Shown here in pieces: positions 1-55,269 of a DNA stretch of 55,269 bases (the stretch's first letter is position 1; each line of letters begins with the position of its first letter). The notes under the pieces were generated by a model. It had not been told where the DNA came from and did no database searches. It saw only the letters and a list, made by a program, of their open reading frames with translations. The stretch comes from Oscillospiraceae bacterium (GTDB lineage Bacteria; Bacillota; Clostridia; Oscillospirales; CAG-272). The position numbers were made by a program, and so were the translations under genes. The DNA is taken from contig SVTG01000012.1 of NCBI GenBank assembly GCA_015063895.1, positions 1-55,269 on the forward strand, read 5' to 3'.

Positions 1-66
1 GACTGTATGGACTTTTACGACGGCGCACCCTCTCAGGCGCAGTCGTTTAAACCGAAAATTTTGTAA
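1..66 (+). CDS. 3' end of an unidentified upstream gene (partial)
   Basis: Frame 1 is open from the first base and ends in a TAA directly followed by TAG. The last 21 residues, ending in FKPKIL, have a plausible coding composition, and the rpsT Shine-Dalgarno follows at once. This suggests an upstream gene transcribed in the same direction as rpsT. Too little is visible to assign a family. Confidence 0.4.
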   Translation, partial: DCMDFYDGAPSQAQSFKPKIL

Positions 67-83
67 TAGGAGGGAAAACGATT

Positions 84-347
84 ATGCCGAACATTAAAAG
101 TGCCAAAAAGCGTGTAAAGGTTACCGCGGCAAAAACTCTGCAGAACAAGATCTTCCGCACGCAGATGAAAACTGCTATGAAGAAGTACGAGGCTGCTGTG
201 GAGGCCGGTGACGTAGCACTTGCACAGGAGACCTACAAGGCAGCTGTAAAGAAGATCGATATGGCTGTTACCCGTGGTATCATCCACAAGAACACTGCTG
301 CTCACAAGAAGAGCCAGTTCACCAAAAAGCTCAACGCAATGGCTTAA
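84..347 (+). CDS. rpsT: 30S ribosomal protein S20
   Basis: This 87-residue basic protein starts with MPNIKSAKKRVK and matches bacterial S20 in length and pattern. S20 is a primary 16S rRNA binding protein needed for assembly of the small subunit. The lysine-rich N-terminal helix and the conserved C-terminal segment with AAHKKSQFTKKLN are visible. The start is set by the GGAGGG Shine-Dalgarno at about 70-75. The gene is followed directly by an intrinsic terminator, so it ends its transcription unit. S20 commonly sits near gpr or holA in Firmicutes, but neither is inside the window. Confidence 0.97.
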   Translation: MPNIKSAKKRVKVTAAKTLQNKIFRTQMKTAMKKYEAAVEAGDVALAQETYKAAVKKIDMAVTRGIIHKNTAAHKKSQFTKKLNAMA

Positions 348-363
348 TTGCCGCAAAAAAATA

Positions 364-398
364 CGGAAGCCTTTTAACCCGAAGGCTTCCGCTTTTTT
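364..398 (+). terminator. Intrinsic terminator of rpsT
   Basis: A 10-bp perfect stem (CGGAAGCCTT paired with AAGGCTTCCG) with an 8-base loop is followed by CTTTTTTAT. It lies 16 bases after the rpsT stop. Confidence 0.9.
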
Positions 399-576
399 AT
401 TTTTAAAAGAAATAAACGGCGCAGGGATGCGTTGCTCCTCAAAGACGAATTTCGCCTTTTGCGGTGCGCCCTTCCTTGCTTCTTTCTTTTAAAACTTTTC
501 TTTAGTCTTTCGCTTTGCGTTTTTACCGGTGCTGAAATGCGTTGCACAAATGGCATATTCGGAAAAATCTCTCCAC
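399..576. other. Non-coding spacer between rpsT terminator and cysK promoter
   Basis: No credible gene is visible on either strand. The stretch has blocks of pyrimidine-rich sequence around 470-510 and GC-rich blocks around 417-470. It reads like a decayed or repeat-type intergenic segment rather than a 5' leader, since the cysK promoter lies after it. Confidence 0.4.
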
Positions 577-605
577 TTGACATGGAAACGATTTAAATAT
601 ATAAT
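577..605 (+). promoter_or_regulatory. Consensus sigma-A promoter of cysK
   Basis: TTGACA at 577-582 and TATAAT at 600-605 are separated by exactly 17 bases, a perfect match to the housekeeping consensus. Transcription would start near 612, about 40 bases before the cysK start codon. No separate operator could be identified. Confidence 0.88.
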
Positions 606-650
606 AATACGTAATGATGATAACCGATTTACCAAAAGGAGTTCCCTGTT

Positions 651-1577
651 ATGTATTACCGCAGCATCAACGAGATGGTTGGAGGCACGCCCCTTTTTGA
701 GCCTACTAACTATAATGAAAACAATGCGCCGAGCGGCAAGCTACTGCTGAAATTAGAATGCTTTAACCCTGCGGGCAGCGCTAAAGACCGTGTGGCACTT
801 TCCATGATCCTCGCGGCCGAGGCCGCGGGCAAGCTAAAGCGCGGTGCCACGATCATCGAGCCCACCAGCGGCAATACGGGCATCGGCCTTGCCGCCATTG
901 GCGTACCGCGCGGCTACCGCGTCATTTTGACCATGCCCGACACGATGTCCGCCGAGCGGCGCCGTTTACTTTCAGCATACGGTGCCGAGATCATACTCAC
1001 CGACGGCGCGCTTGGTATGCAGGGGGCCATTGACAAGGCAAACGAGCTTGCCGCTACCATTGAGGGCAGCTTTATCCCCTCTCAGTTTGATAACCCGGAC
1101 AATCCCACGGCACACCGCACGACAACCGGTCCCGAGATATGGGCTGACACCGAAGGGCAGGTAGATATTTTGGTGGCCGGCATCGGCACGGGGGGCACGA
1201 TCTCGGGCACGGCAAGCTTTTTAAAAAGCAAAAACCCCGCCCTCCGTGCCGTAGGCGTTGAGCCTGCCGCCTCCCCCCTGCTCTCGGGCGGGAAAGCGGG
1301 CCCACACGGCCTTCAGGGCATTGGTGCCAACTTCGTACCGCAAAACCTTGACCGTACACAAATTGACGAAATTTTGCCCGTCAGCGAAGCCGACGCCTTT
1401 GCGGCGGCACGCGCCCTGGCCAAGGCCGAGGGCATTTTGGTGGGCATTTCCTCGGGGGCGGCGCTGCACGCCGCCACCGCGCTTGCCAAGCGCCCCGAAA
1501 ACCGCGGCAAAACGATCGTAGCGATCTTGCCCGACGGCGGCGACCGCTATCTTTCCACCCCACTTTTTGAAGTATAA
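651..1577 (+). CDS. cysK: Cysteine synthase (O-acetylserine sulfhydrylase)
   Basis: This 308-residue PLP enzyme of the beta family makes L-cysteine from O-acetylserine and sulfide in the cytoplasm. The PLP lysine is K45 in NPAGSAKDR (most homologues have GSVKDR). The asparagine loop SGNTGIG is at about 86-92 and the phosphate-binding loop GTGGTISG at about 176-183. The C-terminal PDGGDRYLST is typical of CysK. Its length is the family norm. AAGGAG at 636-641 sets the start. It is a single-gene unit with its own strong promoter and a shared bidirectional terminator. A cystathionine beta-synthase role is less likely because no regulatory domain is present. Confidence 0.94.
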   Translation: MYYRSINEMVGGTPLFEPTNYNENNAPSGKLLLKLECFNPAGSAKDRVALSMILAAEAAGKLKRGATIIEPTSGNTGIGLAAIGVPRGYRVILTMPDTMSAERRRLLSAYGAEIILTDGALGMQGAIDKANELAATIEGSFIPSQFDNPDNPTAHRTTTGPEIWADTEGQVDILVAGIGTGGTISGTASFLKSKNPALRAVGVEPAASPLLSGGKAGPHGLQGIGANFVPQNLDRTQIDEILPVSEADAFAAARALAKAEGILVGISSGAALHAATALAKRPENRGKTIVAILPDGGDRYLSTPLFEV

Positions 1578-1580
1578 GAA

Positions 1581-1613
1581 AAACCGAGCCGATTGCAATC
1601 GGCTCGGTTTTTT
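1581..1613. terminator. Bidirectional terminator between cysK and the convergent operon
   Basis: A perfect 14-bp stem (AAACCGAGCCGATT with its complement) has a 2-base GC loop. A T-run follows on the plus strand and the A-run on the other side serves the minus strand. It can end both cysK and the minus-strand operon finishing at 1618. Confidence 0.92.
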
Positions 1614-1617
1614 ATAT

Positions 1618-2373
1618 TTAAAAATGATCGCGGATCGCCTTCACGTCGGCAAGCAGAGGCTGCGCCTTGGTGGCACATTCATCATGCTCCACAACACTCA
1701 GCCACATACACGAGCCGAGCATCGGTCCTATACGGCGTATGATCTGATAGTTGCCGCCGCAAAGCAACAAAAACGGCACCTTCAGGTGCTTTTTCAAAAG
1801 CAAGGAAACCCCCATCAGCTCGATCTCCTGCTCAGGGTAGTCAGCATTGGTTACGATCTTTACCACGTCGGCGCCGCGTGCCTGCTGAGCAAGGGCGATC
1901 TCCAGCACACGTGCGGGGGGTAAATACTTGCGTGTATGCGAGGACATCAGTACAAGCGCACCCTTTTCGTGCAAAGCCTTGATCAACTTTTTTTGCTGCT
2001 TGATCGCGCGCACGTTATCGGTCAACTCGTCAGAGTGAGGGGCAAACAGATCCCCCATCACGTCAACCAGCGTAGCGCCGGCTTCGGCGATCGTCAAAAG
2101 CCCCTCGGCCAGCTCCTCATCGCTTTTTCCCTCGTTACTGCGACTCCGATAATGTGTCACGTACGTAGGGCGCCCCTTAGTGGCGGCAAAAATACGACGA
2201 TACTCCTCTTTTGTTTGCAGCTCGCGCGGAAAACGGCAGGTCTGGATCCCCAGCATCTCCGCACCCATCGCATTTGCCCTTTCGATCAGGGCGATCGCAC
2301 CGTCGGGTGTCGGGGCCTGCACCATTGTCGTCAGCAAAGGCTTTTGCGTGGCGTGAAAGAGCTCTTTTTTCAT
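1618..2373 (-). CDS. Type I 3-dehydroquinate dehydratase-like aldolase
   Basis: A 251-residue (beta/alpha)8 protein of the type I dehydroquinase (AroD) family. The catalytic pair is recognisable: H146 in SSHTRKYLP and the Schiff-base lysine K172 in GADVVKIV, with an arginine in IIRRIGPMLGS near 212. The residues that bind the substrate in AroD do not match: the EWR motif is replaced by the GIQTCR region at 42-47, and the second glutamate is not evident at VDVMGD. It is the last gene of a three-gene operon with an SDR and an MDR oxidoreductase, divergent from an AraC regulator. A biosynthetic type II enzyme (aroQ) is encoded at 25072. I infer a catabolic role on a quinate- or shikimate-like or other beta-hydroxyketone substrate. 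The exact substrate is unknown. Confidence 0.7.
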   Translation of the reverse strand: MKKELFHATQKPLLTTMVQAPTPDGAIALIERANAMGAEMLGIQTCRFPRELQTKEEYRRIFAATKGRPTYVTHYRSRSNEGKSDEELAEGLLTIAEAGATLVDVMGDLFAPHSDELTDNVRAIKQQKKLIKALHEKGALVLMSSHTRKYLPPARVLEIALAQQARGADVVKIVTNADYPEQEIELMGVSLLLKKHLKVPFLLLCGGNYQIIRRIGPMLGSCMWLSVVEHDECATKAQPLLADVKAIRDHF

Positions 2374-2385
2374 TATGACACCCCC

Positions 2386-3126
2386 TTACATCACGTATCT
2401 GCCGCCGTCCATCAAAAAGGTCGTGCCCGTGACCGAGCGCGCCTTATCGGAGGCAAGATACAGCATCATATCAACGATCTCCTGCGGTTCGGCAGGATAA
2501 CCTAACAGCGTTTTCATACCCGCCATACCGGGACGGGTCATCACAGGCCCGGGGGCGATACAGCACGCACGGATACCGTAGGGTGCACCTGCCCGTGCAA
2601 GCGATTTTACCGTACCCGTCATCAGCGCGCTTTTTGAGGTCGCGTAGCCAATGCTACCCGCACTTCCCTCCGCGCCCGTAATAGAGCCGAGGTGAATGAT
2701 CACTCCGCTGCGCTGCTTTACCATTTGCTGCATCACGGCGTGCTCAAAATAGAGCACCGCCTTCAGATTCATATCAATGCTGAAATCGATCGCGGAGATC
2801 GGCTGCTCAAAAAAGTTTTTGTCTTCAAGCCCGAGAATACGGCGCTCAGCGCCGCCCGCACACGGGATCAGCACGTCAATGCTGCCAAAGGTCTTCACAG
2901 CCTCATCACGGCAGGCAACGACCTGATCGTATTTGGTGGCATCGGTATGGCAGCCGATCACATTTGCCGTGATCTCACGTACTGCACCAACCGCGCTCTC
3001 AAGCCCCTCTTTGTTGATATCTGCCAGCACGATATTGGCACCTTTCTCTGCGAAGCACTTTCCCGCAAGAAATCCCATACCGGAGGCACCACCTGTAATC
3101 AAAACCGTTTTATTTAAAAATTCCAT
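2386..3126 (-). CDS. SDR-family NAD(P)-dependent oxidoreductase
   Basis: A 246-residue classical short-chain dehydrogenase. It has the nucleotide-binding TGGASGMG at about 10-17, ADIN after beta-2 (usually NAD preference), and a CAGG variant of the NNAG motif. The catalytic serine lies in LGSITG with YATSK following, and the C-terminus is MDGGRYVM. It oxidises or reduces an alcohol/ketone on a small metabolite. It lies 12 bases upstream of the dehydroquinase-like gene and downstream of an MDR reductase, so all three probably act on one substrate series. The specific substrate cannot be read from the sequence. Confidence 0.85.
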   Translation of the reverse strand: MEFLNKTVLITGGASGMGFLAGKCFAEKGANIVLADINKEGLESAVGAVREITANVIGCHTDATKYDQVVACRDEAVKTFGSIDVLIPCAGGAERRILGLEDKNFFEQPISAIDFSIDMNLKAVLYFEHAVMQQMVKQRSGVIIHLGSITGAEGSAGSIGYATSKSALMTGTVKSLARAGAPYGIRACCIAPGPVMTRPGMAGMKTLLGYPAEPQEIVDMMLYLASDKARSVTGTTFLMDGGRYVM

Positions 3127-3216
3127 ATCTGTTCCTCACTTTAATACTCTTTCAAAAAAGCGGCACTTTTATATCACGTGCCACGACTTCACAGATGCAA
3201 AAGGTGCGTGCGGTCT

Positions 3217-4197
3217 TTACCAGGTCATAACCACCTTGCCCGCGCTCTTACCCTCGCGAAGCAGGGCATGTGCCTCATTTGCCTCGGCAATGGGCATCAC
3301 GCGCCAGATGGTGGGGCGCACCTTGCCGCTTTCCACCAGGGGCCAGATATCCTTTACGAGCTTTGCAAGGATCTCTGCCTTGAAGGCGGGTGTTTTGCTG
3401 CGCAGAGTGGAGCCGATCAGACGGATATTTTTCATAAACATCGTGCGCATATTAACGGGCGAAATATCGCCTGCGAGCGTGGCGATCATGATCCATTTGC
3501 ACATATACGCTACGTGCGGGAAGCATTCGCCGACCTTCGCGCTGCCAAGACAGTCGATGGCGAGATTTAAGGGGCGCCCTGCCTCTGCCTCGCGCCTGAG
3601 GACCTCAACGATATCCTCCTTTGAGGTATCCACGATCACGTCGGCTCCCAAGTGCTGAATGCTTTGCGCCGCTTTCTCGTTTAACACCGTAGTGATCACG
3701 CGAAGGCCAAAGGCCTTTGCCATTGGGATCACCACGCTGGCAAGACCGCTGGCACCTGCATGCATCAGAAAGGTCTGCCCCGCCTTGGCACCGCCCTCTA
3801 CAAACAAATTCAAATATGCAGTGGCAAAGGCCTCGGGCAACGCGGCCGCCTCAATGGCAGAAACACCGACGGGGATCGGCATAACCATTCCCTGCTCCAC
3901 TGCCACGTATTCGGCGTAGCCACCGCCACCAAGCAAGGCGCAAACACGTGCGCCGATCTGCCATTTGCCGCTTTTTTCAGCCTCGGGAGAAAGGGCTACG
4001 ATCTCGCCTGCCACCTCAAGCCCCGGCCAATCAGGACACCCGGGAGGGGGCGGATACGTGCCCTCGACCTGCATCAGGTCGGCACGGTTGACAGCAGCAG
4101 CCTCCACCTTGATCAGCACCTCGTCGGCACGCAGGGTGGGCATGGCTACCTCACGCATTTCAAGTCTTTTATCATCGGTAATTACAATGGCTCTCAT
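3217..4197 (-). CDS. Zinc-independent MDR oxidoreductase (quinone oxidoreductase-like)
   Basis: A 326-residue medium-chain reductase. The GroES-like N-terminal domain has the segment AAVNRADLMQVEG, and the Rossmann domain has HAGASGLASVVI at about 147-158. There is no structural zinc lobe, as in the QOR/PIG3 subgroup that reduces quinones or enoyl-type double bonds with NADPH. It is the first gene of the minus-strand operon with the SDR and the type I dehydroquinase-like enzyme. The Shine-Dalgarno GGAGG lies just upstream of the ATG at 4197. The divergent AraC gene begins about 105 bases away, so a shared control region is likely. Confidence 0.82.
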   Translation of the reverse strand: MRAIVITDDKRLEMREVAMPTLRADEVLIKVEAAAVNRADLMQVEGTYPPPPGCPDWPGLEVAGEIVALSPEAEKSGKWQIGARVCALLGGGGYAEYVAVEQGMVMPIPVGVSAIEAAALPEAFATAYLNLFVEGGAKAGQTFLMHAGASGLASVVIPMAKAFGLRVITTVLNEKAAQSIQHLGADVIVDTSKEDIVEVLRREAEAGRPLNLAIDCLGSAKVGECFPHVAYMCKWIMIATLAGDISPVNMRTMFMKNIRLIGSTLRSKTPAFKAEILAKLVKDIWPLVESGKVRPTIWRVMPIAEANEAHALLREGKSAGKVVMTW

Positions 4198-4237
4198 TTA
4201 TAAAACCTCCCTGTATTGATAATTTGATTGTATCATA

Positions 4238-4266
4238 TTGACGAGTCAAGTAAAATATGTTATACT
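4238..4266 (+). promoter_or_regulatory. Promoter of the AraC gene with an overlapping inverted repeat
   Basis: TTGACG at 4238-4243 and TATACT at 4261-4266 are 17 bases apart. The -35 is embedded in TTGACGAGTCAA (4238-4249), a 5+5 inverted repeat with a 2-base centre. It lies between the two divergent genes and is a reasonable operator candidate. Confidence 0.65.
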
Positions 4267-4302
4267 GTCAAAAAACGAAACTATTCTATCACGGAGGCTG
4301 TT

Positions 4303-5109
4303 ATGCAGGATATCACCGCCGCATCAAGGCTGCTGTTTTTCAAGACCGAGCGTTACCGTTTTTCACACACGAGCTCATTTGACACCTCAAATCTGCCCCG
4401 TCCGCAATTTTGCCTTGGGCTGGTGCTCGCGGGCCACGCCGTCTATCACGATTGCATTTACGGCTGTGACGTAGAGGTGGGGGTAGGCGATCTTATTTTC
4501 GTACCCATCGGCGCACGCTATATTTCAAGCTGGCAGGGTGACCCGGATATTGAATACGTCAGTATGCATTTCGTATTTGACCAGTCGGCCGTGTTTACCA
4601 AAGCACAGGGCTTTACTCTGCAGCGTGTCAAGGTAGAGGATTTTGCCGCCACTAAGGCAGTATTTTTGCACGCGCTTGAGAATTATGCAGGCAACGAGGT
4701 GGCACGACTAAAGGTTCTTGGCGATTTTTATACGCTGCTGTGCTCTCTTTTTCCACGCCTCACACGCGGCAATCAAGCACAGCTTGACGCGCGCGTTTTC
4801 CGCGCCGTTTCTTACATTGAAACACACTACAAAGAGGAAATCAGTGTAGAAGATCTGGCAAAGGTCGCCAACATGAGCGTTTCGCGCTTTTTCCCGCTCT
4901 TTCGCGCTTCCCTTCAGCTCTCCCCCATTGAATATATCAATCACTACCGCATCAACCGCGCCATCATTTTGTTAATGGGCAGCGAGCGGCACTCGATCGA
5001 AGAAATCAGCGAGGCAACGGGCTTTCAGTCCTCGGCTTATTTTCGCCGTGTATTTAAAAAGATCACAGGTCAATCACCGCGCGCATACCGTGAAGCGGGT
5101 ATACAATAA
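4303..5109 (+). CDS. AraC-family transcriptional regulator
   Basis: A 268-residue regulator with an N-terminal cupin-type sensor region (about 20-110, with GVGDLIFVPIGARY) and a C-terminal double helix-turn-helix. The first helix-turn-helix contains ISVEDLAKVANMSVSRFF and the second SIEEISEATGFQSSAYFRR, with the family ending KKITGQSPRAYRE. The ATG at 4303 is chosen because GGAGG lies just before it; a longer open frame upstream lacks a ribosome site and would cross the promoter. It is divergent from the MDR-SDR-dehydroquinase operon, which it most likely activates in response to the pathway substrate. Confidence 0.88.
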   Translation: MQDITAASRLLFFKTERYRFSHTSSFDTSNLPRPQFCLGLVLAGHAVYHDCIYGCDVEVGVGDLIFVPIGARYISSWQGDPDIEYVSMHFVFDQSAVFTKAQGFTLQRVKVEDFAATKAVFLHALENYAGNEVARLKVLGDFYTLLCSLFPRLTRGNQAQLDARVFRAVSYIETHYKEEISVEDLAKVANMSVSRFFPLFRASLQLSPIEYINHYRINRAIILLMGSERHSIEEISEATGFQSSAYFRRVFKKITGQSPRAYREAGIQ

Positions 5110-5110
5110 A

Positions 5111-5145
5111 AAAGCCGCGCAGCGTCACACGTTGCGCGGCTTTTT
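5111..5145. terminator. Bidirectional terminator, AraC gene versus DUF2752 gene
   Basis: AAAGCCGCGCA (5111-5121) pairs with TGCGCGGCTTT (5133-5143), with T-runs on both strands. The last codons of the minus-strand DUF2752 gene lie inside the right arm. Confidence 0.88.
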
Positions 5146-5793
5146 CAACCCATATTGATAAACTGCTGCGGCAAGCACCAACACCAACGCAAAAAGCCAA
5201 AGCGCGTGCACCCAGACAGCCAAAAACAGCACCAAAGAAGCGAGCGTCAACAGCCACCAATGAGCCGTACGCAGCGACAGTACGGCAAGCGTGAGAAAAA
5301 CACAAGCAAGCAAGAAAAAAGCAGTGGCGGCAAACGGCTCTGCACCCGTTAAATGCTGTGAAAGATAGGGGGCAAGATCACCGATCGGATCCACGCCCCA
5401 AAAGAGCAAGAGATTTCGCAATGCCGTATAGCCCATCAACCAAATAACGCCAAGCGGCAGTAAAAAACGCGGAAAAAGCGGTCTTTCGCTCCCTCGCCGC
5501 GCCAAAAGGAAGGCACGCAGATCAAAGCACAAAAAAACGAGCGTAGCCACAAAGACCGCAGGATTATACGTAACGGCAGTAAGAAAATCCAAACGGAACA
5601 CCGCCATAAAGGCTCGGGTGCCACCACAAAGCGGACAGTATAAATGGAGTACGTCGTGCATAAAGCAGTGGTAAGGCATCTCAGGCAACAAATACAGCAC
5701 CACCACACCGTAAAGCGCAAAGGCCACCATTGCCAAAAGTAGAATGCAGTGCCCAAAAAGCCATCTTCTCATTGCGCTATCACGCTTTAACAC
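5125..5793 (-). CDS. DUF2752 membrane protein
   Basis: A 222-residue, strongly hydrophobic protein with about six membrane segments. The diagnostic DUF2752 motif CPLCGGTRAF follows the first helices at about residue 54. The family is common in Bacteroidota and Firmicutes and has no established biochemical role. The cysteine pair suggests a metal or redox site at the membrane face, but this is inference. It forms a single-gene unit, with its own promoter at 5825-5853. The upstream methionine at 5793 is retained because a G-rich Shine-Dalgarno-like run (AAGGGGGG) precedes it. Confidence 0.78.
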   Translation of the reverse strand: MLKRDSAMRRWLFGHCILLLAMVAFALYGVVVLYLLPEMPYHCFMHDVLHLYCPLCGGTRAFMAVFRLDFLTAVTYNPAVFVATLVFLCFDLRAFLLARRGSERPLFPRFLLPLGVIWLMGYTALRNLLLFWGVDPIGDLAPYLSQHLTGAEPFAATAFFLLACVFLTLAVLSLRTAHWWLLTLASLVLFLAVWVHALWLFALVLVLAAAVYQYGLKKPRNV

Positions 5794-5824
5794 GGTTTTC
5801 CCCCCTTTTTAATATACTGCATAA

Positions 5825-5853
5825 AGTATAACATACTCCAAGATAAAAAGCAA
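5825..5853 (-). promoter_or_regulatory. Promoter of the DUF2752 gene
   Basis: On the minus strand TTGCTT (5848-5853) and TATACT (5825-5830) are 17 bases apart, placing the start about 40 bases before the gene. Confidence 0.7.
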
Positions 5854-5877
5854 GTAAAAGGTTTTTTTCGCCAAGGG

Positions 5878-5906
5878 TTGCATTTTTCGGCAAATTGCGC
5901 TATAAT
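5878..5906 (+). promoter_or_regulatory. Promoter of the DUF4190 gene
   Basis: TTGCAT (5878-5883) and TATAAT (5901-5906) are 17 bases apart, about 30 bases before the start codon. Confidence 0.8.
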
Positions 5907-5935
5907 AGAACCAACGAGATGAAAGGAGATTGTTT

Positions 5936-6523
5936 ATGAATTACGATCCAAACAACTCTTACGATACGCAAAACGGCGCGGGCGCCGACCTTGATCATAA
6001 CACACAAACGCCAACAGCCCCCCAACAGCAGGGACAGCAAGGCACTTGGCAGCAAGGCCAGGGGAGCTGGCAACAGCCTCAAGGCACTTGGCAGCAGCCG
6101 CAAGGCACCTGGCAGCAAGGCCAGGGTAACTGGCAGCAGCCACAGGGCACCTGGCAACAAGGCCAGGGTAACTGGCAGCAGCAAAACCAGGGCGCTTGGC
6201 AGCAAAGCCAGGGCGCTTGGCAGCAGCCAAACGCACCCTACTATCCCCCTGCGCAAGCACCAAACGAGAGCAACGACGCCTCAACCTCGAAGACCCTTGG
6301 TATCGTTGGGTTGATCTTAGCGCTTGTATGTTGCCCTCTTGCCGGTCTGATACTCGGTATTCTTGCCTGCACGCGCGCCAAGCGCGCCAAGCAGACCATG
6401 GGCTTTGAGCCGCCCGATGCAGCTACGGGCCGTGTTTGCGGCATTGTTGCCATTGTAGTCGGAGCACTTTCTATGTTTTCCTCTGTTCTGATCACGGTGA
6501 TAGAAATATTGCTGTTAGCATAA
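5936..6523 (+). CDS. DUF4190-type membrane protein with WQQ repeats
   Basis: A 195-residue protein with two clear parts. Residues about 30-105 are a low-complexity tract with nine WQQ units in a roughly seven-residue period (variants of QGxWQQ), rich in Gln, Gly and Trp. The rest is a DUF4190-like domain: two hydrophobic helices, LGIVGLILALVCCPLAGLIL and a second near the C-terminus, joined by a basic loop ACTRAKRAKQ. No signal peptide is present, so the repeat tract is probably cytoplasmic; this is inference. The ATG at 5936 is preferred over an in-frame TTG at 5930 because AAAGGAG ends at 5928. The gene has its own promoter and terminator. Function unknown. Confidence 0.8.
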   Translation: MNYDPNNSYDTQNGAGADLDHNTQTPTAPQQQGQQGTWQQGQGSWQQPQGTWQQPQGTWQQGQGNWQQPQGTWQQGQGNWQQQNQGAWQQSQGAWQQPNAPYYPPAQAPNESNDASTSKTLGIVGLILALVCCPLAGLILGILACTRAKRAKQTMGFEPPDAATGRVCGIVAIVVGALSMFSSVLITVIEILLLA

Positions 6524-6525
6524 TA

Positions 6526-6563
6526 AAAACCGCCTCGCGCTTGGCGCGAGGCGGTTTTTGCGT
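6526..6563. terminator. Bidirectional terminator after the DUF4190 gene
   Basis: A perfect 14-bp stem (6526-6539 with 6545-6558) has a 5-base loop and T-runs on both strands. It also ends the minus-strand operon that finishes at 6564. Confidence 0.93.
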
Positions 6564-8360
6564 TTAAATAACGGTCAGGCCCCAGAAGCCGATCACAAAC
6601 AAAAATACCACAAGCATAATGCCCGTATAAGCAATACGGCGATGGAGCTCACGCTCGATCATCGTGGCGACAAAGCCGATAATATAAGCAACGGTGGTAC
6701 CGATAGCGGCAAGCAGGGTCATGACCCGCATAGCAAAATAAAACGAGGAAAGTGCGCTCGCCCCCATACGGGCAGCAACCAAAACCTGCACACCGACGAA
6801 AGCTGCCAGAAGCAAGGCCAGCAGCTGCGGTATCAGCACCACGGCGCGCTCGGATCTATCGCCGTTATAGCGGTCGGTGATATACCGCAACAGTGCAAAT
6901 ACACCGCTGATCAAAAACCACGCCATCAGGAGCAACAGTAAGCCGTAAAGCAGGGCTGCGGGTACACGGGAAAGATAGAACGGCAACGCCGTGTAGGTAT
7001 CTCCCGAGGCGGTGACAACAGCACTGACCTCACCCTCATGATCCAGCAAAAACTGCACGACGGGGCGGTTTGTATCCGCATCGGCATCGGCAAACACGCC
7101 GCGCGCGATCTGCACCAGGCGCATATCAAGAAATTGCAGGGTACCGTCATCGTTAGCGCGCACACTCACACGTTTCTGCGCAATCGAAAGGCGCCCGACA
7201 AAGGTGCGGTACTCCGCATCAGCGCTCACATACGTGCCGCGCAGATCCTTCAAGTCAAGCATTTCGCCGTCGGGAAGGGTTGCAGAAGCAGTGCCAAGCG
7301 GCATATAAGCTGCGGGAAAATCAAGCAGCACCGTATCACAGACGTTGGCAAGCACCAAAGCGCTACTGCCGCTTGCTGAGTCAAAGGAAAAAGAAAGGCT
7401 GAAATACGGTGTGGCGGTTTGCAGCACGGCGCGCGTGCCGACTGCGGTCAGCACCATACCGCCCATACCGAACGCGTCGCCCGATGCGGTAGCAAGCAGC
7501 TGGTCTCTCACCGAGGCACCTTCAGCGCAAGCAAGCCAGCCAAGAAACCGTGAGAGGTCAGCGGCAGTAGAGAGTGCACCCGTAGCAGGATACAGACCTG
7601 CATAGCTGCGCCCACCACGGGGAGCCTCGGTAAAGCTACCGTCTGCTTGATATATATAACCCGTTGCAGCCTTTTCGGGCTGCTCCTTATCGGTAAAATG
7701 CAACACCGTTTGTTGCATACCAAGCGGCGAAAGGAGCTCGTCCTGTACGTACTGCTCATAGGGCTTGCCCGTTACGTTTTCGATCACAAAGGCCGCCAGC
7801 GCAATGCCAAAGGCAGAACGGTGCGTCGCGGTATCGGGCGCAAAAAGCTGCGTAGGCACGTCGGCCAGCAGCGCCTCCTCTAAGCTTTCAAAGGCATGCG
7901 TGGGCTTTTCAAAGGAAAGATCAAATATGCGGCCGCCAAAGCCCGCACGGCCTCTTAAAAGCTGACGTGTGGTAATGGGATAGGTGAGCTCTAATTTTTT
8001 TACAAAGCGATCGGGCAGATAAGTAGCGATATCGGCATCCAGCGAAAATGCGCCGCTGTTTGCCAATTTCAGTGCGGCCACAGCAACGAAAAGCGCGGAA
8101 AAATCGCCGATTTCAAACACCGTATCGGGGGTAACGAGCAGGCGCGTATCAAGATCGGCATAACCGAACCCATCGGCCATTTTCAGCACGCCACCCTCAT
8201 ACAGTACAATGGCTGCACCCGGGGCATCGACACCGACGGCAGCGCTAATGGCGGCTTGCGCCGCAGCTACAGCACCGTCGGCAGGGGCTACGGCGGCAAT
8301 AGGCATGACGCATGAAAGCAATAGCAACAGCGCCAGCACGAAGGTTATTCGTTTTTTCAT
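6564..8360 (-). CDS. Serine hydrolase (beta-lactamase/PBP4*-like) homologue lacking catalytic motifs
   Basis: A 598-residue protein with a signal peptide (MKKRITFVLALLLLLS), a class C beta-lactamase-like domain at about 30-360 and four C-terminal membrane helices (about 480-598). The family skeleton is clear from FEIGDFSALF, VIENVTGKPYEQYV and LLSPLGMQQT. However, the catalytic SxxK is replaced: D86 stands at the serine position and A89 at the lysine. The YxN motif reads HRS at 180-182, and no HxG-like third motif is seen. It is therefore probably a catalytically dead, membrane-anchored binding protein. The start at 8360 is set by a GGGGAGGGG ribosome site. It is the last gene of the rbfA-nrnA-ykvI-like series. 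Confidence 0.78.
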   Translation of the reverse strand: MKKRITFVLALLLLLSCVMPIAAVAPADGAVAAAQAAISAAVGVDAPGAAIVLYEGGVLKMADGFGYADLDTRLLVTPDTVFEIGDFSALFVAVAALKLANSGAFSLDADIATYLPDRFVKKLELTYPITTRQLLRGRAGFGGRIFDLSFEKPTHAFESLEEALLADVPTQLFAPDTATHRSAFGIALAAFVIENVTGKPYEQYVQDELLSPLGMQQTVLHFTDKEQPEKAATGYIYQADGSFTEAPRGGRSYAGLYPATGALSTAADLSRFLGWLACAEGASVRDQLLATASGDAFGMGGMVLTAVGTRAVLQTATPYFSLSFSFDSASGSSALVLANVCDTVLLDFPAAYMPLGTASATLPDGEMLDLKDLRGTYVSADAEYRTFVGRLSIAQKRVSVRANDDGTLQFLDMRLVQIARGVFADADADTNRPVVQFLLDHEGEVSAVVTASGDTYTALPFYLSRVPAALLYGLLLLLMAWFLISGVFALLRYITDRYNGDRSERAVVLIPQLLALLLAAFVGVQVLVAARMGASALSSFYFAMRVMTLLAAIGTTVAYIIGFVATMIERELHRRIAYTGIMLVVFLFVIGFWGLTVI

Positions 8361-8408
8361 GTTCCCCTCCCCTTTATTTTTGATTATGATTGCCAAAAGC
8401 AATCGTCC

Positions 8409-9503
8409 TTAATCCATTTTCTTTGCTTTTTTACGTCGGCGGTAAAATATAACCGCGTGAATGAAGAGCATAGTAAGAGGCAAAAAACCGATATATCCAA
8501 ACACGGGATACAAAATGCCAATGAGCTCCTGGAAGCCGAACACACCAAAGCAGCACGCCACCGCGGAAATACCGATCATGACGGGCAGCAACACGCTCTT
8601 TTTGGCGCCATAGCGCTGCAAAAGGTATTCGCTGATAGCCGACTGGGAGGAAAGGCCCGCAGAAAAGATACCGCAGACCAGCAGCGCAGCATAGATGCCA
8701 CCCGCCACCACGTGAAGGCGATTGCCCAGCGCCAGCATCGGCATAGCGGCATTGCCTACCTCGGGCGCTGTGGCGATAGCCAGCAGAATCACAGTGGCAA
8801 GACCGCCGATCAGCAAGGCGCCCACAAGTGCACCGCGACATGCGGTTTTTGCGTTCTTGACATTCGCACCAAGCGGCACCAGAACAGGCAACGCGCAAAA
8901 CAGCGAGAAAACTGCGTACGTCACCGCGTCCAACAGCCATATCCCCGTGATCAGCCCTCCCATCTCCATTTTGGGAAAGGAGATCGTATCCGAAACACCG
9001 AGCGCGATCAGTGCGATCAGGACAGTAGCAGGCACCATGACGGGCACCACGTAGGACAAAAAGCGCAGCAGCCCACGCACACCAAAAAGCGCGAGAAGCG
9101 TAGACAAAACGCAAAAGACGACCGATCCGACGAACGGTAAAAGACCCGTTAACTGTGAGAGCAGCGAGCCAAAGGCAGCCACGCACAGCGTGTAGATCAT
9201 AAATAAAAATACGACCTCAAATACGGCGACAAAAGCGCGCAGGGGCTTGCAATCAAACCATACCACAATGCTATCCATGCGGTGCTCACCGCTATCAACC
9301 GAAAGCGAGAGGATCACGGCACCTGCCACAAAAATAAAAGCCGTAGCGATCAAAAGGGCCAAAAAGCCGATAGGACCCTTGGAGGAAAAGAACTGCACCA
9401 GCTCTTGCCCTGACAAATACCCTGCACCGATACAGCAGCCAAGATAGGCAATACCGATGCGGAAGGGGGAAGCAAATCCACAACGTTTTGGTTTATCAGA
9501 CAT
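8409..9503 (-). CDS. YkvI-like membrane transporter of the APC superfamily
   Basis: A 364-residue integral membrane protein with about ten helices. The first helix carries IAYLGCCIGAGYLSGQELVQ, resembling the broken-helix substrate site of YkvI (COG3949) and GerAB-type relatives in the APC fold. The substrate is unknown; the family is annotated only as YkvI-family membrane protein. The ATG at 9503 is chosen because it begins two bases after the end of the nrnA stop codon, suggesting translational coupling. A basic C-terminal tail (YRRRKKAKKMD) follows the last helix. Confidence 0.8.
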   Translation of the reverse strand: MSDKPKRCGFASPFRIGIAYLGCCIGAGYLSGQELVQFFSSKGPIGFLALLIATAFIFVAGAVILSLSVDSGEHRMDSIVVWFDCKPLRAFVAVFEVVFLFMIYTLCVAAFGSLLSQLTGLLPFVGSVVFCVLSTLLALFGVRGLLRFLSYVVPVMVPATVLIALIALGVSDTISFPKMEMGGLITGIWLLDAVTYAVFSLFCALPVLVPLGANVKNAKTACRGALVGALLIGGLATVILLAIATAPEVGNAAMPMLALGNRLHVVAGGIYAALLVCGIFSAGLSSQSAISEYLLQRYGAKKSVLLPVMIGISAVACCFGVFGFQELIGILYPVFGYIGFLPLTMLFIHAVIFYRRRKKAKKMD

Positions 9504-9504
9504 T

Positions 9505-10497
9505 TTATTCACCACCCAGTAAGAGCGAAGCAGCCTCAACGATCATCTGCTTGGCCATCTCAATATCATCAGCATCAAAAGTCGCACCTGCGGCACGCCT
9601 ATGACCGCCACCGCCGAAGCGGGCAGCCACCGAAGCCACGTCAAAATCACCGTTGGCACGTAAGGACACGCGATAGCGCCCATCGGCAGTGCCGCGAATC
9701 GCAGCAGCAATTTCAACACCCGCCACGCACCGTGCCACGTCGATCAACGTGCCAAGATGCTCATCGGCGAGGTGATGCTCCACGCACAGTGTGTGCGGGA
9801 AGGTGATCACGGCCAATTTGCCGTTTTCAAGCAGCTGCAAGCGGTCAAAGCCAAGCTTTTCGGCCAGAAGACTTTGGTAAAGCTTTGTTTCAAACAGCTT
9901 TTGGGAAACAAACGCCACGTCAACGCCTGCGTCGATCAATGCCGCCGCATGCAAATGTGTGCGACCCGTGACGTTAGAATAGCGAAACGAGCCCGTATCT
10001 CCCGCAATCGCCGCGTAAAGGAGCGTTGCCATCTGCTTTGTCAGCGCAATACCCGATAACGCCACAAGATCCTGCACGATCTGGGCACACGCAGCGGCAG
10101 CGGGAACCACAACGTGATCGGCATAGGGCTCACCCGTGCCGTGATGGTCGATCATCAGGCAAACACGCGCCCCGTACGCTTCAAAAAGAGGGCCCATTTG
10201 TGCCGGTGAAGCGGTATCCACCGAAACAACGCGCGCGTTTTCAAATCCCGCAGGTATGCTCGTCGGTAACGTGCTTCCCTGAAGCCCTGCAGTTAAAAAG
10301 CGCAGCCTTTCGGGAATTTCATCGCCCGAAACACAGTATGCCTCACTGCCAAGCGCGCGCAGCAGCAGCGCCAGCGCAAAGGCTGAGCCGACCGCATCGG
10401 CATCAGGACGCACATGAAAGGCCACCAGCGTGGGGGCTTTTATTTTTAAAATATCCAATGCTTCGGTAAGACCGAGCGCACGATACTCAGTTTTCAT
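9505..10497 (-). CDS. nrnA: DHH/DHHA1 phosphoesterase NrnA (nanoRNase/pAp phosphatase)
   Basis: A 330-residue two-domain enzyme. The DHH domain has DADAVGSAFAL at about 30-40 and the DHH triad in IDHHGTGEPYADH; the DHHA1 domain ends with the GGGGHRRAAGA motif near 297-307. NrnA degrades 2-5 nucleotide RNAs and dephosphorylates pAp, using manganese. Some relatives also hydrolyse pApA, relevant because this genome encodes a c-di-AMP cyclase at 39200. It overlaps the 3' end of rbfA by 11 bases, a common Firmicutes arrangement. Confidence 0.93.
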   Translation of the reverse strand: MKTEYRALGLTEALDILKIKAPTLVAFHVRPDADAVGSAFALALLLRALGSEAYCVSGDEIPERLRFLTAGLQGSTLPTSIPAGFENARVVSVDTASPAQMGPLFEAYGARVCLMIDHHGTGEPYADHVVVPAAAACAQIVQDLVALSGIALTKQMATLLYAAIAGDTGSFRYSNVTGRTHLHAAALIDAGVDVAFVSQKLFETKLYQSLLAEKLGFDRLQLLENGKLAVITFPHTLCVEHHLADEHLGTLIDVARCVAGVEIAAAIRGTADGRYRVSLRANGDFDVASVAARFGGGGHRRAAGATFDADDIEMAKQMIVEAASLLLGGE

Positions 10498-10855
10498 CGT
10501 TCGTTTCTTCCTCTTCGCTGATCTCGATCGAGTTCAGCAATTTTGAAATATGGGCACCGTATGCAAGAGAGGTGTCCTCCACAAAGGTAAATTCAGGCGT
10601 AGCGCGCAGATTAAGCCGCTGCGCCACCTGGCGACGGATATACCCCGCCGAGGATTTCAGCCCCGCACGGATCTCGCGTGGCTCGCCGCGCATAGCGGAA
10701 TAATAGACCTTTGCATATTTCAGATCGGGGGTAACCTCAACGCCCGTGATGCTGATAAAGGCATCGCACACGCGCGGATCCTTGACCTCACGCATAATAG
10801 CGGCCAGCTCCTTTTGCATCTCGTCGTTGATGCGGCCTCTACGATAATTCGCCAT
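10487..10855 (-). CDS. rbfA: 30S ribosome-binding factor A
   Basis: A 122-residue KH-type protein. It carries the family pattern RGRINDEMQKELAAIMREVKDPR at the N-terminus, VEVTPDLKYAKVYYS in the middle and TPEFTFVEDTSL towards the end. RbfA helps the final maturation of 16S rRNA, especially in the cold. It begins the rbfA-nrnA-ykvI-like set. No obvious promoter lies between the tpiA terminator and rbfA, so partial read-through may supply transcription. rbfA usually follows infB, which is not here. Confidence 0.95.
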   Translation of the reverse strand: MANYRRGRINDEMQKELAAIMREVKDPRVCDAFISITGVEVTPDLKYAKVYYSAMRGEPREIRAGLKSSAGYIRRQVAQRLNLRATPEFTFVEDTSLAYGAHISKLLNSIEISEEEETNDEN

Positions 10856-10879
10856 AGCTTATTCCTTCCTCATTTTTGA

Positions 10880-10912
10880 AAAAGAGGGCTGCCGCAAAGG
10901 CAGCCCTCTTTT
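10880..10912 (-). terminator. Intrinsic terminator of pgk-tpiA
   Basis: AAAAGAGGGCTGC pairs perfectly with GCAGCCCTCTTTT (13 bp, 7-base loop). On the minus strand a T-run follows. It separates tpiA from rbfA. Confidence 0.9.
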
Positions 10913-10920
10913 GTAATCGC

Positions 10921-11688
10921 TTATTGTGCTGCGTCAACAATAGCGGTAAACTTTTCAGCAACCAGTGACGCACCGCCGATCAGGCCGCCGTCAACATTGG
11001 GCTTCGCCAAAAGCTCGGCCGCATTCTTTTCGTTCATAGAGCCACCGTACTGAATGGTGGTGGCCTCAGCCACCTCGGCACCGTAAAGCTCAACAAGAAC
11101 CTCACGGATCACGCCACAGGTCTCTTCAGCCTGCTCGGGCGTAGCGGTAAGACCCGTGCCGATAGCCCAAACGGGCTCGTATGCGATCACAACGTTCTTC
11201 ATATCCTCAGCGCTGATGCCTGCAAGGTCAAGCTTGATCTGCATAGCGCACACCTCATTGGTGATGCCCGCTACACGCTGCTCCTTCACCTCGCCCATGC
11301 ACAAAATAACGCGCAGGCCTGCGGCAAGCGCAGCCTTGGTGCGAAGGTTAACGGTCTCGTCAGTCTCGCCAAAGTACTGGCGACGCTCGGAGTGACCGAT
11401 GATCACGGTGTCAACGCCGATAGCCTTCAGCATCTCAGCAGACACCTCACCCGTGTAAGCACCCTTAGCGGCAAAGTGCACGTTCTCGGCGCCAATGACG
11501 ATATTAGAGCCCTTTGCAGCCTCCATTGCGGCAGCAATGGTTACGTAAGGGGCGCAGAAAATGATATCACAGTTATCCTTGCCTGCAACCATAGGCTTGA
11601 TCTCGTTGATAAAGGCAGTTGCCTCAGCAGGCGTCATATTCATCTTCCAGTTGCCTGCGATTACAGTTCTTCTCTTTGCGGGATTCAT
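10921..11688 (-). CDS. tpiA: Triosephosphate isomerase
   Basis: A 255-residue TIM barrel that interconverts dihydroxyacetone phosphate and glyceraldehyde 3-phosphate. The substrate lysine is in AGNWKMN (about 11-17), the catalytic histidine in IGHSERR and the catalytic glutamate in IAYEPVWAIGTG. The phosphate loop is QYGGSMN followed by GGLIGGASL. Length and motifs are standard. It follows pgk by 29 bases and ends at a strong terminator; gap and pgm are not adjacent. Confidence 0.98.
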   Translation of the reverse strand: MNPAKRRTVIAGNWKMNMTPAEATAFINEIKPMVAGKDNCDIIFCAPYVTIAAAMEAAKGSNIVIGAENVHFAAKGAYTGEVSAEMLKAIGVDTVIIGHSERRQYFGETDETVNLRTKAALAAGLRVILCMGEVKEQRVAGITNEVCAMQIKLDLAGISAEDMKNVVIAYEPVWAIGTGLTATPEQAEETCGVIREVLVELYGAEVAEATTIQYGGSMNEKNAAELLAKPNVDGGLIGGASLVAEKFTAIVDAAQ

Positions 11689-11717
11689 TGCAAATTCCTC
11701 TCTTTCCTGATATTGGA

Positions 11718-13013
11718 TTATTTGTCAAGCAGGCAAGCAATGCCGGGAAGGGTCTTGCCCTCAAGGAACTCAAGCGAAGCGCCGCCACCGGTCGATACGT
11801 GCGTCATCTTATCGGCAAAGCCAAGCTTTTCAACAGCAGCTGCGGAGTCGCCACCGCCGATAATGGAGATCGCGCCACTCTCGGCTACAGCCTTGGCAAC
11901 AGCCTCGGTGCCTGCAGCAAAGCTATCCCACTCGGAAACACCCATCGGGCCGTTCCAGATCACGGTGCCTGCGTTTGCAAGAACGTCGGCAAAGAGCTTC
12001 TGCGTCTTAGGACCAACGTCAAGACCCATCCAGCCCTCGGGAATCGCATCAGAATCAGCGATCATGGTTTCGGTATCGGGCGCGTATGCGCGGCCAAGCT
12101 TGTTATCAAGGGGAAGCAAGAACTTCACGCCCTTAGCCTTTGCCTTTTCCATAAGCTCAAGTGCAAGGTCAAGCTTATCATGCTCGCAAATAGAGGTGCC
12201 GATCTCCAGGCCCTGTGCCTTGAAGAAGGTATAAGCCATACCGCCACCGACAATCAGGGTATCAACCTTCTCAATGAGGTTGTTGATCACACCGATCTTA
12301 TCGGAAACCTTAGCACCGCCGAGAATAGCAACAAAGGGACGCTTGGGATCAGCCAGCGCACCACCCATGATGGAAATTTCCTTCTGAATGAGGTAGCCGC
12401 AAACGGCAGGCAGATAGTCAGCAAGACCTGCAGTGGAGGCGTGTGCACGGTGTGCGGTGCCAAATGCATCGTTTACAAAGATCTCAGCCATAGAAGCCAT
12501 TTCCTTGGCAAAGTCAGGATCGTTCTTGGTCTCCTTCTTGTGGAAACGAACGTTTTCAAGCAGCAGAACCTCACCGGGCTTCAGTGCAGCGGCCTTAGCC
12601 TTAGCGTCAGCGCCGATAACGTCCTTTGCCATCTTGACCTCAAAGCCAAGAAGCTCGGACAAGCGTGCGGCAACGGGAGCAAGAGAAAACTTCTTGTCAT
12701 CGCCCTTTGCATCCTCAAGATATTTTGCGGTAGCAGCTGCCTGCTCAGCCTCGGGAAGAGCCTCAACCTTTTTCTTTTCCTTCTTGTCAAGCTCAAGCTT
12801 TGCGTCAAGAATGTTGTGAGGTCTGCCAAAGTGAGAGCAAAGAATCAAAGCGGCACCCTTCTCAAGCAGGTACTTGATCGTGGGCAGAGCGCCAACGATA
12901 CGCTTATCGTCGGTAATAACGCCATCCTTCATCGGTACGTTGAAGTCGCAACGGGCAATTACCTTTTTGCCTGCAACCTCAATGTCTTCAATGGTCTTCT
13001 TGTTGTAGGTCAT
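11718..13013 (-). CDS. pgk: Phosphoglycerate kinase with an internal insertion
   Basis: A 431-residue glycolytic kinase making ATP from 1,3-bisphosphoglycerate. N-terminal [11 protein letters not shown] binds substrate, and [11 protein letters not shown] and the terminal [24 protein letters not shown] motifs bind nucleotide. It is about 35 residues longer than typical PGK. The excess lies directly after SHFGRP (about 66-106), a highly charged Lys/Glu/Ala-rich segment where most enzymes have a short loop, and HLGRP is HFGRP here. All catalytic motifs are intact, so the insertion is probably a surface extension. It has its own promoter at 13076-13104 and is cotranscribed with tpiA. Confidence 0.97.
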
Positions 13014-13075
13014 GTTGATGAACCACCTTTCATAAGTTTTCCGACATGCGCGGAATATTTTTTCAAAACAGGATT

Positions 13076-13104
13076 ATTTTAGCATATACTTTGCTTTTTA
13101 TCAA
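13076..13104 (-). promoter_or_regulatory. Promoter of pgk-tpiA
   Basis: On the minus strand TTGATA (13099-13104) and TAAAAT (13076-13081) are 17 bases apart, about 60 bases before the pgk start. Confidence 0.78.
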
Positions 13105-13138
13105 GAGGGTTTATGCAAAATTTTTATTATTTTGTAAA

Positions 13139-13945
13139 TTATTTACGCTTTAATAAGAAATTAAGCAACGCACGGGGAGATTTCAGAGAGGCAGCTGACG
13201 ATGTTTTGGGCGCGACGGCCGCTTTTTTCGGCGCTGCTTGCCGCGCACCGAGTGTTGGCTGTAAGCGAACGACACGCGGTACCGCCGCGCGCGCAGTAGC
13301 GGTGGCAGCAGGCACTTTCGGTGCAACAGCTGTGGCGGCAGGCGTTTTCGGTGCAGCAGCCGACGAAGCGGCAAAAGGCGCTGCGATCGGCTCCTCTTCG
13401 GGAGCGTCAGCAGCCACGCCGTCATGTATACCCGGCCAAGCTTCCTCAACGCTCTCCGTCACGCGCAGCGCGTCGGGCTCCTCCGAAGGAGAGGGGGGAG
13501 ACGGGAGTGCTTGCTTCCGCTCGGCCACGGCAACGCCGACCGCCGCCAGATGCGCGGTCATAGTCAAGGGCACCATTCCCTGCTTTTGCAGGAACAGCAC
13601 GTCGGCGGACAGCACACCCTTGCGCAGCATGGACACCGCACGCAGACAAGCCTTTTTCGTGGCATACGGGGAAGATACGATCACACTTTTCCCGTTGGCT
13701 GATTTCAGTAAAAAACCAAAGCCCTCGCCGTCCTGCACGACCTCAAATTTAGGATTTTTACCGTATTCCCCTGCACTGCTGTCAACAAGCGGCACATTGG
13801 GTGCATTGGCGATCAGACTGGCAATTCCCTTTTTGCAGGCATCCAGCGTGGCATAAGTGCGGGAGGTGGCAAGGCGGCGCCCGTTTTGGGCCAACAGACA
13901 AAAGCTAACGCCGTTTTCCGTGCGTGAAACAATAAAGCAACTCAT
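13139..13945 (-). CDS. DUF1508 (YegP-like) protein with Ala/Pro-rich tail
   Basis: A 268-residue protein. Residues 1-50 and about 60-110 form two tandem DUF1508/YegP-type units, recognisable by the pattern F-x-L-x3-NG-K-x-I/L-x-S-x-Y-A-T: SFCLLAQNGRRLATSRTYAT and GFLLKSANGKSVIVSSPYAT. The family is small, widespread and of unknown role. After residue 135 the protein becomes acidic and then Ala/Pro/Lys-rich and disordered, ending in a basic KSPRALLNFLLKRK. The tail composition (APK, TATA) resembles histone-like or cell-wall-associated linkers, but no function is assigned. It follows the metallophosphoesterase by 9 bases. Confidence 0.72.
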   Translation of the reverse strand: MSCFIVSRTENGVSFCLLAQNGRRLATSRTYATLDACKKGIASLIANAPNVPLVDSSAGEYGKNPKFEVVQDGEGFGFLLKSANGKSVIVSSPYATKKACLRAVSMLRKGVLSADVLFLQKQGMVPLTMTAHLAAVGVAVAERKQALPSPPSPSEEPDALRVTESVEEAWPGIHDGVAADAPEEEPIAAPFAASSAAAPKTPAATAVAPKVPAATATARAAVPRVVRLQPTLGARQAAPKKAAVAPKTSSAASLKSPRALLNFLLKRK

Positions 13946-13954
13946 TGCTTCACC

Positions 13955-15082
13955 TCAGCACGGCAGGGTGCACGTCAAGGCAACGGCGCCCGTGTGGTCG
14001 GTCAGCTCCACCAACATCTCGCCCTCAGACAGCGTGATGGCAGCGCCGCGGAATGCAATGGGGCGATACGCCTCGTCACGGCGCAGATAAGAGCCGATGA
14101 TCACGGGGATCTGGCCATCCTTATCAAGCTCACCACCCTGGGGGCGCACTCCGTCAGTATGAAGATGCCCTGCGATCAACGCGTGAGGTCTGACATATCG
14201 GGCGAGCAGCTCTGCCCATTCGGTATAGGTATCGTATTCAATATCAAAGGGCGCTTCATGCGTATAGGTAAAGGGATTATGGGCGATCACCAGGCGGTGC
14301 GTGATGCCGGCGGCGGCATATTCCTTTTCGGCGTTTTCGATCACGCGCTTGATAAATTCGGTCTGCGCCAGGCGGAAGGTGTGCCCCACGTTCGTATACC
14401 CGTAAGCATCGTGACCGTCGGGCTTGTCCTCGCCGCAATCAAGCACCATACCCCACACGTTACCCACGCGGAACGTAAAATAAGAGTTGCCGTGATCGGT
14501 GGGAGAATATGCCGTGATCTGCTCGGCAAAATAACCGCGCATATCGTGGTTGCCGCGCGAAAAGACCGTGGCGCGCTGACCGTGAGTGATCGCATCGGCC
14601 AGCTGATAGATCAGCGCAAAATGCTCCACGTTGCCGCTGTGATCGGGAATATCGCCGTTCAGGATCAGCAGATCGAGCGCATCGCCAAAATAAGAGGCGG
14701 CAGCGACGGGCATATCAAGATTACCGTGCGTATCGGCAAGATGATACAGGTGCACGGGCCCGTTTTTAGGCACAGGGCGGAAGGGATAGGTAGCACTGTG
14801 CAGCTCACCCGTTTCGGGGAAATAGGGCTTGCGGTCAAGCATTTGGCGGCAAAAGACCGTATAACCGCCCGCGGCATCGAGCAAAGCCATCGGAACGGTC
14901 ACGCTATGCACACGCCCAAGGGTACGCATCACGCCGTTGGTGTGATCGTAAAAGGTTTGGTCTGCCACCTGCACGTAAAAAAGCGTATCACAGCTGACAA
15001 GTGCCATGATCTGATAATTCTCGCCCACAGCAAACACCGCGGGGGCGGCAACAAGCTCGGGCAAAAGAGCAATTTTTTCCAT
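13955..15082 (-). CDS. Calcineurin-like metallophosphoesterase
   Basis: A 375-residue protein. The C-terminal two-thirds is a metallophosphoesterase with all signature blocks: LADTHGN, NGDIPDHSGN, FSRGNHDMRG, IAHNPFTY and AGHLHTDG, which bind two metals. Residues 1-110 form a separate beta-rich region resembling the N-terminal fibronectin-like domain of purple-acid-phosphatase-like proteins. No signal peptide is evident, so it is probably cytoplasmic. The substrate is unknown. It has its own promoter and is followed by the DUF1508 gene. Confidence 0.85.
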   Translation of the reverse strand: MEKIALLPELVAAPAVFAVGENYQIMALVSCDTLFYVQVADQTFYDHTNGVMRTLGRVHSVTVPMALLDAAGGYTVFCRQMLDRKPYFPETGELHSATYPFRPVPKNGPVHLYHLADTHGNLDMPVAAASYFGDALDLLILNGDIPDHSGNVEHFALIYQLADAITHGQRATVFSRGNHDMRGYFAEQITAYSPTDHGNSYFTFRVGNVWGMVLDCGEDKPDGHDAYGYTNVGHTFRLAQTEFIKRVIENAEKEYAAAGITHRLVIAHNPFTYTHEAPFDIEYDTYTEWAELLARYVRPHALIAGHLHTDGVRPQGGELDKDGQIPVIIGSYLRRDEAYRPIAFRGAAITLSEGEMLVELTDHTGAVALTCTLPC

Positions 15083-15113
15083 ATAGACGCGCTCCTTAAA
15101 TTATGTTATCTAT

Positions 15114-15142
15114 ATTTTAACATTTTAAACCGCTTCTGTCAA
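15114..15142 (-). promoter_or_regulatory. Promoter of the metallophosphoesterase gene
   Basis: On the minus strand TTGACA (15137-15142) and TAAAAT (15114-15119) are separated by 17 bases. Confidence 0.82.
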
Positions 15143-15206
15143 CAAAAACCGCCCCGAAAACAAAGTTTTGCTGCAAGAAAGTCCGCGGGAAAGCCAAAGG
15201 CTGTTA

Positions 15207-15240
15207 CAAAAGCCGCCCGCGGCAATGCCGTGGGCGGCTT
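15207..15240 (-). terminator. Terminator of the DUF11-type gene
   Basis: A GC-rich stem (15210-15222 with 15228-15240, one mismatch) reads on the minus strand as GCCGCCCACGG, loop, CCGCGGGCGGC followed by TTTTG. Confidence 0.75.
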
Positions 15241-15255
15241 CAAACGAAGCTCACG

Positions 15256-15285
15256 CAATACGTCTGATCCCCATCAAACGTATTG
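15256..15285. repeat. Inverted repeat between DUF11-type gene and its terminator
   Basis: CAATACGTCTGAT (15256-15268) pairs with ATCAAACGTATTG (15273-15285), 12 of 13 positions, around a CCCC loop. It is not followed by a T-run, so it is not itself a terminator. It might be an mRNA 3' structure or a protein site. Confidence 0.5.
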
Positions 15286-15307
15286 GAGTTTTCATTGATC
15301 GGCGCGC

Positions 15308-15751
15308 TCAGGCCGTTACGACGCCGTTGAGCGTGAGCACTGCTGTGCCACCTGCGGGCAGCATGATCTGTGCGGTGGGATCAAAAACAAACACGCCCTG
15401 CTCATTCACGGTATAATCTGTGCCCGCAGTAAGCGGAATTTCTACCTCGTCCACCGTTAAAGTGGCGGTAGTAAAAGAAAAGCCCTCGGGCAATGCGTCC
15501 GTGAGGCTATCCAACGTCACGGCGGTGCCGAAGGTATTTACAATCGTAAACTGATAGCTGATGCTATCCCCTACCTCGGCGGTTGCGGGCGCATTTTTCA
15601 CCACAGACAGCAGCACACGGGTAGCCGCGTGTGAAACCTCAAGGCCGTACGTGACGCTGACCTGTGTCGTGGTGGTATTGGAAACAAGGCTTTGCTGTGT
15701 GCCGCTTGCGGGCGTAAAGGACAGCGTACCTTGATTGATCAAAGTTGCTAT
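15308..15751 (-). CDS. DUF11/conserved-repeat-domain protein, unusual start codon
   Basis: A protein of about 147 residues with one DUF11-like beta-sandwich domain (VGDSISYQFTIVNTFGTAVT ... LPAGGTAVLT). Relatives I recall start with MATxxNQATLSY; here the matching position reads IATLINQGTLSF, so the apparent start is an ATA codon at 15751. The ribosome site GGAAAGGAAG lies about 12 bases before it. An in-frame ATG at 15793 lies upstream of that ribosome site and has none of its own; a TTG at 15742 is the other option. Such proteins are usually surface or spore associated, although no signal peptide is seen. The gene sits between the mscL terminator and its own terminator. Confidence 0.6.
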   Translation of the reverse strand: MATLINQGTLSFTPASGTQQSLVSNTTTTQVSVTYGLEVSHAATRVLLSVVKNAPATAEVGDSISYQFTIVNTFGTAVTLDSLTDALPEGFSFTTATLTVDEVEIPLTAGTDYTVNEQGVFVFDPTAQIMLPAGGTAVLTLNGVVTA

Positions 15752-15816
15752 ATTCTGTTCTGTCTTCCTTTCCGCGGATGCTGCGATCCGCATGAACAGA
15801 ATATGAGAAAAGGAAG
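15750..15816 (-). promoter_or_regulatory. Structured leader covering the ribosome site of the DUF11-type gene
   Basis: Three inverted repeats interlock. ATATTCTGTTC (15750-15760) pairs perfectly with GAACAGAATAT (15794-15804). Inside it GCGGAT (15774-15779) pairs with ATCCGC (15786-15791). CTTCCTTT (15764-15771), the complement of the ribosome site, pairs with AAAGGAAG (15809-15816), crossing the first helix. The arrangement allows a pseudoknot or two competing folds controlling access to the ribosome site. Confidence 0.55.
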
Positions 15817-15829
15817 CAAAATGCATCAA

Positions 15830-15862
15830 AAAAGCACTTGCGACAGGGTCGCAAGTGCTTTT
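15830..15862 (-). terminator. Terminator of mscL
   Basis: A perfect 15-bp stem (15830-15844 with 15848-15862) has a 3-base loop. On the minus strand it runs straight into TTTTTT a few bases after the mscL stop. Confidence 0.92.
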
Positions 15863-15866
15863 GATT

Positions 15867-16508
15867 TTACTTCTTGGCAAGCTCCTCTAAAAGCTTGGTC
15901 TGTTTTTCAACGTTTGCAAAAAATGCGGCAAGACGGTCAGCCTCAGCCTTTGCGGCTGCGGCAGCAGCCTCGGCCTTTGCAGCCTCCTCGGCCTTCTTCT
16001 TCTCTTCCTCGGCCTTTGCCTTGGCAGCAGCCTCAGCCAGCTCCTTAGCGTCGAGGCGCTTGCGCACGTTATTGATGATGCGCACGATCACAAACAAGGT
16101 GAATGCAATCAGCAGGAAATTGATAATGGCATTGATAAATGCGCCCCAGTCAATATAGATCGACTGTGCAAGATCGATCGTACCGTCGGCTGCATAAACG
16201 ACCTTAAGATACGTAAAGACCTCACTCAGGCTATCCGTGCCGATGATCAAGGCAAGGATCCAGTTGATGATAGGCTTTAAAATGTTGTTGCTGAGTGCGT
16301 TGATGATCGCCGTAAAGGCACCGCCAACGATAACACCGACGGCCATGTCAAGCACGTTGCCGCGCGTAATGAACTTCTTAAAATCCTTAAAGAAGCCGTC
16401 TTTTTTTGCTTTGAGTTCTTTTTTCATTTTCTTTGTTCTGTCCTTTCTTTCTGCTTGTTCGGCCGCCTCAATGCGTGCCTGCAGATGCTCCATATCCGCC
16501 TTTCCCAT
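15867..16508 (-). CDS. mscL: Large-conductance mechanosensitive channel with long charged tails
   Basis: A 213-residue protein with an MscL core at about 36-150. TM1 is in FITRGNVLDMAVGVIVGGAFTAI (read in two parts) and TM2 is IINFLLIAFTLFVIVRII, with a periplasmic loop between. MscL opens under membrane tension to release solutes during osmotic downshock. E. coli MscL has 136 residues. Here about 35 charged residues precede the core, and an Ala/Lys/Glu coiled-coil-like tail of about 55 residues extends the normal cytoplasmic helix bundle. The ATG at 16508 is set by CAGGAGG; the gene has its own promoter and terminator. Confidence 0.93.
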   Translation of the reverse strand: MGKADMEHLQARIEAAEQAERKDRTKKMKKELKAKKDGFFKDFKKFITRGNVLDMAVGVIVGGAFTAIINALSNNILKPIINWILALIIGTDSLSEVFTYLKVVYAADGTIDLAQSIYIDWGAFINAIINFLLIAFTLFVIVRIINNVRKRLDAKELAEAAAKAKAEEEKKKAEEAAKAEAAAAAAKAEADRLAAFFANVEKQTKLLEELAKK

Positions 16509-16535
16509 ATAAACCTCCTGAAAATTCCTAATAAA

Positions 16536-16564
16536 AATATAACATTCTTTACCGCGCTTGTCAA
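16536..16564 (-). promoter_or_regulatory. Promoter of mscL
   Basis: On the minus strand TTGACA (16559-16564) and TATATT (16536-16541) are 17 bases apart, about 30 bases before the start codon. Confidence 0.82.
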
Positions 16565-16584
16565 GAATTTTTGCGAATTTTAGC

Positions 16585-16617
16585 AAAAAAAGCAAGCCCA
16601 TGGGCTTGCTTTTTTTG
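16585..16617 (-). terminator. Terminator of aroG
   Basis: AAAAAAGCAAGCCCA meets its complement TGGGCTTGCTTTTTT with almost no loop. It lies 3 bases after the aroG stop on the minus strand and also reads as a terminator on the plus strand. Confidence 0.9.
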
Positions 16618-16619
16618 TT

Positions 16620-17648
16620 TCAGAGAAGAGTGGCAAGATCAAATACAAGTGCTTCGGTCTTTTCCCAACCAAGGCAAGGGTCGGTGATCGATTTACCGAA
16701 CACACCCTCACCAATCTTCTGACAGCCGTCCTCAAGATAGCTTTCGATCATAAAGCCCTTCACAAGATGACTGATCTCGCCGTTATGGCGGCAAGCGTGC
16801 AGGACCTCCTTGGCAATGCGGGGCTGCTGATCGTATTTTTTACCCGAATTGGCGTGGTTGCAGTCAACGATCAGCGCGGGGTTTGCCAGACCCGCCTTAG
16901 CATAAAGCTCTGCCAGGTGAGAGAGATCCTCATAGTGATAATTGGGCAGGCTCTGCCCGTGACGGTCAACGTAGCCGCGCAAAATAGCGTGTGCCAACGG
17001 ATTACCGGTGGTGTTGACCTCAAAGGTACGGTACTGAAACACGTGCGGGTGCTGTGCGGCGGTGATGGAATTCATCATCACCGAAAGGTCGCCGCCCGTG
17101 GGGTTTTTCATGCCGACGGGCACGTCCATGCCGCTGGAAACCAGGCGGTGCTCCTGATTTTCAACCGAGCGCGCGCCGACCGCGACGTAGGAAAGCAGAT
17201 CCGACAGATATTGATAATTGGAGGGATACAGCATCTCGTCAGCCGTGGGAAGACCCATATCGGTCAGAATACGCGTGTGAAGCTCACGAATGGCAAGCAG
17301 ACCGCTGTAAAGATCGGGCTTTTTGGTGGGGTCGGGCTGATGCAGCATGCCCTTATAGCCGTCGCCCGTCGTGCGCGGCTTATTGGTATACACACGCATC
17401 ACCAGCAACAGCTTATCGGCAACACGCTCCTGCAAGCGAGCAAGGCGTGCAGCGTATTCGAGCACAGGTGGCTCGCTGTCGACCGAGCAGGGGCCGATGA
17501 TCAAGAGCTTTTTTTCACTCGCGCCGCTAAAGACCTTTGCGATCTCGGCATCGTGTGCCGCCTTGCAGGCGGCCGCGACGGGAGAAATGGGATATTTTTG
17601 CTTGACCTCCTCGGGTGTGGGGAGTGTGTGAACGAACTGCATTGACAC
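16620..17648 (-). CDS. aroG: 3-deoxy-7-phosphoheptulonate synthase, class I
   Basis: A 342-residue class I DAHP synthase (AroF/AroG/AroH type) condensing PEP and erythrose 4-phosphate, the entry step of aromatic biosynthesis. Key blocks are GPCSVDSE at about 52-59, RVYTNKPRTT for phosphate binding, GARSVENQEHR, GMKNPTGGD and the metal-site DCNHANSGK. Length fits the E. coli enzymes. No fused chorismate mutase or ACT domain is present, so any allostery is through the N-terminal extension as in AroG. The GTG at 17648 and an ATG two codons later are both possible. It is divergent from the TetR regulator and shares its operator region. Confidence 0.95.
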   Translation of the reverse strand: MSMQFVHTLPTPEEVKQKYPISPVAAACKAAHDAEIAKVFSGASEKKLLIIGPCSVDSEPPVLEYAARLARLQERVADKLLLVMRVYTNKPRTTGDGYKGMLHQPDPTKKPDLYSGLLAIRELHTRILTDMGLPTADEMLYPSNYQYLSDLLSYVAVGARSVENQEHRLVSSGMDVPVGMKNPTGGDLSVMMNSITAAQHPHVFQYRTFEVNTTGNPLAHAILRGYVDRHGQSLPNYHYEDLSHLAELYAKAGLANPALIVDCNHANSGKKYDQQPRIAKEVLHACRHNGEISHLVKGFMIESYLEDGCQKIGEGVFGKSITDPCLGWEKTEALVFDLATLL

Positions 17649-17707
17649 GTAAAATCACTCTTTTCTTTTTGGGTTTAAAATTAACGCAACAAAATTTGCC
17701 GTAATAC

Positions 17708-17736
17708 TTGACAAACGCCTTGCGGTGTGTTACACT
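17708..17736 (+). promoter_or_regulatory. Promoter of the tetR-aromatic operon
   Basis: TTGACA (17708-17713) and TACACT (17731-17736) are 17 bases apart. The -10 box lies inside the first 15-bp operator repeat. Confidence 0.85.
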
Positions 17737-17771
17737 TGTAATAGTTACACTCGTAACAGTTACGATTGTAC
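17730..17771. promoter_or_regulatory. Triple 15-bp operator array between divergent aroG and tetR promoters
   Basis: Three near-palindromes start at 17730, 17745 and 17760, a strict 15-bp period: TTACACTTGTAA, TTACACTCGTAA and TTACGATTGTAC (core TTAC-N4-GTA). The first overlaps the -10 of the rightward promoter and the third overlaps the -10 of the leftward aroG promoter. Such sites are typical of TetR-family dimers, so occupancy would shut both promoters. Confidence 0.8.
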
Positions 17772-17793
17772 CACCACAAAGAAAAATTGTCAA
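17765..17793 (-). promoter_or_regulatory. Promoter of aroG
   Basis: On the minus strand TTGACA (17788-17793) and TACAAT (17765-17770) are separated by 17 bases. The -10 lies inside the third operator repeat. Confidence 0.85.
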
Positions 17794-17834
17794 TCACTTG
17801 TGTTTTAAGTGTGACAAAACGGAGGTTTTTGTTC

Positions 17835-18392
17835 GTGTCAAAAGGCAGTGAATCCAATCGCTTAGCAAAAGAATGTATCGTCACCGCACTGGTTGAACTG
17901 ATGAAAATACGGGATTACGATTCCATCACCATCACCGACATTTCAAAAAAGGCGGGCGTGTCGCGTATGGCCTACTATCGCAACTACAACTCTAAGGACG
18001 ATATTTTAAACAAGTATATCGAAGAGGTTGGCGAAAACATTCATCAGATGATCGCAAGCGGCAATTCCTCGGCAGTTCCCTACGACTATTTTTACGCGTT
18101 GTTTGAGCAGCTGGGAAAATACAGCGATCTCGCCATCGTCGCTTACCGTGCGCATCTCGGTGAATTGATCCTGGCGGCGCTCATTAAAAATATGTTTATC
18201 ACCTTCCCTCCCCCAGACAACAGCGCCGAGGAGCGTTATCACCGCTTTTTCCTCGCAGGCGCATTTTATAATGTGTTTATCGAATGGCTGAAGGGCGGCT
18301 CACACGAATCCCCCGCCGTGATGGCAAAGATCTGTGCGGAGATGGCCACCAACGGCTGTCCTACACCCTTTGATGAGGTAAGTGCAAAATGA
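17835..18392 (+). CDS. TetR-family regulator, candidate repressor of aromatic biosynthesis
   Basis: A 185-residue TetR/AcrR-type protein. The N-terminal helix-turn-helix is at about 20-60 (SITITDISKKAGVSRMAYYR), and the C-terminal all-helical ligand and dimer domain fills the rest. GTG at 17835 is chosen because GGAGG (17821-17825) lies nine bases upstream; the longer open frame would begin inside the operators. It overlaps tyrA by 4 bases (ATGA), so it is cotranscribed with the shikimate genes it precedes, and it is divergent from aroG. Context points to feedback control by an aromatic end product or pathway intermediate. The ligand is unknown. Confidence 0.85.
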   Translation: MSKGSESNRLAKECIVTALVELMKIRDYDSITITDISKKAGVSRMAYYRNYNSKDDILNKYIEEVGENIHQMIASGNSSAVPYDYFYALFEQLGKYSDLAIVAYRAHLGELILAALIKNMFITFPPPDNSAEERYHRFFLAGAFYNVFIEWLKGGSHESPAVMAKICAEMATNGCPTPFDEVSAK

Positions 18393-19255
18393 CCTCAAGA
18401 TCCCCTATCACGGTAGGAATCGTAGGTCTGGGTCTGATCGGTGGCTCCATGGCACGCAGCTTTGCTGCCGCAGGGCACAGCGTCCTTGCAAGCGACGCCC
18501 TGCCCGCTACGTTATCAAGGGCCATCGCCGACGGCGTGGTGCGTGACGGGCTGACAGAAAAAACCGTGGCGCATTGCGATCTGTTGCTTTTGGCCGTTTA
18601 TCCCCAGGCAGCCATTGAAGCCCTACGGCGATTTGCCCCCTATATATCCCAAAACGCCGTAGTCCTTGACCTCTGCGGAACCAAGCGCGACGTTTGTCGC
18701 GCTTGCTTTGAGATCGCCGCCGAGGCAGGCTTTACCTTTGTGGGCGGTCACCCGATGGCGGGCACGCAATTTTCAGGATACGAAAACAGCCGCGTCGGGC
18801 TTTTTGAGGGTGCACCGATGGTGCTGGTATTGCCCCCCGACGCAGACCCATCTCTACGCGCGCGTGTGGAAACGCTTCTCGCACCGATCGGGTTTGGTTC
18901 CTTTGCCGTTACGAGCGCAGAAGCGCACGACCGTGTGATCGCCTTCACCTCGCAGCTGGCACACGTGGTATCAAACGCCTACGTAAAAAGCCCGATGGCA
19001 CAGATCCACCACGGCTTTTCGGCAGGCTCCTACCGTGACCTCACGCGCGTCGCGTGGCTGAATGAAAAAATGTGGTGCGAGCTCTTTCTTGAAAACCGCG
19101 ATTTTTTATCAGAGGAGATCGGGCATATCATCACAGCGCTCAGTGCCTACAAGACGGCACTTGACAAAAACGACGCCAAAACGTTGGAAGCCCTTTTACG
19201 CGAAGGACGGTTGGCCAAGGAGGCCGCCGACAAAAACGGAGATGATATTTCATGA
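18389..19255 (+). CDS. tyrA: Prephenate dehydrogenase
   Basis: A 288-residue NAD(P)-dependent enzyme converting prephenate to 4-hydroxyphenylpyruvate for tyrosine. The Rossmann motif GLGLIGGS is at about 13-20, followed by DLCGTKRDV and the family block GGHPMAGTQFSGYE. The substrate-site histidine lies in FTSQLAHVVSNAY. It lacks the C-terminal ACT domain seen in Bacillus TyrA, so tyrosine inhibition through ACT is not expected. It overlaps tetR upstream and aroB downstream by 4 bases each. An arogenate dehydrogenase activity cannot be excluded. Confidence 0.93.
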   Translation: MTSRSPITVGIVGLGLIGGSMARSFAAAGHSVLASDALPATLSRAIADGVVRDGLTEKTVAHCDLLLLAVYPQAAIEALRRFAPYISQNAVVLDLCGTKRDVCRACFEIAAEAGFTFVGGHPMAGTQFSGYENSRVGLFEGAPMVLVLPPDADPSLRARVETLLAPIGFGSFAVTSAEAHDRVIAFTSQLAHVVSNAYVKSPMAQIHHGFSAGSYRDLTRVAWLNEKMWCELFLENRDFLSEEIGHIITALSAYKTALDKNDAKTLEALLREGRLAKEAADKNGDDIS

Positions 19256-20310
19256 AAAAAATTCTTGTAAAAGCCTCAAAAAGCTATGAGGTCACCGTCG
19301 GCTGCGGCATACTGAATCTGGCAGGCGCAAAATTAGCGGCGCTCCTGCCGCCACCGCACCACCTGATGCTGGTCAGCGACGACAACGTAGCACCCTTATA
19401 CGCCGCACGGGTAAAGAGCGCGCTCGAAGACGCAGGCTACACCGTTGACACCTTTATTTTTGCAGCGGGCGAAGCCTCCAAAACTACCGATACGCTGGTA
19501 TCGCTGTGGGAGGCGATGGCCGCAGCAGGGCTGACGCGCACCGACTGCGCCGTGGCGCTGGGCGGCGGTGTAGTGGGCGATATCACGGGCTTTGCCGCCG
19601 CCACGTATCTGCGCGGCATTGCTTGCTATCAGATCCCGACCTCGCTGCTTGCCATGGTAGATTCCTCGGTCGGCGGCAAGACCGCCGTGGATCTGCCGCA
19701 GGGCAAAAATCTTTGCGGCGCATTTGCACAGCCCATAGGGGTGCTTTGCGATACCGACGTGCTGAAGACTCTACCCGAGGCCGTGTTCACGGACGGCTGT
19801 GCCGAAGTGATCAAATACGGCTATATCGGCGACAGGCCCCTGCTCTCTTTGCTTGAAAATTCCTTTGCCGACAATCCTGTTTCGATCATTGCACGCTGTG
19901 TTGAGGACAAGCGTGACGTGGTAGAAAGAGACGAGCTTGACAACGGCCCCCGTCAGCTTTTAAATCTCGGGCACACGGGCGGTCACGCCATAGAAAAGCT
20001 TTCCCATTTCAGCATCTCGCACGGCAACGCCGTGGCGATCGGTATGCTGATGGCGGCCAAGGCCGCCGTGGCAATGGGGCTGTGTGACCCGGAGGTGCCG
20101 GCACACCAGGAGGCATTACTCAAGCGCTACGGTCTGCCCACCGTTTGCCCGTTTGAGGCAGGGGCAATAGCCAAGGCAGCGCTTTCGGACAAAAAAAGGC
20201 GCGGCAGCACCATCACACTCGTGATCCCCACCGCCCTGGGAGCAAGCACCCTTTTGCCGCTGGCAACGGATCAGCTTGCTGACTTTTTCCGCCAAGGAGG
20301 CGCACAATGA
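19252..20310 (+). CDS. aroB: 3-dehydroquinate synthase
   Basis: A 352-residue enzyme that cyclises DAHP to 3-dehydroquinate with NAD and a divalent metal. Conserved blocks include ALGGGVVGDITGFAA, YLRGIACYQIPTSLLAMVDSS, GGKTAVDLPQGKN and the metal histidines in NLGHTGGHAIE and ISHGNAVAIGM. Length is the family norm. It overlaps tyrA and aroA by 4 bases each, indicating translational coupling. Confidence 0.97.
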   Translation: MKKILVKASKSYEVTVGCGILNLAGAKLAALLPPPHHLMLVSDDNVAPLYAARVKSALEDAGYTVDTFIFAAGEASKTTDTLVSLWEAMAAAGLTRTDCAVALGGGVVGDITGFAAATYLRGIACYQIPTSLLAMVDSSVGGKTAVDLPQGKNLCGAFAQPIGVLCDTDVLKTLPEAVFTDGCAEVIKYGYIGDRPLLSLLENSFADNPVSIIARCVEDKRDVVERDELDNGPRQLLNLGHTGGHAIEKLSHFSISHGNAVAIGMLMAAKAAVAMGLCDPEVPAHQEALLKRYGLPTVCPFEAGAIAKAALSDKKRRGSTITLVIPTALGASTLLPLATDQLADFFRQGGAQ

Positions 20311-21566
20311 GCACGCTTACCCTGCAAGATCCCACCTATGCGCACGAGGTGGTAGCACCCACCTCTAAATCAGCGGCACACCGCGCACTTTGTGCCGCGG
20401 CCTTTGCCAATGCCCCCACCACGCTGTATATCAATACCGTTTGCGACGATATTGAGGCCACGTGCCGTTGCCTTTGCGCCCTTGGCGCCAAGATCACACA
20501 AAAGGATCGCACGCTGGCGGTGGTGCCCGTAGCGCGGGAAAACATACAAAAAAATGCACTGCTTGACTGCGGCGAATCGGGCTCAACGCTTCGCTTTTTG
20601 CTACCCGTTTGTGCGGCACTTGGCGCCAATGCGCGCTTTATGCGCCATGGCAGACTGCCAAAACGACCGCTTTCCCCTCTTTGGGAGGAGCTGGAGGCGC
20701 ACGGTCTTACGCTCAGCGAGCAAGACGAATTACTGATCACAAGCGGCCGCATCGGTGCCGGTGATTACACCATCGATGCACAGGTCTCCTCACAGTATGT
20801 GACGGGACTTTTACTCGCACTTTCTCTGCTTGACACCCCCTCCACGCTGACTCTGACGGGCGAGATCGAATCGGCGCCCTATATCGATATGACGCTTACA
20901 ACATTGGCACGCTTCGGTGCCGCGCCGAAGATCGGCATTGACGGCCGTACCTATCACATACACGGCTATGCCGCGGCGCCCCTTACTTCACCGGGATCAC
21001 TGACCCCCGAGGGAGATTTTTCGGGTGCGGCCTTTCCGTTAGCGCTGGGGGCCATCGGTCCTCATGCGGTCACGGTACGAGGACTTGACGTTGCCAGTAC
21101 ACAAGGTGATAAGGAGATCCTCAGCTTACTCACACGCTTCGGTGCCAAGGTCACGGTAAAAGACGATGCCGTGACGGTTGCCCCCGCATCTCTCACAGGC
21201 ATTGAGATCAACGCAAAGCAGATCCCCGATCTTGTTCCGATCCTTGCTGTGATCGGTGCCGCGGCAAGCGGCACGACCACCATCACGGGTGCAGCGCGAC
21301 TGCGCCTGAAGGAAAGTGACCGTTTGGCGGCGATGCATGCGTTTTTAAGCACCGTTGGCGGTGATATTACCACGACGGAGGACGCTCTCACGATCAATGG
21401 CGGTAAGCCCTTGACAGGTGGCCGGGTCGAAACCTTCGGCGATCACCGTATCGCTATGAGCGCTGCCGTTGCCGCTGTCCTCACAAACGCCCCCCTGACG
21501 CTTTCCGACACGGCTTGCGTGGCAAAATCCTATCCCGCCTTTTTTGACGAGGTCGTCTTCGCGTAA
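20307..21566 (+). CDS. aroA: 3-phosphoshikimate 1-carboxyvinyltransferase (EPSP synthase)
   Basis: A 419-residue enzyme transferring enolpyruvyl from PEP to shikimate 3-phosphate. It shows PTSKSAAHRALCAAA at the N-terminus, CGESGSTLRFLLP at about 89-101, SSQYVTGLLLA, and RLKESDRLAAM with GDHRIAMS near the C-terminus. The glycine-rich loop reads DCGESGSTLRF, with the GSTLRF pattern rather than the NAGT pattern of plant-type class I enzymes. This resembles divergent Firmicutes AroA. It overlaps aroB by 4 bases and precedes the aroC fusion by 30 bases. Confidence 0.95.
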   Translation: MSTLTLQDPTYAHEVVAPTSKSAAHRALCAAAFANAPTTLYINTVCDDIEATCRCLCALGAKITQKDRTLAVVPVARENIQKNALLDCGESGSTLRFLLPVCAALGANARFMRHGRLPKRPLSPLWEELEAHGLTLSEQDELLITSGRIGAGDYTIDAQVSSQYVTGLLLALSLLDTPSTLTLTGEIESAPYIDMTLTTLARFGAAPKIGIDGRTYHIHGYAAAPLTSPGSLTPEGDFSGAAFPLALGAIGPHAVTVRGLDVASTQGDKEILSLLTRFGAKVTVKDDAVTVAPASLTGIEINAKQIPDLVPILAVIGAAASGTTTITGAARLRLKESDRLAAMHAFLSTVGGDITTTEDALTINGGKPLTGGRVETFGDHRIAMSAAVAAVLTNAPLTLSDTACVAKSYPAFFDEVVFA

Positions 21567-21596
21567 ACACCCACCCCACCGTAACAGGAGTAAACC

Positions 21597-23837
21597 ATGA
21601 AAAACACGTACGGCAAAAACCTTTCTCTTTCGATCTTCGGGGGCTCGCACGATCCCGAGATCGGCATGACCCTTGCAGGCTTTCCCGCAGGGCTTCAAAT
21701 CGACACGTCGCATCTGCTGACGCTGATGGCGCGCCGTGCGCCCGGCAGTACACCGCTCGGTACACCGCGCCGCGAGGCCGATCTGCCCATTTTCACCGAG
21801 GGTATAGACGAAAACGGCGTCACCACCGGCGGCACCATTCGCGCCATAATAAAAAATCAAAACACCCGTTCGAGCGATTACAGCTTCATTTACGACACGC
21901 CCCGCCCGGGGCACGCTGATTTTGCGGCATTGCAGAAATACGGCCCCGAAGTGGATCTGCGCGGCGGCGGCCGTTTTTCGGGGCGACTCACTGCACCCTT
22001 GACCATCGCAGGCGGACTTGCCCTGCAATATTTAGCCACACGCGGCATTCGCGTAGGCGCGCACATTGCGCAGATCGGACAGATCAAAGATACCCCGTTT
22101 GACAGCGTAGCGGGCGACAGCGCTCTCTTTGACACGATCGCCGCACGCCACCTCCCTGTCATTGACGAGGAAAAGGGCAAAGCCATGTCCGACGCTGTGC
22201 TTGCTGCCAAGCGCGCAGGAGATTCGTTGGGCGGTATTGTAGAATGTATGGTAACGGGTCTTGAAATCGGCCTTGGTGAGCACATGTTTGACGGCGTCGA
22301 AGGGCGCATTGCATCTATCATGTACGCCATACCCGCAGTAAAGGGCGTAGCTTTTGGCGCAGGCTTTGGCGTGGCAGAAATGACGGGAAGCCAGAACAAC
22401 GACGCCTTTGTGACCGACGGCAAGACCGTTAAAACGCGCACCAATCACGCGGGCGGTATTCTCGGCGGCATGACAAACGGTATGCCACTTGTTTTTACCG
22501 TTGCCGTAAAGCCCACCCCCTCCATTGCAAAGGAGCAACAGACAGTATCGCTCTCCCGTATGGAAAACACGACCCTGTCGGTTGGTGGCAGACACGATCC
22601 CTGCATTCTGCCACGTGTCATACCCGTAGTGGAGGCCGCCGCCGCGCTGGCCGTGCTTGATCTCCTGCTTGATGAGCAGCCCACTGCAAAGGGGGCAACG
22701 CCCGACCTTGCCACCTCACGCCGCAGAATTGATAAGATAGACCGCGAGTTAGTAGCACTTTTCTCAGCACGTATGGGGGTCAGTGCCGACGTTGCGGCCT
22801 ATAAACGCGAGATCGGCATGCCCGTAACAGACGCCGCACGCGAAGCTGCGCTCCTTGACCGCGTAGCCGCTCTTTCCCCTAAAGAAACTGCCGATTACAC
22901 GCGCACGCTTTATACCAATATCATGTCACTTTCCCGTGCCTATCAGCACACAGTCCTGGGCTGCGACACCCCTTTGACAAAAACGGTCAAAAACGCCATC
23001 ACAGCAACCAAAGCCCCCTTGCCCGACAACGCAACGGTTGCCTGCCAAGGTGTGGCGGGCTCCTATGCCTCGCACGCGGCAAAAAAGATATTTGCTGCAC
23101 CCGATATTGCGTATTACGGGCAATTTGCCGACGTATTTGAGGCGATCGAACGGGGCGAATGCCGTTACGGCGTGTTGCCGATCGAAAACAGCACCGCAGG
23201 ATCGGTAACCGAGATATACGATCTCCTTGCCAAGCACCGCTTTTTTGTGGTGCGGGCCCTTTGCCTTGATGTGGATCACGCTTTACTGGCCAAACGGGGC
23301 GAGAAAATCGAGAATTTAACCGAAGTTGTTTCTCATCCCCAGGCGTTGGCACAATGCGCTGATTTTATCGCAGGTCTTGGCAACGTGAAGATCACACCCA
23401 AGGCAAACACGGCCTTAGCGGCACAGTATGCGGCCGGCACAAACGGAGCAGCCGCCATCGCCAGCCCCGATTGCGCCGCGCTTTACGGGCTTGATACGCT
23501 GGCGCTGCACGTCAGCGACCAAAAAAACAACCGCACACGCTTCATCTGTATCACAAAAAGCTTAGAGATCTATGAAGGTGCCGACAAGACCAGTGTGATA
23601 CTCACGCTCCCCCACAAGGCGGGCGCACTGTCGCGCGTTCTGGTACGCTTTGACGCGCTGGGCATCAACCTGACAAAGCTTGAATCTCGCCCCATTCGCG
23701 AGCGCAATTTTGAGTTCCGCTTTTACTTTGACCTCGCCTGCCCTGCAACAGATACACGCCTGCTGCCGCTTCTTTCGGAATTGGCAGGAGAATGCGAGGA
23801 GTTTCAATATCTTGGCACCTATGCCGAGATAGAATAG
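21597..23837 (+). CDS. Fusion: chorismate synthase - chorismate mutase - prephenate dehydratase - ACT
   Basis: A 746-residue fusion. Residues 1-358 are chorismate synthase, with catalytic histidines H18 (GGSHDP) and H106 (RPGHAD) and the FMN-site block RGGGRFSGRLTAP. Residues about 370-455 are an AroQ-type chorismate mutase (RRRIDKIDRELVALFSARM). Residues 479-655 are prephenate dehydratase with PIENSTAGSV and NNRTRF at 644-649. Residues 664-743 are an ACT domain with ESRP at 696-699, which in P-proteins binds phenylalanine. One chain can thus run EPSP to chorismate to prephenate to phenylpyruvate. CM-PDT-ACT fusions are standard P-proteins; fusion to AroC upstream is unusual. No frameshift interrupts the frame. 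GGAG sits before the ATG. Confidence 0.95.
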   Translation: MKNTYGKNLSLSIFGGSHDPEIGMTLAGFPAGLQIDTSHLLTLMARRAPGSTPLGTPRREADLPIFTEGIDENGVTTGGTIRAIIKNQNTRSSDYSFIYDTPRPGHADFAALQKYGPEVDLRGGGRFSGRLTAPLTIAGGLALQYLATRGIRVGAHIAQIGQIKDTPFDSVAGDSALFDTIAARHLPVIDEEKGKAMSDAVLAAKRAGDSLGGIVECMVTGLEIGLGEHMFDGVEGRIASIMYAIPAVKGVAFGAGFGVAEMTGSQNNDAFVTDGKTVKTRTNHAGGILGGMTNGMPLVFTVAVKPTPSIAKEQQTVSLSRMENTTLSVGGRHDPCILPRVIPVVEAAAALAVLDLLLDEQPTAKGATPDLATSRRRIDKIDRELVALFSARMGVSADVAAYKREIGMPVTDAAREAALLDRVAALSPKETADYTRTLYTNIMSLSRAYQHTVLGCDTPLTKTVKNAITATKAPLPDNATVACQGVAGSYASHAAKKIFAAPDIAYYGQFADVFEAIERGECRYGVLPIENSTAGSVTEIYDLLAKHRFFVVRALCLDVDHALLAKRGEKIENLTEVVSHPQALAQCADFIAGLGNVKITPKANTALAAQYAAGTNGAAAIASPDCAALYGLDTLALHVSDQKNNRTRFICITKSLEIYEGADKTSVILTLPHKAGALSRVLVRFDALGINLTKLESRPIRERNFEFRFYFDLACPATDTRLLPLLSELAGECEEFQYLGTYAEIE

Positions 23838-23845
23838 GAGTCGCT

Positions 23846-25075
23846 ATGCCGAAAAAATTGCAAATAGGCCTTTTGGGAGAGCATTTGGGGCACAGCTATT
23901 CCCCCGAGATCCATGCAGCACTTGCCGATTACGACTATCGCCTGATTGAATTACAGCACAGCGAATTGGCCGACTTTATAAGGGCGGGTGACTTTGACGG
24001 CCTTAACGTCACCATCCCCTATAAAGAAGCGGTCATTCCCCTTTTAGACACACTCTCCCCCGTTGCCGCCAGGATCGGTGCGGTAAACACGATCGTGCGT
24101 GAAAGAAACGGCAAGCTCTGCGGTCACAATACCGACTACGAGGGACTTGCCGCTCTCATACGTGCAAACGGCATATCCCCAAAGGGAAAGAAGGTATTGA
24201 TACTGGGCTCGGGCGGTGCCTCCAAGGCTGCCGTGTGCGTGATCGAGGATATGGGCGGCACACCCGTGACCGTTTCACGCAAGGGCGAAAATAACTATGA
24301 AAATCTTTCGCGACACGGCGACGCTGCCATTCTTATCAACGCAACGCCCGTCGGCATGTATCCGCAAAATGGACAAGCCCCCCTTTCACTTTCCGCATTT
24401 CCCACTCTCGAGGCGGTGATCGACCTTATTTACAATCCCCTGCGCACCGCCCTGCTGATGGAAGCGGAGCGGCTTGGTATCACCGCCGCGAACGGCCTTT
24501 ATATGCTGGTAGCACAAGCGGCTGCCGCCTGTGCGCTTTTCACGGGCCAAGCACCCGAAAAAGCCCTGGTCGGTAAGATCACGCAAAAAATGACGGTGCG
24601 CACCGAAAACATTATTCTGATCGGTATGCCCGGGTGCGGTAAGACTACCCTTGGGCGACGCATCGCCGCTGACCTCTCCCGCCGCTTTGTCGATGCCGAC
24701 GAGATGCTTGAAAGCGAATGTGGCATAAAAATACCCGATATCTTCAAGCAAGAGGGTGAAGCAGGCTTCCGCGCACGCGAAAGCGAGATCCTAAAAAAGC
24801 TGGGACGGGAGCGCGGCCTTGTCATTGCCACGGGCGGTGGAGCCGTGACGGTTGCCGAAAATTATCAGCATCTGCACCAAAACGGGAAAATACTGTTTTT
24901 GGATACCCCACCGACAGGCCTGCCGACCGAGGGCAGACCCCTTTCTACCGCTCACACTCCGGAGGAGCTATATAAAAAACGCTTGCCGCTTTACCGCGCA
25001 TTTGCCGACATAACCGTTGCGATCACCCGCAACGTTGAAGAAAATCTGATCCGCATGAAGGAGGCGCTTTTATGA
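23846..25075 (+). CDS. Fusion: shikimate dehydrogenase - shikimate kinase
   Basis: A 409-residue fusion. Residues 1-248 are AroE, with catalytic K60 in NVTIPYKEA, D97 in HNTDYEGL and the NADP loop GSGGASKA. Residues 254-409 are AroK, with the P-loop GMPGCGKTT at 260-268, VDADEMLE, TGGGAV and the lid EGRPL. The chain would convert 3-dehydroshikimate to shikimate 3-phosphate. The ATG at 23846 is set by AGGAGTCGCT just upstream; a longer frame would overlap the preceding fusion gene. It lies 8 bases after that gene and overlaps aroQ by 4 bases. Confidence 0.95.
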   Translation: MPKKLQIGLLGEHLGHSYSPEIHAALADYDYRLIELQHSELADFIRAGDFDGLNVTIPYKEAVIPLLDTLSPVAARIGAVNTIVRERNGKLCGHNTDYEGLAALIRANGISPKGKKVLILGSGGASKAAVCVIEDMGGTPVTVSRKGENNYENLSRHGDAAILINATPVGMYPQNGQAPLSLSAFPTLEAVIDLIYNPLRTALLMEAERLGITAANGLYMLVAQAAAACALFTGQAPEKALVGKITQKMTVRTENIILIGMPGCGKTTLGRRIAADLSRRFVDADEMLESECGIKIPDIFKQEGEAGFRARESEILKKLGRERGLVIATGGGAVTVAENYQHLHQNGKILFLDTPPTGLPTEGRPLSTAHTPEELYKKRLPLYRAFADITVAITRNVEENLIRMKEALL

Positions 25076-25500
25076 ATTTACTGATCATCAACGGCCCCAA
25101 TCTCAACATGCTCGGTATTCGCGAGCCTGAGATCTACGGCCGACAGGATTACAGCACGCTTTGTACATTTATCAAAGCCGCCGCAGAAGAGGTGGGAGCT
25201 ACGTGCGAAATATTTCAATCCAACCACGAGGGCGCGATCGTAGACAAAATTCAAGGGGCCCTTGGACGCTTTGACGGCATCGTCATAAACCCTGCCGCCT
25301 ACACCCACACCAGTGTAGCGATTGCCGACGCGCTTTCCGCCATAGCGTTGCCCACGGTCGAGGTGCATTTGTCAGACATCACACAGCGCGAGACCTTTCG
25401 TCAGCACTCCTTTGTAGCACCCATTGCCAAAAAGACCTTCATGGGAAAGGGCTTTGAAGGATATCGCCTTGCCATACGCTTTTTAGCGGATAACAGCTAG
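25072..25500 (+). CDS. aroQ: 3-dehydroquinate dehydratase, type II
   Basis: A 142-residue dodecameric-type dehydroquinase. The catalytic tyrosine lies in the flexible loop EPEIYGRQ, with upstream INGPNLNMLG, FQSNHEGAIVD, NPAAYTHTSVAI and EVHLSDITQRE. It completes the shikimate set in this operon and is unrelated in fold to the type I-like protein at 1618. The stop codon TAG coincides with the left edge of a TA-flanked inverted-repeat element, so the C-terminus (LADNS) may have been set by that insertion. Confidence 0.97.
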   Translation: MNLLIINGPNLNMLGIREPEIYGRQDYSTLCTFIKAAAEEVGATCEIFQSNHEGAIVDKIQGALGRFDGIVINPAAYTHTSVAIADALSAIALPTVEVHLSDITQRETFRQHSFVAPIAKKTFMGKGFEGYRLAIRFLADNS

Positions 25501-25773
25501 GCAAGCGTGAATAATCCGAACTCGGTTTCAAGAGGCAAATATCCGCATCTGCATCAGAGAATTTCCTTATAATATCCGCATATTATCGCAAAAATTCTCT
25601 TTGCATCTGCGAAGATTTGCTCTCTTGAAACTCGGGGGACCCTCAAGCTTTGATTTTTTGAGTGATTTTTTTACTTGGCGCTCGCCGCCAAGTGTGGACT
25701 TTGCAAGAGTGACAAGTACAAAAAGCGCCAAAAAGCAAGGCTTGAGGGCGGGTTCGGATTATTCACTCTTGCC
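25500..25773. mobile_element. MITE-like element with 22-bp terminal inverted repeats and TA flanks
   Basis: The ends are inverted repeats: left GGCAAGCGTGAATAATCCGA (extending AAC), right its complement, with one mismatch over about 22 bases. TA lies immediately outside both ends (25498-25499 and 25774-25775), as expected for a TA target duplication of IS630/mariner-type elements. Inside are further palindromes: GTTTCAAGAG near 25524 pairs with a copy ending near 25634, AGAGAATTT with AAATTCTCT, CCCTCAAGC with GCTTGAGGG, and ACTTGGCG with CGCCAAGT. No transposase gene is present. A structured RNA is the alternative. Confidence 0.65.
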
Positions 25774-25794
25774 TAACGTAATGAAAACGAAAAG

Positions 25795-25838
25795 CCACGG
25801 CGCACCCCTTACCCATGGGGACGCCGTGGTTTTTTGTT
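25795..25838 (+). terminator. Terminator of the aromatic operon, downstream of the element
   Basis: CCACGGCGCACCCC (25795-25808) pairs with GGGGACGCCGTGG (25817-25829), followed by TTTTTTG. It lies beyond the MITE-like element, so operon transcripts would pass through that element. Confidence 0.85.
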
Positions 25839-25982
25839 TCGCTTATTGTTGACATTTTTCACTTTTTCCAATTATTTTATTATATTTTCCAATTTTACAA
25901 AAATAATTTTCTATTTTTATAATTCGCTATTTTTTGATTTTTACAAATATTTACCGCCATTTTTCGCCATGACGCCAAAAGC
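25839..25982. other. AT-rich spacer
   Basis: No gene is visible. TTGACA occurs at about 25850, but no well-spaced -10 follows. The stretch is strikingly AT-rich compared with its surroundings. Confidence 0.4.
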
Positions 25983-26012
25983 CAAGGTGCGCTTAACAAG
26001 AAGCGCACCTTG
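25983..26012. terminator. Terminator-like hairpin downstream of the minus-strand string
   Basis: CAAGGTGCGCTT pairs perfectly with AAGCGCACCTTG (12 bp, 6-base loop), with TTTT on the plus side and CTTTTGG on the minus side. It probably ends the minus-strand genes finishing at 26040. Confidence 0.72.
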
Positions 26013-26039
26013 TTTTCTGCTTATTTTCTGTGCTTTTCG

Positions 26040-26252
26040 TCACGCCTGAAAGATCTTCACGCCCCAAATGCTTTCGGTACGCTCTACCTTTACAATACGC
26101 TGACCCGTTTTGTCGGTATAATAGATCTTGATCCACTCATCGTCAATATCAAGCACCTCACACACAATATCAGGACTGCCCGTGAGGTATTCCTCCTCTT
26201 CATTTTTAATGGAGCAGCAGCACCCCTTTAAGCTTTTGAGCATATCAGACAT
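26040..26252 (-). CDS. Small acidic protein of unknown function
   Basis: A 70-residue protein starting MSDMLKSLKGCCC, then an acidic patch (NEEEEYLTG) and a beta-rich region ending ESIWGVKIFQA. The pattern VCEVLDIDDEWIKIYYTDK resembles a small SH3-like barrel, but I do not recognise a named family. The cluster of three cysteines at 11-13 is distinctive. The ATG at 26252 directly follows a T-run of a long hairpin whose 3' arm contains the ribosome site. It is the last gene of the yabP-yabQ string. Confidence 0.65.
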   Translation of the reverse strand: MSDMLKSLKGCCCSIKNEEEEYLTGSPDIVCEVLDIDDEWIKIYYTDKTGQRIVKVERTESIWGVKIFQA

Positions 26253-26254
26253 AA

Positions 26255-26329
26255 AAAATCCCCTTTCCCTGTAAGAAAATAGCGCACAAACGTGCATCAC
26301 TTCCATTTTCTACACAAAAAGGGGATTTT
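26255..26329 (-). promoter_or_regulatory. Long hairpin with terminator-like end covering the next gene's ribosome site
   Basis: On the minus strand AAAATCCCCTTT (26318-26329) pairs perfectly with AAAGGGGATTTT (26255-26266). Between them GTAGAAAAT/ATTTTCTTAC and GCAC-GTTT-GTGC extend the stem. The 3' arm includes the purine-rich ribosome site and runs into a T-tract ending at the ATG of the small acidic protein gene. Confidence 0.6.
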
Positions 26330-26344
26330 ATACACTTGAACGTA

Positions 26345-26539
26345 TTAAAGTTGTGTAAAGACGGTCTCGATAGCGGCTTGCTCACCCGAGAGGTCCTTTG
26401 CCTTGCGGTCATTTTGATTGACCTCGGCAATGCGCATCACCGTAATGATCACCGCCACCACAAAAATAACAATAACAAGAATACGTATCAGCACTGTTAA
26501 CGGTGAGGGGGCACCCCCTCTTTGTTTATTGTTTGCCAT
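26345..26539 (-). CDS. Small single-pass membrane protein at the divIC position
   Basis: A 64-residue protein: a short polar N-terminus, one membrane helix (about 14-34, LTVLIRILVIVIFVVAVIIT) and a short polar, helix-prone C-terminus. In Bacillus divIC follows yabQ, and the topology fits a septum initiator of the DivIC/FtsL type, but it is only about half the usual length and lacks the C-terminal domain. It overlaps the 3' end of yabQ by 43 bases. It may be a reduced DivIC or an unrelated small protein; sequence alone does not decide. Confidence 0.55.
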   Translation of the reverse strand: MANNKQRGGAPSPLTVLIRILVIVIFVVAVIITVMRIAEVNQNDRKAKDLSGEQAAIETVFTQL

Positions 26540-27180
26540 AATTTAAAATTCCGTTTTCTTTTATAAGTAGATTGTTTGACAAAAAGACTTCCGTGTGTTG
26601 CGGCCGCCAGCTGAGCAGCACACAGCAGGCGTGAGCGGTGTAAAAGCCGTGAGCGTTGCCATTTCGTTGCAAGCGCCAACAAGGGGCGAGCGACAAAGCG
26701 ACGCAAAGCACGACACAAAATGCCGAGCGGCAACCACAAGATCACGCGCAAATAAACGCCACAGGCTGCCAACAAAAAAGCCAACAGGTCAAGCGCGTGC
26801 GCAATGCGCCCCGAAAAAAGCCGACGCCAAAGAAAAAAGCCCAAAAGGAGCAACAGCGGCACAGGCAAGCGAAAGGCACCGTTATGGTAGCCAAAGCATA
26901 GGATCAGCACGGCAAACGCCCCAAAAACGGGAAACAGCAGCTGCCAGAACGAAAGTGAAAGCGACTGCCACGCACGGTGCAAGGAGCAAACAGAAAAACC
27001 GACAGCACGCCCTATCAGAGGCAAGGGACGCTGATACAGCGCTGCCAAACGGGCAGCTTTGGGACAGGCCCCTGTCAGCACACGCAGCACAAACACGATA
27101 TCCCACAGCACCCCCAAAGCTATGCCACACAAAAAAGCAAGCACAAACAGCTTACCTTGTAAAGCGGGGTAGATCAGCAT
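26497..27180 (-). CDS. yabQ: Sporulation protein YabQ
   Basis: A 227-residue protein with several membrane helices. The N-terminal pattern GIALGVLWDIVFVLR and the later GYHNGAFR match YabQ, needed for spore cortex formation in Bacillus and located in the forespore outer membrane. It lies 11 bases after yabP and precedes the divIC-position gene, as in B. subtilis. The C-terminal 60 residues are basic and divergent. Confidence 0.85.
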   Translation of the reverse strand: MLIYPALQGKLFVLAFLCGIALGVLWDIVFVLRVLTGACPKAARLAALYQRPLPLIGRAVGFSVCSLHRAWQSLSLSFWQLLFPVFGAFAVLILCFGYHNGAFRLPVPLLLLLGFFLWRRLFSGRIAHALDLLAFLLAACGVYLRVILWLPLGILCRALRRFVARPLLALATKWQRSRLLHRSRLLCAAQLAAATHGSLFVKQSTYKRKRNFKLWQTINKEGVPPHR

Positions 27181-27191
27181 AGCAGGTCCGA

Positions 27192-27476
27192 TCAGCCTCT
27201 AAAAAAGCCTTTTTTGCGCCCGCTAGAGGCTTCTATATAATAAAGTGCCGTTTGCCTGCCGTCGATCACAAGCACACCGCGTGCCATATCAAGTGTCCCT
27301 ACGTGCAAGCCCTCGCCCTCCAGCACCAGCTGGCCGCAGACAGTATCCAGCACCACGCTTTGCTCGTCAAAGCTTTTGACCTCTGTCACACCGCCGATCT
27401 CGGCATGTGAGCGCGCCGAAAGCGACACGGTGTGTGCCGACTCATTCGGCGCCTTATCCTTACTTAATTCCGCCAT
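27192..27476 (-). CDS. yabP: Sporulation protein YabP
   Basis: A 94-residue protein of the YabP/YqfC family, recognisable by the beta-strand pattern ending LVLEGEGLHVGTLDMARGVL and the following IDGRQTALYY. In B. subtilis yabP is a mother-cell (sigma-E) gene of the coat/cortex programme. A sigma-E-like promoter sits directly upstream at 27504-27532. Its place between rqcP and yabQ is conserved. Confidence 0.9.
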   Translation of the reverse strand: MAELSKDKAPNESAHTVSLSARSHAEIGGVTEVKSFDEQSVVLDTVCGQLVLEGEGLHVGTLDMARGVLVIDGRQTALYYIEASSGRKKGFFRG

Positions 27477-27503
27477 ACAGTACCTCTTTCATCGATGTAC
27501 TAT

Positions 27504-27532
27504 ACTATATGCGCGGCAAAAATTATTTATTC
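27504..27532 (-). promoter_or_regulatory. Sigma-E-like sporulation promoter of yabP-yabQ
   Basis: On the minus strand GAATAAA (27526-27532) and CATATAGT (27504-27511) are 14 bases apart. This fits the mother-cell sigma-E consensus KMATATW-N14-CATACAHT at 6 of 7 and 6 of 8 positions. The -35 overlaps the rqcP stop codon. Confidence 0.65.
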
Positions 27533-27769
27533 GATGACCTCATACAAGAGCGACGCATCGGCCTTACCGACGCTTTCCTTGACCGAAAGCACGCGCACCT
27601 TAAGGGTGCGGGCGCCGAATGCAATTTCAAGCACGTCGTTTTCCTTTACTTCATAAGACGCCTTTACAGGACGGCCGTTGACGCTGACACGCGCTGCATC
27701 GCACGCATCGTTTGCCACGGTGCGACGCTTGATGATGCGCGACACCTTTAAATATTTATCAATTCTCAT
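27527..27769 (-). CDS. rqcP: S4-domain RNA-binding protein RqcP (YabO)
   Basis: An 80-residue S4-fold protein with RIDKYLKVSRIIKRRTVAND at the start and GRPVKASYEVKENDVLEI in the middle. RqcP works with RqcH in ribosome-associated quality control, helping add alanine tails to stalled nascent chains on 50S subunits. The ATG at 27769 is chosen over an upstream in-frame start because that would begin inside the hup terminator. Position next to yabP matches Bacillus. Confidence 0.92.
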   Translation of the reverse strand: MRIDKYLKVSRIIKRRTVANDACDAARVSVNGRPVKASYEVKENDVLEIAFGARTLKVRVLSVKESVGKADASLLYEVIE

Positions 27770-27778
27770 AACGCTCCC

Positions 27779-27811
27779 AAAAAATACGCGGCGGGAAGGT
27801 CCCGCCGCGTA
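27779..27811 (-). terminator. Terminator of hup
   Basis: TACGCGGCGGGA pairs perfectly with TCCCGCCGCGTA (12 bp, 3-base loop), followed on the minus strand by TTTTTT. It isolates hup from rqcP. Confidence 0.92.
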
Positions 27812-27835
27812 CATAGCCAAAAGCTATTTTTGAAA

Positions 27836-28108
27836 TTATTGAACGGAGTCCTTCAGTGCCTTACCGGCGGCAAAGGTGGGAACCTTAGCAGCAGCGACCT
27901 CAATGGTCTCACCGGTGCGGGGATTACGAGCAGAGCGTGCTGCACGAGCCTTTACTGCAAAGGTACCGAAGCCTACAAGCTGCACCTTATCGCCAGCCTT
28001 CAGGGCCTCTTTGATAGCTTCAACGGTAGCGTTAACGGCTGCCTCAGCATCTTTCTTGGAAAGTGCGCTCTTCGCTGCAACAACTTCAATCAGTTCTGCT
28101 TTGTTCAT
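27836..28108 (-). CDS. hup: HU-family DNA-binding protein
   Basis: A 90-residue histone-like protein starting [14 protein letters not shown], with [23 protein letters not shown] forming the DNA-clamping arm (GFGTF and RNPxTG). HU bends and compacts DNA as a dimer. It has its own promoter at 28175-28203 and its own terminator, fitting high independent expression inside a longer co-directional string. Confidence 0.97.
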
Positions 28109-28174
28109 AGGTGTATACTTCCTTTCTATTATGTTTAAACAACGCCGGATAAGCATTTGCTTATCGTTATAGAC

Positions 28175-28203
28175 ATTTTAACATATTTTAAACAAAAAAT
28201 CAA
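28175..28203 (-). promoter_or_regulatory. Promoter of hup
   Basis: On the minus strand TTGATT (28198-28203) and TAAAAT (28175-28180) are 17 bases apart, in a very AT-rich context. Confidence 0.75.
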
Positions 28204-28233
28204 TAGGATTTTTCAAAAAATTGTCAATTTTTC

Positions 28234-29049
28234 TCATATATTGACATCTTTTTTTGCTTTTTGCCAATATATATCCTTATCAGCATCGTTCATTTCACCG
28301 AGATTTTTTCCATCTGCCGCAGCAGCAGCCTCAACGGCTGTGAAGCGAGCAACGAATTTGTCCGTGGCACGCGTGAGTGCCTCCTCAGGCTCAACTCCTG
28401 CAAAACGTGCGATCTGGGCAACGGTAAAAAGCAGGTCGCCGATCTCCTCGGCGCATGCAGTACAGTCGCCGGCGTCAAGGGCAGCCTGCATCTCAGCAGT
28501 CTCCTCGCGCAGCTTTTCAAGCACGGCAGCCATATCGGGAAAATCAAGAACACTCGCCTTTTTACCAACCTTGGCGGCGCGCATCAGGGCGGGCAGCTGA
28601 CGCGGAATGGCATTGAGCTTGTCGGTGACGGTATTACGGCTCTTTTCATCGCTTTTGATCTGCTCCCAGTTGGCAAGCACCTCACCAACGCTGTCGGCCT
28701 TCACCTCGCCGAAAACATGGGGGTGCCGATGGATCATCTTGCGGCACACGTCGGCGGCGATTGCGCGAAGATCGGCGCGCCCTTCCTCCTCCTCAATGCG
28801 TGCGTGCATGACGATCTGCAGCAAGGCATCGCCCAATTCCTCGCGCAACAGCACGGGATCCTCTTTATCGATCGCTTCAATGACCTCATAGGTCTCTTCT
28901 ATGAAATCACGGCGCAGGGATTTGTGAGTCTGCTCCCGATCCCACGGACAGCCGCCCGGGGCGCGCAACAGCTCTACTATAGTAACCAGATCGGCTACGT
29001 CATATTCATTTTTGCCCAATATCAGCTGCAATTTTTCTTCTCTTGTCAT
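28234..29049 (-). CDS. mazG: Nucleoside triphosphate pyrophosphohydrolase MazG
   Basis: A 271-residue protein with two MazG domains. The first has CPWDREQTHKSLRRDFIEET and the catalytic EELGDALLQ; the second has EEIGDLLFTVAQIARF. MazG hydrolyses NTPs to NMPs, cleaning nucleotide pools and lowering ppGpp through nucleotide levels. Unlike B. subtilis YabN it lacks the N-terminal methylase-like domain. The ATG at 29049 follows AGGAGAATAAAA; it overlaps the end of the flippase gene by 44 bases. Confidence 0.95.
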   Translation of the reverse strand: MTREEKLQLILGKNEYDVADLVTIVELLRAPGGCPWDREQTHKSLRRDFIEETYEVIEAIDKEDPVLLREELGDALLQIVMHARIEEEEGRADLRAIAADVCRKMIHRHPHVFGEVKADSVGEVLANWEQIKSDEKSRNTVTDKLNAIPRQLPALMRAAKVGKKASVLDFPDMAAVLEKLREETAEMQAALDAGDCTACAEEIGDLLFTVAQIARFAGVEPEEALTRATDKFVARFTAVEAAAAADGKNLGEMNDADKDIYWQKAKKDVNI

Positions 29050-30682
29050 TTTTATTCTCCTTGTGTGATAAATGGCACCGATCAAGCACACGGCACAGCA
29101 GCTTGCCGCACGGCAGATCTATCAGATCATCACGCTCCACCGCGCCGAGCAGCAGTGCCAGCGGCGCGTAAAGCAATCCTACAAACAATATCAGTAGCGG
29201 CACCTGCCACACGGCATAGCCGAGCTTTAAGATCAGGAAGCGGTAAAGAGCGCCACCCAAAAGTGAGGCTGACAGCGCCGCCAGCAAGGGGCGCAAAAAG
29301 GCACCCGGGGTAAACAAACGGTAAGTCGCCACGCGCGACAATGCTGCGGTATTCAGCAGCAAAACCACCAGATTGCAAGCAAGCGTGCTCAGCGGCGCAC
29401 CAAAGATACCAACCTGCGGCACGCCCAGCAAAAAAGCCTCCAGCAGGAGCTTTACCGAGGCACCGATCAGCATGGAATATACGGGAAAAGCGGTTTTACC
29501 TGCCGCCTGCAGCGCAGCGCTTGTCAGCGCAATCAGAGCCGTGGGCAAAAGCGCCGGTGCCAGCACCGACAAAAGTGGGGCGGCAATACGAACAGCCTCG
29601 CCTTGCCCAAAAAACAGCAAGCCAAGCACAGGCTCTGAAAACAGCGCAAGGCCACAGACAGCGGGAAGCGTCACCAAAGCGATCAGGCGCGCAGCGCCAC
29701 CGAAGGCCGCCTGTGCGGCTTGTTGATCTCCCTTTGCAAGCGCGGCACTTAAGATTGGCACGAGCGAGAGCGTAACGGGCGTGAGCAAGGCCGGCACGAG
29801 ATTATACAGCGGCACGGCCAGATTGCCGTAGCTGCTATACAAAAGATTTGCCACGGCAGGGGCAAATCCCACCGCCTGCAAGCGTGCTGAGATCAGAGCG
29901 GTATCTACCAGCGTCACAAGCCCCATCACAGCGGCGCTGCAGGTCACGGGCAGGGCCACGCGCACCACCGCCGATAAGGCGTGGCGCTTTTGAAGCGAGC
30001 ACGCCGCACCCGACACAAACAAACGGCGGCGGCAGCAAATAAGCCACAGCAAAAGCGAAAGGGCCGAGAGCACCGTGCCAAGTGTAATACCCAAAATAGC
30101 TGCTGCAGCCACAGTAGGCGTATCCAGTCCACGGGCCCTTGCCATGCTTGCCAACAAAATGCCGAAGATCAGCTTAGAGGCGGCTTCAAGCACCTCACAA
30201 AGTGCCGACGGAAGCATGATATGGTGTCCCTGAAACAACCCACGCACAGCGCCCGTAAAGGCAGAAAGAAAAAGTGCGGGGGCAATGGCGATGAGCGACC
30301 GTGCTGCTTCAGGCATTGCCAGCAGCGCGGCAATTTGCGGTGCAAAGAGCACCATAACAGCGGCAAGCACCGCGCCAAGTGCCAAAAAAGCAGCAAGTGC
30401 CACGCCAAAAATACGCGACACCGCGCCCCCCTCACCTCGCGCGACACGGTGTGACACGAGAAGAGAAAGCGCGGTGGGTAAGCCTGCGGCGCACAGAACA
30501 AACAGTAAGGAATATACGTGATAGGCCGCGAGAAAATACGCCATACCGCCAACACCAACGATAGCCAGCAGCGGTATTTTATAAAAAAGACCGATGATCT
30601 TGGCCAAGAGTGTCGCGGGCGTGAGGATCATCACCCCACGCATCAGCTTATTTTCTCTGCCCGGTGACGGTATTACTGACAA
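29006..30682 (-). CDS. SpoVB/YabM-like lipid-linked oligosaccharide flippase
   Basis: A 558-residue MOP-superfamily exporter with about 14 membrane helices. The start region MRGVMILTPATLLAKIIGLF and FYKIPLLAIVG are typical of SpoVB/YabM/MurJ-type flippases that export lipid-linked cell-wall precursors. SpoVB is needed for spore cortex; YabM sits beside yabN/mazG in Bacillus, as here. The TTG at 30682 is chosen because AAGGAG lies nine bases upstream. A basic C-terminal tail extends into mazG. SpoVB and vegetative MurJ function cannot be separated from sequence. Confidence 0.85.
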   Translation of the reverse strand: MSVIPSPGRENKLMRGVMILTPATLLAKIIGLFYKIPLLAIVGVGGMAYFLAAYHVYSLLFVLCAAGLPTALSLLVSHRVARGEGGAVSRIFGVALAAFLALGAVLAAVMVLFAPQIAALLAMPEAARSLIAIAPALFLSAFTGAVRGLFQGHHIMLPSALCEVLEAASKLIFGILLASMARARGLDTPTVAAAAILGITLGTVLSALSLLLWLICCRRRLFVSGAACSLQKRHALSAVVRVALPVTCSAAVMGLVTLVDTALISARLQAVGFAPAVANLLYSSYGNLAVPLYNLVPALLTPVTLSLVPILSAALAKGDQQAAQAAFGGAARLIALVTLPAVCGLALFSEPVLGLLFFGQGEAVRIAAPLLSVLAPALLPTALIALTSAALQAAGKTAFPVYSMLIGASVKLLLEAFLLGVPQVGIFGAPLSTLACNLVVLLLNTAALSRVATYRLFTPGAFLRPLLAALSASLLGGALYRFLILKLGYAVWQVPLLILFVGLLYAPLALLLGAVERDDLIDLPCGKLLCRVLDRCHLSHKENKNDKRRKIAADIGQK

Positions 30683-30718
30683 AATGCATCACTCCTTGAG
30701 GGGAGCGACACGCAATAC

Positions 30719-32206
30719 TCAGAATCCACGCTCCCTATAAAATGACACAATCTGCTCGTGCCGGTCATGCCCAATGCCGTTATCCAGATATTCATACGGA
30801 TATTTGGGATTGAACAGGCGCGTGATCACGGTTTTTTTGCCACTTTCGGGGGCGGCGTATTCCATGAGCTTTGTAACAGCCCCCGCGCCCGCGGCAAAGA
30901 TCGAGTGGACCTCCTCCATCATATAGATGTTATACAGTCCCTCAAGCCCCGGCTTGGCGAAGCCGACGTTTTCGTAGTTGCCTACCATATTTTTCTGGCG
31001 GTACATATAATACGGCAAATAGCCTGACTCCGCAGCACGGATCTGCGAATAATCCACGCACTTTCCGGCATCGCCGCCGCGCAGATTATACACACGGTTA
31101 TCCTGCCGCAGGATCTCGGCCGCACGCTTCACGCAAAAGGTATGTACGGTGATATTCTCGGGATCAAGGCGCAGAATTTCATCAAAGGTGGCGGAAAACG
31201 TGGTGAAGGTATCACCGGGAAGACCCACGATCAGATCGGTGTTGATACATTTTATGCCCGATCTCTTTGCAATATCATACGCACGGTAAAAATCCTCAGT
31301 GGTATGCGAGCGACCGATGCCGTGCAGCACCTCATCGCAAAGCGTTTGAGGATTTACGCACACACGCGTGACGCCGTAAGCCTTTGCGATGGCCATTTTT
31401 TCGGCGTCTATGGTATCGGGACGACCGCTTTCGAGCGTAAACTCAAGCAGTGCCGACACGTCGGTGCCCTCGTTCACCACCTCCAGAAGCTCACGCAGCT
31501 GGGGCGCGGTCAGGATCGTAGGCGTACCGCCGCCGATATATACCGTAAGCACGCGCAGGCCGAGCTCCTTGATGATGCGGAATTTTTCGCGTATTTCCTC
31601 CTTCAGAAGCACCAGATAATCGGGAATAAGGGATAACAGGCGCCTCGAGGTATAGGAAACAAAGGAGCAATAAGAGCAACGCGACGGGCAAAACGGAATG
31701 GAAATATAAACGCTGCAATCGCGCAGCTCGGGTGTACCGATGATCTGCTGCTCACGAAGTGCAACGTCAGTGGCCAGTGCCGCCTTCTTCGGGATCACCA
31801 GATAATCCGAGGCGAGCATCTTTTTGGTGCGCGTCTTGCTGTTGCCCTTCAGGAGCAATTCGGTGGCGACCTTGGAGGGGCGCACGCCTGTCAGCATGCC
31901 CCATGAGGGACGGTAATGCAGGATCTCACCCGCTGCTGCCAAAATCACGTGACCGATAACAATCTTACGCTGACGATCGGCCGTCAGATCCTCGCGGTAA
32001 GGCAGAAGCTTATCGGCAGTAGCAGTCTTTCCCTCGCAGGTGAGCGTGACCCTTGCGTGCACACCCTCCTCACCCTCACTAACACAAAGATACAGGGTGT
32101 GCGGATCCTCCTCATCGGGAGCTGTAAATTTTTCACCGGGGAAAAATATCATGCAAAGCGTTTGCACGTAATAGGCGTTGATATTGCCCTCAATGTGGAG
32201 CTTCAT
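30719..32206 (-). CDS. hemZ: Oxygen-independent coproporphyrinogen dehydrogenase HemZ
   Basis: A 495-residue radical SAM protein. After an N-terminal domain with PSWGMLTGVRPSK comes the cluster motif CPSRCSYCSF (CxxxCxxC) and the SAM loop GGGTP. HemZ oxidatively decarboxylates coproporphyrinogen III in haem synthesis, although many Clostridia carry it without a full haem pathway. It overlaps dtd by 4 bases. Other radical SAM activities are possible. Confidence 0.88.
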   Translation of the reverse strand: MKLHIEGNINAYYVQTLCMIFFPGEKFTAPDEEDPHTLYLCVSEGEEGVHARVTLTCEGKTATADKLLPYREDLTADRQRKIVIGHVILAAAGEILHYRPSWGMLTGVRPSKVATELLLKGNSKTRTKKMLASDYLVIPKKAALATDVALREQQIIGTPELRDCSVYISIPFCPSRCSYCSFVSYTSRRLLSLIPDYLVLLKEEIREKFRIIKELGLRVLTVYIGGGTPTILTAPQLRELLEVVNEGTDVSALLEFTLESGRPDTIDAEKMAIAKAYGVTRVCVNPQTLCDEVLHGIGRSHTTEDFYRAYDIAKRSGIKCINTDLIVGLPGDTFTTFSATFDEILRLDPENITVHTFCVKRAAEILRQDNRVYNLRGGDAGKCVDYSQIRAAESGYLPYYMYRQKNMVGNYENVGFAKPGLEGLYNIYMMEEVHSIFAAGAGAVTKLMEYAAPESGKKTVITRLFNPKYPYEYLDNGIGHDRHEQIVSFYRERGF

Positions 32207-32676
32207 GCACGTATCCCCCCTTTTGTCCTTAATACTTTACTGTCCATAACAATAGTGATAGGCCCGTCGGCCTCCATATCAATATCCATATGCGCGCCAA
32301 AACGCCCACGGGCAACCTCGCGCGAAAGTGCATCTGAGAGCAGACGGCAAAATTCGTCGTAGAGCGCCGAGGCCACGTCGGGGGCGGCGGCACCGAAATA
32401 CGAAGGACGGTTGCCGTGTGCATAATCCGCCAACAGCGTAAAATTGGAGATCACCAGCGCCCCACCCGCCACAGCGGTCAGCGAGAGATTCATTTTATCA
32501 TTTTCATCGCAAAAAATGCGACAGGCGGCGATCTTTTTGGCAAGGCAGGCGGCATCACCGACGGTGTCCTCTGCGCTGACGCCAAGCAAGATCATCAGTC
32601 CCTGATCAATACTGCCAACGACCTCGCCTTCAACGCGCACAGCGGCGCGACTGACACGCTGTAATACGGCTATCAC
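32203..32676 (-). CDS. dtd: D-aminoacyl-tRNA deacylase
   Basis: A 157-residue protein of the DTD family, which removes D-amino acids and glycine from mischarged tRNAs. It starts MIAVLQRVSRAAVRVEG and shows LLGVSAEDT, ISNFTLLAD (usually SQFTL) and GPITIVMDS, the counterpart of the NxGPVT motif. Slightly longer than the usual 145-150 residues. It overlaps rel and hemZ by 4 bases each. Confidence 0.95.
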   Translation of the reverse strand: MIAVLQRVSRAAVRVEGEVVGSIDQGLMILLGVSAEDTVGDAACLAKKIAACRIFCDENDKMNLSLTAVAGGALVISNFTLLADYAHGNRPSYFGAAAPDVASALYDEFCRLLSDALSREVARGRFGAHMDIDMEADGPITIVMDSKVLRTKGGIRA

Positions 32677-34898
32677 GAGAAACCTCTTCCAATGTCGATC
32701 ACGTCCTTCAGGCCCTTCAGGCGAGATACGATCGAGTGATAGTGATCAACATTCTTACAACTGATTTTCAAATTAACAACGATGCGACCGTCGTTACGCT
32801 TTTGCGTGTTCACCTGCAGCAAAAGCACCTTCATATCTGCCAGCGCCATAGTGATCTCTGCCAGGATCGTAAGGCTGCTGTAAGCATAGATCTGCACCAA
32901 TGCCTCGTAAACGTCCGTGGAGGTCTCGCTATTACCGCGCTCCCAATGTGCCTCCACCCAACGGTCCTTATCCTCGGGCTTCTTCATGCCCGTTTCAACG
33001 TTCGGGCAATCGATCTTGTGAATAGAGATGCCAAAGCCTTTGGTGATAAAGCCGATCACACCATCACCCGGCAACGGATTACAGCACTTGGCAAACTTGA
33101 CCTGACAGCCATGCTCACCGTCAACGACGATACCGCTGTTATGACGCATATGACGCGGCTTTTCGGCCACGCGGATATCCTCCACCACCAGCGGCGGCGC
33201 CTTTTCCTCAACGGCCTCGGGACGCACGACCTTATCAAATTCCTCGCGCAAGCGCGTGGCGATCTTGCTCACGGTAAGACCGCCGTAGCCGATCGTATTA
33301 AACAGATCCTCCGCGCTGGCATACCCCACACGCTGGGCGGTCGCGCCGATGATCTCGTTGCGCTGCGCTTCGTTGGTGGGGCGGCCGAATTTCTTCAGCT
33401 CCATTTCAATGGCTGCACGGCCAACCACAATGTTATCGGCACGCTTTTCCTTCTTAAACCACGCACGGATCTTACTGCGCGCCTGACCCGTTTTTACAAT
33501 ATTCAGCCAGTCGCGCGAGGGGCCTTTGGAGGCGCCCGACGTAATGATCTCAACGATCTCGCCGTTTTGCGGCACGCGGTCGATCGGCACGATCATGCCG
33601 TTGATCTTCGCGCCTGTCATCTTATTGCCGACCGCCGAGTGGATCGCATAGGCAAAGTCGATCACGGTGGCGCCCTTGGTCAGGGTGATCACATCACCCT
33701 TAGGAGTAAAGACAAAGGTTTCGTCCTGGAATACGTCGGTTTTGAAAACGTCGATAAATTCATCGGGATCGCGTGTATCCTCCTCACTTTCAAGCAGGCG
33801 AGATACCCACGCAAGCTTTTTATCCATATCCTCGCGGCTCTGCGCGCCCGACTTGTACTTCCAGTGCGCGGCGATACCGAACTCGGCGATCGCGTGCATC
33901 TCATGCGTGCGGATCTGCACCTCAAAGGGCACGCCGAAGCGACCGATGACCGTGGTGTGCAAGGAACGGTAAAGGTTGGGCTTAGGGGTAGAGATATAGT
34001 CCTTGAAGCGCCCGGGAACAGAGTGGTACATCTCGTGGATCAGGCCAAGCGCCGTGTAGCATTCAAGCTCGGTATCCACAATGATGCGCAGCGCGTAAAA
34101 GTCGTAGATCTCATCAAAGCTCTTGTTCTGGGTATACATCTTCTTGTAGATGCTATATACCGATTTAATGCGCCCCTCGAGCGTATACGGAATATGGTTT
34201 TCCTCCATTTTTTCGCCAACCTGACGGCGAATATGCTCAATAAAATCCGTGTGGATACCGTATTTCTTTTCAATGTCCTGCTTGACCTCGCTGTATCCGT
34301 ACGGGTCAAGATACATCAGGCTTAAATTTTCAAGCTCCTGCTTGATACGCTGCATACCGAGGCGGTGTGCGAGCGGCGCGTAAATATGCATGGTCTCAAG
34401 CGCCGTGCTGCGCTGCTTGGCGTCGGATCTGGCACCGAGCGTGCGCATATTGTGCAATCGGTCGCAAAGCTTGATGAAAATAACGCGCACGTCCTTGGAC
34501 ATAGCAAGCAGCATTTTACGCAGAGTCTCAATATGCGCCTCTTCTTTGTTTTCAACCTCCAGCAAAACGATCTTCGTCAGTCCGTCAACGATCAGGGCAA
34601 CGTCCGCGCCGAAGCGCTTTTCTATTTCCCTGAGGCTGGTTTTGTCGGCGCAATCCTCCACGGTGTCGTGCAAAAGGGCGGCGCAGATCGAATCCGAATC
34701 GAGCCCCAGCCCCGCCACGATCTCGGCAACGGCGATCGGGTGAGAGATATAGGCATCACCGCTTTTGCGCCACTGCCCCTCGTGCAGCATGGCGGCATAT
34801 TCGTATGCGGTGGTGATCTTGGCTATATTATAGTTATTGCCCGACGCGTTTAAAATTTCAAACAAACGGGCGATATCGCTATACGCGGCACTTGCCAT
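32673..34898 (-). CDS. rel: Bifunctional (p)ppGpp synthetase/hydrolase
   Basis: A 741-residue long RSH enzyme. The HD hydrolase domain contains LLHDTVEDC at about 75-83, the synthetase domain has DFYALRIIVDT and YRSLHTTVIG, followed by TGS (VFTPKGDVITLTKG) and a C-terminal ACT domain. It makes and degrades the stringent-response alarmone. It lies in one co-directional block with recJ and, further upstream, the c-di-AMP cyclase gene. Start GGGAGG lies just before the ATG. Confidence 0.97.
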   Translation of the reverse strand: MASAAYSDIARLFEILNASGNNYNIAKITTAYEYAAMLHEGQWRKSGDAYISHPIAVAEIVAGLGLDSDSICAALLHDTVEDCADKTSLREIEKRFGADVALIVDGLTKIVLLEVENKEEAHIETLRKMLLAMSKDVRVIFIKLCDRLHNMRTLGARSDAKQRSTALETMHIYAPLAHRLGMQRIKQELENLSLMYLDPYGYSEVKQDIEKKYGIHTDFIEHIRRQVGEKMEENHIPYTLEGRIKSVYSIYKKMYTQNKSFDEIYDFYALRIIVDTELECYTALGLIHEMYHSVPGRFKDYISTPKPNLYRSLHTTVIGRFGVPFEVQIRTHEMHAIAEFGIAAHWKYKSGAQSREDMDKKLAWVSRLLESEEDTRDPDEFIDVFKTDVFQDETFVFTPKGDVITLTKGATVIDFAYAIHSAVGNKMTGAKINGMIVPIDRVPQNGEIVEIITSGASKGPSRDWLNIVKTGQARSKIRAWFKKEKRADNIVVGRAAIEMELKKFGRPTNEAQRNEIIGATAQRVGYASAEDLFNTIGYGGLTVSKIATRLREEFDKVVRPEAVEEKAPPLVVEDIRVAEKPRHMRHNSGIVVDGEHGCQVKFAKCCNPLPGDGVIGFITKGFGISIHKIDCPNVETGMKKPEDKDRWVEAHWERGNSETSTDVYEALVQIYAYSSLTILAEITMALADMKVLLLQVNTQKRNDGRIVVNLKISCKNVDHYHSIVSRLKGLKDVIDIGRGFS

Positions 34899-34911
34899 CT
34901 TATGCCTCCCT

Positions 34912-37101
34912 TCAGCTTTGTCTCCTGCACCTTGTGCGCAGGCGCTTCAGAATCGCTGATTTTTCTATATTGGCCTTTTCGGCACGGGAATAAATTTCAA
35001 ATTTGAAAACACCCTCCACGGGCTCCTCAACGCCACAGATCTGCAGCTCGTTAAAGATCTCGAGCGTGTATCGAAGGCAAGGATAGGTGATTTTTCGCGG
35101 CGGTGCTACGTTAACCAGTGAAAAGAGCTCACCGTCGGTATAGGCGGTCCTGCCGCGCCCGTATTCGCGGCGCAGCGTCACGTAAACGTGTGCCAGCAGC
35201 TCACGGTCTGGCAAAATATTCTCGGCAGCATCAAAAGCATCACCGCCCGAAATTTCAGCATAACGGGCACGCCCTGACTCAAGCTCGGATTGATAGTCGG
35301 GGGTATAGCGAATATCCTGCACCGTCAGCTGCACCGAGCGCACGTCACGAAATTCGTTGATATCCACCGAGCAAAGCAGATCAACGTGCTCGCCCTCTCC
35401 ATAGGGGAAATCAAAGCGCGTCGTTGAGAAAAGCAAAGCATACAGCGCCCTGCCCCCCCGACTGACGGTCAGCTTCAAATGCTTGCCGCCGCCAAGCTCC
35501 GAAATGCGCTCCAGCACCACGTCACGCACTAAGAAACGGGGCGTCGGGTTGCCTGTTCCAAAGGGCTCCATCGTCGTCAGCGCCTCTGCCAGCGGCATCG
35601 TGATCTCCTCAAAGGGCAGCTCCATATCCACGTGTATGGGTGTACTGCTCTCAAGTGTTGCGGTCTTTGCTACGTACTCGTTGATGCGCGCACGGAAATC
35701 CGCTACGCGATCACGGCGCACGCTAAGACCTGCGGCCAGCTCGTGACCGCCGAATTTTACCAAAAGCTCCTCGCTGTCGGCCAAGGCCTCCACAAGATTG
35801 ACACCCTTCACACTGCGACCCGACCCCTTGCCCACGTCCTGTGCGCCGGCACCGCCCTCAGTGGCGCCGTCAAAGGTGATCAGAATCGAGGGCAGACCGT
35901 AGCGCTCCGTCACGCGAGAGGCCACGATACCGATAACGCCCTGACGCCAATGATCGGCCTCCAGCACCAGCACCTTGGTCGTCTCAAGATCAAATTCCTC
36001 GTCAATACGGCGGAAGACCTCCTCGGCCATGCGGTTTTCCTCTACCTGGCGCTGATGATTGATCTCACAGATCTCAGCAGCAAACGCCGTTGCCTTTTTG
36101 GCATTATCCGAAAGCAAAAGCTCCACGGCCAGCGTTGCATCACGCATACGGCCCGCAGCGTTCAAGCGCGGTGCCAGCGTAAAGCCGATAAAGGAGGCGC
36201 TGATCTTTTTACGGCGCGGAGCAGCGCCATCGGTACGCGTGCCTGCAGTGGCCTCGTCTATCAGGGCCTTGAGGCCTGCGCGATCGGTGCGACGCAGCTG
36301 CTCGATGCCGTATTTTACCATCACGCGGTTTTCATCAACAATAGGCATCACGTCGGCGATCGTACCGATGGCCATCAGGTCAGCATAACGCTCACACACA
36401 CGGCGCACGCCATCGACCTCGCGCTCGCCGCGCGAAAGAGCAAGACGGCTTTCAAAGGCCGTCACGAATTTAAAGGCAACGCCAACGCCTGCCAGCTCCT
36501 TGAAGGGATACGGGCAATCGGGGCGGTGAGGATTGACAACAGCCGCGGCCTCGGGCAACGGCAAGCGACACTCGTGGTGATCGGTAATGATCATATCAAT
36601 GCCGAGGGCGGCAGCATAACGTGCCTCCTCATTTGCCGTAATACCCGTATCTACCGTGATGATGCAGGTAACGCCTTCCTCTGCCAGCTTATCAATGGCC
36701 GTAGCAGAAAGACCGTAGCCCTCACCCATACGGCTGGGAATATAATAACCAACGGTAGCGCCAAGGTCGGTCAGATACAAATAAAGCAGACTGACGGAGG
36801 TTACGCCATCCACATCGTAATCACCGTAGATCACGATCTTTTCATCTCTTTCAAGCGCCTTTTGCAATCGCGTCACCGCTTTATCCATATCCTTCATCAA
36901 AAAGGGGTTATGTAAAACGGTATCACTGCACGCGAAAAAGCGCGTGGCAAGATCGGGGGTAGAATAGCCGCGACGGCACAGCAACCGTGCCAGAATCGGC
37001 GAAATGCCAAGTGCCTGAACAAGTGTCAGGACGTCGTTTTGCTCTGTAGGTGCAGGTGCTGTCAGCTCCCAAATCTTTTGTTTTTTCTTATGATCTGCCA
37101 C
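34912..37101 (-). CDS. recJ: Single-stranded-DNA-specific exonuclease RecJ
   Basis: A 729-residue DHH-family nuclease. Motifs include IYGDYDVDGVTS, TVDTGI, ITDHHECR, HRPDCPYPF and GGHELAAGLSV of the DHHA1 part. RecJ degrades single strands 5' to 3' in recombination and mismatch repair. It is longer than E. coli RecJ because of a C-terminal region of about 150 residues, as in Bacillus-type RecJ. It precedes rel by 13 bases. Confidence 0.95.
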   Translation of the reverse strand: MADHKKKQKIWELTAPAPTEQNDVLTLVQALGISPILARLLCRRGYSTPDLATRFFACSDTVLHNPFLMKDMDKAVTRLQKALERDEKIVIYGDYDVDGVTSVSLLYLYLTDLGATVGYYIPSRMGEGYGLSATAIDKLAEEGVTCIITVDTGITANEEARYAAALGIDMIITDHHECRLPLPEAAAVVNPHRPDCPYPFKELAGVGVAFKFVTAFESRLALSRGEREVDGVRRVCERYADLMAIGTIADVMPIVDENRVMVKYGIEQLRRTDRAGLKALIDEATAGTRTDGAAPRRKKISASFIGFTLAPRLNAAGRMRDATLAVELLLSDNAKKATAFAAEICEINHQRQVEENRMAEEVFRRIDEEFDLETTKVLVLEADHWRQGVIGIVASRVTERYGLPSILITFDGATEGGAGAQDVGKGSGRSVKGVNLVEALADSEELLVKFGGHELAAGLSVRRDRVADFRARINEYVAKTATLESSTPIHVDMELPFEEITMPLAEALTTMEPFGTGNPTPRFLVRDVVLERISELGGGKHLKLTVSRGGRALYALLFSTTRFDFPYGEGEHVDLLCSVDINEFRDVRSVQLTVQDIRYTPDYQSELESGRARYAEISGGDAFDAAENILPDRELLAHVYVTLRREYGRGRTAYTDGELFSLVNVAPPRKITYPCLRYTLEIFNELQICGVEEPVEGVFKFEIYSRAEKANIEKSAILKRLRTRCRRQS

Positions 37102-37168
37102 GATTACTCCTTTCTGATGCGTCTTTTACGCATCGTTTTACGACTGCGGCAGTACACCGCAGGATCTA

Positions 37169-38794
37169 TTACAATGATTGCAAGGGCTGCCAGCGACCGA
37201 TAATGGCAAGCGCCGTTTTCAGCCCGTCAAGTGCTGCGCTGGTGATACCGCCGGCATACCCTGCGCCCTCCCCGACAGGAAAAATGCGATCGTGCGCCAA
37301 GGCGTTGCGTGCCTCGCCGCGCAAAATACGCAAGGGAGAGGAGGTGCGCGTTTCGGTACCTGTCAGCACCGCGTGAGGTGCGGCATAGCCACCGATCTTT
37401 TTATCAAAGGACGCCAGCCCTGTCTGTAGGCCCGACACCACAAAGGGCGGCAAAATACGGGACAGATCTGCGACACGCACGCGACCGCCACCGTAGGTCG
37501 GCTGCACGCGCGAGGGCGCGGTTCCCTGATAGCCGCCAAGAAAATCGCCAACGGTCTCCACAGGCGCCGCATACGCACCACCGCCTGCCCCGAAGGCCGC
37601 ACGCTCCAGCGCGCGCTGAAAATCAACGGCCCCCTGCACCGTACCGCCGACGTCATCGGGCGTCACGGAAACCAACACGGCGGCATTGGAATTTTCACCG
37701 TTGCGGGCATGATAGCTCATGCCGTTGACTACAACGCCCCCCTCCTCGGAGGCGGCCGTTACCACCTCGCCGCCCGGGCACATGCAAAACGTGTACACGC
37801 CGCGCGCACCGCGCGTATCGGACAGAGCGTATTCGGCAGGCCCCAGCAGCGGATGGCCGGCAAGGCTCCCGTAAAGGGCGCGATCCATATCCTCCCGACG
37901 GTGCTCAATACGCACACCGACGGAAAAGGGCTTAGGCTCAACGGACAAGCCGTGAGAAAGCAGCATTTCAAAGGTATCGCGTGCACTGTGTCCGATCGCC
38001 AGCACCAAGGCGCCTGTTTGGAAGTCACCCCGAGTGGTTTTGGCAACGACGGCACCGCCCTGCTCGCAAAAACCGTCAAGTCGCGTGCGATAAAGCACAC
38101 GACCGCCAAGCTCGGCGATGCGGGAAAGGATATTGTCAACCACCACACGCAAAATATCCGTGCCCACGTGCGGCTTGGCCTTGATCAGCACCTCACGGGG
38201 CGCACCGAAGGCAACAAGACGCTCAAGCACGTAATTACAAAGTGCGTCATTGACGCGCGTGACGAGCTTGCCGTCGGAAAAGGTACCCGCTCCGCCGGCG
38301 CCAAACTGAATATTGCTTTCGGTATCAAGCTCCCCCTGCAGGCGAAAGCGCTCGGTTTTAGCGGCGCGGGTCATCACGTCGTCACCGCGATCAATGAGAA
38401 TGGGCGCATACCCCCATTCAGCCAGCATCAGTGCGGCAAAAAGCCCCGCAGGCCCCATACCCACCACCAGAGGTGGTGCCTCTAATTTTTCATGGCCGCA
38501 CACGATCTGAGGCACGGCGCCCGAAAAGGGGCGAATACCGAGAGTGGCGGCTTTCTCCTCCTGAAAAAAAAGAGGCTCGTCAGCTGTGACGAGCACGGAG
38601 CAGACCTGCACGATCGCAGGCTTTTTTCGCGCATCGAGAGATTTTTTATAAAGGCGAAAATGAAGCCCCGTGACAGTATCGCACAGGCGCTTCATTTTCG
38701 TTTTTGCTATTCTTATCACTTCGCCCTCGGAGGCATCAAAGGGCAGGCGGATATCCGAAACTAAAAATTCGGTTCCCGATCTTGCCGGCTTCAT
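37169..38794 (-). CDS. FAD-dependent dehydrogenase (COG2509 type)
   Basis: A 541-residue flavoprotein. The N-terminal 90 residues precede the FAD-binding VVGMGPAGLFAALMLAEWGY; other blocks are GGAGTFSDGKLVTR, LVLAIGHSARDTFEML, YTFCMCPGGEVV and the C-terminal FPVGEGAGYAGGITSAALDG. This is the uncharacterised dehydrogenase family widespread in Clostridia, with no established substrate. It overlaps cdaR by 4 bases and precedes recJ by 67 bases, where a small GATGCGT hairpin lies. Confidence 0.88.
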   Translation of the reverse strand: MKPARSGTEFLVSDIRLPFDASEGEVIRIAKTKMKRLCDTVTGLHFRLYKKSLDARKKPAIVQVCSVLVTADEPLFFQEEKAATLGIRPFSGAVPQIVCGHEKLEAPPLVVGMGPAGLFAALMLAEWGYAPILIDRGDDVMTRAAKTERFRLQGELDTESNIQFGAGGAGTFSDGKLVTRVNDALCNYVLERLVAFGAPREVLIKAKPHVGTDILRVVVDNILSRIAELGGRVLYRTRLDGFCEQGGAVVAKTTRGDFQTGALVLAIGHSARDTFEMLLSHGLSVEPKPFSVGVRIEHRREDMDRALYGSLAGHPLLGPAEYALSDTRGARGVYTFCMCPGGEVVTAASEEGGVVVNGMSYHARNGENSNAAVLVSVTPDDVGGTVQGAVDFQRALERAAFGAGGGAYAAPVETVGDFLGGYQGTAPSRVQPTYGGGRVRVADLSRILPPFVVSGLQTGLASFDKKIGGYAAPHAVLTGTETRTSSPLRILRGEARNALAHDRIFPVGEGAGYAGGITSAALDGLKTALAIIGRWQPLQSL

Positions 38795-39183
38795 TTGTGC
38801 GTTACCGTCAGTGTAAGGCTCAGATCCTGCACAAGAGCCACGCCCTCGGGCAGAACCAGATCGGCAAGCTCTACCGCATACGTGCCGCTTTCGTTCGCGG
38901 CAGCGGGAACGGTGACCTGAATGCTTTCAGCCTTTTTGAGAAAGTACGTCGCACCGCTGACCTCAAGCGCGGTATCGGAGAGCACGTAGGTATAAGCGGC
39001 ATCACCGCCCGTGAGCTCCAGCGACACGTAAGCCGTGTCGTCTGCGTTCATCACCAAAAGCCAGATAAGGAGCGCCAGCATCAGGCAAACAAGGCCTGCG
39101 ACGATCAGTGACACATGACTGCGATGCGGCGTATATTCGCTTTGTTCCATAGCAATGTCGGCATTTTCATGTTTGCGATTCAT
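38791..39183 (-). CDS. cdaR: CdaR (YbbR-domain) protein, much reduced
   Basis: A 130-residue protein: about 30 polar residues, one membrane helix (VSLIVAGLVCLMLALLIWLL) and an extracytoplasmic beta-rich region matching about one YbbR repeat (SIQVTVPAAANESGTYAVEL). CdaR regulates the c-di-AMP cyclase encoded immediately upstream. Bacillus CdaR has four YbbR repeats and over 450 residues, so this is a minimal form. The ATG at 39183 follows GGGGGGAG. The stop is intact and overlaps the next gene by 4 bases, so it is not a broken gene. Confidence 0.82.
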   Translation of the reverse strand: MNRKHENADIAMEQSEYTPHRSHVSLIVAGLVCLMLALLIWLLVMNADDTAYVSLELTGGDAAYTYVLSDTALEVSGATYFLKKAESIQVTVPAAANESGTYAVELADLVLPEGVALVQDLSLTLTVTHK

Positions 39184-39199
39184 CTTGACTCCTCCCCCC

Positions 39200-40030
39200 T
39201 TAATTTTCAGTGTTATCCTGACGGCGGAGCAGCTGCAGAAGCTTGCGGCGCAACGACACCGAGGTAAATTCACGGAAAAGCTCGCCCTTGCAGGCAATCG
39301 AAATAGTGCCCGTTTCCTCAGAAACGACGACCACAACAGCATCACTCTGCTCAGAAAGGCCAATGGCTGCACGGTGACGCGTGCCAAGGCCCTTGGCAAT
39401 ATCACTCTTATCCGACAAGGGCAGATAGCAGCCTGCCGCATAGAGGCGACCGTTACGAATGATCACCGCACCGTCGTGCAGGGGCGCCTTGTTTACAAAA
39501 ATCGCGCAAAGCAGCTCGGGGGTAAGGTCGGCATTGACCGTTGTGCCCGTGCTGATATACTCGCCGATCTTCGTTGAGCGTTCAATCACGATCAGCGCAC
39601 CGGTTTTGGAGAAGGACATATTCTTGGCCGCCTCTGTGATCGCCGCCACCGTGGTAGTGGTGGCCGACAGATCGCGTGTGTCGGCACCGATGGTCTTAAG
39701 GCCGTTGAAGGGCACGGAGCCAATACGCTCCATTGCGGCACGAAGCTCGGGCTGGAAGATAATGGCCAGCACGATCAGCCCATAGGAGAAAAAGCCCTGC
39801 AAAACGTAGCGCACCGCGTGCATGTTGAACACGTAGCTTAAAGTAAACACCGCCAGCGTAATGCCAACGCCCGTTAAAAGCTTGCCCGCGCGCCGATCAC
39901 GCACAAACAGATACAGTGCAAAAAGGAGAGCTGCAAGGCATAAAATATCAAATATATCTTTGAGGCCGAACGTTGCAAACGGGCCTGTAAAAAAGCTGCC
40001 GGAAAACAGCTTTGTCGTTAACTCTTTCAT
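39200..40030 (-). CDS. cdaA: Diadenylate cyclase CdaA
   Basis: A 276-residue membrane enzyme making c-di-AMP from ATP. Three N-terminal helices (about 20-85) are followed by the DisA_N domain with LHDGAVIIRNGRL (DGA motif) and GTRHRAAIGL (RHR motif). c-di-AMP controls potassium and osmolyte balance and cell-wall homeostasis. The ATG at 40030 is chosen because upstream in-frame codons fall in a structured leader. It is followed after 16 bases by cdaR. Confidence 0.95.
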   Translation of the reverse strand: MKELTTKLFSGSFFTGPFATFGLKDIFDILCLAALLFALYLFVRDRRAGKLLTGVGITLAVFTLSYVFNMHAVRYVLQGFFSYGLIVLAIIFQPELRAAMERIGSVPFNGLKTIGADTRDLSATTTTVAAITEAAKNMSFSKTGALIVIERSTKIGEYISTGTTVNADLTPELLCAIFVNKAPLHDGAVIIRNGRLYAAGCYLPLSDKSDIAKGLGTRHRAAIGLSEQSDAVVVVVSEETGTISIACKGELFREFTSVSLRRKLLQLLRRQDNTEN

Positions 40031-40153
40031 AGCATACCGCCTATATGTATATTCCGTCATCGCAAAGCGATGCGAGCAGGTGGCACAGGTGCCACGCGTT
40101 AAAATCAAGCATAGGCGCGCCGCGCAGGACACGGGCACGCGTTATTTTATATT

Positions 40154-40182
40154 ATTATAGCACGATATTTCTAAAAATGCAA
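40154..40182 (-). promoter_or_regulatory. Promoter of the cdaA operon
   Basis: On the minus strand TTGCAT (40177-40182) and TATAAT (40154-40159) are 17 bases apart. It leaves a leader of about 115 bases containing two perfect hairpins (40080-40095 and 40058-40072). Confidence 0.78.
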
Positions 40183-40304
40183 ACGTTTTTGTAATATTTT
40201 TTCACATTTTTACGAATTTTTTCGGTCCTTTTCAATATTTTTCGCGTTTTTTGAGAAAACTGCACCGATGCGAAAAACAAAAGACAAAAAAATTAACATT
40301 TTCT

Positions 40305-40333
40305 TTGCATTTTGCACGCAAATGTGCTATACT
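40305..40333 (+). promoter_or_regulatory. Promoter of the iron-dependent alcohol dehydrogenase gene
   Basis: TTGCAT (40305-40310) and TATACT (40328-40333) are 17 bases apart, about 35 bases before the ATG. Confidence 0.78.
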
Positions 40334-40367
40334 AAAATCATCAAAATGCAAAGGAGCTTATTTCGCT

Positions 40368-41483
40368 ATGCTTGGTGCAGATTTTTACATGCCCACACGG
40401 GTGTTTTTTGGAGAAAACGCCCTGCAAAGAGGAAAAGAGATGCTGCTGAAGGCAGGACACCATGCCTTTATCGTTACGGGTAAAAGCAGTGCCAAAAAAT
40501 GCGGCGCACTGGATGAGGTTACTACCCTTTTACAGGAGGGTGGCATCCCATTCACCGTCTTTGACGGTGTTACGGAAAATCCGCCCCTGCTGACCTGCTT
40601 TGAAGCAGGCGCCAAGGCCGCCGCTTGCGGCGCGGATTTTGTGATCGGCATCGGAGGTGGCTCACCGCTGGACGCTGCCAAGGCTATTGCCGCTTTTGCC
40701 GCCAACCAAGGCATGGCGCCCATGGATATTTACGACGACGCAAAGCGCCTCTGTCCTACCCTGCCGCTGTTTGCCATTCCCACCACGGCAGGCACGGGCA
40801 GCGAGGTCAATCCTTACAGCGTACTGACGCTGGAGGGCGGCATGAAGAAAAAGACATTCAAGGCTCCCGACAGTTGGCCGCGCGCCGCGTTCGTTGACCC
40901 CCGTTATGCCTATACCCTGCCGCATGGCGCCACGGTTTCGTGTGCACTGGATGCCTTTGCGCATGCGCTGGAGTCCTATCTTTCCCCGAAATCCACCGTA
41001 TTTTCACAAACCGCCGCAGTATTCGCTGCACGCGAGATCTGGGACGTGCTCTCAGCTATGCCCGGTGAATTTGATGTGGAAATGCGCACAAGACTAGCCC
41101 TTGCTGCCACCGTTGCCGGCATGGCCATCAGCGTCACGGGCACAGGCTTCCCCCACCCGCTTGGCTATAGTCTCACGCTGCTTGACGGCGTACCGCACGG
41201 CCGCGCCTGTGCCGCCTTTGCCGCCGATTATATCACCTATAACGAGAAAAGCGACGAGGGGCGCGCGCTGATTGCCGCCTTTGCTGCCGCCATTGGCACA
41301 AAACCGAACGTTATGAAGGCATTTTTACCGGGTGTTGCCGAGGTGGATTTTAGCTTTACGGAAGCGGAAATTGCCGAGCGCATTGAGCTTGTTGCGGGCG
41401 CGGGTAATTATCAAAACAGTCCTTACGTTATTTCAAAAGAAGAAATGTACGCCATTTATCGCGCACATTTTCTCAAAAAATAA
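40368..41483 (+). CDS. Iron-containing alcohol dehydrogenase
   Basis: A 371-residue group III alcohol dehydrogenase. The NAD-binding GGGSPLDAAK is at about 94-103, followed by TTAGTGSEV. Metal ligands appear as the Asp and His of DAFAHALES and the two histidines of HPLGYSLTLLDGVPHGRA. Substrates range from butanol to propanediol or lactaldehyde and cannot be predicted. The ATG at 40368 follows AAAGGAG; an upstream in-frame methionine lies before the promoter. It is a single-gene unit. Confidence 0.92.
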   Translation: MLGADFYMPTRVFFGENALQRGKEMLLKAGHHAFIVTGKSSAKKCGALDEVTTLLQEGGIPFTVFDGVTENPPLLTCFEAGAKAAACGADFVIGIGGGSPLDAAKAIAAFAANQGMAPMDIYDDAKRLCPTLPLFAIPTTAGTGSEVNPYSVLTLEGGMKKKTFKAPDSWPRAAFVDPRYAYTLPHGATVSCALDAFAHALESYLSPKSTVFSQTAAVFAAREIWDVLSAMPGEFDVEMRTRLALAATVAGMAISVTGTGFPHPLGYSLTLLDGVPHGRACAAFAADYITYNEKSDEGRALIAAFAAAIGTKPNVMKAFLPGVAEVDFSFTEAEIAERIELVAGAGNYQNSPYVISKEEMYAIYRAHFLKK

Positions 41484-41495
41484 TTCCGAAAACGG

Positions 41496-41530
41496 AAAAT
41501 CGCCACTGCCTTGCTGCAGTGGCGATTTTT
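41496..41530 (+). terminator. Terminator of the alcohol dehydrogenase gene
   Basis: A perfect 14-bp stem (AAAATCGCCACTGC with its complement) has a 6-base loop, followed by TTTTTTT. Confidence 0.92.
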
Positions 41531-41689
41531 TTGTTTCCCCCATCACGGGGGCGAATTTTGTTGATTTTTAAGGATAAAAGCACGATCAAAAAAGCAAAAA
41601 TTTTAGTGTACTGTGCTTCATCAAGGCTTGCAACGCAAAGAAGTCTGTGCGGCAAGACGCGAGGGGGCAAAGATCGCCCATTTTACCCC
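41531..41689. other. Non-coding spacer downstream of spoIVA
   Basis: It holds a small hairpin CCCCC-ATCAC-GGGGG (41537-41551) and an AT-rich then GC-mixed stretch. No gene is visible on either strand. Confidence 0.4.
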
Positions 41690-43168
41690 TCAAAGGAGAA
41701 GGCAGATCAGACCGTTGGCACCATCATTGATAATGCGCTCAAGTGTTTCGGAAAGCTTATGACGCGCGTCTGTCGGCATGTGGGCAAGCTTTCCGCAAAG
41801 GCTGTCATTGACGAGCTCGTATAGGCTCTTACCAAACATGTTGGAGTGCCACAGGCTTTGCGGATCACGCTCAAGGTCAGCAATCATGCTACGCAAAAAT
41901 TCCTCGGATTGCTGCTCGGTGCCAACGATCGGATTGATCTCAGCGGCAATGTCGGCGCGCAGCATGTGAATCGAACGCGCGGTGGCACGCAGCCGCACGC
42001 CAAAGCCGCCCGATTGCTTGACGATCGTAGGACTTTCAAGGTGCAGATCCTCCAAGGTCGGCATCACGATGCCATAGCCCTCTTTCTCGGCACTTTCAAG
42101 CGCGTCAGCCACACGCACGTATTTTTTGCGCACCTCGCAAAGCTCACGCATCAAGGCAAAAACCGCCCCCTCGTTTTCAATGCTCTGCCCTGCCATATCG
42201 GAAAGGAGCTGATAATAAAGCGTCTGACAAAGCTTTACCTCTACCTCGGCACGCCCCGTGCCCATATCCAGCGTGCTGATACGAACGCCTTCTACCAATT
42301 CATGCTCAAATAGCTCTTCAAACGCAGCTCCTACGCCCCCCATGCGCTCAATCCCACTCAGCACTCGGCACACGGCCTCCGTCGTATCCTTACGCACGGG
42401 ATGCGTTGCATCAAGCGCTTGCCACCACGAGGGAAAGCGCACACCCACCGAGGTCACGGGAAATTCGCCCAACACAAGATTGAGCACGCCTGTGATATCC
42501 TTGGCATTCAGCGCAAGACAGTTCACCAACGCCACGGGCACCCCGTAGCGCTTTTCAAGGCCGGCTGCCAGCTGCACTGCCTCATCATCCGCCGGACTCG
42601 CGGAATTGAGCACCACGGCAAAGGGCTTGCCAAGTGCCTTCATTTCTTCTATAATACGTGCTTCGGCCTCCTCATAAGCACTGCGTGCCAGTGTACCGAT
42701 GGTGCCGTCAGAGGTGACCACAAGGCCGATCGTGGCGTGCTCGGTCATGACACGGCGCGTGCCGAGCTCCGCTGCCTCGCCAAAGGGCATCGGCTCCTCG
42801 CTCCAAGGTGTCTTTACCATGCGCTGTGCACCGTTCTCCTCGCCGCCGAGTACACCCTGTACCATATACCCCACACAATCGATCATTTTCACGCGCAAGG
42901 AGGTACCCTCCTCCAGGGTCACGGCAACGCCCTCGTCGGGCACAAATTTCGGCTCGGTGGTCATCACAGTCATGCCGGCCGCACTCTGCGGCATCTCATC
43001 ACGTGCCCTGTCGCGGCTATACGTATCGCTGATATGCGGCAAAACGAGCTCGTTCATAAAACGCGTAATAAAGGTGGATTTTCCGCTTCGCACGGGTCCT
43101 ACCACCCCGATATATATATCGCCGCCCGTGCGCTCGGCAATATCCTGATAAATTGACGCTGTTGCCAT
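41690..43168 (-). CDS. spoIVA: Stage IV sporulation protein A
   Basis: A 492-residue cytoskeletal ATPase that polymerises on the outer forespore membrane to anchor the coat. Walker A is VGPVRSGKST (about 23-32), with MIDCVGYMVQG and TSDGTIG further on, and the conserved C-terminus ends GANGLICLLL. It is essentially restricted to endospore formers, so it is the best single marker for sporulation here. It forms its own unit between the desulfurase terminator and 41690. I could not find a convincing sigma-E promoter. Confidence 0.97.
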   Translation of the reverse strand: MATASIYQDIAERTGGDIYIGVVGPVRSGKSTFITRFMNELVLPHISDTYSRDRARDEMPQSAAGMTVMTTEPKFVPDEGVAVTLEEGTSLRVKMIDCVGYMVQGVLGGEENGAQRMVKTPWSEEPMPFGEAAELGTRRVMTEHATIGLVVTSDGTIGTLARSAYEEAEARIIEEMKALGKPFAVVLNSASPADDEAVQLAAGLEKRYGVPVALVNCLALNAKDITGVLNLVLGEFPVTSVGVRFPSWWQALDATHPVRKDTTEAVCRVLSGIERMGGVGAAFEELFEHELVEGVRISTLDMGTGRAEVEVKLCQTLYYQLLSDMAGQSIENEGAVFALMRELCEVRKKYVRVADALESAEKEGYGIVMPTLEDLHLESPTIVKQSGGFGVRLRATARSIHMLRADIAAEINPIVGTEQQSEEFLRSMIADLERDPQSLWHSNMFGKSLYELVNDSLCGKLAHMPTDARHKLSETLERIINDGANGLICLLL

Positions 43169-43240
43169 AGTACTCCTCCGCTTTTTTACGCCGCCTCTCG
43201 GCTATGCGCTGATTATCGGTATAGCCTATTCAAAAGAAGC

Positions 43241-43283
43241 AAAAAATATGACACCCACACAGCAAACCGTGTGGGTGTCATAT
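43241..43283 (-). terminator. Terminator of the murD-to-desulfurase operon
   Basis: A perfect 15-bp stem (ATATGACACCCACAC with its complement, 43246-43283) is followed on the minus strand by TTTTTT. Confidence 0.92.
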
Positions 43284-43284
43284 A

Positions 43285-44451
43285 TTAGTGCTTGATACGC
43301 ACCAAAGTTCCGAGGCCGTCGGTTAAGGCCTCGCACAGCGCATCAACGTCCTGCTCGGTATTTTCTGCCGAAAAGCTGATTCTAAGGGACGACGCGGCAG
43401 CGGCGCTATCAAGTCCGAAGGCAAGCAGCACAGAGCTGGGGCCCTTGGCGTGGGCGGAGCAAGCGGAGCCCGCCGACACGTAAATACCGCGTGCGGCAAG
43501 ATGATGGAGCATCGTTTCACTTTTGATATGGGGCAAGGTGAGGCTGACGATATGCGGCGCGGTCACGGGAGGCGTATTGAGCACGATCTCGCTCCCCTCA
43601 AGGGCGGCACGCAGCTTTTGAGAAAGCGCGGCCAGGTGCGGCAGACTTGTGCGCAGGGACTGTGCCCCCGCTTTCGCGGCGGCGGCAAAGCCCACGATAC
43701 CAAGCATATTCTCAGTACCCGAGCGGAAGCCAAATTCCTGCCCTCCGCCAACAAGGAAGGGAGAAAGACGCCTTTCCCTTAGCATACGCTCACTGACAAA
43801 CAAAGCGCCCACGCCCTTGGGGCCGTGGATCTTATGTGCACTGAGGGTGATGAGATCGGCACCCAGCGAGCGCGCCGTAAAGGGCACCTTCAAAAATCCC
43901 TGCACGGCATCGCAGTGGCAAACCACCTCAGGCGAGGCGGCGCGTGCCATGGCAAAGATCTGCTCAACGGGATAGCGCGCGCCCGTTTCGTTGTTGACAA
44001 GCATCATGCTGACCATGAACAGATCACTACCGAGATTTGCTTCCACGGTCTTCATATCAAGCTGCCCACCGCGTGTCGGCACACGAACCACACGAAAGCC
44101 CTCTTTTTCCAGTAGCTTGAGGTTGTTTTCTACCGACGGGTGCTCACTGTCCGTGGTCAGGACCGTGCTTGCAACGCGGCGGCTTTTGGCACGTGCGGTG
44201 CCTTGGATCGCCAGGGCAGTAGCCTCTGTGCCACAGGAGGTAAAAAGGAGCTGGCCGTCCTTTAAAAAACGCTCTCCCAGCGCCTCACCGACCTCGGTGC
44301 GGCTTTGCTTGAGCAGACGGGCAGCCTCGGCACCAAGGGTATGCAACGAGGAAGGGTTACCGTACTGCGCCATAGCGGCGCACATGGCTTTCTTTGACGC
44401 CTCACAAAGCGGTGTGGTGGCGCTGTTATCAAGATAAATTTGCTTCATCAT
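43285..44451 (-). CDS. Cysteine desulfurase (NifS/IscS-like)
   Basis: A 388-residue PLP enzyme releasing sulfur from cysteine for Fe-S clusters or tRNA thiolation. It starts YLDNSATTPL; the PLP lysine is in LSAHKIHGPKGVG and the catalytic cysteine in GSACSAHAKGPSS with an extended group I-type loop. No iscU or thiI gene adjoins it, so its sulfur acceptor is unknown. ATGATG gives two possible starts one codon apart; the first shares a base with the upstream stop (TAATG). Confidence 0.92.
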   Translation of the reverse strand: MMKQIYLDNSATTPLCEASKKAMCAAMAQYGNPSSLHTLGAEAARLLKQSRTEVGEALGERFLKDGQLLFTSCGTEATALAIQGTARAKSRRVASTVLTTDSEHPSVENNLKLLEKEGFRVVRVPTRGGQLDMKTVEANLGSDLFMVSMMLVNNETGARYPVEQIFAMARAASPEVVCHCDAVQGFLKVPFTARSLGADLITLSAHKIHGPKGVGALFVSERMLRERRLSPFLVGGGQEFGFRSGTENMLGIVGFAAAAKAGAQSLRTSLPHLAALSQKLRAALEGSEIVLNTPPVTAPHIVSLTLPHIKSETMLHHLAARGIYVSAGSACSAHAKGPSSVLLAFGLDSAAAASSLRISFSAENTEQDVDALCEALTDGLGTLVRIKH

Positions 44452-44972
44452 TATTTAAACGTAAAGTAATCAACAGCAGCGTCAAAATCAGCGACAAAGT
44501 TATTGTATTCGGTGGCAACGGCCGTGTAGGTCAACACGTAAACGTTAAAATCATACACGGTGATCACCTGCTTACACTGATAGACCGTCGCGCCAAAGGT
44601 ATAGGAAAACAAATATGCCTTAGCATCCTTACCGCCAAGCGTTTCGGCGACCTCGGCTTCTATGACGGTAAAATTCTCAAACACAGCCTGATATTCGACA
44701 AGGCACTCGTTTTCCCAATACGAGGTAGGCGTCAGCTGCTCCTCGGGGTAGTAGACGGTAGCCAATATGTTCGGTGCATTTTCGGCAGTATGTGCCTTGG
44801 CACCGGACACGTTATACGAGGTGGGGATCCAGTTTTTGGATACGTAAAGATAATAGTTGGCGCTTTCCAGTGCCACGTTCTGCATGCCGTCGGGCGTCTG
44901 GTCGGTATTGGCACAGGCACACAACGCAAAAAGACAAACGAGTACCAGCAGGGCTGCTACAATTTTTTTCAT
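44451..44972 (-). CDS. Secreted lipoprotein of unknown function
   Basis: A 173-residue protein with a lipoprotein signal peptide, MKKIVAALLVLVCLFALCAC, cleaved before the cysteine of CACAN. The mature part of about 150 residues alternates aromatic and polar residues (YYLYVSKNWIP, VYQCKQVITVYDFNVYVLTY), resembling PsbP-like small beta sandwiches seen in many Clostridial lipoproteins. No catalytic motif is evident. It lies inside the murD-to-desulfurase operon with gaps under 20 bases. Confidence 0.78.
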   Translation of the reverse strand: MKKIVAALLVLVCLFALCACANTDQTPDGMQNVALESANYYLYVSKNWIPTSYNVSGAKAHTAENAPNILATVYYPEEQLTPTSYWENECLVEYQAVFENFTVIEAEVAETLGGKDAKAYLFSYTFGATVYQCKQVITVYDFNVYVLTYTAVATEYNNFVADFDAAVDYFTFK

Positions 44973-44986
44973 ATTCTTCCCTCTCT

Positions 44987-46246
44987 TTACTTGGTTTTCA
45001 TCATTTCGGCAGCGGCAGACAAAATACCGATACGGCCGCTTTCAAAGGTAAGACCACCCTGCATAAAGGCAGTAAATGGCGGCTTTAGGGGCCCATCTGC
45101 CGACAGCTCGATCGAGGCACCCTGCACGAAGGTGCCCGCCGCCATAATGACCTCGTCCTGGTACCCGGGCATTGCCCAGGGCTCGGGGGTCACGTAGGCA
45201 TCAACGGGTGAGCCCGCCTGAATCCCGCGACAAAAGGCACAAAGGCCTTCGCGCGAGCCTGTGATGACCGTTTGAATGATATCCGAGCGCAGCTCATCGT
45301 AGCGCGGCTCCACGGCGTACCCCAACGCTTCAAACAAATAGGCGGCGAAATGGGCGGTCTTCAGCGCCTCGCCCACCGTATGAGGGGCGTAAAACAGGCC
45401 GCGGTACATATTCTTGTTCTGATCAAGCGTAGCCCCCACCTCAAGCCCGATGCCGGGACAGGTAAGGCGGTAAGAGGCGAGCTCCACCGCACGCGCGGTG
45501 CCCGCGAGATACCCACCCGTTTCGGCCATGCCGCCACCGGGGTTTTTGATCAGTGATCCCACGATGAGATCGGCGCCCACGGCTGTGGGCTCCCACTCCT
45601 CGGTAAATTCGCCGTAACAGTTGTCCACCATGACAAACACGTCAGGGCGAATGGCCTTGATGGCCTTCACACCCTCGCCGATCTCGGCAACAGTTAGCGT
45701 ACGGCGGTTGAGATATCCCTTAGAGCGCTGAATAAAGCACACCTTTACGCGTGCGCCCTCAGGTCCCTGTAAAAAGGCGGTGATGGCTTCAATATCCAGC
45801 GTTTTTTGATCCTTGAGATCAATTTGACGGTATGTAATGCCGTAATCGGCCAGCGACCCCTGCCCTGCCTCGCCCGTGATGCCGATGACCTCACCGAGCG
45901 TATCGTAGGGCTTTCCTGCCACGGACAGCAGAATGTCGCCCGTGCGCAAAAGGCCAAAAAGACCGATCGTTAAGGCATGCGTGCCGTTGACGATGCTATG
46001 GCGCACAAAGGCCGCCTCGGCACCGAGCACGTCGGCATAGATACGGTCAAGCACGTCGCGGCCGCGATCATCGTACCCATAGCCGCTGGTGCCGTTAAAG
46101 CAGGCAGCGTCAACGTGACGGTCGGCAAAGGCCGCCATCACGCGTGCCGTATTGGCGCGCGCGATGCGCGCGATCTCGGTAAACTGCGGTGCGAGCGCCG
46201 CCTCTGCCTTGTCGGCAAGCGCTAAAAGTTCGGGAGAAAAGTTCAT
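44987..46246 (-). CDS. Methionine gamma-lyase-family PLP protein (YnbB/aluminium-resistance type)
   Basis: A 419-residue fold-type I PLP enzyme of the family once named aluminium resistance protein. The PLP lysine is in VGSLIKNPGGGMAETGGY, with DNCYGEF for cofactor binding and an N-terminal YGYDDRGRD block. Biochemistry of this subfamily is poorly established; it is annotated as methionine gamma-lyase-like. It overlaps the upstream M42 peptidase gene by 4 bases. Confidence 0.88.
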   Translation of the reverse strand: MNFSPELLALADKAEAALAPQFTEIARIARANTARVMAAFADRHVDAACFNGTSGYGYDDRGRDVLDRIYADVLGAEAAFVRHSIVNGTHALTIGLFGLLRTGDILLSVAGKPYDTLGEVIGITGEAGQGSLADYGITYRQIDLKDQKTLDIEAITAFLQGPEGARVKVCFIQRSKGYLNRRTLTVAEIGEGVKAIKAIRPDVFVMVDNCYGEFTEEWEPTAVGADLIVGSLIKNPGGGMAETGGYLAGTARAVELASYRLTCPGIGLEVGATLDQNKNMYRGLFYAPHTVGEALKTAHFAAYLFEALGYAVEPRYDELRSDIIQTVITGSREGLCAFCRGIQAGSPVDAYVTPEPWAMPGYQDEVIMAAGTFVQGASIELSADGPLKPPFTAFMQGGLTFESGRIGILSAAAEMMKTK

Positions 46247-47247
46247 TTCAGCGCGCCTCCAAGATAACGAATAGCAAGATCTGCTGCAGCCTTGGCGTCA
46301 GAAAGAGAAAGCATCTCCACCCCCGTATGAATATAACGGCACGGAATAGAGATCGCGCCTGCGCGACAACCAAGGCCCGTCATCTGCACAGCAGAGGTAT
46401 CGGTACCGCCAAAGGTTAAAATTTCGCATTGGGCGGTGATCTTTTCCGCCTTGGCAACCGCCAACAACTCAGAAACGAGCGTAGCGTCACAAATCACGGA
46501 TCTATCCTTGATCTTCACTGCGGCACCGCCGCCAAGCTTAACGGCCATCGGTGCAGCACCCACGGTATCACCCGTGGCGGTCACGTCAAAGATCAGGGCA
46601 ATATCGGGGGCAATACCAAAGGCTGCGGGCTTGGCGCCGCGACAGCCAACCTCCTCCTGCACCGAAAAAACGTAATAAATATCATCGTCGGGAGCACGCA
46701 GACGGCGTGCGATATCAAGCATAACAGCACAACCGATACGGTCATCAAGCGGGCGTCCCGTAATGCGGTCACCCATCAGGCGCGTGAGTGTGGGGCAAAG
46801 CGCACAGCAATCACCGATCTTAAGACGCCTTTGCGCCTCACGGCGGTTTTTAGCACCGATATCCACGTAGCATTTTTCGGCCTTAGGAGCTTCGCCGCTT
46901 TTGCGATCGCTCTCGGAAACCAGCACACCCTTGGTGCCGTTTTCAAAAACGACAAGCGAGCCCACAGCCGCGGTATAATCAATACCGCCGATGGGTGCCA
47001 CACGCAAAAAGCCGCTATCCTCAATAAAATTCACAATAAAGCCGATCTCGTCCATATGTGCTGCCAGCAGCACACGGCGAGGAGCGGCACCCTTGCCCTT
47101 TTTCAGACAGATCAGATTGCCCATCGCGTCCACCTCCACGGTGTCGCAAAGCGGGGCCATCTTTTCCTTGATCAAATCGCGAATGCCCTGCTCGCGCCCC
47201 GAAATCGAGGGCTTGAGCGGCAACAATTCCTTTAATAATCCGTACAT
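46243..47247 (-). CDS. M42-family metallopeptidase, third of three
   Basis: A 334-residue glutamyl aminopeptidase/endoglucanase-like M42 enzyme. Metal and catalytic blocks are AAHMDEIGF, LDDRIGCAV, FSVQEEVGCRGA and IPCRYIHTGVE. These form large tetrahedral complexes trimming short peptides in the cytosol. The ATG at 47247 is preferred because upstream in-frame codons overlap the preceding gene. It follows the second M42 gene by 13 bases. Confidence 0.9.
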   Translation of the reverse strand: MYGLLKELLPLKPSISGREQGIRDLIKEKMAPLCDTVEVDAMGNLICLKKGKGAAPRRVLLAAHMDEIGFIVNFIEDSGFLRVAPIGGIDYTAAVGSLVVFENGTKGVLVSESDRKSGEAPKAEKCYVDIGAKNRREAQRRLKIGDCCALCPTLTRLMGDRITGRPLDDRIGCAVMLDIARRLRAPDDDIYYVFSVQEEVGCRGAKPAAFGIAPDIALIFDVTATGDTVGAAPMAVKLGGGAAVKIKDRSVICDATLVSELLAVAKAEKITAQCEILTFGGTDTSAVQMTGLGCRAGAISIPCRYIHTGVEMLSLSDAKAAADLAIRYLGGALK

Positions 47248-47260
47248 ATCCTTCCCTTTC

Positions 47261-48304
47261 TTACAGCTCGCACAGCATAGCGTCAAGCAGTGCGATCATC
47301 GCGTCAGCATCACTCTTTTTTGCCACCGTCACAGGCGCGTGCAAATAGCGCGTGGGCGCGGAAAGCGCCATACAGCGCACCCCGATGCCTGTGCGTTGCA
47401 CATTTTTGGCATCGTTTCCACCCGATACAAATCGCTTGACCTGCACGGGGATCGCATGGCGTTTGCCGATCTCCAGCGCCTTATCCACCAACAAGCGATC
47501 ATAGATCGTGCCCTTATCAAGCAGGGAAAGCACGCCGCCCTCACCCATATCGGCCACGCGGCGCGCGGCAGGAACATCGGGCAGATCGGCCATTGCCGTG
47601 GTCTCTAAAATAAACGCGATATCGGGGCTTATGCGGTTGGCAACCACCGTGGCACCCGAAAGGCCGATCTCCTCACGCACCGTAAAGGCAAACCACAGAT
47701 CAAGCGGCAGATGCCTGTCCACCACACGGCGCAAAAGCTCTATGAGCACAGCGCACCCCAAGCGGTCATCCAGCGCCTTGCCCGACAGATATTCGCCCTT
47801 CTCGCCAAGCGTGAGAAAGGGTGTGTCGAAGGTGCCGAAATCTCCAAGGGATACAAGCGCCTCGGCGCTCTCCTTATCGGCCACGCCGATATCAATATAC
47901 ATATCCTTGACCTCGGGCATTTTGGCGCGCTCGTCGGCGCTTTGGAAATGAATGCCCTTAGCGGCGATCACACCGTTTTGGCGCTTTTGCTCATCACCCA
48001 CCACAACAGCACGCCCCACCATCACGCGCGGGTCGATACCGCCAACGGTATCAAAGCGCAAAAAGCCCTTTTTCTCAATTTCGGTGATCATAAAGCCGAC
48101 CTCGTCCATGTGTGCCGCAAGCAGCACGCGCAAGGCGCCCTCGGGGCCCTTTACATGGGCGGTCAGATTGCCCATACGGTCGGTATACAGCTCTACGGGG
48201 AGATCCTTAATCTCCTCCTTGATCAGCGCACAAACCGCGCCCTCACATCCCGTGGGGCCAAAGGCGAGTGACAGAGCCTTGATCAGTTCAATTCCTTCAC
48301 GCAT
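47261..48304 (-). CDS. M42-family metallopeptidase, second of three
   Basis: A 347-residue paralogue with AAHMDEVGFM, ALDDRLGCAV, FTVREEIGLSGA and PTRYLHAPV. All metal ligands are present, with a glutamate in ETTAMAD as the fourth ligand where the third-position copy has aspartate. It overlaps the first M42 gene by 8 bases. The copies have diverged widely, so the triplication is old or assembled rather than a recent duplication. Confidence 0.92.
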   Translation of the reverse strand: MREGIELIKALSLAFGPTGCEGAVCALIKEEIKDLPVELYTDRMGNLTAHVKGPEGALRVLLAAHMDEVGFMITEIEKKGFLRFDTVGGIDPRVMVGRAVVVGDEQKRQNGVIAAKGIHFQSADERAKMPEVKDMYIDIGVADKESAEALVSLGDFGTFDTPFLTLGEKGEYLSGKALDDRLGCAVLIELLRRVVDRHLPLDLWFAFTVREEIGLSGATVVANRISPDIAFILETTAMADLPDVPAARRVADMGEGGVLSLLDKGTIYDRLLVDKALEIGKRHAIPVQVKRFVSGGNDAKNVQRTGIGVRCMALSAPTRYLHAPVTVAKKSDADAMIALLDAMLCEL

Positions 48305-49337
48305 ACGAAAACACCTCCGCCAGCTCCCCGTCGGTCACAAATGCCGCCACAAGGCGCGAGAGCGCCTCGGCATCAGCCATATCCAACACCTCGGTATAGG
48401 TGTGCATGCCCGTCAGGGGCAGCCCTACGTCCACCACGGAAATACCGCACCCGACAAGATGCAGACACTCGGTATTGGTGCCCGTGCTCTTTGCCTCAAC
48501 CGTGGTCTGCCACGGGATATTTTCACGGGTGGCAAGTGCCTCGGTCATAGCGGTGAGACGACGGTCAACGATCGCGCTGCGTGCGATCGCCACACCCTTG
48601 CCCATTTCCACGGAGTCACGCTTTTCGGCGCCGCGCATAAAGCCAAGACCCACGTCAATGACCATAGCATAATCGGGGTCTATGGCAAGGCCGCCAACAG
48701 CCGTACCGCCAACGGCACCCGTTTCCTCACGCACCGAAAGCAGCAGATAAACGTCGCCTGCCAGCCTTTCACGCGGAATCTGCATCAGGGCGTGTGCCGC
48801 GATCGCGGCACACGCCTTATTATCAAAGCCCTTGCCCGAAAGGCGCCCACCTGCCAGCGTGCGATATTCGGGCAAAAAGCCCACGGGTGTTCCTACGCGC
48901 ACCAGCTTTTCAAGCGCCTCTTTCGTGTAGCCCGTATCGATGAGAAGCTCCTCGGGCTTGGGCAGCGTGCGCTCGCCACCCGACAAATGCGGAGGGGTGG
49001 AGGAAATGACGCCGTCAATGACCTTTTCTCCGTATACACGCACGCGCGCAGATGAAAGCGTGCGCGCATCTAAGCCGCCAACCGAGGTAAACGACAAAAA
49101 GCCGCCCTCCTTGATATCGGTAACAAGCATACCGATCTCGTCAAAATGGGTATCGATCAAAATTTTAGGGGCATTTTCTTTCCCCGAGTACCGCACGAAA
49201 ACACGGTTGCCGACAGCATCGGCATAGCTTTCGTCAAAGCCGTCAAAAAGTGCGGTCAGCTTTTCGGCATCGTAGCCCTCAAAGCCCGTTACGCTCATCA
49301 AAGCGGCTGTGGCGGTGATGATCTCCTTGAGTTCCAA
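48297..49337 (-). CDS. M42-family metallopeptidase, first of three
   Basis: A 346-residue paralogue with IDTHFDEIGML, GFDNKACAA, LSVREETGAVGG and GMHTYTEV. The HFDE and DNK variants mark it as the most divergent of the three, resembling the FrvX/YsdC-type branch. A TTG start at 49337 with purine-rich AAAGG/AAAAGG upstream gives a length matching its siblings; an ATG at 49382 would lie deeper in murD. It overlaps murD by 40 bases. Confidence 0.88.
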   Translation of the reverse strand: MELKEIITATAALMSVTGFEGYDAEKLTALFDGFDESYADAVGNRVFVRYSGKENAPKILIDTHFDEIGMLVTDIKEGGFLSFTSVGGLDARTLSSARVRVYGEKVIDGVISSTPPHLSGGERTLPKPEELLIDTGYTKEALEKLVRVGTPVGFLPEYRTLAGGRLSGKGFDNKACAAIAAHALMQIPRERLAGDVYLLLSVREETGAVGGTAVGGLAIDPDYAMVIDVGLGFMRGAEKRDSVEMGKGVAIARSAIVDRRLTAMTEALATRENIPWQTTVEAKSTGTNTECLHLVGCGISVVDVGLPLTGMHTYTEVLDMADAEALSRLVAAFVTDGELAEVFSYA

Positions 49338-50722
49338 TGTCCTTTTATCCTTTCCGAATTCAGTTTCTTTACCAATGCGCAAAAATGCTTCCCTCTGGCC
49401 TCATAATCGCGAAATTCACCAAACGCGGTGCAGGCAGGTGAAAGCAGGACGGTATCCCCTTCCTTAGCAAACGCGACGGCGGCAGAAAATGCTTCATCAA
49501 ACGACTTTATCTGCACAAACGGCAACCCCTGCGGCAAGACCGCGGCGATCTCGGGCGCCGCCTCGCCGTAAAGGCAAGCAGCCTTGACACTCTTTGCCAG
49601 TACGGCCGTCAAGGGTGCAAACGACACGCCCTTACCGCGCCCGCCCAAAATGACAACGGGGTGCGCCGACAGCGCCGAAAGCGCCGCCACTGTGCGCGAT
49701 GGCGAGGTGTCGATCGAGCTGTTATAATAGGCTACCCCACCGACGGTATCCACATACTCAAGGCGGTGCGCAACGCCCCGAAAATCGGTCAGTGCATGCG
49801 TTGGTGCCTCGTGGGTAAGATAAGGGGCAGTCAGCGCAAGGGCGGCCAAAAGATTTTCAAGATTATGCGTGCCCGGCAGCGAAAACGCCGTCAGGCAATC
49901 AAAGGTGTATTTTACGCTTCCTTCTTCCACCGTCACCTGCTGACCGCAGGCATACGCGCGACCCGCAGCGGGCAGATCGTCCCATTCGCGCCGCGCTGAG
50001 AAAAGGCACGTGTGCTCGGCGCGTGAGGCAGCCAAGGCGGCTGTCGTTTCGTTATCGGCGTTTAATACAAGGTGTGTATCGCCGCCAAAGATACGGCACT
50101 TTGCAGCCACATATTCAGACATGTCGGTATGCCAGTTCAGATGATTGGGGGAAATATTGGTGATCACGGCGCGCGGAAGCGGACATGCCAGCGTCATCAG
50201 CTGAAAGCTTGAAAGCTCCAGCACCAGAAGATCGCCTTTTTTCATTTCCTCCACACGCGCGAGAAGCGGTGTGCCGTTATTACCGCCCAACCACGTACGA
50301 TGCCCCGCTGCACGCAGTAAGGCTGCCGCAAGCGTTGCCGTGGTGGTTTTGCCGTCGCTGCCCGTGATCCCCAGGGGGGTGGCCTGTGTCAGGGCTAACA
50401 GCAGCTCGGTCTCAGACGTCAGGCACGCACCGCGCGCCAGCGCCGCCCGAATCGGTTTTGCGTCAGGGCGAATTCCCGGTGAGCGCACTAGCACCTGTTC
50501 GGGCAGGTCGTCGGGCATTTCACTTTCATAAAAGCGAAGACCGCGTGCCGCATATTGCTCCCTGTACGCCTGTGCCACGGGCGTGTCGGCATAAACGGTG
50601 GCTGTACCCCCCTTCCCCAAAAGCCACTCGGCCACGGCGCGATTGGCGCGACCGAAGCCGAGCATTGCCACGGAAAAATCTTGGGGGCATGCGATAAAGC
50701 TTTCAAAAATCAAACGGTTCAC
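49298..50722 (-). CDS. murD: UDP-N-acetylmuramoylalanine--D-glutamate ligase
   Basis: A 474-residue Mur ligase adding D-glutamate to UDP-MurNAc-Ala in peptidoglycan synthesis. N-terminal VAMLGFGRANRAVAEWL binds UDP, GSDGKTTTATL (about 119-129) is the P-loop, and ISPNHLNWH and LLSPACTAFGEFRDYEARG are typical MurD blocks. It heads the operon with the three M42 peptidases and has a promoter at 50758-50786. No other mur or fts gene is adjacent, an unusual isolated location. Confidence 0.93.
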   Translation of the reverse strand: MNRLIFESFIACPQDFSVAMLGFGRANRAVAEWLLGKGGTATVYADTPVAQAYREQYAARGLRFYESEMPDDLPEQVLVRSPGIRPDAKPIRAALARGACLTSETELLLALTQATPLGITGSDGKTTTATLAAALLRAAGHRTWLGGNNGTPLLARVEEMKKGDLLVLELSSFQLMTLACPLPRAVITNISPNHLNWHTDMSEYVAAKCRIFGGDTHLVLNADNETTAALAASRAEHTCLFSARREWDDLPAAGRAYACGQQVTVEEGSVKYTFDCLTAFSLPGTHNLENLLAALALTAPYLTHEAPTHALTDFRGVAHRLEYVDTVGGVAYYNSSIDTSPSRTVAALSALSAHPVVILGGRGKGVSFAPLTAVLAKSVKAACLYGEAAPEIAAVLPQGLPFVQIKSFDEAFSAAVAFAKEGDTVLLSPACTAFGEFRDYEARGKHFCALVKKLNSERIKGHWNSRRSSPPQPL

Positions 50723-50757
50723 CTCATTTTTTCTCTAAATAAGGATAGCCATATTAT

Positions 50758-50786
50758 ATTATACCGATTTGCGCGCCCGCGTGCAA
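50758..50786 (-). promoter_or_regulatory. Promoter of the murD operon
   Basis: On the minus strand TTGCAC (50781-50786) and TATAAT (50758-50763) are 17 bases apart. Confidence 0.75.
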
Positions 50787-50836
50787 GAGGAAAGTTGTGT
50801 TTTTTTGGTGAAAGTTGAAAAAAATCTCAACTGCCC

Positions 50837-50865
50837 TTTACAAAATACACAATATATGGTATAAT
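50837..50865 (+). promoter_or_regulatory. Promoter of the topoisomerase B-subunit gene
   Basis: TTTACA (50837-50842) and TATAAT (50860-50865) are 17 bases apart, about 40 bases before the ATG. Confidence 0.82.
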
Positions 50866-50910
50866 ACAGTGATAATCACACACAAAATGTACGATTGTAA
50901 GGAGTTAGCA

Positions 50911-52920
50911 ATGGCAGGAAAAGACACGTCGAAATCCTATGGCAATGCCAGCATTACAGCGCTGAAGGGCGCTGACCGCGTCAGAAAACGCCCCGGCGTT
51001 ATTTTCGGTGCGGATAACCTTGAGGGCTGCCAGCACTCTTTTTTTGAAATTCTTTCCAATTCAGTCGACGAGGCACGCGAGGGGCACGGCGACGTCATTA
51101 CCGTAACGGCCTTCCTTGACCACTCGATCGAGGTAGACGACCGCGGACGCGGTATTCCACTCGGCTTTAACCAAAAGGAAAATCGCTGGAACTGGGAGCT
51201 GATCTTCTGCGAGCTTTACGCAGGCAGTAAATACGACAACAACAAAAAGGGTGCCGCCTACGAATATTCGCTCGGCCTCAACGGCCTCGGCGCGTGCGCG
51301 ACACAATACGCCTCGGAGTATATGGATGTATGGTCCTACGACGGACACGAGGTGCACAGCATCTCCTTTAAAAAGGGCAACCCCGTCACCGACCTGCAAA
51401 GCCGTGAGCTTGAAAAAAAGGAGCGCCGCCGCGGTACCGTCATTCGCTGGCGTCCCGACGGTGAGGTCTTTACCGATATCAAGATCCCGCACACCTTTTT
51501 CAAGGATACCATGTACCGCCAGGCAGTCGTCAATTCGGGCATTAAATTCGTGCTTCGCTTGGAAACCGAAAAAAATAAATTTGAGGAGCACGTGTATTAT
51601 TACGAGCACGGCATCATCGACTACGTGCGCGAGCAGGCGGGCGATACCGCCAAGATCGAGCCCGTGCAATGGCACCTTGAGACCCAGGGACGCGACAGTG
51701 ACGACAGGCCCGAATATAAGCTCAAGGCCGATATTACCTTTACCATTTCAAACACCGTGCAAGCGCTGCAATATTACCACAACTCAAGCTATCTTGAGCA
51801 CGGCGGCTCTCCCGACAAGGCTGTACGCGCCGCCTTCCCCGCTGTCATTGACACGTATTTGAAAAATCATAACAAATACAAAAAGGGTGAAAAGCCCATT
51901 ACCTTTGAGGACGTTGAGGACTGCCTGTTACTGGTCATCAACAGCTTTTCCACGATGACCTCCTACGAGAACCAGACCAAAAAATCCATCACCAACCAAT
52001 TTATACGCGATGCACTGCGCGCCTTTATCCGCGAGCAGCTGAGCTTTTATCTCACCGAGCATCCCACCGAGGCCGAGATCCTTGCCAACCAGGTGCTGAT
52101 CAACAAGCGCAGCCGCGAGACCGCAGAAAAGGCACGCTACGATCTCAAGGAAAAGTTTACAAACAACCCCACCGACATTGCCAACCGCGTAGAAAAATTT
52201 GTCAACTGCCGCTCAAAGGACCCCGACGTGCGTGAGCTGTATATCGTGGAGGGCGATTCGGCGCTGACCTCGTGTAAGCTGGGGCGTGCCGCAGAATTTC
52301 AGGCCATTATCCCCGTGCGCGGTAAGACGCTGAACTGCGTAAAGGCCACCTACGACCGCATCTTTAAAAACGATATCATCAAGGATCTGCTCCGTGTGAT
52401 CGGCTGTGGCGTTGAGGTGGATACCAAAAAGGTAAAAAATGATTTTAACCAGTTTGATCTTTCAAAGCTCCGTTGGTCAAAGATCATCATTTGCACCGAT
52501 GCCGATGAGGACGGCTTCCAGATCCGCACGCTGCTTTTGACGCTCTTTTACCGTCTGCTGCCCACTCTGCTGCAGGAAAGACGCGTATTTATTGCCGAAT
52601 CTCCCCTGTTTGAGATCACCACCAAGGACGAGATCCTGTTTGCCTACAATGAGTTTGAAAAGGCCGAGATCTTGAAAAAGCTTGAGACCGAGGGCAAAAA
52701 ATACACCCTACAGCGCTCCAAGGGTCTTGGCGAAAACGAGCCCGAAATGATGTGGCAGACCACCATGAATCCCGCCACGCGCAGGCTGGTGGCCGTGGAG
52801 CCCGCCGACGTTGAGCGCACCGAATATATGTTTGACGTGCTCATGGGCGACAATCTGGCCGAGCGTAAGGTGTTTATTGCCGAGCACGGCAGTGAGTATA
52901 TCAAGGACGCCGATATTTAA
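50911..52920 (+). CDS. Divergent type II topoisomerase B subunit (GyrB/ParE-like)
   Basis: A 669-residue protein with a GHKL ATPase domain (FFEILSNSVDEAREG, DDRGRGIP, SLGLNGLGACATQYASEY), a transducer, and a Toprim domain with YIVEGDSALTSCKLGR, PVRGKTLN and DADEDGFQIRTLLLTLFYR. The QRSKGLGENEPE block near 615 is also typical. Several positions differ from standard GyrB/ParE (GLNGLGA for GLHGVGA; EGDSALTS for EGDSAGGS), marking a separate paralogue. The ATG at 50911 follows AAGGAG. No A subunit follows; a terminator ends the unit, so its partner is encoded elsewhere or shared. Confidence 0.9.
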   Translation: MAGKDTSKSYGNASITALKGADRVRKRPGVIFGADNLEGCQHSFFEILSNSVDEAREGHGDVITVTAFLDHSIEVDDRGRGIPLGFNQKENRWNWELIFCELYAGSKYDNNKKGAAYEYSLGLNGLGACATQYASEYMDVWSYDGHEVHSISFKKGNPVTDLQSRELEKKERRRGTVIRWRPDGEVFTDIKIPHTFFKDTMYRQAVVNSGIKFVLRLETEKNKFEEHVYYYEHGIIDYVREQAGDTAKIEPVQWHLETQGRDSDDRPEYKLKADITFTISNTVQALQYYHNSSYLEHGGSPDKAVRAAFPAVIDTYLKNHNKYKKGEKPITFEDVEDCLLLVINSFSTMTSYENQTKKSITNQFIRDALRAFIREQLSFYLTEHPTEAEILANQVLINKRSRETAEKARYDLKEKFTNNPTDIANRVEKFVNCRSKDPDVRELYIVEGDSALTSCKLGRAAEFQAIIPVRGKTLNCVKATYDRIFKNDIIKDLLRVIGCGVEVDTKKVKNDFNQFDLSKLRWSKIIICTDADEDGFQIRTLLLTLFYRLLPTLLQERRVFIAESPLFEITTKDEILFAYNEFEKAEILKKLETEGKKYTLQRSKGLGENEPEMMWQTTMNPATRRLVAVEPADVERTEYMFDVLMGDNLAERKVFIAEHGSEYIKDADI

Positions 52921-52939
52921 GCATGCCGGCCAAACAAAA

Positions 52940-52977
52940 AACGCTTTGCTATCGCTTGATAGCAAAGCGTTTTTTTT
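52940..52977 (+). terminator. Terminator of the topoisomerase B-subunit gene
   Basis: A 14-bp perfect stem (AACGCTTTGCTATC with its complement) has a GCTT loop and is followed by TTTTTTT. Confidence 0.92.
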
Positions 52978-53017
52978 AACAGAGAGCCTGACGGCTCTGT
53001 ATTTTTACCGCGCGGTC

Positions 53018-54637
53018 TTAATCCACGCAAACGTCAAGACGGTAATATACGCACTTGCCCTCCGCAGAGATGTACTGAAGCAAGCACATACCGTCAAACG
53101 TGGCGACATCGTCGGGCAGATAATCAAGCGTTATAAGCTTGGTGCCCACATCGTTATATACGTCGTATTTAACGTTGGAAGGGTCGGTTGTATCGGCTAC
53201 GACAAAGTAGTTTTGAGCGATCGTCACGATTTCACGTGCCGCGTCCTTGTCGATGATCGGAGTAGCCCCGATATTTGCATAGCACACGACCGCTCCGTCC
53301 TCATCCTCCAACAGCACGCCGTGGCGCATAATGCCGTCATCACCGTCATAAATGTGCTGCTTGGCGGCTTCATAATCGTATACCATCTTCAGATCGTAAT
53401 CATAAAGCTTACCCGCAACGATAAAATAAACGGCGTTACTGTCTTCAGCGCCCGTGACCTCACCGATCACCTTTCCCTTTTCATTAATTAAAAACTCTCG
53501 CTCGGAAACGTCCCGCGCAACCCAACGATTGGTACCGATAAAATCAAAATTTAGCGCTATCTGACCCTCGATAACCTGTTTGATTTCACCCTTGACTTTA
53601 CCGCTGTTGGAAACCTTTACAAGCTTAAACTTGCTCATCTCGTCCTCAATGCGCTCATCAACGATCTCAAAAGCGATAGCCAGATTGTCATAGCCACGCG
53701 CGTAGCCCATTTGCTCGGCAAGCGTGCCCTGCTCATTGTTTACCACCTCAACCAGGAGCCAATCAAGATTGAGGTCCTTGACCTTACCGGATTTCTTAAT
53801 GAGCTTGGTTACCAGCGTATATTTGCCCTCGGGAATGCTGCTGCCGCTGTTGGAAACGATAAAGGTATAGTCCTTGGATTCCTCGGTTTCGGTGATCAAA
53901 TACTGCACCAACACGTTGCCGTTTTCAAGTTGATTTGCGATGACAAACGAGGCATCACTCGGCGCCTGATAGTGTGCAAGCATCTTGCAGGTATCGTCGT
54001 AGAGAATGACAAGTCCGTCATCATCGCCATAGAAATAACGGTCGTTGGCCTTACCCGTAAGCTCAGGCAGCTGTGCAAAGTCGCCCAGATCAAAGGCGTG
54101 CGCGATCGCACCGTTCTGATCCATACGGTAGCATTTACCGTCAAATGCAAGCAGGTCAAACTCGGTCTGCACGTTAAGCAGGCCCTCGGCCTCCGCCACA
54201 ACGGAGCCGTTTGCCGCACAAAGCGCGGTTTTGTAAGTATAATTGTCAGGAACACTCTCCACCATCTGCCAGGACGTAGTCTTTACAATAAAATAGGCGT
54301 TTTCATTGTATCCCTCATGCAGCTCCACGTTAACGCGCGTAGTCAGCGTTTCGGTTACCGTCAATACAACAGCGTTGGTCGCGAGATTATACACAATGTG
54401 TTTTTTGTGCGAATCCGACCCATCAATAACGATATCCGTAAGATACACCAGCTCCTCGCAATTGCTCTCTCGGGCAGCGCCCAGCAATGCCTCAACAGCA
54501 GCGGCAGAGGTGGGAGTAGGCGCCGTGTCGCGATACTGCTCGCCGTCCATCATCATGCGATGCGTTGCACAGCTGCTCAGTAGCATCACAACCATCAGAA
54601 ACAGCGACGTCAAAACCAAAAGCTTTCTTTTTTTCAT
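53018..54637 (-). CDS. Large secreted lipoprotein of unknown function
   Basis: A 539-residue protein with a lipoprotein signal (MKKRKLLVLTSLFLMVVMLL then SSCATH). The mature part is acidic and beta-rich, with recurring short blocks of the form YFYGDDDGLVILYDD, DGKCYRMDQNGAIAHAF and INEKGKVIGEVTG. These suggest a beta-propeller-like array of imperfect repeats, an inference from pattern only. No enzyme motif is seen. The ATG at 54637 follows AAGGAGG; the longer frame would start in the leader. It is a single-gene unit. Confidence 0.8.
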   Translation of the reverse strand: MKKRKLLVLTSLFLMVVMLLSSCATHRMMMDGEQYRDTAPTPTSAAAVEALLGAARESNCEELVYLTDIVIDGSDSHKKHIVYNLATNAVVLTVTETLTTRVNVELHEGYNENAYFIVKTTSWQMVESVPDNYTYKTALCAANGSVVAEAEGLLNVQTEFDLLAFDGKCYRMDQNGAIAHAFDLGDFAQLPELTGKANDRYFYGDDDGLVILYDDTCKMLAHYQAPSDASFVIANQLENGNVLVQYLITETEESKDYTFIVSNSGSSIPEGKYTLVTKLIKKSGKVKDLNLDWLLVEVVNNEQGTLAEQMGYARGYDNLAIAFEIVDERIEDEMSKFKLVKVSNSGKVKGEIKQVIEGQIALNFDFIGTNRWVARDVSEREFLINEKGKVIGEVTGAEDSNAVYFIVAGKLYDYDLKMVYDYEAAKQHIYDGDDGIMRHGVLLEDEDGAVVCYANIGATPIIDKDAAREIVTIAQNYFVVADTTDPSNVKYDVYNDVGTKLITLDYLPDDVATFDGMCLLQYISAEGKCVYYRLDVCVD

Positions 54638-54786
54638 TGTAATTCCTCCTTGTAAAAGAGTAAAATGCCCCGCCGCGCAAAAGAAACCGCACGCAAAACG
54701 GCCTTTTGCCATGTTTTTATCGTGTACGGTCTTAAAAGCCCGGCAAGGTTGATGACGCCATAATTTATGCGCGCCATCTTTATTGT

Positions 54787-54815
54787 ATTATAACAAAAGT
54801 ATGGTTTTATGTCAA
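54787..54815 (-). promoter_or_regulatory. Promoter of the large lipoprotein gene
   Basis: On the minus strand TTGACA (54810-54815) and TATAAT (54787-54792) are 17 bases apart. The leader is about 140 bases long. Confidence 0.85.
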
Positions 54816-54916
54816 CAAAATCACATTCATGGGGGCTTCTTGGGGTATTTTTGCCGTTGCTTTCCCACGGAAAAGTAAATTTTTAAATTTAGCCTCCGAT
54901 TTTTTTGAAAAAGCAC

Positions 54917-54945
54917 TTGCTTTTTGTTTCGGTTTATGCTATAAT
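54917..54945 (+). promoter_or_regulatory. Rightward promoter with no recognisable gene behind it
   Basis: TTGCTT (54917-54922) and TATAAT (54940-54945) are 17 bases apart. The 320 bases that follow to the window end hold no convincing coding region; a non-coding RNA, tRNA or a gene beyond the edge may be served. Confidence 0.68.
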
Positions 54946-55138
54946 ATACGTTGTTTTGATGCACACATCACCCACGACGATGCCAAGGCAACCCAAACAA
55001 GACTCGAAAACAAACCGACTTCGTCACACTTTATTTCCCCAACCCCTTGCAGCACCTGGCTTTTACGGAATTGAAGCGCAGAAAAAGCAAGCGGTTGGTA
55101 TGCAGTTTTCTATCAAAATTCCGACAACTAAATATTTG

Positions 55139-55190
55139 GAGAAGTACTCAAGTGGTCGAAGAGGCGTGACTCGAAATTTTGTAGTCACTT
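55139..55190 (+). pseudogene. tRNA-Ser(CGA)-like 5' half, degenerate
   Basis: From 55139 the sequence reads like a tRNA-Ser 5' part: acceptor GGAGAAG, D-arm CTCAAGTGGTCGAAGAG and a loop CTCGAAA that would carry anticodon CGA. The 3' side of the anticodon stem does not pair (CGTGA against TTTTG), and no matching variable arm, T-arm or CTTCTCC acceptor strand follows before the window ends. It may be a remnant, such as an attachment-site scar, or an RNA mimicking the tRNA. Confidence 0.35.
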
Positions 55191-55269
55191 TGGAACCTCC
55201 CACCTTAAATCCCTTGATTTATAAGGGTTTTCCGCAGTTCAAATACAACTTAATACGTTAGTTCTCTCC

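Follow-up and report, generated by a model that had tools for sequence, protein, structure and literature searches.

In a 55,269-nt stretch of DNA from an Oscillospiraceae bacterium (hereafter the window), three short dyads are arranged in tandem between aroG, encoding a DAHP synthase, and a divergently oriented gene for a TetR-family protein, and the outer two lie on the -10 boxes of two opposed predicted promoters. The dyads are conserved together with the TetR protein and the genes behind it, and the locus is a genuine regulatory locus that spans the genus. As judged from sequence, the TetR protein is quite probably a local autorepressor of the shikimate-phenylalanine-tyrosine pathway that would act on both promoters via the dyads.

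Organization of the aromatic locus

The tetR gene (17835..18392, plus strand) starts with GTG, a start supported by alignment, and encodes a protein of 185 amino acids with TetR_N and TetR_C_8 domains (Pfam). It is followed on the same strand by tyrA for prephenate dehydrogenase (18389..19255), aroB for 3-dehydroquinate synthase (19252..20310), aroA for EPSP synthase (20307..21566), a gene for a fused protein of 746 amino acids comprising chorismate synthase, chorismate mutase, prephenate dehydratase and ACT parts (21597..23837), a fused aroE-aroK gene for shikimate dehydrogenase and shikimate kinase (23792..25075), the true start of which is probably located inside the open reading frame, and aroQ for a type II dehydroquinase (25072..25500). 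The aroG gene (16620..17648, minus strand) lies on the other side. By gene order and Pfam assignments, tetR runs in the same direction as the remaining shikimate, phenylalanine and tyrosine genes, with which the initial annotation had it cotranscribed. Adjacent reading frames overlap or are separated by 30 bases, with some uncertainty as to the start of aroE-aroK, and co-transcription of the entire series from tetR to aroQ is therefore likely. In the genome, which is 93.2% complete, aroG is the only DAHP synthase gene detected (sole match to PF00793), and aroB and tyrA have one match each. The fusion of chorismate synthase with chorismate mutase, prephenate dehydratase and ACT recurs in two of twelve loci of the genus that were checked (L062 and L063), while the other ten contain a separate aroC reading frame.

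Three dyads on two opposed predicted promoters

The dyads, which as such belong to neither strand, each span 12 bp and start at positions 17730, 17745 and 17760, that is with an exact period of 15 bp. Dyad 1 (TTACACTTGTAA, 17730..17741) covers the -10 box of tetR, dyad 2 (TTACACTCGTAA, 17745..17756) lies between both -10 boxes and represents the conserved core, and dyad 3 (TTACGATTGTAC, 17760..17771), which has one mismatch (GTAC), covers the -10 box of aroG. The predicted promoter of the tetR operon (17708..17736, plus strand) consists of TTGACA (17708-17713), a 17-nt spacer and TACACT (17731-17736) and agrees with the consensus in 10 of 12 positions. On the minus strand, the predicted aroG promoter (17765..17793) combines TTGACA (17793-17788) with a spacer of the same length and TACAAT (17770-17765), reaching 11 of 12 positions. 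A promoter scan of 17600-17900 returned exactly these two opposed sites, compared to a mean of 0.5 in 50 shuffles. The spacing of the three repeats and the position of the outer copies on the -10 boxes of two opposed promoters with TTGACA and 17-nt spacers had been proposed beforehand and are borne out here. The repeats had further been termed 15-bp operators; this holds for their period, but the units themselves are dyads of 12-14 bp, the third of which is imperfect. A palindromic operator at the regulator's own gene, frequently within a divergent promoter region, is a trait of the TetR family, and by sequence the dyads show this trait here.

Several smaller features surround the array. A conserved half-site, GTGACA or GTTACA, is present just 5' of the tetR Shine-Dalgarno sequence (17810-17834 in the window) at most loci of the genus, with the exception of L041, and also at the more distant loci L052-L055; in L052, L053 and L055 the Shine-Dalgarno sequence is flanked by TTACA and TGTAA. 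Folding of six leaders lent no support to an RNA hairpin around this site (z-scores of +1.56 to -2.25). In five relatives (L033-L037) the aroG leader contains a palindrome, TGTGACAAATTTTGTCACA, between aroG and the tetR -35 box, and this palindrome is degenerate in the window.

Conservation across the genus

The window was compared with 18 relative loci (L032-L049), which stem from the guts of sheep, goat, roe deer and water deer or whose source is given only as Oscillospiraceae. An ortholog of the TetR protein is encoded in 19 of 21 genomes of the genus, i.e. in the window's own genome (G000) and in 18 of the 20 others. The search gave no match in G011 and only a weak one in G006 (4.9e-5), and these absences are soft because both genomes are incomplete (82% and 70%, respectively). 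The next recognized gene after tetR is tyrA in 16 of the 18 relative loci and aroB in the remaining two (L034 and L041).

Throughout the 19 loci the motif accompanies the regulator gene. A perfect TTACNNNNGTAA is located upstream of tetR in 16 loci and a copy with one mismatch in the other three (L047-L049); likewise, dyad 2 is perfect in 16 loci and deviates by one mismatch in three. No locus was found that had kept tetR and lost the motif, since in all 19 a dyad is retained that is perfect or deviates at a single position; this outcome favors the initial annotation. TTGACA on the plus strand is present at the matching place in 19/19 loci and its counterpart on the minus strand in 16, the exceptions being L040, L041 and L049. 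The alignments reveal islands of conservation at dyad 2 and at promoter elements, namely the TTGACA boxes and the -10 box of tetR. Dyad 1 is perfect in eight of the 19 loci (the window, L032-L037 and L041), and the full triple, if each dyad is allowed up to one mismatch, occurs in nine. The triple operator announced by the initial annotation is thus present in the window but lineage-specific within the genus, where dyad 2 forms the core.

Loci with divergent degV and fakA

In eight sister loci (L042-L049) the genes divergent from tetR are degV and fakA, as identified by their Pfam families, and not aroG. The latter follows behind degV-fakA in the same direction in seven of them, and the contig of the eighth, L045, ends before that point. 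Dyad 2 is conserved in these loci and a dyad 3 is not formed; dyad 1 is present with one mismatch in L044 and L047, at a distance of 16 and 15 bp, respectively. Because of these eight loci, a role of the TetR protein restricted to aromatic synthesis is likely but not proven. They bear the possibility, to which we assign a limited chance of being correct, that the protein is at heart a regulator of degV-fakA responding to fatty acids or membrane state, with the aro genes sharing its promoter region and being, in the window's clade, what is left under a lipid-responsive switch. Evidence against such a function comes from the window's own clade, which lacks a close fakA homolog (the best matches are 36-38% identical) and yet has retained the TetR protein and the dyads, the array being even fuller there. 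Moreover, G011 has kept mscL-fakA-degV without the TetR gene and without a perfect dyad at that place.

G011 and G006 possess a different aro operon, with another gene order, 34-61% identity by gene and no match to the TetR protein. Its sole perfect dyad resides inside the coding part of tyrA in G011; the contig of G006 begins inside aroB, such that the start of the operon lies beyond it. In a FastTree tree of tyrA-aroB-aroA, the window's group and L041 are separated from both the DegV-type loci and the outgroups (support 0.867). It provides no order of age for the two arrangements with divergent aroG or degV. The position of mscL beside fakA in G011 speaks for degV-fakA having been lost in the clade of the window.

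The TetR protein and its relatives

The N-terminal helix-turn-helix domain of the TetR protein is recognized (PF00440, 30.9 bits, cut-off 24), and the C-terminal TetR_C_8 domain passes narrowly (PF14278, 27.2 bits, cut-off 26.1). An AlphaFold model contains nine predicted helices (mean pLDDT 85.3, pTM 0.74), in agreement with the all-helical ligand-binding domain typical of the family. Its fold matches include acyl-CoA-binding FadR proteins, which would be in line with a lipid-responsive regulator, but the TM-scores are low (about 0.42-0.66 among the 50 matches listed) and the matched proteins comprise many unrelated members of the TetR family. On these grounds the fold does not allow the ligand to be named; it may be lipid-like. 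The closest solved structures by sequence are the DhaS/DHSK_reg-type proteins 4mk6 (E 1.1e-16) and 2iu5, which are also among the fold matches. Proteins of this type are named dihydroxyacetone kinase regulators, whereas the protein studied here stays far below the cut-off of the NCBIfam model DHAK_reg (24.4 vs 129 bits).

The recognition helix SRM[AT]YYRNY is present in 25 of 25 aligned TetR proteins. Outside the genus, 83 sequence-distinct TetR genes were considered, with 365 bases examined for each. A perfect dyad was found for 6 of 13 genes encoding an SRM[AT][YF] helix, compared to 2 of 70 genes whose helix differed (Fisher P 1e-4), the grouping being partly post hoc; when the loci that had suggested it (L050, L052-L056) were left aside, the numbers were 2/7 and 2/70 (P 0.04). 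Two control palindromes did not occur at any of the 83 genes. Seven of the 13 relatives with the same helix lack a perfect dyad. Near-dyads with one mismatch are present twice at a distance of 15 bp in L030 and once in L022. Four relatives with an SRMA helix face an ABC transporter gene (L052 according to Pfam; L053, L055 and L056 by eye), and three of them have two dyads at 15-bp spacing, L055 having single dyads. The closest relatives beyond the genus (L050 and L021/L051, 52-54% identity) have neither a perfect dyad nor the aro operon.

The surroundings of some relatives would also suit a regulator tied to lipids: the gene beside tetR encodes DegV in L054 and L075, an MGDG-synthase-like protein in L164 and an FtsH-like protein in L206, and the lone copy of the 14-mer GTTACANTYGTAAC that is found off-locus in the genus precedes a gene for an AMP-binding protein in G013 (L087). 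The neighbors are, however, single cases that were noticed rather than counted.

Proposed control of aroG

It appears improbable that the TetR protein controls only itself and its downstream operon and leaves aroG aside. One argument for this restricted role comes from L041, in which tetR follows a second pheA-tyrA pair of the same orientation and aroG is no longer divergent; here dyads 1 and 2 alone are kept, both perfect. The DegV-type loci, which do not have a complete array over the divergent -10 box, point in the same direction. On the other hand, dyad 3 of the window is situated on the -10 box of aroG, and L041, which has no divergent TTGACA, has also lost dyad 3 (three mismatches). The evidence does not follow a neat rule, as the exact divergent TTGACA is also absent from L040 and L049, and in L040 dyad 3 is nevertheless preserved but for one mismatch. 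In G009 (L061, 5762-8784), a second pheA-tyrA pair is located between aroG and tetR and resembles by eye the pairs of G011 and G006.

Specificity of the array

Dyad 1 contains TACANNTGTA, so that operators of another repressor with a site of this kind (BlaI, MecI or CopY) were considered. According to one study, 12-mers similar to TACANNTGTA are CopR sites in Lactococcus (PMC7253601), and in the open-access literature the dyad motif was encountered in work on CopY, the other matches being apparently unrelated. This assignment is very improbable, since the 93.2%-complete genome encodes no protein matching PF03965 (Penicillinase_R), and by eye the TACANNTGTA core is interrupted in the conserved dyad 2, while dyad 1 does not match the refined consensus in its flanks. 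A CopR/CopY operator was rejected specifically, because the dyads depart by eye from the consensus RNYKACANNTGTMRNY (PMC7253601) and a PF03965 match is missing from the genome.

Single near-dyads are common: with at most one mismatch, 158 matches per strand were counted in the genome, compared to 208 for a reversed control, and the motif as such is not enriched. The case therefore rests on the array and its conservation. Dinucleotide shuffling of 17649-17834 (20,000 replicates) yielded one or more perfect dyads 315 times, two perfect dyads once, and a triple at 15-bp spacing with at most one mismatch in total not at all; a looser score accepting any tandem palindrome was not reached in 5,000 shuffles. 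Despite the abundance of single near-dyads, these shuffles and the islands of conservation across species make it extremely improbable that the repeats are due to chance in a promoter region rich in A+T.

The array is also rare beyond the window. A search of 394 genomes of the order, which included three members of the genus, found the tandem pattern at the aroG-tetR locus of G000 and G003 and not in G016; off-locus, one stray place with one mismatch was found in each of two other genomes, and the reversed control matched in one genome. The 14-mer GTTACANTYGTAAC has 14 matches in the 21 genomes of the genus, 13 of which are at this locus (reversed control: 4), and it occurs at a single place in the window's own genome. 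Eight further perfect TTACRNNYGTAA places exist in that genome, and the tandem arrangement is absent from the four examined (L057-L059 and window position 15538); the one in L059 is located just 5' of the longest reading of an open reading frame. At 50889-50900, GTACGATTGTAA is, similar to dyad 3, a dyad with one mismatch and directly precedes the Shine-Dalgarno sequence and start of a gene, which by eye resembles a type II topoisomerase subunit. TTACATTCGTAG or TTACATTCGTAA recurs at C1:36658, 36782 and 38000 and at C16:35619 of the same genome; these copies apparently belong to a dispersed repeat that is unrelated to promoters and whose coding phases are CGACCATCGG-like, with short peptide phrases that recur.

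T-boxes, tryptophan genes and the wider family

Control by a mechanism other than a T-box had been anticipated, and indeed no T-box was found between 14000 and 27000 (E up to 0.1) or, at gathering score, in the whole window. The lone Rfam match in 14000-27000 was rejected as an implausible SurA (23 bits vs 100). Elsewhere in the genome there are seven T-box matches, four of them above cut-off, and the genes behind them resemble by eye tyrS, aspS, trpB, a transporter gene, cysE/cysS, pheS and thrS. The inclusion of trp genes in the system, which had also been considered, did not hold: the genome lacks a match to Anth_synt_I_N and thus a detectable component I of anthranilate synthase, and the trpB-like gene is preceded by a T-box (C21:19210, L079). 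With the 14-mer occurring once in the genome, a wide regulon including trp genes was rejected. A trpB-like gene behind a T-box in a genome without anthranilate synthase component I suggests indole salvage or tryptophan auxotrophy.

In the family, 103 of 118 genomes (three of the 118 from this genus) have a tyrA match. About 1.5 kb was fetched for each of the 27 best tyrA loci outside the genus, and the leader may lie beyond these segments. None of the 27 contains a match to the TetR protein (tblastn, E 1e-4), which suggests that the protein became part of the operon within this genus. The reading frame before tyrA has a start like that of a type I-beta DAHP synthase in 19 of the 27 loci (by eye) and is a relative of aroG in two. 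No T-box was detected in these segments at E up to 0.01, the sole match being a chance-like mir-724, and a T-box does not seem to be the family's evident alternative for control of the operon.

Proposed mechanism

In the autorepression that we favor, TetR would bind the dyads in the aroG-tetR intergenic region, probably with one dimer per dyad. The dimer on dyad 2 would sit between the -10 boxes and, in the window's clade, those on dyads 1 and 3 directly on them, such that both boxes would be covered and both promoters shut. This would repress tetR itself, the tyrA-to-aroQ operon and the divergent aroG. Since 15 bases correspond to about 1.4 helical turns, neighboring dimers would face different sides of the DNA, an arrangement known for some other TetR proteins. 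A small molecule in the C-terminal pocket would alter the grip on DNA, candidates being a metabolite related to the pathway or a lipid-like compound kept from an older function.

The latter alternative leads to a speculative history, which we regard as rather doubtful. The TetR protein would originate from a lineage residing beside fatty-acid-kinase and membrane genes and would have been recruited to the whole shikimate-phenylalanine-tyrosine pathway; after loss of degV-fakA in one clade the operator would have grown from one dyad to three, clamping both promoters, and aromatic synthesis would perhaps be coupled to acyl-chain supply. Cross-pathway control of this kind was not found in the open-access literature.

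Relation to known systems and biological meaning

TetR proteins acting on divergent promoters are of a known kind; what sets the present system apart is its proposed target, its tandem operator and its link to degV-fakA. QacR and CprB exemplify the binding of more than one TetR dimer to neighboring or overlapping sites. The array described here, known from sequence alone, differs from both in that separate dyads of 12-14 bp are repeated every 15 bp and straddle two opposed -10 boxes. McbR from Corynebacterium glutamicum is a TetR-type protein that responds to an effector. It is described as a repressor of genes for amino-acid and sulfur metabolism (PMC2580772), and the proposed regulator would resemble it as a TetR-type repressor of amino-acid metabolism genes. 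McbR is a global sulfur regulator with many targets, unlike the present system with one 14-mer place in the genome and a proposed aromatic target.

Genes for aromatic amino acid synthesis are controlled by T-box, TRAP, TrpR and TyrR, and to our knowledge neither these nor Tar/TK0271 is a TetR repressor. With all of them the proposed system would share transcriptional control of aromatic amino acid synthesis, which for Tar/TK0271 is described in a study on Thermococcus kodakarensis (PMC6737238). A TetR regulator of this pathway was not recognized in the open-access literature, which is no proof of absence.

If the proposed autorepression is true, the sole detected route to chorismate, phenylalanine and tyrosine would be under one DNA operator and one repressor in these Clostridia, with T-box matches still present at tyrS-, pheS- and trpB-like genes. 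Given its ligand, the TetR protein could serve as a biosensor. The genus, which consists of uncultured gut bacteria, offers a natural series with one, two or three dyads, or with none where the TetR gene is missing, and this series allows the growth of an operator and the recruitment of a regulator to be tested directly.
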